A DNA stretch of 42,876 nucleotides from Mizugakiibacter sp. Its GTDB lineage: Bacteria; Pseudomonadota; Gammaproteobacteria; Xanthomonadales; Rhodanobacteraceae. The notes below the pieces were generated by a model. The model was not told the DNA's origin, did not search any database, and saw nothing but the letters and a program-made list of their open reading frames with translations. The position numbers and the translations under genes are program-made. Location of the stretch: the NCBI GenBank assembly GCA_003233305.1, contig QILI01000097.1:1-42876 (forward strand), given 5' to 3'. Of this stretch, positions 1 through 42,876 are shown in pieces (the stretch's first letter is position 1; every line of letters starts with the position of its first letter).

Positions 1-158
1 ACCATATTTGCTAAATTTGCCGTACTCACAGCAAGTGCTTTCTTTACCGGTTGAACGCCCTGGGTAACAGGGGTAGCAGCAAGTGCCGCGAACGGCATAC
101 TTGCCAGAGCCAGTACAGAAATGGTTCCCAACAGACTATTCGATTTCTTGAATTTCAT
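1..158 (-). CDS. Exported protein, N-terminal fragment (runs off the window)
   Basis: The first 52 codons of a minus-strand gene that continues beyond base 1. The start ATG at 158 follows a strong GGAGGGG ribosome binding site with good spacing. The N-terminus is a textbook Sec signal peptide: a basic n-region (MKFKK), a hydrophobic core around residues 9-25, and an A-L-A-A cleavage region near residue 27. The mature part begins with a low-complexity Thr/Val/Gln/Lys stretch. The gap to the upstream acs gene is only 29 bases, so this gene probably belongs to the satP-acs transcript. A porin or periplasmic partner for acetate use is possible, but the visible part is too short to name a family. 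Confidence 0.75.
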   Translation of the reverse strand, partial: MKFKKSNSLLGTISVLALASMPFAALAATPVTQGVQPVKKALAVSTANLANM

Positions 159-187
159 ATACAACCCCTCCAGTAAAATACGGTTTA

Positions 188-2215
188 TCATTTCTGAACC
201 AATACGCGGATGATTTCCACGATCTCCGGATTGGCGAGAGTACTTACATCCCCCGGATCCTTCTTCGCCGACAACGACGCCAGAACCCGGCGCATAATCT
301 TCCCCGAACGAGTTTTCGGCATGTCCGGTACGATCCACACATTGCGCGGTTTAGCGATCGGCCCGATGTCATCCAGAATGGCTTGCTTGATCCGTTGCTC
401 AATTTCCTCACTGGCCTCGATATTGGTGCGCAGCGAAACGAATACCTCGGGAACAACTCCCTTGATTTCATCCGGCACGGCCACAACGGCTGCCTCGACA
501 ACCACATCAACGGTCAAACAAGATGATTCAAGCTCCTTGGTGCCCAGCCGATGCCCGGCAACATTGATCACATCATCCAGTCGGCCCAAGATCCTGTAGT
601 AACCATCCGCGCTCTGTACCGCGCCATCACCGGCGAAGTAAGGCCAGTCACGCCAGTCGCTACTCTCTGCGTTAGTGCAGAAACGCTTGTAATACGTATC
701 GATAAAGCGCTGATCATCTCTCCAGATCGTCAGCATCCTGCCCGGCCAGGGGTTACGGATACACAGGCTGCCGGCAACCGATGTACCGGGTTTAATATCC
801 TTGCCTTGGTCGTCAAGTATTGACGCATAGATTCCAGGTAACGCCGGGCCGGCACTGCCTGGTTTCATATCATGGATGGCCGGTAGGGTTGAGAGTAGAT
901 GACCTCCGGTTTCAGTCTGCCACCAGGTATCGGTGATGACCGCCTTACCCTTGCCTACGGCCTCGTAATACCAGCGCCAAGCCTCCGGTTCAATGGGCTC
1001 ACCAACAGTGGTCATGGATTTGAAGTGGTACTTGTATTGCGCGGGCACTTCGGTACCGGCCTTGCGCAAGGCCCGCACTGCGGTAGGCGACGTATGCAGA
1101 ATATTTACCCCGAGCTGCTCGGATACCCGCCACGGTCGTCCGGTGTCCGGAATATTGGGGGCGCCTTCAAACAGCACCGAGGTGGTACCAAGTACCAGGG
1201 GACCGTAAACGATGTAACTGTGTCCGGTAATCCAGCCGATATCAGCCATGCACCAATAGACATCATCAGGGTGAATATCGAGCACATATTTAGAGGTGCC
1301 CGCGGCGTAAGCAAGATAGCCCCCCGTCGAATGCTGCGAACCCTTGGGCTTGCCGGTACTTCCCGAGGTGTACATCAAAAACAGGGTATCCTCGGCCAAC
1401 ATGTGCTCGGGTTCAATTTCGCGGGATTTAAACCGGGGCAATATTTCATCGACAAAGACGTCGCGACCGTCGTGCATGGGGGTGTCACTGGCATATTTGC
1501 CGGGCTCGCGTCGGAAAACCAGCACTTTCTCCGGGGTATGGCCCCCCTCTGCGGCATGATCTACGGCTTCATCAGCCTTGATCTTGTGATCAAGGAGCTT
1601 GCCACCACGATAATAGCTATCCATGGTTATCAAAAGGCGGCTTTGTGAATCGACAATTCGATCACCACAAGCCCGACCACTAAATCCACTGAACACTACC
1701 GTATGAATAACGCCCAGCCTGGCGCAGGCCAGCATGGTAATGGGCAGCTCCAGGGTCATGGGTAAATGAAGGGTAACGCCATCACCACGTTGCAAACCAA
1801 ACTCTTCACGTAGCATCGCAGCCATTTCATTAACCCGCCAGTAAAGCTGCTGATAGGTAATACTAACGAGTGGTGCATCTTCTGGCTCAGGTACAAAATG
1901 AAAAGCTACCTGGCCTGCCCGTTTCGGTAGATGCCGATCAATGCAATTGAAGCTGGCATTGATCTCACCACCAACAAACCAGCGATAAAAAGGTGGATTG
2001 CTGCTATCCAAGGTCTGATGCCATGATTTATACCATGTCAGCATCTGAGCATATTCATCGAAGCACTCGGGGAAATTATCTTCGCTGAAGCGTTCAAAGA
2101 TTGATGGATCACTGACGTTCGACTGACCGACAAATTCGGGCTGCGGTCTAATCAATGGCTCCTCACGCCAATGAACAGCAATAGTCTCACTCCCTGGAAC
2201 TTTTTCTTTACTCAT
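188..2215 (-). CDS. acs: Acetyl-CoA synthetase (acetate--CoA ligase)
   Basis: AMP-forming ligase that converts acetate, ATP and CoA into acetyl-CoA in the cytoplasm. It has 675 residues from the ATG at 2215, chosen because GGAG lies about 7 bases upstream; an in-frame start at 2233 has no such site. The ANL-superfamily motifs are in order. The P-loop-like YTSGSTGKPKG is at 282-292. DTWWQTETG at 429-437 includes the Trp that in Acs restricts the pocket to acetate-sized acids. The A8 hinge region (GRLDDVINVAGHRLG) follows. TRSGKIMRR near 635-643 carries the catalytic Lys, which is the target of regulatory acetylation in known Acs enzymes. It lies directly downstream of the acetate permease satP on the same strand, which supports acetate over propionate. 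Expression probably depends on the sigma54 promoter upstream of satP. Confidence 0.93.
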   Translation of the reverse strand: MSKEKVPGSETIAVHWREEPLIRPQPEFVGQSNVSDPSIFERFSEDNFPECFDEYAQMLTWYKSWHQTLDSSNPPFYRWFVGGEINASFNCIDRHLPKRAGQVAFHFVPEPEDAPLVSITYQQLYWRVNEMAAMLREEFGLQRGDGVTLHLPMTLELPITMLACARLGVIHTVVFSGFSGRACGDRIVDSQSRLLITMDSYYRGGKLLDHKIKADEAVDHAAEGGHTPEKVLVFRREPGKYASDTPMHDGRDVFVDEILPRFKSREIEPEHMLAEDTLFLMYTSGSTGKPKGSQHSTGGYLAYAAGTSKYVLDIHPDDVYWCMADIGWITGHSYIVYGPLVLGTTSVLFEGAPNIPDTGRPWRVSEQLGVNILHTSPTAVRALRKAGTEVPAQYKYHFKSMTTVGEPIEPEAWRWYYEAVGKGKAVITDTWWQTETGGHLLSTLPAIHDMKPGSAGPALPGIYASILDDQGKDIKPGTSVAGSLCIRNPWPGRMLTIWRDDQRFIDTYYKRFCTNAESSDWRDWPYFAGDGAVQSADGYYRILGRLDDVINVAGHRLGTKELESSCLTVDVVVEAAVVAVPDEIKGVVPEVFVSLRTNIEASEEIEQRIKQAILDDIGPIAKPRNVWIVPDMPKTRSGKIMRRVLASLSAKKDPGDVSTLANPEIVEIIRVLVQK

Positions 2216-2259
2216 CGTTATTCTCCACGCCATAAGGTACCACTGTAAAATGCGTCGTC

Positions 2260-2290
2260 CACGGGTCTACACGTATGATGTAGACCCGTG
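2260..2290 (-). repeat. Perfect 12-bp inverted repeat between satP and acs
   Basis: The arms at 2260-2271 (CACGGGTCTACA) and 2279-2290 are exactly complementary, with a 7-base loop. On the transcribed minus strand the hairpin lies between the satP stop and the acs ribosome binding site and has no U-tract after it. It is therefore not an obvious intrinsic terminator. It could be an mRNA processing or stabilising hairpin that sets the satP:acs ratio, a partial attenuator, or an operator. Confidence 0.7.
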
Positions 2291-2340
2291 TCAACAATTA
2301 AACAGAAGAATGAAAGGTAATGGCCTTTTTCAGTGTTACT

Positions 2341-2928
2341 TCATGTAGACAGGTAGGGACCTACCGGAATAACTGTCTTACCAGCGGTTTCATTGGTTAC
2401 TATGGCGAAACTCGTGTAGCAAGCAAGGAGTCCACACAGCAAACCGAACCAGCCTCCCAAGTGACTCAGAATAGTGATACCAAACAGATCACCAAATCCT
2501 AACAAGAAAAACGTTATCCACAAAGTAAGAAACACATATTGAAGAGCACGATTGATACGGAATGTGCTCACCCACATGTACAAGGTGAATACACCCCATG
2601 CCAGCAGTGTTACCGCAATAGTACTCCCTGCATCCTTTAGATTGGTTGCGCCTGTATTGGACAGGATAAAAAGCAAAGCAAACCACCACCAGAATGCACC
2701 ATAACTTAAGAATGCTACCATCCCAAAGGTATTACCATTTTTATATTCAAGCATTCCTGCCAGAATCTGAATACTACCCCCAAATGCAATAGCTAGTGGA
2801 ATTACGACATTCAGACCACCGGAGGAAAGTACTCCAGTATTGATCAAACTGAGAATCACCGTTGTCATACCAAATCCAATCAGACCGAGTGCTGCAGGAT
2901 TGGCTACGGGTGCGGCATTATCTGTCAT
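2341..2928 (-). CDS. satP: Acetate uptake permease (SatP/YaaH, GPR1/FUN34 family)
   Basis: Small inner-membrane carrier for acetate and perhaps succinate. The protein has 195 residues from the ATG at 2928, preceded by GGGAGGGG. An extension to 3021 in the same frame has no binding site and looks like leader. Six hydrophobic segments are visible. Family signatures are the N-terminal NPAALGL (10-16), the conserved stretch around 50-69 containing AGMLEYKNGNTFG, and the SYGAFWWW motif at 75-82. Length fits the family (about 190 residues). It is the first gene after a strong sigma54 promoter and is followed by acs, giving an uptake-plus-activation pair. Confidence 0.93.
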   Translation of the reverse strand: MTDNAAPVANPAALGLIGFGMTTVILSLINTGVLSSGGLNVVIPLAIAFGGSIQILAGMLEYKNGNTFGMVAFLSYGAFWWWFALLFILSNTGATNLKDAGSTIAVTLLAWGVFTLYMWVSTFRINRALQYVFLTLWITFFLLGFGDLFGITILSHLGGWFGLLCGLLACYTSFAIVTNETAGKTVIPVGPYLST

Positions 2929-3079
2929 GGTTAAACCCCTCCCAGAGTTAAAGTTGAAACTCACATAAAATGTCTTGAATTGCGCTCCTTCCGATGGCAA
3001 TAAGAGTCCCTCCGGAAACACCAGACCCCCGACTACCTAGCCAGGCAGCGGATAGCCATAGCGTTCCATCCCTTATCGA

Positions 3080-3094
3080 GCAAGTCTTGTGCCA
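3080..3094 (-). promoter_or_regulatory. Sigma54 (RpoN) promoter for satP-acs
   Basis: The minus strand reads TGGCACA-N4-TTGC followed by T. This matches the RpoN consensus TGGCACG-N4-TTGCW with one mismatch and exact -24/-12 spacing. The expected start is about a dozen bases downstream near 3069, leaving a roughly 140-base leader before the satP ATG. Such promoters need an AAA+ activator. A CbrB-like activator with an intact GAFTGA loop is encoded in the divergent operon. Confidence 0.82.
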
Positions 3095-3178
3095 CACTGA
3101 ACACAACTTAAATTTTTACATATATCTAATGAATTCAACTGTCTGGGTATGGTGCCTGGATTTTTTCAACCACCCTTG

Positions 3179-3215
3179 TGTTACCTTCGGTAGGATCGTG
3201 TTACGTTAGGTAACA
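3179..3215. promoter_or_regulatory. Cluster of TGTTAC/GTAACA half-sites (probable CbrB activator sites)
   Basis: Three half-sites are visible: TGTTAC at 3179-3184, TGTTAC at 3199-3204, and the inverted GTAACA at 3210-3215. The last two form a perfect palindrome TGTTAC-N5-GTAACA. The two direct copies are 20 bases apart, about two helical turns. They lie roughly 110-145 bases upstream of the inferred sigma54 start of satP, a typical enhancer distance. They also lie just upstream of the cbrX-like start. From memory, TGTTAC-type subsites are associated with CbrB at Pseudomonas promoters; that was not checked here. Confidence 0.65.
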
Positions 3216-3239
3216 TATTGTGTGCGGGAGGGTACACTC

Positions 3240-3455
3240 TTGAATCGCTGGCACGTCGTCCGTTCTTCCAAAACCCGGGAACTGGCACTATCAGCAGCAG
3301 CCTGGATCCTGATTGCCTCTCCGGTTGCCGCCCTCTGGGCCCAACCCACACGAAGCTGGCTGGCCCACTATCTGCTATGGCTCTCATTGATCGTTGCTGC
3401 CTGGGCGTTGGCACGACTACGACAGAGAAGGAACGGGCCAGGTAAGCACCCCTGA
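3240..3455 (+). CDS. cbrX: Small two-helix membrane protein upstream of the sensor kinase (CbrX-like)
   Basis: The TTG at 3240 follows GGGAGGG at ideal spacing and encodes a 71-residue protein. An in-frame GTG at 3222 has no binding site. Two hydrophobic segments (about 14-35 and 44-61) are followed by a very basic tail (RLRQRRNGPGKHP). The stop TGA is separated from the cbrA ATG by one base, so translation of the kinase is probably coupled to this gene. In Pseudomonas a short gene called cbrX sits in the same place and is co-translated with cbrA (recalled). The assignment rests on position, size and membrane character, not on sequence alignment. Confidence 0.68.
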   Translation: MNRWHVVRSSKTRELALSAAAWILIASPVAALWAQPTRSWLAHYLLWLSLIVAAWALARLRQRRNGPGKHP

Positions 3456-3456
3456 C

Positions 3457-6360
3457 ATGACCCTTGAACTTTGGCAACTGTTTCTTGTGGCACTGTCCTA
3501 TCTGGCAGTCCTCTTGCTAGTTGCCTATGCTGCCGAGGAAGGCTGGCTTCCTGCCGCATTATCGCGACATCCGGCCACTTATGCCCTCTCACTTGGTGTC
3601 TATGCCACCACCTGGACTTATTACGGGAGCATCGGGTTTGCCGCTACCCAAGGCTACCTGTTCCTCACCATCTATCTGGGGGTGACACTCACCTTGATGC
3701 TGTGGCCGGCACTGCTGGCACCAATACTGCGCTTGGTACAGGAATTTCAGCTGCAATCCCTCGCCGACCTGTTCGAGTTCCGTTTCCCCGGCCGCTTGAC
3801 GGGGTTCCTGGTCACCCTGTTCATGCTGCTGGGCGTACTGCCCTACCTTTCTCTACAAATCCGGGCGGTCACCTTCTCCCTAGAAGTGCTGACCCGAAGC
3901 ACAGCTCCACAAGCCTCACCGGTACTGGCCGCACTGTTCTGCATCATGGCGATCGTATTTGCAGTCATGTTCGGCGCCCGCAATGCACAGCCACGTGACA
4001 AACATGAGGGTCTGGTGGTCGCCATTGCTTTTGAGTCGCTGGTCAAACTGTTTGCGCTTCTCGTTGTTGGCGGCTTCGCACTGTTTGGTGTCTTCGGCGG
4101 CTTCAATGGACTGCAAAACTGGTTGCAGGCAAACCCGGCGATATTGAAAGACATGTATCACTCGGTGGGCGGTAACGCCTGGACAACGCTGCTACTACTG
4201 ACATTTTCAGCTGCTTTTCTGCTCCCACGCCAGTTCCACATGATGTTTACGGAAAACCAGAGTCCCAATGGACTGCGCACCGCATCGTGGTTGTTTCCGC
4301 TGTTCTTGCTGCTGCTCAATCTGCCTATTCCGATCATCCTCTGGGCCGGCATGTCCAGTCATCTTGGCGTCCCCCCTGATTACTACATCCTTGAGCTGGC
4401 GCGTCAACATGGCATCTGGTTGACCTTGCTGGCCTTCGTAGGCGGGGTTTCAGCAGCCAGCGCCATGTTGATCGTAGAAAGTCTGGCCCTCGCCGGGATG
4501 TGCCTGAACCACATTGTCGTCCCGCTTTGGCTACGCTTTTCACATGGCCACGTGGGCGACCTCTATCAGCGTCTGCGCTTATGGCGACGCCTGCTGCTGG
4601 TAGCAATTATCGCCACGGGTTATGGGTCATATCTGCTGATCCGGCAAAGTCAGGGGCTGGCCGAAATGGGCCTAATCTCCTTTGTTGCAGTCATCCAGTT
4701 TCTGCCTGGGATCGCAGCCATGCTACTTTGGCCAGGGGCAACCCGCATCGGCTTCAATGCCGGACTCTGTGGCGGTATGGCAATCTGGTTTTTTACCTTG
4801 ATCTTGCCACTGCTGGGATTTCAACATTCGCTATTGGGCGCCATGGTACCCGCCGGGACCGCCCGCTGGTCCTTCGTAGTGTTCTGGTCGTTGCTGAGTA
4901 ACGGTGGCCTGCTAGTACTCGGCTCATTGCTGAGCCGGCCCCAAGTAAAAGAGATCACCGCCGATCAAGCAATTCGTGAAAGCACCGTATTGTTACGCGA
5001 ACGCTCACGCACCGCTACGCCCATAGAATTGCAGCAACGTCTTACAGAGAAACTGGGGCAACCCAATGCCCAACGCGAACTCGCCCGGGCGCTGCAAGAT
5101 TGCGGACTAAGCAGCGACGAGTGGCGGCCCCATCCACTCTTACGGCTGGAGGCAAGACTGGAGCGTAATCTGTCCGGGCTGGTGGGGCCACGGCAAGCTC
5201 GTCACTTACTATGGCACGATGTGCCGGGCACTCATACCGGCCTACTCATCGAAGACCAACTGGAACATGGCGATAAATGGCTCACTGGCCTGGCCGCCGA
5301 ACTGGACCACCTACGTCGCCTGCACCGACAGGTTCTACGTAATCTTCCGGTAGGCGCCTGCTCAATCGATCACCAGGGTATCGTACGCTTGTGGAATGAC
5401 AGCTTGGCCGAGCTATCCGATCTTGACGAAGGTAGTGTTCTGGGCCTGCCGATCGAGCAACTACCACAACCCTGGGCAGAGCTATTGGTTAATTTTGTAT
5501 CCGCGGTTAAAACGCACCTATACAAGATGGAGGTGGTGCTTGACAATGGCACGCGCTGCCTGAACCTGCATAAGGAATCGGTGGGTATTAAACACGACGA
5601 GCCGGGCATCGTGGTACTTCTGGAAGACCTTACCGAGCAGCGTTTGCTGGAAGTAGAGTTGGCCCACACCGAACGTCTGGCATCAATCGGTACTTTTGCA
5701 GCAGGGGTCGCTCACGAGATCGGCAATCCCCTTACCGGCATCAGCAGCCTTGCACAAAATCTCAGGTTGGAAAACAGTGACCCGGAAGTACGACTCGCTA
5801 CTGACGAAATTCTACAACAGAGCCATCGCATCCAGGAAATTGTCCGCTCACTTCTGACTTTCAGCCACACTGGAAGTTCTCCGACCTTATCCACCTCAAA
5901 CTTCAGGCTGATCGAATGCGTGAATCAGGCTGTACGACTGGCACAATTTGCCGGAGATGCACGAAAATTGAAATTTATCATCGATGTGTCGGTATCACTG
6001 GTTATCTGTGCTGACCGGGACCGATTACTGCAAGCACTGCTCAATCTTCTGGTCAATGCCGTCGACGCGTCTCCTGAAGGTGCATCTATCACCGTCAGTG
6101 GGCAGGCCCATGCGAAGAGGGTAACAATATCGGTGACCGATCAGGGTGGGGGTATTCCTGAATCGCTACGCGAACGGGTATTTGAACCGTTCTTTACTAC
6201 CAAGGCGCCTGGACGTGGTACCGGTCTCGGTCTCCCTCTGGTCTTCGGCATCGTTCGTGATCACGGGGGTGAGATCCAGCTGCACAGTCAACCCGGCCAC
6301 GGCACCCGGGTCGTTGTGGATTTGCCTCAACCTATTTTATCGGAGTTACAACTTTCATGA
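3457..6360 (+). CDS. cbrA: Transporter-fused sensor histidine kinase (CbrA-like)
   Basis: 967-residue inner-membrane kinase. The N-terminal ~510 residues form a sodium:solute-symporter (SLC5/SSS) type domain with about a dozen helices. A soluble linker where CbrA proteins carry a STAC domain follows, then a PAS domain (about 620-720) and the kinase core. The phosphoacceptor is His753 within [20 protein letters not shown], a motif nearly identical to the CbrA H-box. The ATPase has an N-box ([10 protein letters not shown]), a G1 box (DQGGGIPES) and a G2 box ([12 protein letters not shown]). The start at 3457 is used because it sits one base after the cbrX-like stop; an upstream extension to 3394 would overlap cbrX in another frame. 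The gene overlaps cbrB by four bases. Known CbrA proteins govern carbon-source use and their transporter domain can bind histidine. Here the divergent acetate genes suggest a carboxylate-related signal, which is an inference. Confidence 0.9.
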
Positions 6361-7682
6361 GTCACATACTTGTCGCCGAGGATGAAGAGGTGATCCGGGT
6401 CCAATTGGCCCGTCGTCTGAAACGCGAAGGGTATGACGTTTCGGAAGCTGCCAGCGTCGAGGAAGCCAAAGAGCTGGATCTGAGCTGCTTTGATCTAGTC
6501 ATCTCTGATCTTCGCCTACCGGGAGCCGCCGGAACCGATCTGATCGATGCCGCCAATGACGTACCGGTGCTGATCATGACCAGCTTCGCCAGTATTGCAT
6601 CAGCCATCGAGTGCATGAAGCGAGGAGCTGCCGATTACATCGCCAAACCCTTCGAGTACACCGAATTACTGTTAACCGTGAGTCGAATACTCGAGCAGTC
6701 GTTACAACGCCGCCAAAATACCGCACTGAAAAACGACCTACATCGTAATTTTCCTGTCAATGGCATTATCGGCCAATGCCCAGCCATGCTAAAAGTTGCC
6801 GACCGTATCCATCGCATTGCTGCTACCGATGTGCCGGTATTGATTCTGGGTGAATCCGGTACCGGCAAAGAATTGGTAGCGCGCGCTTTGCATGGCCTCG
6901 GCAAACGTAATCACGGCCCGTTTGTCGCAGTAAATTCTGCTGCCATTCCAGAGAATCTGATTGAAGACGAACTGTTTGGCCACGAACGCGGTGCGTTTAC
7001 CGGGGCCGTAGCACGCAAGTCTGGTTTGTTTGAAGCTGCCAATGGAGGAACCTTATTTCTGGATGAAGTGGGCGATCTGGCACCATCCACCCAGGTACGA
7101 TTACTGCGCGCGCTGCAAGATGGTGAGATTCGTCCAGTAGGTTCCACAAAACCACGCCCAGTAGACATCCGGGTCATTGCTGCCACCCATCGTGACTTGT
7201 CCGCATCGATGCAAACCGGAGACTTCCGTGAGGATCTGTTCTATCGAATCAATGTTATGGATATATGTCTACCTCCGCTACGCGAGCGTGGCGATGATAT
7301 CGACCTACTCGCCGATTACCTGCTGAAGCAAATTGGAGCTCGTCTCAGACGCAGTCACCTACGTCTTGACAGTGATGCGCGACATACACTGCGCACTTAC
7401 GACTGGCCGGGCAACATCCGTGAACTGGCCAATTGTCTTGAACGCGGAGCCATTCTTTGTGATCAAGATACCTTGACCGCCGCACAGATCATTCCGATAT
7501 TGCCCAGCAGCAAGCAGCACAGCAGCCTCAGCCTCAGCCTCGACGATTATTTTCGTGATTTTATACTTCGTCATCAGGGGCAATTCACCGAAGCAGAGCT
7601 GGCACGCCGGCTCGGGATCAGTCGTAAATCCCTCTGGGAACGCCGTAAACGCATGGATATTCCCCGCATATTGCGTACCTGA
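6357..7682 (+). CDS. cbrB: Sigma54-dependent response regulator (CbrB/NtrC family)
   Basis: 441-residue activator. The receiver domain (1-115) has its phosphoacceptor Asp51 in VISDLRLPG and the conserved Thr/Lys (MTSFAS, AKPFEY). The central AAA+ domain (about 135-365) has Walker A GESGTGKE at 165-172, the RpoN-contacting GAFTGA loop at 212-217, and Walker B GGTLFLDEVGDL. The C-terminal Fis-type helix-turn-helix ends in LARRLGISRKSLWERR. ATGA overlap with cbrA indicates translational coupling. All residues needed to work at a -24/-12 promoter are present, and one such promoter faces away from this operon towards satP-acs. Confidence 0.93.
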   Translation: MSHILVAEDEEVIRVQLARRLKREGYDVSEAASVEEAKELDLSCFDLVISDLRLPGAAGTDLIDAANDVPVLIMTSFASIASAIECMKRGAADYIAKPFEYTELLLTVSRILEQSLQRRQNTALKNDLHRNFPVNGIIGQCPAMLKVADRIHRIAATDVPVLILGESGTGKELVARALHGLGKRNHGPFVAVNSAAIPENLIEDELFGHERGAFTGAVARKSGLFEAANGGTLFLDEVGDLAPSTQVRLLRALQDGEIRPVGSTKPRPVDIRVIAATHRDLSASMQTGDFREDLFYRINVMDICLPPLRERGDDIDLLADYLLKQIGARLRRSHLRLDSDARHTLRTYDWPGNIRELANCLERGAILCDQDTLTAAQIIPILPSSKQHSSLSLSLDDYFRDFILRHQGQFTEAELARRLGISRKSLWERRKRMDIPRILRT

Positions 7683-7896
7683 GCAAACCTCACCCGGGTG
7701 AATCGAGAACATCATTCGGGGTAGACAGGCGGCACAATCATTCGTCCCTGGATGCCACTTCGTTATATTCCGGCTACGGCGCTGCTAACCCCACCCATGG
7801 CCCGGGTATGTGATGTCATACCTCCCGTGCCGCTCCTGCGGCACCCACACTCATACCAGCGGTAAGAGGCAAATGGGCGTCATCGGATGCCTGTGC

Positions 7897-7934
7897 ACAA
7901 AAAACCTACAACAACGCAGGATTCAGTAGGTTTT
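7897..7934 (-). terminator. Rho-independent terminator downstream of tRNA-Asn
   Basis: The arms at 7901-7909 and 7926-7934 (AAAACCTAC / GTAGGTTTT) pair perfectly around a 16-base loop. On the minus strand the hairpin is followed by a run of six T. It lies 33 bases past the tRNA 3' end. On the plus strand only four T follow, so it may also act weakly as a terminator for cbrB. Confidence 0.75.
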
Positions 7935-7967
7935 ATGGACTTGATTGAATGGGGTAAATCCCATAGA

Positions 7968-8044
7968 TGGCGCCCGAAGTAGGACTCGAACCTACGACCC
8001 TCTGATTAACAGTCAGATGCTCTAACCAGCTGAGCTATTCGGGC
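7968..8044 (-). tRNA. tRNA-Asn (anticodon GTT)
   Basis: 77 bases including an encoded 3' CCA. The acceptor arm GCCCGAA pairs with TTCGGGC. The D arm begins TAGCTCAGCTGG. The anticodon stem TCTGA/TCAGA encloses the loop CTGTTAA with anticodon GTT (complement of 8008-8010). The T arm carries GGTTCGAGTCC. The discriminator base is G, as expected for asparagine. It is a single gene with its own terminator and a candidate promoter. Confidence 0.97.
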
Positions 8045-8056
8045 ACTGAGCTGCGC

Positions 8057-8085
8057 ATGATCAATGCCAGAACGCCGGCTGTCAA
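8057..8085 (-). promoter_or_regulatory. Candidate sigma70 promoter of tRNA-Asn
   Basis: On the minus strand a perfect -35 TTGACA (8085-8080) is followed after 17 bases by GATCAT (8062-8057), a four-of-six match to the -10 consensus. The implied start is about 5 bases before the mature tRNA 5' end. Confidence 0.5.
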
Positions 8086-8649
8086 GGCTCAGCCTTATCC
8101 AATGACCCACAAGCCTGCAGGGGAAGCCTGATTCTAAAGGGAGATGAGCCTGAAGACCTGTCGATAGCAGACAGATGGACGGTCGGGAAGTGAGATCATC
8201 GGAGGCTGGCTATCATGCTCAATATCCAAGGATTGTGGACACTGGAGCCGGCACGTACTTTTCTCCCCAGCTCCCGACTGCTTGATTTTGTGACTCGCAG
8301 CCACAAAGTAGCGTATGCGGTTATGACTCAGAGCTGTGTCTTTGGGTTGGGTAAGGCCGATAAGAGCCAGCGGGTGGTATCTGAAGAAGATAACCGGTCC
8401 CTCTAGAGCCTATATGGTTCTGCTATGCACCCATTTTCAGGTAACCGGATGCATCTGCAACAACCACAAGTCTTGATTTGACCCGTTTCCGTTTTATATG
8501 TGACGTCACAGGACGTGGTTAGAAAATTGAGCTGTTCTGAAAGCTGCAGCACTTTAATATTTGCATGCTGTATCCGGAGGGATCCGGAGAAAGGTATCGG
8601 TTTTTACCCACCGAACCGAAGGATTTCGCTTCATACAAGGAGCAGAGCT
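8086..8649. other. Non-coding stretch upstream of the TonB receptor, with a palindrome
   Basis: No recognisable gene. A 63-codon open frame at 8215-8406 has GGAGG 9 bases upstream, but its predicted protein has no hydrophobic segment, motif or recognisable family. A perfect 12-bp palindrome TGTGACGTCACA at 8499-8510 lies about 140 bases before the receptor start and could be an operator. Its half-sites resemble those of CRP but the 2-base spacing is wrong for CRP. The frame of the receptor stays open upstream to 8500, but the better ribosome binding site is at the 8650 start. Confidence 0.4.
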
Positions 8650-10995
8650 ATGCACGCTTATTCGCATAGGTTCTTTAGTGGTTCCGACAGTAAGACTCAC
8701 CGTGGCGGTATGCCCATGTGTCCGCTGATCGGATGGCTACTGCTCTGCATCCCGGTACTGGTCTTTGCGCAATCAGTGCCGGAATCGAACCCCACTGCAG
8801 CATTACCAACAGCATCTCAGGACAGCAAGACTGCGAATACGAAAAAGGTCGTGGCACTAGGCGAAGTGATCGTCACGGCTAACCTTCGACCTCAAGCATT
8901 GCTCAAGGTGCCGATGCATGTGACTACGGTATCGGCTATCGAGCTGCGTGAGACGGGGGCCCGAACTCTTAATGACTACGTTTCGTACCAGCCAGGCGTA
9001 TTCTTCGCCAGTCAGGGCGGTCCCGGACAGGGTCTACTGATCATGCGCGGCGTATCCACCGGCAACCAGAGCAGTCCGACCGTGGCGATGTACATCAACG
9101 GCGTGCCGGTGGGCGGCAGTACGTCCTATGCCGCATCGGCAACATTCGTATTCGACCCGGTGCTGCTGGATCTGAACCATATCGAATTCCTCTTCGGACC
9201 ACAGGGTACGTTGTACGGGGTCAGTTCACTGGGGGGCTTGATCAAGTACGTCACTAACCAACCCGATACCAAAGGCTTGTCCGGTAGCGCGGGTACTAGC
9301 ATTTCATACACGCAGCGTGCCGGCTTGAACTACAGCGCACACGCGATACTTAACCTGCCGTTGGTAAAAAATACGGTGGCAATGCGCGTGTCGGTAATGG
9401 ATCAGCACAGTGCCGGTGTTTATCGTGCAGTGGGGGAAACCCCAGCCAACGGTGCCGACCGCAATCATACCCAGGGCGCGCGTGTGCAGTTGCGATTCGA
9501 CCCTACCGACCGGTTCAGCTTCAATCTCAGCGCAATGGCACAGCGGATCTCTGCCGCCGGACTGTCAATGGCGGATTACAATCTCCAGGGTCAGCCGCTA
9601 TCCGGGGGGCCGTATAACCGACGGCTTAACCATCGGGAGCCGTTCACACAGAGCATGCAACTGTATGCCTTCCGCGCCAAGTATGATTTGGGCTGGGCTA
9701 AGCTGAATTGGATCAGTTCCTACCAGAACTTCATCAACCAAAGCGTGCAAGATTACCCCGATGCGTTGCTGGCTCTGCTCAACTTCAAAGGCCCCGCATT
9801 GGGCATTTTCAGCCAACACAGCTCGCTCTACGTCGATTCCGAGTATGCCCTGCACAAGGCCTCACAGGAGATCCGGATGACCTCGCGCAAGAGTGATCAT
9901 CTCGACTGGCTGGCGGGAGTGTGGTTCAACCGTGAGAACGTGTGGGAGCACTTTGCTCTACTCGGTGCGATCCAGCCACCACCGGGACTGACTACCATGC
10001 TCGCACAGCGCGTAACCTCCGATTTCGAAGAATACGCCGGCTATGGTGATGTCACTTGGCATTTCACCCCCATATGGGCTCTGACGGCCGGAATGCGCGC
10101 CAGTGGCAACTCACAACACCTGTCAAAATTTCAGTATGGGCCATTGCTGGGAGGGCCGCCGAGTAGCTTCCGCGGAGATCTGATTAGTCATGACTTTTCC
10201 GAGATGCTCACCTTCAGTTACCGACCCGACAAAACCCATAGCTATTACATGCGCGCATCAACGGGATACCGCCCAGGTGGCTTGCAGGCCCCGGTACTCA
10301 GTCCGCTGTTTCCAAATTTAAACGCGAAGAACACCTTTGGTCCCGATACCTTGCAGAGTTATACGCTTGGCTACAAGGGCCAATATAGGCACGGCCATCT
10401 AAGCGTCGGCATTGATACTTACGACATCGAATGGCATAACATGCAGCTGTATACGTTCAGCAACGGCAATACCATCATCCAAAATGCTGGTGCTGCGCGG
10501 ATCAATGGTCTCGAACTGCAGACCGCCTACAAGAACGGTCCCTGGCTGGTTACCGGTGCAGCGGCGTATACCGATGCACGCACGTTACAGAACAATCCTC
10601 TGATCAGCGTCACCGCGGGAGCGCCACTGCCGTACTCGGCGAAATGGACGGCCACTATTACGGAAAAGTATAACTTCAGATTAGTGGGTAACACGGCCTA
10701 CGTCGGTGCCAATCTGCGCTTGTCAAGCAAACGCGACGCTGGCTTCGATAACGACCCAACTGACCCAAACTACAACCTGCCGGGTTTTGGGGTGCTCATT
10801 CTGGACGCCGGGATGACCTTATCTGGCGGTCCTCATATTGATCTCTACCTACGGAATGCTTTCAACCACCGCGTGGCAATCGGTACGCTCAACACCCAGG
10901 CAATCAATTTCTTCGGTGTCGTGCGCGGGCCGATGCTGGTGCAGCAGTTGACGCCACGCACCATCGGCATATCGATCAACGTACCGTTCTATTAA
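8650..10995 (+). CDS. TonB-dependent outer-membrane receptor
   Basis: 781 residues from the ATG at 8650, preceded by AAGGAG. The signal peptide is long: about 20 polar residues, then a hydrophobic core (PLIGWLLLCIPVLVF) ending AQ near residue 41. A TonB-box-like segment (GEVIVTA) is near residue 75. The plug domain follows, with the conserved features LNDYVSYQPGV, IMRGVST, INGVPVGG and IEFLFGPQGTLYGVSSLGGLIKYVT. The remainder is a 22-strand-type barrel rich in aromatic/Gly alternation and ends in Phe-Tyr. It resembles the large family of receptors common in Xanthomonadales and sphingomonads with unknown or siderophore/oligosaccharide substrates. No adjacent transporter, regulator or TonB gene indicates the substrate. 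Confidence 0.88.
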   Translation: MHAYSHRFFSGSDSKTHRGGMPMCPLIGWLLLCIPVLVFAQSVPESNPTAALPTASQDSKTANTKKVVALGEVIVTANLRPQALLKVPMHVTTVSAIELRETGARTLNDYVSYQPGVFFASQGGPGQGLLIMRGVSTGNQSSPTVAMYINGVPVGGSTSYAASATFVFDPVLLDLNHIEFLFGPQGTLYGVSSLGGLIKYVTNQPDTKGLSGSAGTSISYTQRAGLNYSAHAILNLPLVKNTVAMRVSVMDQHSAGVYRAVGETPANGADRNHTQGARVQLRFDPTDRFSFNLSAMAQRISAAGLSMADYNLQGQPLSGGPYNRRLNHREPFTQSMQLYAFRAKYDLGWAKLNWISSYQNFINQSVQDYPDALLALLNFKGPALGIFSQHSSLYVDSEYALHKASQEIRMTSRKSDHLDWLAGVWFNRENVWEHFALLGAIQPPPGLTTMLAQRVTSDFEEYAGYGDVTWHFTPIWALTAGMRASGNSQHLSKFQYGPLLGGPPSSFRGDLISHDFSEMLTFSYRPDKTHSYYMRASTGYRPGGLQAPVLSPLFPNLNAKNTFGPDTLQSYTLGYKGQYRHGHLSVGIDTYDIEWHNMQLYTFSNGNTIIQNAGAARINGLELQTAYKNGPWLVTGAAAYTDARTLQNNPLISVTAGAPLPYSAKWTATITEKYNFRLVGNTAYVGANLRLSSKRDAGFDNDPTDPNYNLPGFGVLILDAGMTLSGGPHIDLYLRNAFNHRVAIGTLNTQAINFFGVVRGPMLVQQLTPRTIGISINVPFY

Positions 10996-11135
10996 GTAAG
11001 CCCGGCCGTACCGGCGCTGATGTCATGTCAGTGTTATCGAGTACATGGAATAAAATCCGAAGGTCACTAACAGCACGGCGGAGAGACTGCGCAGTACCCA
11101 GCCGAGTACTCACGCCGGTCATACCGCACGAATAG

Positions 11136-12509
11136 TTACCGTATGCCAGAAAGACCTTTGCCCCCCCGCTGCATGGAGCCTTGTAACTGCCGCATCATAC
11201 CCTTACCCCCGCCACGGGCCAGCTTGGACATCATCTTCTGCATCTGTTGATACTGCTTGAGTAAGCGATTGACTTCAGCCGGTTGGGTGCCCGAACCATG
11301 GGCGATCCGTACCTTGCGGGAGCCATTGAGTAAGGCGGGATGGCGACGCTCCTTGCGAGTCATCGAATTGATGATCGCAATCATTCGGTTTACTTCCTTA
11401 TCATTAACTTTCGATTTCACCTTCTCCGACAGTGACGAGACCCCGGGTAGCTTGTCCATCAACCCAGCCAAGCCCCCCATGTTGAGCATCTGCTCTAACT
11501 GGTCTTTCATATCGTTGAGGTCGAAACGCTTGCCCTTGGCAACCTTGATCGCCAGTTGCCGGGCCTTGTCCTTGTCAACTTTCCGCTCGACTTCCTCGAC
11601 CAGGCTAAGCACGTCGCCCATACCGAGAATTCGCTGGGCAACACGATCGGGATGAAACGGTTCCAGCGCATCGATTTTCTCTCCTGCACCCAGGAACTTA
11701 ATCGGTTGACCGGTCACGTAGCGTACCGACAGTGCCGCCCCGCCCCGTGCATCACCATCAACCTTGGTCAGTATCACCCCGGTAAGCGGCAACACCTCAG
11801 CAAAAGCCTTGGCGGTATTCGCAGCGTCCTGACCGGTCATCGCATCGACTACAAACAAGGTTTCGACCGGCTCAAGTACACCGTGCAGAATCTTGATCTC
11901 GTCCATCATGGCGGCATCCACATGCAGGCGACCGGCCGTATCCACGATCAATACGTCGGCCACCTCACGACGTGCCGCCTGCAGTGCCTCGCGGGCAATA
12001 TCGACCGGTTTGTGGCTCGCAGAAGATGGATGAAAGTGCACTCCGACCTGTTCGGCCAGTGTACGCAGCTGCTCGATTGCAGCCGGGCGGTACACATCGC
12101 AACTGACGACAACAACTTTCTTCTTGTGGCGTTCCTTGAGTAGGTAGGCCAGCTTGGCCACCGTGGTGGTCTTACCCGCACCTTGCAGGCCCGCCATAAG
12201 CACCACCGCGGGTGGACGGGCGGAGAGATCAAGGTCGGTATTGACCACCCCCATCAGTACCGTCAGCTCATCGCGTACGACCTTAATCAAGGCCTGGCCC
12301 GGAGTCAGGCTCTTGAGAACCTCCTGGCCCACCGCGCGTACCTTGACCCGCTCGATCAGGGCTTGCACGACCGGCAGGGACACATCCGCTTCAAGCAGGG
12401 CGATGCGTACTTCGCGCAAACTGCTGCGAATGTTCTCCTCGGTAAGACGTCCGCGACCGCGTAGACGATCCAGGGTCGTACCCAAGCGCTGACTAAGAGA
12501 CTCGAACAT
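11136..12509 (-). CDS. ffh: Signal recognition particle protein Ffh
   Basis: 457-residue GTPase that binds 4.5S RNA and signal sequences and delivers ribosomes to FtsY at the membrane. The N domain (1-90) is followed by the G domain with GLQGAGKTT at 107-115, DTAGR at 190-194 and TKVDGDARGG near 248-257. The methionine-rich M domain (about 300-440) contains the SRP-RNA binding segment around GSRKVRIAHGSG and VNRLLKQYQQMQKMM. The start at 12509 is preceded by GAGGA. It is divergent from ypjD, the same neighbour as in many gammaproteobacteria. Confidence 0.97.
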   Translation of the reverse strand: MFESLSQRLGTTLDRLRGRGRLTEENIRSSLREVRIALLEADVSLPVVQALIERVKVRAVGQEVLKSLTPGQALIKVVRDELTVLMGVVNTDLDLSARPPAVVLMAGLQGAGKTTTVAKLAYLLKERHKKKVVVVSCDVYRPAAIEQLRTLAEQVGVHFHPSSASHKPVDIAREALQAARREVADVLIVDTAGRLHVDAAMMDEIKILHGVLEPVETLFVVDAMTGQDAANTAKAFAEVLPLTGVILTKVDGDARGGAALSVRYVTGQPIKFLGAGEKIDALEPFHPDRVAQRILGMGDVLSLVEEVERKVDKDKARQLAIKVAKGKRFDLNDMKDQLEQMLNMGGLAGLMDKLPGVSSLSEKVKSKVNDKEVNRMIAIINSMTRKERRHPALLNGSRKVRIAHGSGTQPAEVNRLLKQYQQMQKMMSKLARGGGKGMMRQLQGSMQRGGKGLSGIR

Positions 12510-12707
12510 GATGAGCTGATCCTCGACACCAGTGATTGAGTATAAATCACCCTCATAGCCAAGACCGCACCTTAGTTAAAACCCACCCCGTCCGAAGCAG
12601 CTACCCGATTCCAGCCGGCATCGCCAAAGTGGTCACCAGGTAGTCGTCCAACCGGATGGTCCCAGCTATCACTTGCACACCACGACAGCTATGCCACACT
12701 TTGCGGG

Positions 12708-13502
12708 ATGCCTTTCATTCTTCCCCTATCCGCGATCGTTGCGTACCTACTGGCCAGCGGCTGGATGATGCGCTCCTTATTGGCTCAGCGCACAACCGTA
12801 CCCCTGGCAGCACTGGTCCTTGCAGGACTGGCTGTGGTGGCCCACCTGGGGGAGATTTTTCTCGCCCACCGGGGGGCACTGGACCTACATTTCTTCGCCT
12901 CACTATCGCTAATTGCTGCGGTCATGGCCGCCTTAACCCTGCTCGTACATGGGCGTAAGCCGGTTGCCGCACTCGGCGTAATCGTGTTCCCCCTGGCCGC
13001 CATCCTGCTGGCTGTCGACGTATTTCTAGCCCCACCCACAATACCCACGCCGATGGATTGGCAGATCAAGCTGCATGTGACACTGGCGTTACTCAGCTAT
13101 GCCCTGCTCTCGATCGCCGCGTTACTCGCCCTGTTCCTGGCTTTCCAGGAATACGCCCTGCGCAACCGTAGATGGTCGAGGATTTTGCAAGCACTGCCAC
13201 CACTGACCCTTACCGAATCGCTGATGTTCAAGTTGATCGGGACTGGTTTTATCTTGCTCAGCCTCACTCTGCTGACTGGGGCTCTGTTTGTCCAGAATCT
13301 ATTCACTCAACACCTGGTTCATAAAACGGTACTATCGATTCTGTCGTGGCTGGTTTTCGGGGCCTTGCTGCTCGGACGATGGCGTTATGGCTGGCGGGGG
13401 CGGCGGGCTATCGGGCTAACCTTGGCGGGTATGGGAGTGCTGGTACTGGCCTTTTTTGGGTCCAAGTTTGTTCTGGAACTACTATTACATCGCACCTGGT
13501 AA
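12708..13502 (+). CDS. ypjD: YpjD/CcsA-type inner-membrane protein (cytochrome c assembly family)
   Basis: 264 residues with about eight transmembrane helices. It belongs to the family that includes CcsA/CcmC haem-handling proteins and the E. coli YpjD protein next to ffh. Conserved His residues lie at about 46 (AHLGEIF), 125 (LHVTLA) and 210 (VHKTVLS). The last helix carries the FGSKFVLE sequence. The exact role of YpjD is not settled; haem transport or assembly is inferred from the family. Divergence from ffh with about 200 bases between suggests separate promoters. Confidence 0.88.
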   Translation: MPFILPLSAIVAYLLASGWMMRSLLAQRTTVPLAALVLAGLAVVAHLGEIFLAHRGALDLHFFASLSLIAAVMAALTLLVHGRKPVAALGVIVFPLAAILLAVDVFLAPPTIPTPMDWQIKLHVTLALLSYALLSIAALLALFLAFQEYALRNRRWSRILQALPPLTLTESLMFKLIGTGFILLSLTLLTGALFVQNLFTQHLVHKTVLSILSWLVFGALLLGRWRYGWRGRRAIGLTLAGMGVLVLAFFGSKFVLELLLHRTW

Positions 13503-13604
13503 CGGTTAACCCAACGAGACCGGGACACAATTCATACTAAAGGGGCTTGCCTACCGGAGCAGACTCGCGCAGAATCTGCTGCAGCACAGGACGCTGGAAC
13601 GCCT

Positions 13605-13973
13605 ATGGACACATCTGCTCCGAAATCTGAACGTCGACGGTTTCAGCGCATAATACTGGCAGGGTCTGTGCGTATTTATACGCAACAGCAATCATGGCCC
13701 AGTCAGCTCTTGGATATATCGCTGAAAGGCGTACTGGTATCGCATCCCCAGGATTGCCAGGCCGACACCCAGGCCTGCTATCGAATAGATCTGCGCGTAC
13801 ATGACAGCATCGTAGTCAGCATGGGGGCCACCCTGACCCGCTTCGACGATCAATATCTAGCTTTTTCCTGGAATCATATCGACCTGGATAGTTTCAGCCG
13901 CCTCAAACGCCTGATTGAGCTGCATAGCAGCCACCCGGATCTACTTAATCGCGAACTCAGCATGCTGGGATGA
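13605..13973 (+). CDS. PilZ-domain protein
   Basis: 122-residue single-domain protein. The cyclic-di-GMP signature is intact: RRRFQR at residues 10-15 (RxxxR) and DISLKG at 37-42 (D/NxSxxG). The barrel strands and a C-terminal helix (DLDSFSRLKRLIELH) follow. It probably responds to cyclic-di-GMP. It follows ypjD by about 100 bases and converges on radA. The neighbours give no clear hint of an effector partner. Confidence 0.9.
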   Translation: MDTSAPKSERRRFQRIILAGSVRIYTQQQSWPSQLLDISLKGVLVSHPQDCQADTQACYRIDLRVHDSIVVSMGATLTRFDDQYLAFSWNHIDLDSFSRLKRLIELHSSHPDLLNRELSMLG

Positions 13974-14002
13974 CACAGCGTTCGTGGGTGACTTGCCGTG
14001 AC

Positions 14003-15379
14003 TCAGAGTGCTACCTGCAGGGCATCCGCCAGCCGATCAACGGCCAGCACTTGGAGAGATCCAAAGTGAGCCTTTTTCGGAGCATTACCACGCGGCACAA
14101 TAGCGCGAACAAATCCATGGCTGGCCGCTTCCTTGAGCCGCTCTTCACCATTCGGTACGGGACGGATCTCACCTGACAAACCTACCTCACCGAAGGCGAT
14201 CGTTTTATCTTTCAGGGGACGGTCGCGCAAGGACGACACGACCGCCAGCAGTACGGGCAAATCGGCTGCCGTCTCCTGCACCCGAATACCTCCAACAACA
14301 TTGATGAACACGTCCTGGTCATAGACCCCCACCCCCCCATGTCGGTGCAATACTGCCAACAACATCGCCAAACGGTTCTGCTCAAGTCCCAATGACACCC
14401 GCCGGGGATTGGCTAGCGGTGAAGCATCCACCAGTGCCTGCACCTCGACCAGCAACGGCCGGGTTCCTTCGCGAGTTACCATGATGGCGCTTCCCGAGGT
14501 CGGCCCGGTATGACTGGATAGAAAAATCGCAGATGGGTTAGGCACTTCACGCAGCCCGGTATCACCCATTGCGAAAACACCCAATTCATTGACGGCACCA
14601 AAGCGATTCTTGAAAGCTCGCAGAACCCGGAAACGGCTACCGCTGTCACCTTCAAAATACAACACGGCATCCACCATGTGCTCAAGCACCCGGGGCCCCG
14701 CAATGCCCCCTTCTTTAGTAACGTGGCCAACCAGAAAAATACAGGTTCCACTCTCTTTGGCAAAACGGGTAAGCTGCGCTGCCGTCTCCCTAACCTGGCT
14801 TACCGAACCGGGCGCAGCCGTCAACTGCTCCGTCCACAGGGTCTGGATGGAATCCACTACCAAGGCGTCCGGTTTGCTCTGAATGGCCTGCTCAAGAATA
14901 CGCTCAACACAGGTCTCAGCCAGCCCCTGCAAAGGCTCCATAGTCAGCCCCAGTCTGCGGCCCCGGGCCGCTACCTGGGCCAGCGATTCCTCACCGGTAA
15001 CGTACAGTCCGGGCAAGCGTTCGCCCAGCGCGCCCAGCATCTGTAACAACAGGGTGGACTTACCAATGCCGGGATCGCCTCCCACCAGCACTACCGAGCC
15101 CTGTACCAGACCTCCACCAAGGACCCGATCCAGTTCCGCAATGCCGGTCAAGGTGCGCGGACTCTCATAGGTGGCAATCTCGGTCAGGGCATGTATGCCT
15201 GCGGCACTGGCTGCTGTACCGGTGTAGCCGGAGCGGTGTTTGCCCGCCGACACCCGGGCCGGTTTCAGCACAATCTCGGCCAACGTGTTCCAAGCTCCAC
15301 ACGCAGCGCATTGGCCCTGCCATTTGTTGTGTTCAGCACCACAATCGGTACACACATAGGCGATCTGACGTTTCGACAT
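14003..15379 (-). CDS. radA: DNA repair protein RadA (Sms)
   Basis: 458-residue ATPase for branch migration in recombination, close to the E. coli length of 460. The start is the ATG at 15379 (MSKRQIAYVC), which fits the family, rather than the in-frame site 21 bases upstream. The zinc finger uses Cys10, Cys13, Cys24 and Cys27. Walker A is GGDPGIGKST (101-110). The RadA-specific KNRFG motif (KNRFGAVNELGVF) is present, followed by a Lon-like C-terminal domain. Confidence 0.96.
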   Translation of the reverse strand: MSKRQIAYVCTDCGAEHNKWQGQCAACGAWNTLAEIVLKPARVSAGKHRSGYTGTAASAAGIHALTEIATYESPRTLTGIAELDRVLGGGLVQGSVVLVGGDPGIGKSTLLLQMLGALGERLPGLYVTGEESLAQVAARGRRLGLTMEPLQGLAETCVERILEQAIQSKPDALVVDSIQTLWTEQLTAAPGSVSQVRETAAQLTRFAKESGTCIFLVGHVTKEGGIAGPRVLEHMVDAVLYFEGDSGSRFRVLRAFKNRFGAVNELGVFAMGDTGLREVPNPSAIFLSSHTGPTSGSAIMVTREGTRPLLVEVQALVDASPLANPRRVSLGLEQNRLAMLLAVLHRHGGVGVYDQDVFINVVGGIRVQETAADLPVLLAVVSSLRDRPLKDKTIAFGEVGLSGEIRPVPNGEERLKEAASHGFVRAIVPRGNAPKKAHFGSLQVLAVDRLADALQVAL

Positions 15380-15530
15380 GATAGAGGCGGCCCCGGCCAC
15401 AACAATTGCCCAAGTCTAGCAAGCACCGACCATCAGCGTTGAGAGTCTCATGGCACGCCTACTTGCTCGTGCCGATACAGAATGCCGATGATGAAAGGCC
15501 GCTCTGCACAGAGTCAGGCATGCATTCAAC

Positions 15531-16331
15531 TCAGCCCATGTACCAACCGTGGCTGACTACCAATGACTGCCCGGTCAAGGCGGCACTGGGGAATGCGGCC
15601 AGAAACAGAGCCAGGTTAGCAACATCCTCAAGCGTGGTGAACTCGGTATCAACCGTATCCTTGAGCATCACCTTGCTAATGACTTCCTGCTCACTGATCT
15701 TAAGCTCTCGGGCCTGTTCCGGGATCTGTTTTTCTACCAGCGGAGTCCGTACGAAACCCGGACAGATTACATGGCTGCGCACCCCTTTCGGTCCCCCCTC
15801 CTTAGCCAGAACCCGGGCCAGCCCCAACAATCCGTGCTTGGCCGCAACATAGGCACTTTTCAGCTTCGAAGCCTCGTGTGAATGCACTGAACCCATGTAG
15901 ATCACCACTCCTCCGCGATGCTCTGCGTACATGCTTTTCAGGGCCGCCTTGGTGGTTAGAAAAGCTCCATCCATGTGGATTGCCAACATTTTTTTCCAGT
16001 CGGAAAAGTTATATGCCTCAATAGGATTGATGATCTGGATACCGGCATTGGAAACCAGTATGTCGATCGGCCCAAATGCCTCCACCACCCGATCCGTAGC
16101 GGTATTGACCGAGGTCTCGTCGGTCACATCCATAGGCACCCCCATGGCCTTACCGCCTGCAGCATTGATCGCCTCGGCAACTACGTCGGCCCCCGCTTCG
16201 TTCAAATCGGCAATGGCCACGCTAGCACCGGCTTGGGCATACGCTTCGGCAATGGCCCGGCCAATGCCACTGGCCGCCCCGGTAATGATCGCGGTCTTAC
16301 TACTCAAGCGGAGTTCCATGTTCTCATTCAC
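15531..16331 (-). CDS. bdhA: 3-hydroxybutyrate dehydrogenase (short-chain dehydrogenase)
   Basis: NAD-dependent oxidation of 3-hydroxybutyrate to acetoacetate, used in polyhydroxybutyrate or ketone-body breakdown. It has 266 residues from a GTG at 16331 with GAGG 9 bases upstream; an ATG at 16319 is the alternative. Rossmann motif TGAASGIG at 18-25, NAG near 95-97, and the catalytic triad Ser148, Tyr161, Lys165 (YVAAK). The segment [21 protein letters not shown] and the C-terminal [14 protein letters not shown] are characteristic of bacterial BDH rather than of FabG. It stands alone between radA and alr, with no polyhydroxyalkanoate genes in view. Confidence 0.86.
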
Positions 16332-16582
16332 GGTTGTTTCCTCGTTCCGTATTGCTGTGATTGGATGCTTGCTGCGACCCGTCAGGCGACAAGATAGTAG
16401 GGATCCACCCACCCTACACCCAGGAATTGATCGATAAGCCACCGACCACCGACGAGCTCTTCAAGGTTGGCTCTTTGAGATAAAAGCGGACCAATCGGCA
16501 TCGATACAACAGATCGGCTATCCATCACTTGGTGCTGTATCAGAATATAAAGTTCGCTACCGAACCCATCTTGATTCATAAC

Positions 16583-16596
16583 GTGTTTAGAAACAC
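16583..16596. repeat. 14-bp palindrome GTGTTT-AG-AAACAC
   Basis: Perfect 6-bp arms around a 2-base centre in the 291-base gap between alr and the hydroxybutyrate dehydrogenase. It could be an operator of a TetR-like regulator or the remains of a hairpin past alr. Nothing else in this gap looks coding; a 65-codon minus-strand frame at 16382-16579 has no ribosome binding site. Confidence 0.35.
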
Positions 16597-16622
16597 TGCA
16601 CCCACGACCCAGTCGTCAACCT

Positions 16623-17705
16623 TCAGCGCCCATTCTCAACCGCCAACACCCTCCGGGTGACTCCACAAGTCAGTTCGTAGGCGATGCTACCGACTTGCTC
16701 GGCTATCCGCTCAACGGGAAGCTCTGGGCCCCACAGCAGCACTTCGTCACCGATGCGGGCATCCGGTACGGCGCGCAGATCAAGGGTAATCAAATCCATG
16801 GATACCCGGCCGATCAGGGGTACCTCGACACCAGCAACCCTTACCGGCGTGCCACTGGGTGCGGCCCGCGGGTAACCATCGCCGTAGCCGATCGCTGCCA
16901 CCCCGACCGGCATATTCTCGGGACAAACCCAGCTAGCTGCATAACCGATACGCTCACCCTTGCCGATCTGATTCACGGCAAGCAACCGGGTATGCAGACG
17001 CATTGCCGGGCGAAACCCATACTCCTCACCGGTATGGCCTGCAGCCACGGTCAGTCCGTACAGCAAGCCACCAATTCGCAGCCATCCCTTACGGGCCTCT
17101 GGCCAGCCAAGAAATGCCGCCGAGTTGGCCAGCGACTGTTCACCCGACCAACCCCCAGTCACTTGCGTGAAGGTTTCGATTTGCTGCCGGGTAAGCGGAT
17201 TGTTGAACTCATCTGACGCGGCAAAATGCGTACATACCACAATCTCCGGATGCACACTCGACATGGCTTGCAACTGCCGGTACACCGACTGAGCCCGCTC
17301 AGGAGGAAATCCAAGTCGGTGCATACCGGTGTCGATCTTCAACCATACCCGCAACTGCGGGGTACCCCGATCCTCCTGAAGCCAGATCAACTGCTGCGGA
17401 TGGTGGATCACCGCCTCGAGCCTGAGACGATGCATCTCACTCAGGTCAGCGGCGCTATCCGGCCCGGAGAGCACTACGATACGGTTGTGATGACCGGCTG
17501 CGCGCAAGCGTAGACCGTCAGCAATCGCTGCAACTCCGAACGCATCCGCAGCAGCGAGAGCGCGGGCGACTCGTTCCAAACCATGGCCATAGCCATCCGC
17601 CTTGACGACTGCCATCACCCGCATCCCGGGGGCTAATTCACGTATACGATCAAGATTGAAGCGCAGGGCTTTGAGGTCGATCCTGGCAACGGCCATCCGG
17701 CTCAC
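16623..17705 (-). CDS. alr: Alanine racemase
   Basis: 360-residue PLP enzyme that interconverts L- and D-alanine for peptidoglycan. The cofactor Lys35 lies in VVKADGYGHG and the catalytic Tyr255 in RIGYAASWV. The barrel ends with the Arg/Met-rich VSMDLITLDL segment. The GTG start at 17705 overlaps the dnaB stop by four bases (GTGA); an ATG nine bases later (17696) is an equally reasonable start. The dnaB-alr order is conserved in many gammaproteobacteria. Confidence 0.95.
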   Translation of the reverse strand: MSRMAVARIDLKALRFNLDRIRELAPGMRVMAVVKADGYGHGLERVARALAAADAFGVAAIADGLRLRAAGHHNRIVVLSGPDSAADLSEMHRLRLEAVIHHPQQLIWLQEDRGTPQLRVWLKIDTGMHRLGFPPERAQSVYRQLQAMSSVHPEIVVCTHFAASDEFNNPLTRQQIETFTQVTGGWSGEQSLANSAAFLGWPEARKGWLRIGGLLYGLTVAAGHTGEEYGFRPAMRLHTRLLAVNQIGKGERIGYAASWVCPENMPVGVAAIGYGDGYPRAAPSGTPVRVAGVEVPLIGRVSMDLITLDLRAVPDARIGDEVLLWGPELPVERIAEQVGSIAYELTCGVTRRVLAVENGR

Positions 17706-19093
17706 TCGAAGCTGCCCTCGTAATGTTCAGGCGCATGATTCTCAAACTTGGTATAGCGCCCCAGAAAGGCCAGTTTAAGGGTTCCGGTGGGGCCATTACG
17801 CTGCTTGCCGATGATGATCTCAGCCAATCCTTTATCGGTGGAGTCCTTGTGGTAATACTCATCGCGGTAAATGAACAAAATCACATCGGCATCCTGCTCA
17901 ATGGCCCCGGACTCACGCAGGTCGGCCATCATGGGTCGCTTGTCGGTGCGTTGCTCCAGGGAACGATTGAGCTGCGACAGGGCCACCACCGGAATATCCA
18001 GCTCCTTGGCCAAGGCCTTGAGACCACGAGAAATCTCAGAAATTTCGGTGGCCCGGTTTTCCTTGTTACCCGGAACCTGCATCAGCTGCATATAGTCGAT
18101 GACAATCAGACCCAGGCCATGTTCCCGCTGGATACGCCGAGCCCGAGCGCGTATTTCATTCGGTGCCAAAGCTGCGGTGTCGTCAATGAAGATTTTGGCC
18201 TGCCCGAGAAGACCCATAGCTTGGGTAACTCGCGGCCAGTCCTCCTCGGCAATATCACCATTACGCAGATGGCTCTGGTCAATCCGGCCTATGGCCGAGA
18301 CCAGTCGAAAGCCAAGCTGGGTCGAAGACATTTCCATGGAGAAAAACAATACGCTTCGCTTTTCGCTGAGCGCAGCATGTTCGGCAATATTCAGGGCCAA
18401 AGCGGTCTTGCCCATTGAGGGTCGGGCTGCAACGATAATCAGATCAGATCCTTGCAAACCGGAGGTCCAACGATCCAGATCGACAAAACCGGTGGATAAC
18501 CCGGTGAGCTGGCCACGGTTTTCATAGCGCTCATGGAGAAGGCGCAGCACCTCGCGAGCGGTATCGGGCATGCTGGTGTAACCCTTACGCCCTCGAGCTC
18601 CCGTCTCGGCAATGGCAAAGACGCGCCGCTCGGCAGCTTCCAGCAGATCCCTCGAGTGGCGTCCATCGGGATGGTAGGCATCCTCAGCCGTGCCGATACC
18701 GGCATCGATCAACTGCCGCAGAATCGACTTTTCACGGACAATATCCGCATAAGCACGGATATTTGCCGCACCCGGGGTGTTCTCAGCAAGCTCAACCAGG
18801 TACGCAGCCCCACCGATTTCGTCGGTCTTGCCATTATGTTGAAACCACTCACCGATGGTTAGTACATCACAAGGTTGATTGCGGGCTACCAGCTCGCTCA
18901 TTGCCTGAAAAATCAGTCGGTGATCCTTACGGTAGAAATCGTCGACAGTGAGACGATCGGCAATTTTGTCCCAAGCATCAGCCACCAACATGGTGCCGCC
19001 GAGAACCGCCTGTTCGGCTTCGATAGAATGCGGCGGCACACGCAAAGTATCGACCGTAGCCGAATTGATGCGATCCGTGTTCAATGCAGGCAT
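17702..19093 (-). CDS. dnaB: Replicative DNA helicase DnaB
   Basis: 463-residue hexameric helicase of the replication fork. The N-terminal domain begins LRVPPHSIEAEQAVLGG (about 17-33). The RecA-like C-terminal domain has Walker A ARPSMGKT (223-230), Walker B-like LIVIDYMQLM and the RESGAIEQDADVI arginine-finger region. Length is normal and no intein is present. It lies downstream of rplI on the same strand, separated by 237 bases that contain a strong hairpin and a DnaA-box-like site, so it may also have its own promoter. Confidence 0.97.
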   Translation of the reverse strand: MPALNTDRINSATVDTLRVPPHSIEAEQAVLGGTMLVADAWDKIADRLTVDDFYRKDHRLIFQAMSELVARNQPCDVLTIGEWFQHNGKTDEIGGAAYLVELAENTPGAANIRAYADIVREKSILRQLIDAGIGTAEDAYHPDGRHSRDLLEAAERRVFAIAETGARGRKGYTSMPDTAREVLRLLHERYENRGQLTGLSTGFVDLDRWTSGLQGSDLIIVAARPSMGKTALALNIAEHAALSEKRSVLFFSMEMSSTQLGFRLVSAIGRIDQSHLRNGDIAEEDWPRVTQAMGLLGQAKIFIDDTAALAPNEIRARARRIQREHGLGLIVIDYMQLMQVPGNKENRATEISEISRGLKALAKELDIPVVALSQLNRSLEQRTDKRPMMADLRESGAIEQDADVILFIYRDEYYHKDSTDKGLAEIIIGKQRNGPTGTLKLAFLGRYTKFENHAPEHYEGSFE

Positions 19094-19220
19094 TCGATTG
19101 GCCTCTCCGACATCTCAAATGGGAGTCAGACCCCGCAATGAGCCCCGACCATTGCATCCATAATGACGAGTGTCACGGCTCGGGGGAAGGGGAATCCTTG
19201 TGCAGAGGCGGGGGAAACCC

Positions 19221-19229
19221 TGTGCATAA
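19221..19229 (-). promoter_or_regulatory. DnaA box (TTATGCACA) upstream of dnaB
   Basis: The minus strand matches the consensus TTATNCACA exactly, about 130 bases before the dnaB start. A second, poorer copy (TGTGCAGAG on the plus strand at 19199-19207) lies 22 bases away. It may couple dnaB expression to DnaA, or be chance. Confidence 0.4.
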
Positions 19230-19269
19230 GTATGTATAAGCTATAGCAGTCGCAAAACCTGCGACAATC

Positions 19270-19308
19270 ACCACCCATCAGGGCGCCAAAAGCGCCCTGA
19301 TGGGTGGT
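19270..19308 (-). terminator. Perfect 17-bp hairpin after rplI
   Basis: The arms 19270-19286 and 19292-19308 are fully complementary around a 5-base loop and end in GGGCGC/GCGCCC. It begins 22 bases past the rplI stop on the minus strand. There is no U-tract after it, so it may protect the ribosomal-protein mRNA 3' end or give partial termination before dnaB. Confidence 0.65.
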
Positions 19309-19330
19309 CGTGACGATGTGGTGGTGCTAT

Positions 19331-19777
19331 TTAAACGGCCTGCACCAGCACCTTGACAAGCGCGTTCACGTCGGTATGCAGAGCGATGGTAATTTCATGC
19401 TCCCCCACCATCCGCAACGGACCTTCGGCCAGCACCACTTCCGCTTTGTCCACGGCCAAGCCCCGGGCACTGAACAGCTCGGCAATATCCCGCGGGCCTA
19501 CTGATCCGAACAGCTTGCCCTCGGGACTGGCATGAACTTCTATGCTGACGCTTTGCCCATCAAGTGCCTGCTTGCGCGACGCGGCGTCATCCAGATGGCC
19601 CTGCGCACGCGCCTCAATCTCGACCCGGCGTTTTTCAAAATCAACAAGATTTGCAACCGTGGCGGGGATGGCTTTTCCTTGTGGGATTAGATAGTTACGA
19701 CCATAACCAGGTTTGACATTAACTTTCTCGCCAAGATTGCCGAGATTTTTGACTTTTTCAAGAAGGATCAATTGCAT
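19331..19777 (-). CDS. rplI: 50S ribosomal protein L9
   Basis: 148 residues. The N-terminal domain [19 protein letters not shown] with [16 protein letters not shown] is diagnostic of L9. The long connecting helix and the C-terminal rRNA-binding domain follow. Third gene of the rpsF-rpsR-rplI unit, 99 bases past rpsR. Confidence 0.97.
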
Positions 19778-19876
19778 GGAAAATCTCCCGTATCGTTAGC
19801 ATCGTCGATCGATGCAGCCTGATGGCTGTCCGAACGTGAAGTACTGGCCCCCACAGTAGCTGACCAGCAACTCGAA

Positions 19877-20107
19877 TCAGATGTCGTGGTTATCGGTAAA
19901 GGGCAGCAGGGCGAGAAACCGCGCCCGCTTCACTGCCAGTGCCAGCTTCCGCTGATAGCGAACCTTGGTCCCGGTAACGCGACTTGGAACGATCTTACCG
20001 GTTTCAGTGATGTACTGACGCAAGGTGGCAAGATCCTTGTAGTCAATATCGGTCACCCCTTCTGCGGTGAAGCGGCAATATTTACGGCGACGGAAAAACT
20101 TGGACAT
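19877..20107 (-). CDS. rpsR: 30S ribosomal protein S18
   Basis: 76 residues from the ATG at 20107 ([14 protein letters not shown]). The S18 core is clear: [24 protein letters not shown], followed by the basic C-terminus with [20 protein letters not shown]. The gap to rpsF is only 10 bases, so the priB gene found between rpsF and rpsR in enteric bacteria is absent here. Confidence 0.97.
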
Positions 20108-20117
20108 GGTGGAATCC

Positions 20118-20621
20118 TCAGGCGGTCTGTGCGGCGTTGTCGTTCTCGCCGGCATCGGCATTTTCCACAGGCGTGTCCTCTGCGGGTGGATCATCTTTTT
20201 CGTCTGCAGGCTGCTTTTCGGCAGCCTCATCAGACTCGCTGCTCTGGCGAGTACGGGTCTCGGAGTCCTCATCGCGGCGACGTGATTTGGAGTCCTCTTT
20301 TTCCTTGGCCTTGAGAATTGGAGAAGGCTCAGTGACCGCTTCATCCATACGTACGATAAGATGCCGCAACACCGCATCGTTAAAGCGGAAGGTGGACTTC
20401 AACTCGTCAATGGTGGCCTGGTTGCATTCGATGTTCAGCAACGCATAATGAGCCTTGGCCAAATCCTGGATCGAATAGGCCAGCTGGCGCCGTCCCCAGT
20501 CTTCCTGGCGATGTACTTTGCCGCCACTTTCTTCGACCAGGGTCTTGTAGCGCTCGACCATGGCGGGAACCAGCTCACTCTGATCCGGATGGACCAGAAA
20601 TACGACCTCGTAATGACGCAT
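20118..20621 (-). CDS. rpsF: 30S ribosomal protein S6 with a long acidic C-terminal tail
   Basis: 167 residues. Residues 1-100 are a normal S6 fold ([48 protein letters not shown]). From about residue 103 a charged, disordered tail of some 65 residues follows, first mixed Lys/Glu/Arg and then strongly acidic ([16 protein letters not shown] and onward). E. coli S6 has only a short Glu-rich tail that RimK extends. AAGGAG lies just upstream of the ATG. Two candidate promoters lie upstream. Confidence 0.95.
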
Positions 20622-20679
20622 ATTGTCTCCTTATGGATGTACCCACTGGGGTAACAGCCTCCTGGCGGTGCAGTGAGGC

Positions 20680-20750
20680 AAGATAGAGTCTTGAACACAC
20701 TTGAGCAAGACAGAAGCGCAATTGTAGGGTGTAAACCTGGTTTGGAGCAA
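20680..20750 (-). promoter_or_regulatory. Tandem candidate sigma70 promoters of rpsF-rpsR-rplI
   Basis: Minus strand. P1 has TTGCTC (20750-20745), an 18-base spacer and TACAAT (20726-20721). P2 has TTGCTC (20708-20703), a 17-base spacer and TATCTT (20685-20680). Both lie 60-130 bases before the rpsF start and after the ppnN stop. The spacing is good and the -10 boxes match well; the -35 boxes match four of six. Confidence 0.5.
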
Positions 20751-20819
20751 GGACGGGACTGCGCCTGTGCCGTACTGGCCTCCTCAACCCGACTCACCGT
20801 CAATGTCAAACCCTTGGTT

Positions 20820-22223
20820 TCAGGTCACCAAGCGATAACAGGGTTGGTAAGCATCACCATAGGGCAGTTTCATCCGGTTCTGGGCGACAAACTCACCAAG
20901 CAGAACATCCAGTGCCTGCATGATTTTGGGAGCCCCGTTCATCTCGAAAGGACCGTGTTTCTCAATCGCCAGCATCCCTTCCATCTTCACATTGCCGGCC
21001 ACGATTCCCGAGAAAGCCCGACGCAAATCTGCAGCCAGCTCATGCGGAGCGCGTCCAAACTGGATGTGGAGTTCCGCCATGGTTTGGTGGCTAGGCTGAA
21101 ACGGCTGCTGAAAAGCATACGGGATCTTCAAGGCCCAGTTAAAAAAGAAGGCATCCTTATTATCCAAACGCTGGGTACGCACCTTCTCAACCCCCTTCGC
21201 AGCGGCCCGGGCGACAGCCTCAACATCACCAATGATGATCTCATAAAACCGGGCAATTTCATTGCCCAGAGCCAAACGTAGAAAACGGTCAATTTGCTCG
21301 AAATAAGCTGCGGACTCAACCGGACCGGCAAGAATCAGGGGAAGCTGTAATCCATGATTCTCCGGATGCAACAAAAGGCCCAGCAGAAACAGGATTTCCT
21401 CAGCCGTTCCAACCCCCCCCGGAAAAACGATCACCGCATGGGCGATCCGCACAAAGGCTTCCAGGCGCTTTTCGATATCCGGCATGACCACCAGATGATT
21501 GACGATCGGATTGGGTGATTCGGCCGCTATGATGCCGGGCTCGGTAATTCCGATGTAACGATTGTGCAAGCGCCGCTGCTTGGCATGGGCGATCGTCGCC
21601 CCTTTCATAGGCCCCTTCATGGCACCCGGTCCACAACCTGTGCAGATATCCAGCCCTCGCAAACCCAGCTGATAGCCCACCCGCTTGGTGTAATCGTATT
21701 CCGCCCGGGAGATTGAATGACCACCCCAGCAGACCACCAGGTTGGGATCCACGTTCGCCTGCAGTACCCGGGCATTGCGCAGAATATCAAATACCGCGTG
21801 GGTAATACCGACCCCGTCATGCAAATCGAAACGCCCACTTTCCAACTGACTGGACACATACACCAGATCGCGTACCACAGCCACCAGTAACTCATTGATA
21901 CCACGGATAATCTGGCCATCTACAAAAGCCTGGGAGGGGGCCTTATTGAGCTCGATCTTGATACCCCTATCCTGTTGCAAGACCTGGATATCGAAATCCG
22001 GGTAGCATTCCTGTACCGAACGGGGGTCATCCATGACGTTGCCTGAGGTCAGCACGGCCAATGCGCAATTGCGCAACAGTCCATGCAGACCCGACTGGGT
22101 CATGTCTCGCAAACGGGCCACTTCGTTACGCGAAAGCACATCCAGCCCCCCGGAAGGACTGATGCGAGCGTTGACCGTCGTGTGTGAACCGGTCACAGAT
22201 CGGGATCGAATTCGCGCCTTCAT
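20820..22223 (-). CDS. ppnN: Pyrimidine/purine nucleotide 5'-monophosphate nucleosidase (LOG family)
   Basis: 467 residues, similar to E. coli PpnN (454), which splits nucleoside monophosphates into base and ribose phosphate and is tuned by (p)ppGpp. The start ATG at 22223 follows GGAGG closely; in-frame extensions upstream lack such a site. The N-terminal region (ISPSGGLDVLSRNEV) matches PpnN. The central LOG motif PGGVGTAEE is at 268-276, preceded by GCGPGAMKGPMKGA. The C-terminal domain (MAELHIQFGRAPHELAADLRRAFSGIVAGN) is specific to the long PpnN type and absent from small LOG proteins. Confidence 0.92.
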   Translation of the reverse strand: MKARIRSRSVTGSHTTVNARISPSGGLDVLSRNEVARLRDMTQSGLHGLLRNCALAVLTSGNVMDDPRSVQECYPDFDIQVLQQDRGIKIELNKAPSQAFVDGQIIRGINELLVAVVRDLVYVSSQLESGRFDLHDGVGITHAVFDILRNARVLQANVDPNLVVCWGGHSISRAEYDYTKRVGYQLGLRGLDICTGCGPGAMKGPMKGATIAHAKQRRLHNRYIGITEPGIIAAESPNPIVNHLVVMPDIEKRLEAFVRIAHAVIVFPGGVGTAEEILFLLGLLLHPENHGLQLPLILAGPVESAAYFEQIDRFLRLALGNEIARFYEIIIGDVEAVARAAAKGVEKVRTQRLDNKDAFFFNWALKIPYAFQQPFQPSHQTMAELHIQFGRAPHELAADLRRAFSGIVAGNVKMEGMLAIEKHGPFEMNGAPKIMQALDVLLGEFVAQNRMKLPYGDAYQPCYRLVT

Positions 22224-22476
22224 AGTTACCTCCATACATCCCATGCCACGACCATGGCCAGCGAGGGCACATAGTCGACCAGAACGGGTAAACAGCCCGT
22301 GTGCTGCCAGGCATGGCAAGAATCGGCAGCATCCATCAACAAGGATACCCACCCAGGCCTCGGATACCCGGTCAGCCTCTATTTATTCCTGAACACGCTT
22401 GTCCATCGCTCGCCCCGGTCCGGCGACAACCCGCCGACACCTCGAAAGACGCCGGCTTGAAAAAACTCCTGTTCGA

Positions 22477-25400
22477 TCAGAATGTATAGCGCAAAGTCAC
22501 CTGTACCGACCAACGCGAAAGTGGCCGGGTTTGGGAATCGAGGGTACTGTACGACTGTGGAGCATAGTTGCCATTGCTGTCAGTGTAGCGGCTCAGGTCA
22601 TAGATATACTTACCGTTGGCCGTATCGATACCGGCAAAATTAGCAATTGAGCGCGCTGCCGGGAAACCTGCCGAAGGATACTGACCCCAGTTGTGGTTAA
22701 GCATGTTGAGGAAGTTATAAACGTCAATCACCACCTCGCCCTTGTTGCCCTTGAACAAGCCCGGGACCTCCTGAGTCAGACGTAGATCCAGCTCATGCGT
22801 CCACGGCAAATGAGCGGAATTGCGCGGTACGTCACGACCCGCATATTGGCGTAAACCCGCCTGGGTCTTGATGTAGTTGAAGAACTGCTGTTGCAACTGC
22901 GCTGAAGTATTGCTGGTGAACTCAACAGCACCCGGCGCTGACGGCACATAGACCAGGTCGTTGTTGCTGCGGCCGTCACCGTTGGCGTCATTACCGAAGA
23001 TCCAGCTGTACGGACTGCCGCTCGCCACATTCAGGAACGCACCGACCGTGGTGCGATAGTCGCCAATAAAGCGATGCGACCAGGACACCCAGGCACTGAA
23101 ACGATCACGAACATTGTAGTTGGCTGTGTAGGCGATATCCGCATTCGGGTTAACACTCGGACTGTACTTCCAGTTCGAATAGGCAATGGATGAGGTACCG
23201 TTATTGACGCTGCTGGAACGGCCATGGGTCCACGATGCCGACCAGGCGAAACCATTATTTGCCGGCCGACTCAATGCCAGAGTGAAGTAAGTCGCACTAC
23301 CCCGGGCGGTATTACTGAGCAACATGATGCTGCCGTACGCTGGATTGGCATTGCCCAGTTCGCAGCTGCGCGAGGTACAAACACTGCCATTGCTATTGAG
23401 ACGGTAGTAGATAGGCCGACCATCCGGACCGTAGGCACTGGGAGTGCCCAGGTTCAGATTCTGATAGTAAATCGCATCCTTGTCCTGCAGATACGACACA
23501 TTGGCGCTGGCCACCATACCCCACCACGGCAAAGCACTATCAAAGCCCAGCGACGCCTTGAATACCGTGGGCTGACGGAAGTTGTTATTCAACAGATCCA
23601 CCGTCTGCGCAGGCGGGCTGGTGGGTGGAGTCGGCTGGTTGTAAGGATCTGCTGAGAAGGCTCCGCCTTGTGAGGGCGAATAGGCCTTGTAGGTGGTCAC
23701 GGTCAAACCATTATTGGTGAACGGATTGGACTGCCACACCCCCGGGGTAGCGCCCATGAACAGACCAGCCCCCCCTTTCAATTGCATGGGTCGCTTGGTG
23801 TTGAAACTATAATTGAACGACACCCGTGGCTGCAGTACAGAGTTGCCATCAATGGTGTGGTTATTGGCCATCCCGAAGGCCTGCTGAAACCCGCTGTTCA
23901 GTTGTGGCTTCTGGTCGACCTTGGGGATGTCCCAGCGCAGCCCATACTGCAGGGAAAGCTGGTCATTGACCTGCCAATCATCCTGAGCGAATAAACCGTA
24001 GTTGTTGTACGACCAGATCGCCGAGGCGCCCGAGAGCCGACCACTGGAGGGTTGGCGCAATTGATAATAGGCGTAGTTGCCACTCTGGAAGTCAGCGATG
24101 GTGTTGAATGAATAAACGCCAAAATAATACGGCAGGAACAAATTGTGGTAACTGTTACGGGTGAAATCAGCACCGAACTTGATGGTGTGATTGCCCAGGA
24201 ACAGGGTGCCAGCCCAGAACCCGGTCCAGGTTTTGGTGCTCAGGCTATTGCCCTGATAGTAGGTATTGGTGCCCAGTATGACCGCCGGATCAAAGCGGCC
24301 GTTGGTGTGTACCGTAACCAAGGGGGCGGAAGCGTTGAGTTTGGGCAGGCGTGAATACTTGCCATAGGAAACCGAGGTTTCTGTAGAGAAATTCTCGCTC
24401 CAGTCATCATACAGATTGACGACAACGTTCTTAAAGTCACGCAGCTGTGAATAATTATTGCTTTGCAGACCCACCGAGCCGCTGTAACGGGTACTAAAGC
24501 CCGGAAACACAGCAAGATTGCTGGTCACCCGATCATAACGGAAGCTCAGCCGGTGATTGTCAGTGATATTCCAGTCAATCTTGGCGAGATACCGCTTTTC
24601 ATCGGTGTTCAGGGCACCGGCCACGGCACTGCCAGTCGGTAACCCATAGCCTTGGGCAATGCTGCTGATCTGACTCAACTCGGTCGGGGTAATATTGACG
24701 ATATTGGCCATGCCGGAACCGATAATGCCAATATTTGGAGCAGGCGCTGAAGTCTTGCTCTTCTCATAACCCACGAAGAAGAAAAGCTTGTTCTTGACAA
24801 TGGGCCCGCCGAGGGTGAAACCATCCGTGGTTTTTCTGTTGAACCCGGTGAATGGCTGATTGTCCTTGCCGTCGCCAACCCAGCCCTTGGGCAAATAGAC
24901 ATCGTAGAGACTGCCATGAAAATCGTTGGTACCACTCTTGGTCACGGCATTGATCTGCGCACCGGTATTGCGGGCATTGGTGACATCGTAGTTATTGGTT
25001 GAAACATTGATCTCGCTGATCGTGTCGATCGAGATCGGCTGGCCGAGCGAGGGCATACCACCTGCTTCAAGACCGAACGGATCGTTAGTAGGCACTGCAT
25101 CAATGGTGATGTTGTTGTAGCGACTGTTCTGACCCAATGCGGAAATCTCGCCACGGGCCGGATTAGTGATGTTTACCAACGGGTCAAGCCGCACATAATC
25201 CTGCAAGCTGCGCCCTGTCGCAGGCAGGGAACTGATTGCCGAGCGAGTAATGGTGGTTGATAAGCCCTTGTTGTCTGGCTGGAAAATACTACTCAGCGAA
25301 TTGGCCATAACCACCACATTGGCCAGCTCTTTGGCCTGCACGCCCAAGGTAAAATCAACCTCGCTGGTCTGGGCAAGCTTCAGGTACACATGGTCATTCT

Positions 25401-25680
25401 CAGTAGCCTTGAAACCGTGTTTGCTCACCAAAACGTCAAACGGACCACCCACACGCAGACCCTGTGCGTTATAGATCCCCTTGGCATTGGTACCGACAAC
25501 CCGCGTCGTCCCGGAGGGTACATGCACAATGGTCACAGTGGCCCCCACAATGGGCTGACCCTTGGGACCCAACACCCGGCCGTTGATAGCCGATGACGTG
25601 TTCTGCGCAAAGACCGGCGGGGCCGCCAACAACACGGCGACAGCAAACGGCAACGCTTTGATTCGAATCCGATTACTCAT
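22477..25680 (-). CDS. Large TonB-dependent receptor with carboxypeptidase-regulatory-like N-domain (Oar-like)
   Basis: 1067 residues. A signal peptide ends at PVFAQ (residues 1-26). An Ig-like carboxypeptidase-regulatory domain (about 30-115: NGRVLGPKGQPIVGATVTI, GIYNAQGL, VDFTLG) follows, then a plug (about 125-250) with LPATGRSLQDYVRLDP, NNITIDAVPTNDP and INAVTKSGTNDFHGS. A very long barrel ends in LRYTF, with an acidic segment (GNDANGDGRSNNDLVYVPS) typical of Oar-like receptors. These proteins are common in Acidobacteria, Myxococcales and Xanthomonadales and may bind polymers or peptides. The substrate is unknown here. AGGAAATT precedes the ATG. No partner genes are adjacent. Confidence 0.9.
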   Translation of the reverse strand: MSNRIRIKALPFAVAVLLAAPPVFAQNTSSAINGRVLGPKGQPIVGATVTIVHVPSGTTRVVGTNAKGIYNAQGLRVGGPFDVLVSKHGFKATENDHVYLKLAQTSEVDFTLGVQAKELANVVVMANSLSSIFQPDNKGLSTTITRSAISSLPATGRSLQDYVRLDPLVNITNPARGEISALGQNSRYNNITIDAVPTNDPFGLEAGGMPSLGQPISIDTISEINVSTNNYDVTNARNTGAQINAVTKSGTNDFHGSLYDVYLPKGWVGDGKDNQPFTGFNRKTTDGFTLGGPIVKNKLFFFVGYEKSKTSAPAPNIGIIGSGMANIVNITPTELSQISSIAQGYGLPTGSAVAGALNTDEKRYLAKIDWNITDNHRLSFRYDRVTSNLAVFPGFSTRYSGSVGLQSNNYSQLRDFKNVVVNLYDDWSENFSTETSVSYGKYSRLPKLNASAPLVTVHTNGRFDPAVILGTNTYYQGNSLSTKTWTGFWAGTLFLGNHTIKFGADFTRNSYHNLFLPYYFGVYSFNTIADFQSGNYAYYQLRQPSSGRLSGASAIWSYNNYGLFAQDDWQVNDQLSLQYGLRWDIPKVDQKPQLNSGFQQAFGMANNHTIDGNSVLQPRVSFNYSFNTKRPMQLKGGAGLFMGATPGVWQSNPFTNNGLTVTTYKAYSPSQGGAFSADPYNQPTPPTSPPAQTVDLLNNNFRQPTVFKASLGFDSALPWWGMVASANVSYLQDKDAIYYQNLNLGTPSAYGPDGRPIYYRLNSNGSVCTSRSCELGNANPAYGSIMLLSNTARGSATYFTLALSRPANNGFAWSASWTHGRSSSVNNGTSSIAYSNWKYSPSVNPNADIAYTANYNVRDRFSAWVSWSHRFIGDYRTTVGAFLNVASGSPYSWIFGNDANGDGRSNNDLVYVPSAPGAVEFTSNTSAQLQQQFFNYIKTQAGLRQYAGRDVPRNSAHLPWTHELDLRLTQEVPGLFKGNKGEVVIDVYNFLNMLNHNWGQYPSAGFPAARSIANFAGIDTANGKYIYDLSRYTDSNGNYAPQSYSTLDSQTRPLSRWSVQVTLRYTF

Positions 25681-26001
25681 AATTTCCTGCCCTTGGCTTG
25701 ATTCAATTTACCCAGAAAAGGTACCCACACTCTGTACTGAGTAGGCGGCCCCAGACTGTTTAGGTATACCCCTGCCGCACTGCGGTTTAGCCACCCAGCT
25801 AACAAAAGCCTAACAGGCCTTTATGACACTTTCTTAACCACTTTGGCACGGTTATGTAAGCCTGGCGGTAGCAAACCAGCTCCGGCATTCAAGCTAATTT
25901 TGAGGGGCCCGACGACCCGCTCTGCCACCACGAACCCACCCCCTCCACCCGGTCAGCCACACCCAGCGGGTCACCCCAAGTTTCCATGAAAAACGAGGTG
26001 C
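25681..26001. other. Non-coding gap between marC and the Oar-like receptor
   Basis: 321 bases with no supported gene. It should hold the receptor promoter (minus strand) and the 3' end of marC. I see no clear -35/-10 pair or U-tract terminator. A TGGCACG element at 25844-25850 on the plus strand lacks a proper -12 and points away from the receptor. Confidence 0.6.
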
Positions 26002-26610
26002 TCAGATCCCGGCACTATGCAGATATTCGACTACCCCATTGAGAAACATCTGTACAGAAAGCGCGACCAGCAACATTCCCATCAGACGTTCCAGTGCCGT
26101 CAGCACACTTTCGCCCAACCAGCGGTACAGATAGGTTGAGGAGAGCAGAATGGCTGCAGTAGCCAGCCAGGCTAAAAACAGTGCCAGGCTCCAGCTCCCT
26201 AAACGTAGCGGCTGCTGGTTGGCGAACAGCAGCAACGCCGCCATGGTCGAGGGTCCGGCCACGGAGGGAATCGCCAGAGGCACAATAAATGGCTCACCTT
26301 CTCCTGAAGGGCCGAATACACCGTCCTTAGACGGAAAAATCATCCGCACACCGATAAGAAACAGTACCAAACCTCCGGCGATACTGACCGACTCCTGCTT
26401 GAGCTGCAATACAGCAAGAATGTAGCGCCCCCCCAACAGAAAACCGAACAACACCACCAGGGCGATAAGCATTTCCCGTATCAGCACATAGCGCCGGCGC
26501 CGTGGCTCGACGTTTTTGAGTAAACTCAAAAACAGTGGGATATTCCCCAACGGGTCCATGATCAGGAACAGTAGTATCCCCGCTGAGAGCGTATTGATAT
26601 CACCCTGCAT
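26002..26610 (-). CDS. marC: MarC-family integral membrane protein
   Basis: 202 residues from the ATG at 26610, preceded by GGGGGAAG. Six hydrophobic helices. Family hallmarks are LFLIMDPLGNIPLFLSLLK near the N-terminus and PLAIPSVAGPSTMAALLLF in the middle. MarC/UPF0056 proteins were once linked to antibiotic resistance but their function remains unknown. It is downstream of grxD on the same strand with about 125 bases between. Confidence 0.9.
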   Translation of the reverse strand: MQGDINTLSAGILLFLIMDPLGNIPLFLSLLKNVEPRRRRYVLIREMLIALVVLFGFLLGGRYILAVLQLKQESVSIAGGLVLFLIGVRMIFPSKDGVFGPSGEGEPFIVPLAIPSVAGPSTMAALLLFANQQPLRLGSWSLALFLAWLATAAILLSSTYLYRWLGESVLTALERLMGMLLVALSVQMFLNGVVEYLHSAGI

Positions 26611-26736
26611 TCGAGCTTCCCCCGGCACTTGTGTGGTGTTCTGTGCACGGCATGGTATCTACCGGCGGCACCCCATCCTCACAGCCCAAACCTACCTTTA
26701 CGGACACCCTTCAATATGACCCGCACCGCCCGCTCG

Positions 26737-27060
26737 TCACGCATCCGCCTTGGGGGCTTCCCGCACCAGGCGCGCCAGTTCCCCCGAAGCATGCAGGTCA
26801 AGCACGATATCGCACCCCCCAATCAGCTCACCCTGAACATACAACTGAGGAAAGGTCGAGCAATTGGCGAAACGCGGCAAACCGGCCCGCAATTCTGGAT
26901 CCTCTTGCACATTGACGGCATGAAACTCGGCGCTCACATCATGCAGTGCCCCCACGACCCGGCTAGAAAATCCACACATCGGCAACTGGGGTGTACCTTT
27001 CATGAAGAGGACAACCGGATGCGAATCAAGGATCGACTGAATACGCTGATTCACGTTCAT
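26737..27060 (-). CDS. grxD: Monothiol glutaredoxin (CGFS type)
   Basis: 107 residues from the ATG at 27060. The CGFS active site has its cysteine at residue 29. It is preceded by VVLFMKGTPQLPM and followed by TFPQLYVQGELIGGCDI, the glutathione-binding hallmark of Grx4. These proteins bind and pass on [2Fe-2S] clusters with BolA partners. It is divergent from sodB, and both are linked to iron and oxidative stress. Confidence 0.95.
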   Translation of the reverse strand: MNVNQRIQSILDSHPVVLFMKGTPQLPMCGFSSRVVGALHDVSAEFHAVNVQEDPELRAGLPRFANCSTFPQLYVQGELIGGCDIVLDLHASGELARLVREAPKADA

Positions 27061-27182
27061 GATGGGCTCGCTACAATGGGAAAAGGCGCAGTGCGCCGAC
27101 CTGCTCATTCTAGCAGCCGGCTTATGCCACCCAACCACATCGGGTAACTATTTATCCCCTGATAAGTTAAGGAATCCAGCAA

Positions 27183-27761
27183 ATGACCATCGAACTTCCT
27201 ACCCTTCCCTACGACCGCAGTGCACTCGAACCACACATCTCAGCCGAAACGCTGGACTTCCATTATGGCAAACACCATCAGGCCTATGTAACCAAGACCC
27301 AAAGCATGATCAAGGACACCGAGTTTGAATCGATGGCACTGGAAGACATTATCCGCAAGGCCAGCGGTGGGCTGTTCAATAATGCTGCACAGGTCTGGAA
27401 CCACAGCTTTTACTGGAATTCGCTCTCACCGCAAGGTGGTGGTGACCCAAATGGGAAACTGGCCGATGCGCTGGTCAAGGCTTTCGGCTCCATCGACGGA
27501 TTCCGCGAAACGTTTACTAAGACGGCGATCGGCACATTTGGTTCTGGCTGGGCCTGGCTAGTGCAACGCCCGGATGGGAGCCTGGCCATAGCCAGTACCT
27601 CCAACGCCGCGACCCCCATTACGGGTGCCGATCACCCGTTACTGACCTGTGATGTGTGGGAGCACGCCTATTATATCGACTATCGCAATGCCCGCCCGAA
27701 ATACCTGGACGCATTCTGGAACCTGCTGAATTGGGAGTTCGCAACCAGTCGCCTGGCCTGA
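27183..27761 (+). CDS. sodB: Superoxide dismutase [Fe]
   Basis: 192 residues. Metal ligands are His27, His74, Asp157 and His161 (DVWEHAYYIDYRN). Gln70 in NNAAQVWNHSFYWNS and the GTFGSGWAWLV segment point to the iron rather than the manganese form. AAGGAA precedes the ATG. No signal peptide, so cytoplasmic. It is followed directly by a strong terminator, so it is probably a single-gene transcript. Confidence 0.96.
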   Translation: MTIELPTLPYDRSALEPHISAETLDFHYGKHHQAYVTKTQSMIKDTEFESMALEDIIRKASGGLFNNAAQVWNHSFYWNSLSPQGGGDPNGKLADALVKAFGSIDGFRETFTKTAIGTFGSGWAWLVQRPDGSLAIASTSNAATPITGADHPLLTCDVWEHAYYIDYRNARPKYLDAFWNLLNWEFATSRLA

Positions 27762-27785
27762 ACAATACCCTGGAAAGGGTTGGGG

Positions 27786-27812
27786 AAAGCCGCCTATAAG
27801 GCGGCTTTTTTT
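27786..27812 (+). terminator. Rho-independent terminator of sodB
   Basis: An 8-bp GC-rich stem AAGCCGCC/GGCGGCTT (27787-27794 and 27800-27807) with a 5-base loop, followed by seven T. It starts 25 bases after the sodB stop. The following 240 bases up to the purK stop hold no gene. Confidence 0.92.
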
Positions 27813-28050
27813 GTTGGGCGGTAATGATGGCAGGCTTCCATCCACCTGCGTTGAGCGTTCCCCGTCACCCTGGGGTTCGCGAAGCTCACCCCAACCTATC
27901 CACCCTGTAGGTTGCGGATGAGGCACTTAAACCTGGTGACACCGCTCTGCGGTATCCCCATCTGTAGATGCTCTGCATCTGGGATGAGCCAAAATCATCT
28001 TCGGCAAACCCCGAGTGAACTGTGCATTCTGATCGACAATGGGTGCCGGC

Positions 28051-29214
28051 TCAGCACGCTTCAGTCTGCGCGAGAACCGTCAGCACCGGCGCCAGCTGAG
28101 CCTCGCGACCCAGTGTACGGCCAATCCGCTGCAGACGTACCCGTAAACTTGATGGGTCAGACGCGCAGATCGTTGCATGACCCACCTTGCGGCCTGGCCG
28201 AGAGCTTTTGCCATAATCATGCCAATGCGCATCAGCTTCCCTCAGGAAAGTGGCCATATCCGGTAACGAGCCGATCCAGTTAAGCATGCAGGCCTGCCCG
28301 GACTGGCCGGTATCGCCCAGCGGCAGGCCCAGCACCGCCCGTAGGTGATTTTCGAACTGGCTACAATGCGCCCCCTCAATACTCCAGTGACCCGAGTTAT
28401 GAACCCTGGGGGCCATCTCGTTGCCAAGCAAGCACCCCTGATCCAGAAACAGCTCCAGGGCCAAGACCCCGACATATTCAAGCCGCTCAGCTAGAGCGCG
28501 AGTATGCTCAACTGCGGCCGCCTCAATCTCGGCAGACAGGCCTGGGGCCGGAGCCAGACTCAAGGATAGAACCCCGTCGGTGTGCCAATTGCGAGTCAGT
28601 GGCCAAGTCCGGAACTCACCATCACGTCCGCGTACCGCCAGTACGGAAATCTCACTCTCAAACGCGACCAAGGCTTCAAGGATCAACCCGTATTCCGCGG
28701 CCTGACTACTCAATGCCGCCCAGGCCCGATCGGCATCGGCAAGACTGTATAAGCGGAATTGACCTTTGCCATCGTAACCGAGCCGGCGTGTCTTCAAAAT
28801 CGCCGGAACCCCTACGTTCTGTAAGGCGGTATCAAGCTCGGCCCGTGATGACACGGCAGAAAAAGTCGGTGTTGCCAAACCGATTTCAGCAAACAGGGCC
28901 TTTTCGGCAAGACGATCCTGAGCGATAGCCAGGGCATTAGGTTGGGGAAATACCGGGACACTGGCGGCAATCGCTTCGGCCGCATCAGCTGGAACATTTT
29001 CGAAATCAAAGGTAATCACGTCCACAGCCCGGGCCAAGCGCTGCAGAGCGTCGCGATCCTGCCAATCCGCAACCTCCAGGGGTGCTAACGCTCCTGCACA
29101 CGCATCGGAGCAACTATCCAGTACCTGAAACCGCGCCCCTAACGGGGTGCCGGCCAGTATCAGCATACGGGCCAATTGCCCCCCACCCAGGATTCCGACT
29201 ACCGGAGCCTTCAT
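28051..29214 (-). CDS. purK: N5-carboxyaminoimidazole ribonucleotide synthase
   Basis: 387-residue ATP-grasp enzyme. It makes N5-CAIR from AIR, bicarbonate and ATP in purine synthesis. The N-terminus [13 protein letters not shown] is diagnostic. ATP-grasp elements [12 protein letters not shown] and [18 protein letters not shown] are intact. The ATG overlaps the purE stop by four bases, so translation is coupled. Confidence 0.96.
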
Positions 29215-29717
29215 GCCGGCCTCGGATCGGAAGCCGCCAGTACCGCTGCGGTCTGTTCACTTCGAAAGCGCTGCAGTACCTTACTTACAGCCTTATCACT
29301 ACTCGCTAGCATGGCCGTGGCAAAAAGCGCCGCATTAACGGCTCCGGCCCGGCCGATGGCAAATGTAGCAACAGGAATTCCAGCCGGCATCTGTACCATC
29401 GAAAGCAACGAATCCAGACCATTCAAAGCCCGCGACTGGACGGGGACACCAAGTACGGGAAGGATTGTTTTAGCCGCCAGCATCCCTGGCAAGTGGGCCG
29501 CGCCACCTGCTCCAGCGATAATCACAGCCAGTCCCCGTGACACAGCGGAGTCGGCATACTCGAACAATAAATCCGGGGTCCGATGCGCTGAAATGACCTG
29601 CACCTCATGAGGAATACCGAGCTGCTCCAACATCTCTGTAGCATGACACATCGTTTCCCAGTCGGAACGTGATCCCATGACCACACCAACCTGTGGTGAT
29701 TGATCCCGAACTGCCAT
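29211..29717 (-). CDS. purE: N5-carboxyaminoimidazole ribonucleotide mutase
   Basis: 168 residues. It converts N5-CAIR to CAIR, the step after PurK. The motifs [14 protein letters not shown] and the catalytic His45 in SAHRTP are present, with [16 protein letters not shown] forming the phosphate and substrate loop. It is first in the purE-purK unit. Confidence 0.96.
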
Positions 29718-29824
29718 TAGCTAGCCCCGCCTAAAAAAGCTATTGTACGCGTTGTATGCTCGCGCGCTAACAGGGTTTACTCCCTTGCCACCACCCACCT
29801 CCACAGACAGGCAGGATCTGCATC

Positions 29825-30091
29825 ATGGACACCCGCTTACTCGACATTCTGGTTTGCCCGGTCAGTAAGACTCCACTACGGCCACTCACGCGCAAGGAGC
29901 TGGACGCGCTGAATCAGGCCATCCAGGCTGGACAGATCGAAACCGTGGCCGGCACGGCCATTCGATCACCCCTGACGGAGGGTCTGATCACCCGTGATGC
30001 CAAGGTAATCTATCGTGTCGACGACGGTATACCGGTTCTTCTACCCGAAGAAGGAGTGGGTACCTTGCAGATGAACGATTTCCCACGTTGA
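29825..30091 (+). CDS. Trm112/YcaR-like small protein
   Basis: 88 residues; the family is usually about 60. The ends match: MDTRLLDILVCPVSKTPL at the start and VIYRVDDGIPVLLPEE near the end. Between them is an insertion of about 25 residues. The zinc-binding CPxC motif is reduced to a single Cys11 (CPVS), and no other cysteine exists, so a zinc site is unlikely. AGGAT lies before the ATG. Trm112-type proteins activate methyltransferases; the partner here is unknown. Confidence 0.8.
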   Translation: MDTRLLDILVCPVSKTPLRPLTRKELDALNQAIQAGQIETVAGTAIRSPLTEGLITRDAKVIYRVDDGIPVLLPEEGVGTLQMNDFPR

Positions 30092-30172
30092 CCCAGGAAT
30101 GCGCACTCCGTCACGAAATTACACGTGAAATGTAAGAGAATGTGACCTGACAGAACTGTATGTACCCATCTT

Positions 30173-32566
30173 ATGAATCAGGCCAATGACTCCAAGCACA
30201 ATCCCAAGGTGGTATCCATTGGCACCTCTAAACAAAGTAGCCAGCCGCACCTAGGTGAGTTGCTTGGCAAGGTACAGACCATTGCATCACGGCATCTGCA
30301 TGCATTGACCGCTTCCCTTTTCGATAATCTTGACGACGCACTCTTCGATCTGGCTGAAAAAGCTTCCAACAACGCTGTCCAGGTGGCTTATTTCGACGGC
30401 ATGCGGGAATTACGCAAGAAACGCAACATCATCGAACGCTTGTTCAATCAAGATATCGCCGACCGCTTGATGGATCTGGCCGCTGGAAAAGTACGCGACC
30501 GCAGAAATCCACTGGAGAACGGAGGGGAGCAGCAGGAGCTCAGTCTCATTGATGACAGCCAACTGGAAGAAGCTCTAGCTGTCAGTAGCATGGCGAGCAA
30601 AGCTGAAATGCGTTTCGCCCGCCATTTGTTTGCACTTAATGAACGGCTGTCCGTGTTGTGTGGCGGGGTCCGTATCGAAGGGAGTGCCTTGGGACCCATG
30701 GACCCAGCCGCTCTCGCCCATGCTTTCCAGTTGGCACTACGGGAACTGGTTTCCGATGTACAAATCAAACTGATCGTCTACAAACTCTTTGACCGCTACG
30801 TGCTGGGTAACATCGACGGCATGTATGACGAGATCAATGCCACTCTCGCCAGTGCTGGGGTGTTGCCCCAGGTACGCAACCCGGTCGCAACGGCCATGCA
30901 CCGACGGGCTGCGCGAAGCAACCACCCCAGCAACCATCCCGGTAACCGCGAAGCAGCGTTTGCCACCGCTGAATATTCCGAAACTACCCAGGATCCAGCC
31001 GATTGGGATGCGACAACTCAACGGGAGATTCTCTCCACACTTGCTGATCTACTGGCTGCGCGCAGACCGCACCACCATCCCGTGGAGCCGATAGAAAACA
31101 GTGACAATTTAAACAACCCCGGTCACAGCGTCAGTCCTCCACCCGGACCGACCCAGATTCTCAGTGCGTTGACTTTGCTGCAAGCAGAAGTAGCCAAGAT
31201 GAGCTCATTGACACGATCTACTGACCGGGAAAGTGACGATGTTCAACATCTGAAACAAGAACTTCTGAACCAGGTAGCGCAGATCAGCGGCCAGAGCCGG
31301 ATTCGGATCTCTGCAGACGAAGAAGACACCATCGACCTGGTTGCCATGCTCTTCGAATATATCCTGCAAGACCGTAATCTGCCTGCAGAGATGCAAGCCT
31401 TACTGGCCCGCCTGCAAATCCCCTATCTCAAGGTTGCGGTGCTGGACCGCAGACTGTTTGCCTCACGGGCTCACCCGGCGCGGCGCTTGCTTGATCTGCT
31501 GGCCGATGCCGGCAAAGGCTGGACCCGCGAAGCGGATCCGGACCAGCGCATGCTCAAGGAAGTCCGTCATGTCGTCGAGACCATTCTTGCAGAGTTTGAT
31601 GATGATCTGAATGTCTTCTCACGCCAACACGAGCAGTTTACCGCCAAACTGCAGTCGTTCTGGAAACGCGCCAACCTCTCCGAACGGCGAGCTGCCGAGG
31701 CGGCCAAAGGGCGTGAAAAACTGGATATCGCCCGTCGTCAAGCCGCCAACGAAGTACTTTCGAGAATGCGTGACCATACCCCACCGGCCTTGATTCACAG
31801 TCTCCTGACTCGCCCATGGGCCAACTATCTGGTTCTGCTGCTGCTGCGACAAGGAGAACAATCAGCCGAATATAAGTCCTCAATACGCTTTATTGACGAT
31901 TTGATCTGGAGTGTGGAGCCTAAGCCCACTGTCGCCTCCCAAGACAAACTACGCGCCTTGCTACCCGATCTTGAAAAGACCCTGCGGCGAGGTCTATCGA
32001 CGGTTGCTTTTCATGAGCCGGATATGAACCGGTTGCTGGTCGATCTGAATACCATCTACGCCCCCTTACTGGGTGAGCAGCCGGCTCCGCGGAGGACTCT
32101 CTCAGACGATGGCCCCTTGCCAGCTTCCAAGCAAACCGATATCGACACCCGGGATCAGGATGTCGTAGACATTGTCCAAAAGTTTGAAAGCGTACCCTCA
32201 GTCACCCAGTCCATGGAAGATGGCAAGCCTGATCCCAACGAGGTCATACTGGATACTGCACAGCTGGAGATCATCCGTATACTCAAGCAGGGATCCTGGT
32301 TTGATTTTGTCGATGCTCAAGGTCAACATGAACGGGCTAAATTGTCCTGGATCAGCCCCATCAGCGGCCGTTACCTGTTCGTGAATCGGCGAGGTCTGAA
32401 AGTTGCTGATAAATCAGCCGCCGAGCTTGCCAACCTGATTCTCTCAGGGCATGCATTGGTCCTTGAAGAGGTACCCTTGTTTGATCGGGCCCTGGATGCG
32501 ATTGTCGAACGCCTGCGTACCGCCAAATCCGCTACCGACCATACGGACCCTACGACAGGTATCTAA
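30173..32566 (+). CDS. DUF1631 family protein
   Basis: 797 residues with no membrane segment; largely helical, with Gln/Arg/Glu-rich stretches. The N-terminal part (ALFDLAEKASNNAVQVAYFDGMRELRKKR) and the middle part (RIPYLKVAVLDRRLFASRAHPARRLLDLLADAG-like segment) are typical of DUF1631. A linker near 250-330 is His/Pro-rich. The last ~110 residues (about 685-790) look like a beta-rich domain with GSWFDF, KLSWISP and YLFVNRRG, reminiscent of an atypical PilZ barrel; that is an inference. Its stop shares one base with the nadC start (TAATG). A DUF1631 gene beside nadC is also found in Pseudomonas (recalled). Function unknown. Confidence 0.85.
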   Translation: MNQANDSKHNPKVVSIGTSKQSSQPHLGELLGKVQTIASRHLHALTASLFDNLDDALFDLAEKASNNAVQVAYFDGMRELRKKRNIIERLFNQDIADRLMDLAAGKVRDRRNPLENGGEQQELSLIDDSQLEEALAVSSMASKAEMRFARHLFALNERLSVLCGGVRIEGSALGPMDPAALAHAFQLALRELVSDVQIKLIVYKLFDRYVLGNIDGMYDEINATLASAGVLPQVRNPVATAMHRRAARSNHPSNHPGNREAAFATAEYSETTQDPADWDATTQREILSTLADLLAARRPHHHPVEPIENSDNLNNPGHSVSPPPGPTQILSALTLLQAEVAKMSSLTRSTDRESDDVQHLKQELLNQVAQISGQSRIRISADEEDTIDLVAMLFEYILQDRNLPAEMQALLARLQIPYLKVAVLDRRLFASRAHPARRLLDLLADAGKGWTREADPDQRMLKEVRHVVETILAEFDDDLNVFSRQHEQFTAKLQSFWKRANLSERRAAEAAKGREKLDIARRQAANEVLSRMRDHTPPALIHSLLTRPWANYLVLLLLRQGEQSAEYKSSIRFIDDLIWSVEPKPTVASQDKLRALLPDLEKTLRRGLSTVAFHEPDMNRLLVDLNTIYAPLLGEQPAPRRTLSDDGPLPASKQTDIDTRDQDVVDIVQKFESVPSVTQSMEDGKPDPNEVILDTAQLEIIRILKQGSWFDFVDAQGQHERAKLSWISPISGRYLFVNRRGLKVADKSAAELANLILSGHALVLEEVPLFDRALDAIVERLRTAKSATDHTDPTTGI

Positions 32567-33420
32567 TGACCATTGCCACCGAGATTCTCCGACCTCCCGA
32601 ACCGGAGGTGGTGTTGCGTGACGTAGTGTCGGCACTCCACGAAGACCTGGGCTCAGGTGACGTCACCGCTGACTTGATCCCTGCTGGGCAACGGGCTCAC
32701 GCTACCTTGGTCTGCCGTGAATCGGCCCGTCTTGCCGGCCAGGCCTGGTTCACTGGCTGTTTTCATCACCTGGATCAAGACTGTCACCTGCAATGGACGG
32801 GGCAGGATGGCGATACGTTGTTACCCGGCGCAGTGGTATGCGCGGTGGAAGGCAACGCCAGAGCCATACTCGGGGCTGAGCGTTGCGCCATCAATTTTCT
32901 ACAAACCTTATCAGGTACCGCCACAGTCACTGCCCACTATGTGCAGGCCGCCGTAGGTTTTCGAGCACGTATCCTGGATACTCGTAAGACACTGCCATCC
33001 CTACGTTACGCACAGAAATATGCGGTGCGCTGCGGAGGGGGCCATAACCACCGCCACGGCCTGTACGACATGATCCTGCTCAAGGAAAACCATATCACCG
33101 CCCTAGGCGGTATTGCGGCCGCAATCAGACAGGCGCGTACTCTCCATCCAGGGATACCGGTCGAAGTGGAAGTCGAAAATCAGCAGCAACTCGAACAGGC
33201 CATCGCTGCCAAACCTGACCGGATCATGCTCGATAACTTCGACCTCAAAGGGCTTGCCGCTGCCGTACGTATTACCGCTGGCCGTATTCCACTGGAGGCC
33301 TCAGGCGGTACAGAGCTGGACGCCGTCCCAGCGATCGCCGCCAGCGGGGTCGATTTTATCTCGGTCGGCGCAATCACCAAGCATCTGCAGGCAGTGGACT
33401 TCTCACTACGCTTTACCTAA
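32566..33420 (+). CDS. nadC: Nicotinate-nucleotide pyrophosphorylase (carboxylating)
   Basis: 284 residues. It converts quinolinate and PRPP to nicotinate mononucleotide in NAD synthesis. Diagnostic stretches are ALHEDLGSGDVTADLIP, ILDTRKTLPSLRYAQKYAVRCGGGHNHRHGLYDMILLKENH and VEVENQQQLEQAI. The C-terminal EASGGTELDAVPAIAASGVDFISVGAITK is also intact. Start coupled to the DUF1631 stop. Confidence 0.96.
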   Translation: MTIATEILRPPEPEVVLRDVVSALHEDLGSGDVTADLIPAGQRAHATLVCRESARLAGQAWFTGCFHHLDQDCHLQWTGQDGDTLLPGAVVCAVEGNARAILGAERCAINFLQTLSGTATVTAHYVQAAVGFRARILDTRKTLPSLRYAQKYAVRCGGGHNHRHGLYDMILLKENHITALGGIAAAIRQARTLHPGIPVEVEVENQQQLEQAIAAKPDRIMLDNFDLKGLAAAVRITAGRIPLEASGGTELDAVPAIAASGVDFISVGAITKHLQAVDFSLRFT

Positions 33421-33453
33421 GCCAAGCGACACCCCAAGATCTTTGCTTGGAAA

Positions 33454-33924
33454 TTACTTGATAACCCGCAACCGCGGCGCACCTTTCACCTTGGGTGGAT
33501 CAGCAGCCTCGGCAGGATGCCCATCTGGTAATTCGTTGCCACCAAGGTCGGCCGGATCTCTGGGAACCGGCCCACCAGCAGCAGTGGGCTGGGCCTCATC
33601 CGGGAAAACCATGCCACGACCGTTTTCGCGGACAAACACTGCCTGGATCGCTACAACGGGAATTCGGATACTTTGGCTAACCCCGCCAAATCTGGCAAGA
33701 AAACGAACCTCTTCGAGATCCATTGAGAACTGGCTAACTGCACGTGGAGCAATATTCAGGACAACCATGCCATCACGTACCGCCGAGGTGGGGACGACAA
33801 CACCCGGCTGCTGCGCATCCACCTGCAAATGCGGGGTCAAGCCGTTATCGGTAATCCAGTCCACCAAGGCTCTGAGTAGATAGGGTCGTAGCGGGCTCAT
33901 GTCAATGGAAGGGATGTCGCTCAT
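33454..33924 (-). CDS. sspB: ClpXP protease specificity-enhancing factor SspB
   Basis: 156-residue adaptor that tethers ssrA-tagged proteins to ClpX. The substrate-binding fold covers about 9-110 (PYLLRALVDWITDNGLTPHLQVDA, FSMDLEEVRFLARFGG). A flexible Pro/Ala/Asp-rich linker follows and then the C-terminal ClpX-binding peptide RLRVIK (151-156). It sits 4 bases after sspA, as in E. coli. Confidence 0.94.
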   Translation of the reverse strand: MSDIPSIDMSPLRPYLLRALVDWITDNGLTPHLQVDAQQPGVVVPTSAVRDGMVVLNIAPRAVSQFSMDLEEVRFLARFGGVSQSIRIPVVAIQAVFVRENGRGMVFPDEAQPTAAGGPVPRDPADLGGNELPDGHPAEAADPPKVKGAPRLRVIK

Positions 33925-33928
33925 TCAA

Positions 33929-34552
33929 CTATTCACGTAAGGAACGCTCTACCAACGTCATACTACGCGCGAAACCATGACTGGCGAAGAGTCGCTCACC
34001 ATAGTCGTTTACCGCAGAGGCACTGCGCGGCAGATCGATGCCGTAGGCCGGGAGTCTCCAGAGTAACGGAGCGACCAGGCAATCGGCCAGGCTGACTTCG
34101 GAACTGAGCAGAAACCGGGCGGCCTTGAAAAGATCCACGGAGGCAATTAATGCTTCACGAAGGTACTTGCGCGCGGTCTCTGCATTACGTCCCCCTTCAG
34201 TAATTGCGACAGTCAACGGTAACCAGTCACGCTCGACCCGCATCATGGCCAAACGCAACCGGGCCCTGGCATGGGGATCAACCGGCATCAAGGGTGGGTG
34301 CGGATAGCGCTCATCAAGGTATTCGCAAATCACTCCAGCGCCGTAAAGAGTGATCTCCCGTTCGGACAGAACCGGCGTTGTGCCATACGGGTTCAGTTCA
34401 CTGACATCGGGGTTGGACTGGCCGGGGTTGACAATTTCCCGATCATAACCGACCCCCTTGGCAGCCAGTACAAGTCGGGTTCGATGACACTGAATATCAT
34501 CCGGCGCTGTATACAGTACCAGCGTACTGCGTATTCGAGGACTCTGTACCAT
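33929..34552 (-). CDS. sspA: Stringent starvation protein A
   Basis: 207 residues with a glutathione-S-transferase fold that binds RNA polymerase in known SspA proteins. The thioredoxin-like half has LYTAPDDIQCHRTRLVLAAKGV and NPYGTTPVL. The helical half follows from about residue 85. GAGGGA precedes the ATG. First gene of the sspA-sspB pair; the 280 bases upstream to the protease gene contain no further gene. Confidence 0.92.
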   Translation of the reverse strand: MVQSPRIRSTLVLYTAPDDIQCHRTRLVLAAKGVGYDREIVNPGQSNPDVSELNPYGTTPVLSEREITLYGAGVICEYLDERYPHPPLMPVDPHARARLRLAMMRVERDWLPLTVAITEGGRNAETARKYLREALIASVDLFKAARFLLSSEVSLADCLVAPLLWRLPAYGIDLPRSASAVNDYGERLFASHGFARSMTLVERSLRE

Positions 34553-34831
34553 GCAAGCTATCCCTCAGTTAAGCTTGAACGTACCCACTCCAACCGGGTA
34601 CTCCGTTACACATTCAGTGGCAGACTTCCTTCCAACACTCCCACTCGAGCAGCCACACCAGCGGGGTAAACACCCTTGGATCCACTCCCGTAGTCCTTCG
34701 GGTCTACTCTTCGCTCATTATTCGAGCCCCACTACCCCCCGCATCCGATAATGCTAAAAATCTGCCATAGTGTATAGCCACGGCGCATTGCAGCATACAA
34801 TCCAAAGCCCACTCTGTCGCGACGGTACAAG

Positions 34832-36037
<1,206 letters not shown>

Positions 36038-37182
36038 TCGTAGCGGTGCTGCAATATCGACACACGCTGCACATATAACCTGGTTTCAGGATAGGGTGGG
36101 ATACCGGCGTATTTCTTCACAGCCAGGCTCCCGGCATTGTAGGCCGCCGCAGCCAAGCGTACGTTGCCGCCAAACTCGGTTAGTAACTGGGCCAGATAAT
36201 GCGCCCCGCCCTCAATGTTCTGTTGTGGGTCGAAAACATTGGCGACCCCCATAGCGGCCGCCGTATCCGGCATCAGCTGCATCAATCCGGCGGCTCCTTT
36301 TGCCGAAACGGCATCGGGGTTGAAGGCACTCTCGGCATGGATCATGGCCTGGAGCAGAGCCGGATCGAGACGCCAGCGCTTCGCCGCATTGTGAATGGCC
36401 TGTCGATAAGCATGTAACCGCAAAGGGATGGTATGCCAATTGATCGCCGAATTGACCCCACAGGCATAGCAGGTCGTGAAGTAGGAAAACATCTTTTGTA
36501 CCTGCTTGGCGCCCACTTTTGCTCCGGGCAGGTTGGTGTATTCAACGCTGCCATTGGCATGAGTGATGCGGTACACCGTGCCGCGTAAGATCACTGGATG
36601 GAATCGAATCCGGCTACCTACACCTGTTTTATGACCCTTCCGGGCTTGCTGCGTAGGGGGCGGTGGTCGGTGTTTGCCTACCGGTCCCCGAGCCTCTGGA
36701 GGCTGAGCTGAGCTAATTAGCGACTGTGCCGGGGCATGTGCGCGTCGACAGTGGACATAACCCGTGGGGCTGGAAGTAAATACTGTCTCCCCCTGTGGGC
36801 CTTGGCATCGCCACAAACCTGTTGCTGCCGCCACCGGCACGTTTAAGCCCAAAAAAATCAGTACCAGAATAAATCCGGCTATTGGACGGCTGGGGTGCAT
36901 CAAGGCTCGCATGAACCCAGTCTGCGATACCCGTTAGCTACTTGTCCATGGAGGCTTCGGGATTGCGCCCGGCTATTGGGTACCTCGATAAACCTGTAGC
37001 GCAGCCCGATTGCTGCGCTGCGTTCGCACTTCCCCCTTACCTATCTGGCCGATAAATCCCAGAGATTCGCGCTCCGGAGCACCTGATGCCTGAACCGCTC
37101 GCTACGGTTTTTCGAGCTACCCTATTGCACTGGTGGGCAACCGTATTTCAACGTAAAATACACGGCTCGCCCGAGGTATCCC

Positions 37183-38520
37183 ATGGCCGGCAAGCTCTAT
37201 ATCAAGACCCACGGTTGTCAGATGAACGAGTACGATTCCGCAAAAATGGCGGATGTACTGCGTGCCTCACACGGCCTGGAACTCACTCAGGACGAAGCGG
37301 AAGCTGATGTCATCCTGATCAACACCTGTTCGATCCGGGAAAAAGCCCAGGAAAAAATGTTCAGCCAGCTGGGCCGCTGGAAACAGTTCAAACGTGGTGG
37401 GCGCTCCGTGGTCATCGGTGTCGGCGGCTGCGTGGCCAGTCAGGAAGGTGAAGCCATCCTGAGCCGCGCCCCCTATGTAGACCTGGTTTTCGGTCCACAA
37501 ACCTTACACCGGCTCCCGGAAATGCTTGATGCACACCAGCGCAATCAACAGCCCCAGATAGATATCAGTTTTCCAGAAATTGAAAAATTCGACCGACTTC
37601 CCGAGCCGCGGGCCGACGGGCCGACAGCTTTTGTGTCAATTATGGAAGGCTGCTCGAAATACTGCTCCTACTGTGTCGTGCCCTATACCCGTGGCGTAGA
37701 GATCAGCCGGCCCTTTGATGACGTACTTGCCGAGGTCGCCATTCTTGCCGAACAGGGCGTGCGTGAGGTGAACCTGCTAGGTCAAAACGTGAACGCTTAT
37801 CTGGGTGCCCTGCATGGCGGTGGCGAAGCCGATCTAGCTCTATTGATCCGGGCTGTTGCCGAGATTGATACCATCGGCCGTATCCGCTTTACCACTTCGC
37901 ATCCGGTGGCATTTACCGACCGTCTCATCGAGACCTACCGGGATGTGCCCAAACTGGCCAATTACCTGCACCTTCCCGTGCAAGCCGGCTGCGACCGCAT
38001 CCTGGTGGCAATGAAACGGGGCTATACCGTCCTCGAATACAAGCAACGGATCCGGGCCTTGCGAGCAGTACGGCCGGACATCTCCATCAGCTCGGATTTC
38101 ATCGTCGGCTTTCCCGGTGAAACCGAAGCCGAGTACGAGCAGACTCTGCTATTGATCGAGGATCTGGACTTTGATCAAAGCTTCTCCTTCATCTACTCGC
38201 CCCGGCCCGGCACTCCCGCGGCCAATCTCGCCGACAACACCTCCCAGGCCGATAAGCACACCCGCCTGACTCGCTTACAAGACCGTATCAACGCGCATGC
38301 ACGTCGCATCAGCCAGGCCATGGTCGGCAGCGTGCAAAAAGTGCTGGTTGAAGGCCCCAGTAAAAAGGATCCCAACGAATTGTCCGGGCGCACGGAAAAC
38401 ATGCGCGTTGTCAATTTTCCCGGAGATCTACGCCTGACCGGTCAGTTTATTGACGTCACCATTAGTGCTGCGCTCAGCAATTCTCTGCGTGGCCGAATAA
38501 CTCCAGTAACCAAATCGTGA
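37183..38520 (+). CDS. miaB: tRNA-2-methylthio-N6-dimethylallyladenosine synthase MiaB
   Basis: 445-residue radical SAM methylthiotransferase that modifies A37 of tRNAs. The N-terminal UPF0004 domain supplies Cys12, Cys49 and Cys83 for the auxiliary cluster. The radical SAM cluster uses Cys157, Cys161 and Cys164 (GCSKYCSYC). The C-terminal TRAM domain covers about the last 70 residues. First gene of the miaB-phoH-ybeY run. The start matches the family ([19 protein letters not shown]). Confidence 0.97.
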
Positions 38521-39512
38521 GCGCTCCGCTGAGCCAGCGTGACTTTACCCTGCAACCCGAAGACCTCGAGCGCCTGGCCAATCTGTGTGGCCCCTTCGAC
38601 CAACATCTGCGACAGATCGAACTACGACTTGGCGTCGAGATTGCCGCACGTGGCAGCGTATTTCGGGTACTCGGAGAAGATCGCGCGGCTCGTGCCGCCG
38701 AACGGGTGCTGCGCGAACTGTATGCCAGCACCCGGCAACAATCCCTGGACGGACAAGCCGTACATCTGCATCTGGCCGAATCAGGGATCGATCAGCTGAC
38801 CGAAATCCCGACGGATTCGGCACAAGATGCCGCCATCCAGGTCAAGCGGGGCTTGATCCGCGCTCGCAACCCCGGTCAGCACCGCTATCTGCACGCCATA
38901 GCCCACCACGATATCAATTTTGGGGTTGGACCCGCTGGCACCGGAAAAACCTATCTGGCCGTGGCCAGCGCCGTGGCGGCCCTGTCTGCCAATCGCGTAC
39001 AGCGCCTGGTTCTGGTCCGCCCCGCAGTGGAAGCCGGAGAAAAACTCGGTTTTCTTCCGGGCGACCTCAGCCAGAAAGTCGACCCCTATCTGCGCCCCTT
39101 GTACGACGCGCTGTACGAAATGCTCGGCTTTGAAAAAGTCACCCGGCTGGTCGAACGCAACGTAATCGAAATCGCCCCGCTGGCTTATATGCGCGGCCGC
39201 ACCCTCAACGATTCGTTCGTGATTCTTGATGAAGCCCAGAACACCACCGTCGAACAGATGAAGATGTTTCTGACCCGTATCGGCTTCGGTTCAGTCGCGG
39301 TCATCACCGGTGATGTAACCCAGGTCGACCTGCCTCGCACCACCCGTTCCGGATTGCGCCATGTCATTGAGGTGTTACGTGATCTTGAGGAGCTGAGTTT
39401 TACCTTTTTTACCTCCCACGACGTGGTTCGACACCCGCTGGTAGCACGCATCGTACGTGCCTACGAAGCCGCCGAACAACGCGAGGAAAGCACCCAGTCG
39501 CACAGCCCATGA
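38517..39512 (+). CDS. phoH: PhoH-like ATPase (YbeZ)
   Basis: 331 residues. Walker A GPAGTGKT at 138-145, Walker B-like [11 protein letters not shown] and an arginine-rich region ([14 protein letters not shown]) typical of PhoH. A small N-terminal RNA-binding-like domain precedes the ATPase. The GTG start overlaps the miaB stop (GTGA), and its own stop overlaps ybeY (ATGA), so translation of the three genes is coupled. YbeZ works with YbeY in ribosome and rRNA metabolism. Confidence 0.94.
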
Positions 39513-39982
39513 CAGCAGTTACCTCTGATCCGCTGCATCTGCACCTCAGTTACGGCCTACCCCGACGAGGTCTGCCCGCAGCAGCAAGTTTTCATCGCTG
39601 GGTCAGCACCACATTGGCAGCCGTGGCATTCCACAACCCGGCAGAACTTTGCGTGCGCCTGGTTGATAGCGCGGAGGGCCGGGCCCTCAACGCACGATAT
39701 CGCAGCAAGGACTGCCCCACCAATGTCTTGTCCTTCCCTGCCGAACTGCCGATACCCATCCCGATCCCCCCACTGGGCGATCTGGTGCTTTGTGCCCCCC
39801 TCGTGGCTGATGAAGCGGCAGCCCAGGGAAAACCGCTAAAGCATCACTATGCCCACCTCACCATTCACGGGGTACTGCACCTGCTCGGTTACGATCATCT
39901 CCAAGCCGCACCTGCCGAGCGTATGGAAGCCCTGGAGCGACAGATACTCGTCACACTCGGCATCCCCGACCCCTATACCTGA
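39509..39982 (+). CDS. ybeY: Endoribonuclease YbeY (16S rRNA maturation)
   Basis: 157 residues. The metal-binding motif H-x3-H-x5-H is His120, His124 and His130 in HLTIHGVLHLLGYDH. RYRSKDCPTNVLSFP matches the conserved substrate loop. It starts inside the end of phoH. A 215-base gap then precedes corC; it contains no gene and may hold a promoter. Confidence 0.95.
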   Translation: MTAVTSDPLHLHLSYGLPRRGLPAAASFHRWVSTTLAAVAFHNPAELCVRLVDSAEGRALNARYRSKDCPTNVLSFPAELPIPIPIPPLGDLVLCAPLVADEAAAQGKPLKHHYAHLTIHGVLHLLGYDHLQAAPAERMEALERQILVTLGIPDPYT

Positions 39983-40197
39983 TACGGGTGGTGATCACGC
40001 ATGAAAACCGCTCAAGCTTGAGAGATATAGCGAAAATTAGGGCCACTTTTTCAACCTTTTTAGGTAAACCAACAATTGACCCGACGAAACAATCCAAAAT
40101 TCCGATCCATCCAGGCCTCGGTCGATTCGTCGCCCGTCCGCCAGGCTGCTAGACTTGTGCACTCCATCCGCCCACACCGGGCCAGCATGATCTACGA

Positions 40198-41043
40198 ATG
40201 AGCGAGGATCTGAGTACCACCGGCCCTGCGCGCCGCACTTTCTGGGAGCGTCTGGGTCATCTGCTGAGTGGTGAAGTTCGCAGCCGCAAGGAACTTCTAC
40301 ACGAACTGCGGGAAGCTGCCGCAAAGGAACTGATTACTCGCGACACGCTGGCCATGCTTGAAGGGGCGCTCGAAGTGAGCGATCTCCGAGTCAGCGACGC
40401 AATGATACCGCGTGCGCAAATGGCTACCCTGTGGGTCGATACCGACCTGCCAACCATTCTCGCTGCCGTAGTCGATTCGGGTCATTCCCGTTTTCCAGTA
40501 CATGGCGACGACAAAGACGAGATCCTCGGTATTCTGATGGCCAAAGATCTGTTGCATTTTTTCGGGGAAACCAAACCCACGGATATCCATACTCTGCTGC
40601 GACCGGCGGCCCTAATCCCCGAATCCATGCACCTGAATGTGCTGCTCAGCGAGTTCAAACTCACCCACAATCACATGGCCATCGTGGTCGATGAATATGG
40701 GGGTATTTCAGGGCTGATTACCATCGAGGACGTGCTTGAGGAGATTGTCGGCGAAATCGACGATGAGCACGACGAGGATGATGAAGTACCACGTATCCAG
40801 CCGCAGGCCGATGGCACCACCCTGGTCGATGCACTCACTGACATTGAGGATTTCAATAAATATTTCGGTAGCCGGCTCTCCGAGAATGAGTTCGACACCA
40901 TAGGTGGGCTGGTCACTGCCGAAATCGGTCACTTACCGGAACTCGACGAAACCGCCACCCTCGGCCGGCATGCCTTCCTGGTGACGGCGGCCGACGAGCG
41001 CCGGGTACTGCAATTTCGGGTTACCTCAACCCATGCGGACTAA
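40198..41043 (+). CDS. corC: CorC/YbeX family CBS-domain protein
   Basis: 281 residues. Two CBS domains (about 65-190: MIPRAQMATLWVD, SRFPVHGDDKDEILGILMAKDLL, MAIVVDEYGGISGLITIEDVLEEIVGEI) are followed by an acidic bridge (DDEHDEDDEVP) and the CorC/HlyC C-terminal domain (about 200-275). No membrane segments, as for YbeX. It was linked historically to Co/Mg efflux and more recently to ribosome assembly. The last 11 bases overlap the next gene. Confidence 0.94.
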   Translation: MSEDLSTTGPARRTFWERLGHLLSGEVRSRKELLHELREAAAKELITRDTLAMLEGALEVSDLRVSDAMIPRAQMATLWVDTDLPTILAAVVDSGHSRFPVHGDDKDEILGILMAKDLLHFFGETKPTDIHTLLRPAALIPESMHLNVLLSEFKLTHNHMAIVVDEYGGISGLITIEDVLEEIVGEIDDEHDEDDEVPRIQPQADGTTLVDALTDIEDFNKYFGSRLSENEFDTIGGLVTAEIGHLPELDETATLGRHAFLVTAADERRVLQFRVTSTHAD

Positions 41044-42274
41044 ATGGTACAGCGGGTTCCAGCCGTTACGGCTACTTCTGGTTCTACTCGCACTCATCGT
41101 TACCCTACCGGCCCATGCCGGGCTGGCCACGGCACCCGGCAGCCAGCTTGAGGTGTCACTGCTTACCTATGGCCCCGGCAAGGTGTACTGGGAGCGCTTC
41201 GGCCACGATGCCATCTTGCTCCGAGATCGGGTCAGTGGCCAAGCCGTAACCTTCAACTACGGAGTCTTTGACTTCTCACAGAAACATTTTCTACTTAATT
41301 TTATCCGCGGACACATGCGCTACAGCATGGATGCCAATCCCGCCGCCGCCGATATCGCCGGTTATGTCGAAGCCGGTCGCTGGATCGAACAGCAGCATCT
41401 GGCTCTAAGCCCAGCACAGCGGGTGAAATTACGTGATTTCCTGCTCTGGAACCTGCAACCCGCGCATCGCCACTATGCCTATGAATACTTCACCGACAAC
41501 TGCTCGACACGGGTCCGTGACGCACTCAACCTGGCCACCGATGGCGCCATAGCGGCACAGCTGTCGCAACATCCGAGCAGCTTGACCTTCCGCAGTCAGA
41601 CCGACCGCTTGCTGGCCCCCAATCCTGCCCTGATGCTGCTGGCGGATCTGGCCCTTGGCCCCTACGCCGATCAGCCGCTCAATACCTGGCAAGCGACCTT
41701 CATTCCGATGGACTTGATGAATTCACTGGAAAACGTGCAAGTCACCGATGCCTCAGGCCACAGCCATCCACTGCTCAGCAATCAGAGTCGCCTCTATACC
41801 GGGCGACTGCCACCGCCACCAACTCAAGCCCCACAACTGGCCTGGCCGCTGGGTCTGGTCGGCCTCGTCCTGGCCGGCCTGATTCTGCTCCTCAGCCGCT
41901 CATCCCGACCCATCCTGGAGCGCAGCGGGCACTGGCTGGCTGCGCTCTATGTTGTCCTCGCCGGCCTCGCTGGCACTCTGATGCTGTTGCTATGGACACT
42001 GACTGCCCACCAGGCCGCATGGGGCAACGAGAACCTGCTGCTATTCAATCCCCTACAGTGGCTACTACTACCGGCATTGCTGAAACGCCCTAACCGGCCT
42101 TCACGGTATCGGCCATTCGCCCGCTATCTGGCAATGTTACTGGCCACCGTTGCTATTCTTGCCCTGCTCGCGCGACTGTTCGAATGGCTGCCGCAACAGA
42201 ATCTACCCTGGGTCTTGTTGGCGCTACCCGTTACACTGAGCTTAGCCTGGATACTACGCAAACCGGCAAACTGA
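41033..42274 (+). CDS. DUF4105/Lnb-type membrane protein at the lnt position
   Basis: 413 residues. A signal-anchor or cleaved signal (about 11-29, ending PAHAG) leads to a periplasmic DUF4105 domain (about 35-240) with conserved YWERFGHDAILLRD (His58) and YEYFTDNCSTRVRDAL (Cys157). These are the His/Cys pair expected of a papain-like thiol enzyme. The C-terminal ~140 residues form four or five membrane helices (about 271-288, 302-322, 334-350, 364-381, 391-408). In Bacteroides a protein of this family and topology, Lnb, was reported to be a lipoprotein N-acyltransferase (recalled). Here the gene overlaps corC by 11 bases and occupies the slot of lnt in the enteric miaB-ybeZ-ybeY-ybeX-lnt order. 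The lipoprotein role is an inference. Confidence 0.8.
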   Translation: MRTKWYSGFQPLRLLLVLLALIVTLPAHAGLATAPGSQLEVSLLTYGPGKVYWERFGHDAILLRDRVSGQAVTFNYGVFDFSQKHFLLNFIRGHMRYSMDANPAAADIAGYVEAGRWIEQQHLALSPAQRVKLRDFLLWNLQPAHRHYAYEYFTDNCSTRVRDALNLATDGAIAAQLSQHPSSLTFRSQTDRLLAPNPALMLLADLALGPYADQPLNTWQATFIPMDLMNSLENVQVTDASGHSHPLLSNQSRLYTGRLPPPPTQAPQLAWPLGLVGLVLAGLILLLSRSSRPILERSGHWLAALYVVLAGLAGTLMLLLWTLTAHQAAWGNENLLLFNPLQWLLLPALLKRPNRPSRYRPFARYLAMLLATVAILALLARLFEWLPQQNLPWVLLALPVTLSLAWILRKPAN

Positions 42275-42311
42275 AGGCTTATTTCCAAGCCGGTAGGAGG
42301 CAGGCTGCTGA

Positions 42312-42476
42312 AGTTGTGCTTGGACAATTCGGGCCGTTTACACGGTGCTCTACGCCACAGCGGTATGCGTGCTGCACTGCTTCCAGAAAAAGTCCGCCCA
42401 CGGTACTGCCCCGCCCAAGCGCGATCTGCATGCGATCCAGATACGACTCGAGACAGTGGTGACCTTGGAAAAGTAG
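42312..42476 (+). pseudogene. Remnant of a HigB/Gp49-like toxin gene
   Basis: This frame has a TGA at 42309-42311 just upstream and no start codon in keeping with the family. The 54 codons before the TAG at 42474 read like the C-terminal half of a Gp49-type RelE toxin: TIRAVYTVLYATAVCVLHCFQ, then KKSAHGTAPPKRDL. Intact members are about 110 residues, so the first half is missing. It is followed 7 bases later by an antitoxin-like gene, the usual order. Confidence 0.65.
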
Positions 42477-42483
42477 TGAACGT

Positions 42484-42735
42484 ATGAACGTGATAACCAA
42501 CTACATCACCATTGAGCAGAGCAGCAACAATCCCTATGCCAACCTTGGGCACCTCGATGCCCAAGGCACGTTGGTCAAAGCCGACTCGGCACGCCAGATC
42601 GGACGGATCATCAAGGCCCGGCGCCTGCCTCAACAGCGGGCGGTCAAATTATTGGGTATGACACAACCCAAAGCTCTCCGGATGCTACATGTCGGGTTTC
42701 GTGTGATTCTATCGAGCAACGGGTCTGGCGTTTAA
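42484..42735 (+). pseudogene. HigA-like antitoxin gene with a frameshifted 3' end
   Basis: 83 codons. The first ~65 (SSNNPYANLGHLDAQGTLVKAD, ARQIGRIIKARRLPQQRAVKLLGMTQPKALRML) match the XRE-type antitoxins paired with Gp49 toxins. After KALRMLH the family expects a GRFRGFSIERLxRFL-like stretch, but this frame ends VILSSNGSGV. The neighbouring frame (near 42695-42720) reads SIEQRVWRL, so a frameshift has probably occurred. The DNA-binding helix-turn-helix core survives, so a truncated repressor could still be made. Confidence 0.65.
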
Positions 42736-42787
42736 GCATGGCTCGTGGTGTGATGAAGCAACTGTACCAGCATTTGGGAGCCTACTA

Positions 42788-42876
42788 ATGTCCGTGAACC
42801 TGCACCCTCTAGCCCGTACGACGCCACGTACGCGAGCAGAGATCAAGAGCGAAGCTCCGAGCTTGAGTCACCAGGC
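42788..42876 (+). mobile_element. Start of a probable IS481-like transposase gene (cut by the window end)
   Basis: From the ATG at 42788 the frame reads MSVNLHPLARTTPRTRAEIK followed by SEAPSLSHQA and runs off the window. This resembles the N-terminus of IS481-family transposases (the NLHPxARTTPxxRAEI type that precedes the helix-turn-helix). The left inverted repeat cannot be fixed from what is visible; it should lie between the antitoxin stop and this start. Confidence 0.55.

Follow-up and report, generated by a model that had tools for sequence, protein, structure and literature searches.

Lnb is a lipoprotein N-acyltransferase whose activity has to date been proven in Bacteroides alone (Armbruster et al. 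2024, PNAS e2410909121, as cited in PMC12994826), so the enzyme class has been known since 2024. According to a review from the same year, the nitrilase-type enzyme Lnt is produced by almost all Gracilicutes (PMC11784454). A 2023 study found no Lnt gene in Xanthomonas campestris B100 and inferred that its lipoproteins are diacylated (PMC10368991). One sentence of a 2026 paper notes that Lnt has displaced DUF4105 proteins repeatedly, in three genomic contexts; corC and Xanthomonas are unnamed in its text (PMC12994826). The same paper assigns TseH, YiiX and the LRAT/H-REV107 group to the circularly permuted NlpC/P60 proteins and connects them with lipids. No paper linking Lnb with Xanthomonadales was found within the literature searched. 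The in-place replacement of Lnt by Lnb across a whole order seems to be new within that literature, as does the candidate answer that it offers for Xanthomonas, where no Lnt has been found.

The window analysed here, meaning the whole stretch of 42,876 nucleotides, comes from a genome of the Rhodanobacteraceae (order Xanthomonadales/Lysobacterales) with an assembly of 2.66 Mb in 172 contigs that is 99.2% complete. A miaB-phoH-ybeY-corC-Lnb cluster lies at the 3′ end of the window. Positions 40198-42274 consist of two genes, corC and, beginning within its last 11 nt, an Lnb-like gene. The features of the cluster are as follows.

37183..38520, + strand: miaB (domain match)
38517..39512, + strand: phoH-like gene, ybeZ (domain match)
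39509..39982, + strand: ybeY endoribonuclease (domain match)
40198..41043, + strand: corC, with a CBS pair and CorC_HlyC (domain match, synteny)
41033..42274, + strand: candidate Lnb-type lipoprotein N-acyltransferase, 413 aa (Pfam, NCBIfam, conservation, model)
41126..41563, + strand: Lnb_N periplasmic catalytic domain, residues 32-177, predicted permuted NlpC/P60 fold (Pfam, VIA-align)
41204..41206, + strand: codon of His58, the predicted catalytic base (invariant in 112/112 distinct relatives)
41501..41503, + strand: codon of Cys157, the predicted catalytic nucleophile, in the motif DNCSTRVRDAL (invariant in 112/112 distinct relatives)
41840..42259, + strand: five predicted TM helices, residues 270-409 (secondary structure of the model, 5TMH_Lnb, conservation)

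The Lnb-like gene is close to its neighbours in G+C content and is under purifying selection (dN 0.094 and dS 0.52 against L074, a relative with 87% identity). Downstream, an HTH_37 gene lies at 42484-42735. The short piece at 42788-42876, which is the contig end, has no match in Pfam and resembles the start of an IS481-type transposase; the assembly may have broken there because of this element.

The 413-residue protein is predicted to consist of an N-terminal signal/TM segment, a periplasmic Lnb_N domain and five C-terminal TM helices. Lnb_N (PF13387, formerly DUF4105) matches residues 32-177 with E 4.6e-21 and 75.6 bits against a gathering score of 22.2, and 5TMH_Lnb (PF25221) matches residues 283-404 with E 2.3e-11 and 44.4 bits against a gathering score of 25.2. 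The NCBIfam model of Lnb, NF051878, is matched over the full length (residues 16-398, E 4.8e-53, 180.4 bits). All 38 aligned orthologues and relatives from other families match this model too, while seven other DUF4105 proteins score at most 20.5 bits on it. The equivalog cut-off of NF051878 is 550 and is not reached by the window protein. Therefore, we will use the term “Lnb-type” and not the NCBIfam equivalog name; with a score so far under the cut-off, the protein is a divergent relative. Neither LNT_N nor CN_hydrolase with its Glu/Lys/Cys triad was found in the protein with Pfam.

Across 112 distinct orthologues there is no variation at G57, H58, Y97, R116, N156, C157, R162, P225, G314, N332 and P340; H326 and N334 are each kept in 111. 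Residues H326, N332, N334 and P340 are predicted to lie in and just after a periplasmic-side loop of the TM bundle. The AlphaFold2 model (pLDDT 86, pTM 0.74) contains a signal/TM helix, a periplasmic domain and hydrophobic C-terminal helices that fit five TM segments. Lys and Arg are abundant in the loops assigned to the cytoplasm but not in the periplasmic ones, a pattern that puts H326, N332 and N334 on the catalytic domain's side of the membrane. The preliminary description of this DNA had pointed to a DUF4105 gene overlapping corC, a family link to the Lnb of Bacteroides, a conserved His58/Cys157 pair and a bundle of C-terminal helices, and each of these features is borne out by the overlap, the three profile matches, the conservation and the model.

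A sequence search of the PDB with the window protein gave no credible homologue. With the model, Foldseek returned nothing from the PDB at E ≤ 0.001, its top two matches, CLN5 and TseH, being informative but weak; as a result, the assignment of the fold rests on VIA-align. By this method the periplasmic domain aligns with TseH (Z 11.8, rmsd 3.2, 151 aligned) and YiiX (Z 10.9, rmsd 3.7, 163 aligned), and less well with H-REV107/PLAAT3 (Z 6.1) and CLN5 (Z 5.8). PLAAT3 and CLN5 act as transacylases. The modelled domain has a papain-like core in which the His strand precedes the Cys helix, the arrangement that defines the permuted NlpC/P60 superfamily.

Three CN_hydrolase genes, and only three, are present in the window genome, and by size and motifs they are AguB-, YafV- and NadE-like. 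On the lnt model TIGR00546, which has a cut-off of 132.9 bits, nothing in this genome scores above 27.9. The scans with CN_hydrolase and TIGR00546 thus rule out a canonical Lnt hidden among the assembled contigs. LspA and LolA were found in this genome. Lgt was not found in the assembly, and a candidate match turned out to be a 286-aa fusion of an Lgt-like N-terminal half with a thioredoxin/TlpA-type domain (contig C21:5649-5981 of the window genome, G000; L201, L205). Since Lgt is present in 60/60 relatives searched, the window assembly must have gaps, and claims of absence drawn from it alone are weak. It could accordingly be argued that a canonical lnt also sits in such a gap, among 172 contigs that lack even the Lgt present in all relatives searched, and that the Lnb-type protein is an extra enzyme. 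This is scarcely credible, as the place where lnt usually lies is uninterrupted in the window and holds the Lnb-type gene, and closed genomes of the family lack lnt as well. The absence of Lnt therefore rests also on these ten single-contig Rhodanobacteraceae genomes (G016, G018, G029, G033, G035, G036, G042, G050, G055 and G056), in all of which Lnb is present and no lnt match exceeds about 41 bits.

Among relatives, Lnb and canonical lnt are mutually exclusive. Of 119 relatives, 109 are of good quality, and 106 of these carry Lnb. The three that do not (G076, G086 and G088) are exactly those with the strongest lnt matches, at 298-305 bits, all others scoring 204 or less (Fisher p 4.8e-6, a guide only, because the test ignores shared ancestry). 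In a wider sample of 377 Gammaproteobacteria, 352 pass the lnt cut-off and seven pass that of 5TMH_Lnb; canonical lnt is absent from all seven, although in one of them (G026) an 853-aa paralogue scores above the lnt cut-off. The corresponding p of 3e-9 likewise ignores shared ancestry and serves as a guide only. Lnb_N alone is not diagnostic, since DUF4105 proteins of other architecture occur beside Lnt. Also, Lnb_N was not found in several Lnt-lacking Gammaproteobacteria, many of them with small genomes, showing that Lnb does not in every case make up for a lost Lnt.

Divergent Lnt-like proteins are encoded elsewhere in 21 of 71 Rhodanobacteraceae genomes (~30%), 18 of them with a protein of ~480-540 aa and three with one of ~830-850 aa. 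The shorter kind (L154-L162, L166 and L167) has an ICKDMDF-type active-site motif and is scattered in Rhodanobacteraceae beside Lnb. The longer kind (L008-L014) has an extra C-terminal membrane domain and occurs in several families of the order. The paralogues examined retain the nitrilase E/K/C motifs, and with 138-201 bits some of them exceed the TIGR00546 cut-off, so that they could be regarded as the true N-acyltransferases of the order, with Lnb as an accessory. We consider this very unlikely and rejected them as the true Lnt: they are divergent paralogues that do not adjoin corC, and both kinds are absent from the window genome and from ~70% of Rhodanobacteraceae, closed genomes included, whereas Lnb is near universal. 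In those genomes that do have such a paralogue, Lnb may not be the sole N-acyltransferase. A second DUF4105 family (L015-L044), with N-terminal TM helices followed by Lnb_N and no 5TMH domain, was observed in Rhodanobacteraceae and Xanthomonadaceae, and a protein of the same type (L259) occurs in an Lnt-bearing genome.

The gene order miaB-phoH-ybeY-corC-lnt, which the preliminary description had given for many Gammaproteobacteria, is indeed the usual one there. Among the sampled Lnt-bearing gammaproteobacterial loci outside Xanthomonadales, corC directly precedes lnt in 15 of 18, most of them with the full cluster. At 72 of the 80 loci found with the window protein, Lnb comes after corC without another listed gene in between, and in ten further families of the order the main copy of Lnb is placed likewise. 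One of these ten, f2, has a LolA that is by far closest to the LolA of X. campestris (PDB code 8ORN; PMC10368991) and is for this reason taken as the Xanthomonas family. A second, divergent Lnb copy (L188) was seen away from corC in one genome, G105.

In another family, f7, corC (53% identical) is followed by canonical lnt and there is no Lnb. In the CorC tree f7 is, with moderate support, the basal branch of the order. The tree thereby suggests a history in which lnt was ancestral after corC and was exchanged in place for Lnb early, once f7 had diverged. In pairwise comparisons the identity of Lnb rises with that of CorC (r 0.82), as it should if the two genes were inherited vertically together. 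The genome G088 was down-weighted as evidence that lnt was retained within the order, its corC being only 28% identical and on a very long branch; its miaB-phoH-ybeY-corC-lnt cluster (L170) is far more divergent than the family assignment suggests, and the genome is possibly misplaced. Outside the order, G404 has a miaB-phoH-ybeY-corC-Lnb cluster and no lnt. Its Lnb falls beside that of Rhodanobacteraceae in the Lnb tree with weak support, a placement that makes a transfer of Lnb between orders possible.

Taken with the family match, the invariant His/Cys pair and the predicted fold, the adjacency to corC, the absence of Lnt here and in closed relatives and the exclusivity with canonical lnt argue that the window gene very probably encodes an Lnb-type apolipoprotein N-acyltransferase that took over both the place and the job of Lnt. 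The preliminary description had left a choice between replacement of Lnt and an additional enzyme. A search for a normal lnt elsewhere in the genome, which it had proposed, came back empty, and for the window genome synteny and exclusivity support replacement; an additional enzyme is possible in the ~30% of related genomes with an Lnt paralogue.

In the proposed mechanism, Lgt would add the diacylglycerol and LspA would free the amino group of the lipoprotein cysteine before the Lnb-type step. The membrane-embedded enzyme would then use Cys157, activated by His58, to accept an acyl chain from a phospholipid on the periplasmic side, and the thioester-bound acyl group would pass to the α-amino group of the cysteine to give a triacylated lipoprotein, ready for Lol export by way of LolA. 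The TM bundle, which carries H326, N332 and N334 in a periplasmic loop, may hold the lipid donor and the lipoprotein near the catalytic domain. We know of no biochemistry for any proteobacterial Lnb-type member.

A different function was also considered, in which the lipoproteins of the order stay diacylated and the Lnb-like protein is a phospholipase or an acyltransferase with another substrate. Diacyl anchors were modelled in the study of X. campestris LolA and LolB (PMC10368991), phospholipases and toxins are among the permuted NlpC/P60 proteins (PMC12994826), and DUF4105 proteins of other architecture coexist with Lnt. The coexisting proteins, however, lack the Lnb TM domain and score at most 20.5 bits on NF051878, whereas the window protein matches the Lnb architecture end to end, and the occupation of the lnt slot together with the exclusivity with lnt would be hard to explain otherwise. 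A diacyl order with an unrelated role for this protein is for these reasons improbable. We think it likely that Lnb is the sole lipoprotein N-acyltransferase in most Xanthomonadales, among them the Xanthomonas family and Rhodanobacteraceae, and that it displaced lnt in situ, as a non-orthologous gene, within the miaB-phoH-ybeY-corC cluster. The published diacyl inference for X. campestris would then be wrong, a reading drawn from other genomes of its family.

The corC-linked Lnb found throughout the order is a concrete, testable candidate for what completes lipoproteins there. If it does so, the last step of an essential envelope pathway has been exchanged in place for a chemically unrelated enzyme, and drugs targeted at Lnt would miss Xanthomonadales. 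Annotation that relies on models would then be missing the enzyme, because the cut-off of the Lnb model is 550 bits and the score here is 180.

Among known systems, the Lnb of Bacteroides is similar in having an Lnb_N periplasmic domain and 5TMH_Lnb, collinear over the full length, and a conserved His and Cys, which were equated with His58 and Cys157 through the superfamily logo described in PMC12994826 and not by direct alignment. It differs in belonging to another phylum, and the window protein, at 180 bits, is well under the equivalog cut-off; its gene occupies the corC-lnt slot of the miaB-phoH-ybeY cluster, and its N-acylation activity is a prediction. Other DUF4105/Lnb_N proteins (such as L015, L257, L258 and L262) share the Lnb_N domain but differ in size and architecture, coexist with Lnt or Lnb and stay within the 20.5-bit limit on NF051878. 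The permuted NlpC/P60 acyltransferases and lipases TseH, YiiX, LRAT/PLAAT, CLN5 and Tox-Act1 resemble the predicted periplasmic fold (Z 11.8 to 5.8), with His before Cys; to our knowledge they have no five-TM bundle and are not lipoprotein modifiers. Nitrilase-type Lnt has an unrelated fold, with CN_hydrolase and LNT_N domains that the window protein lacks and Glu/Lys/Cys in place of its Cys/His, and yet the two have in common the genomic slot directly after corC and the reaction predicted for the window protein.
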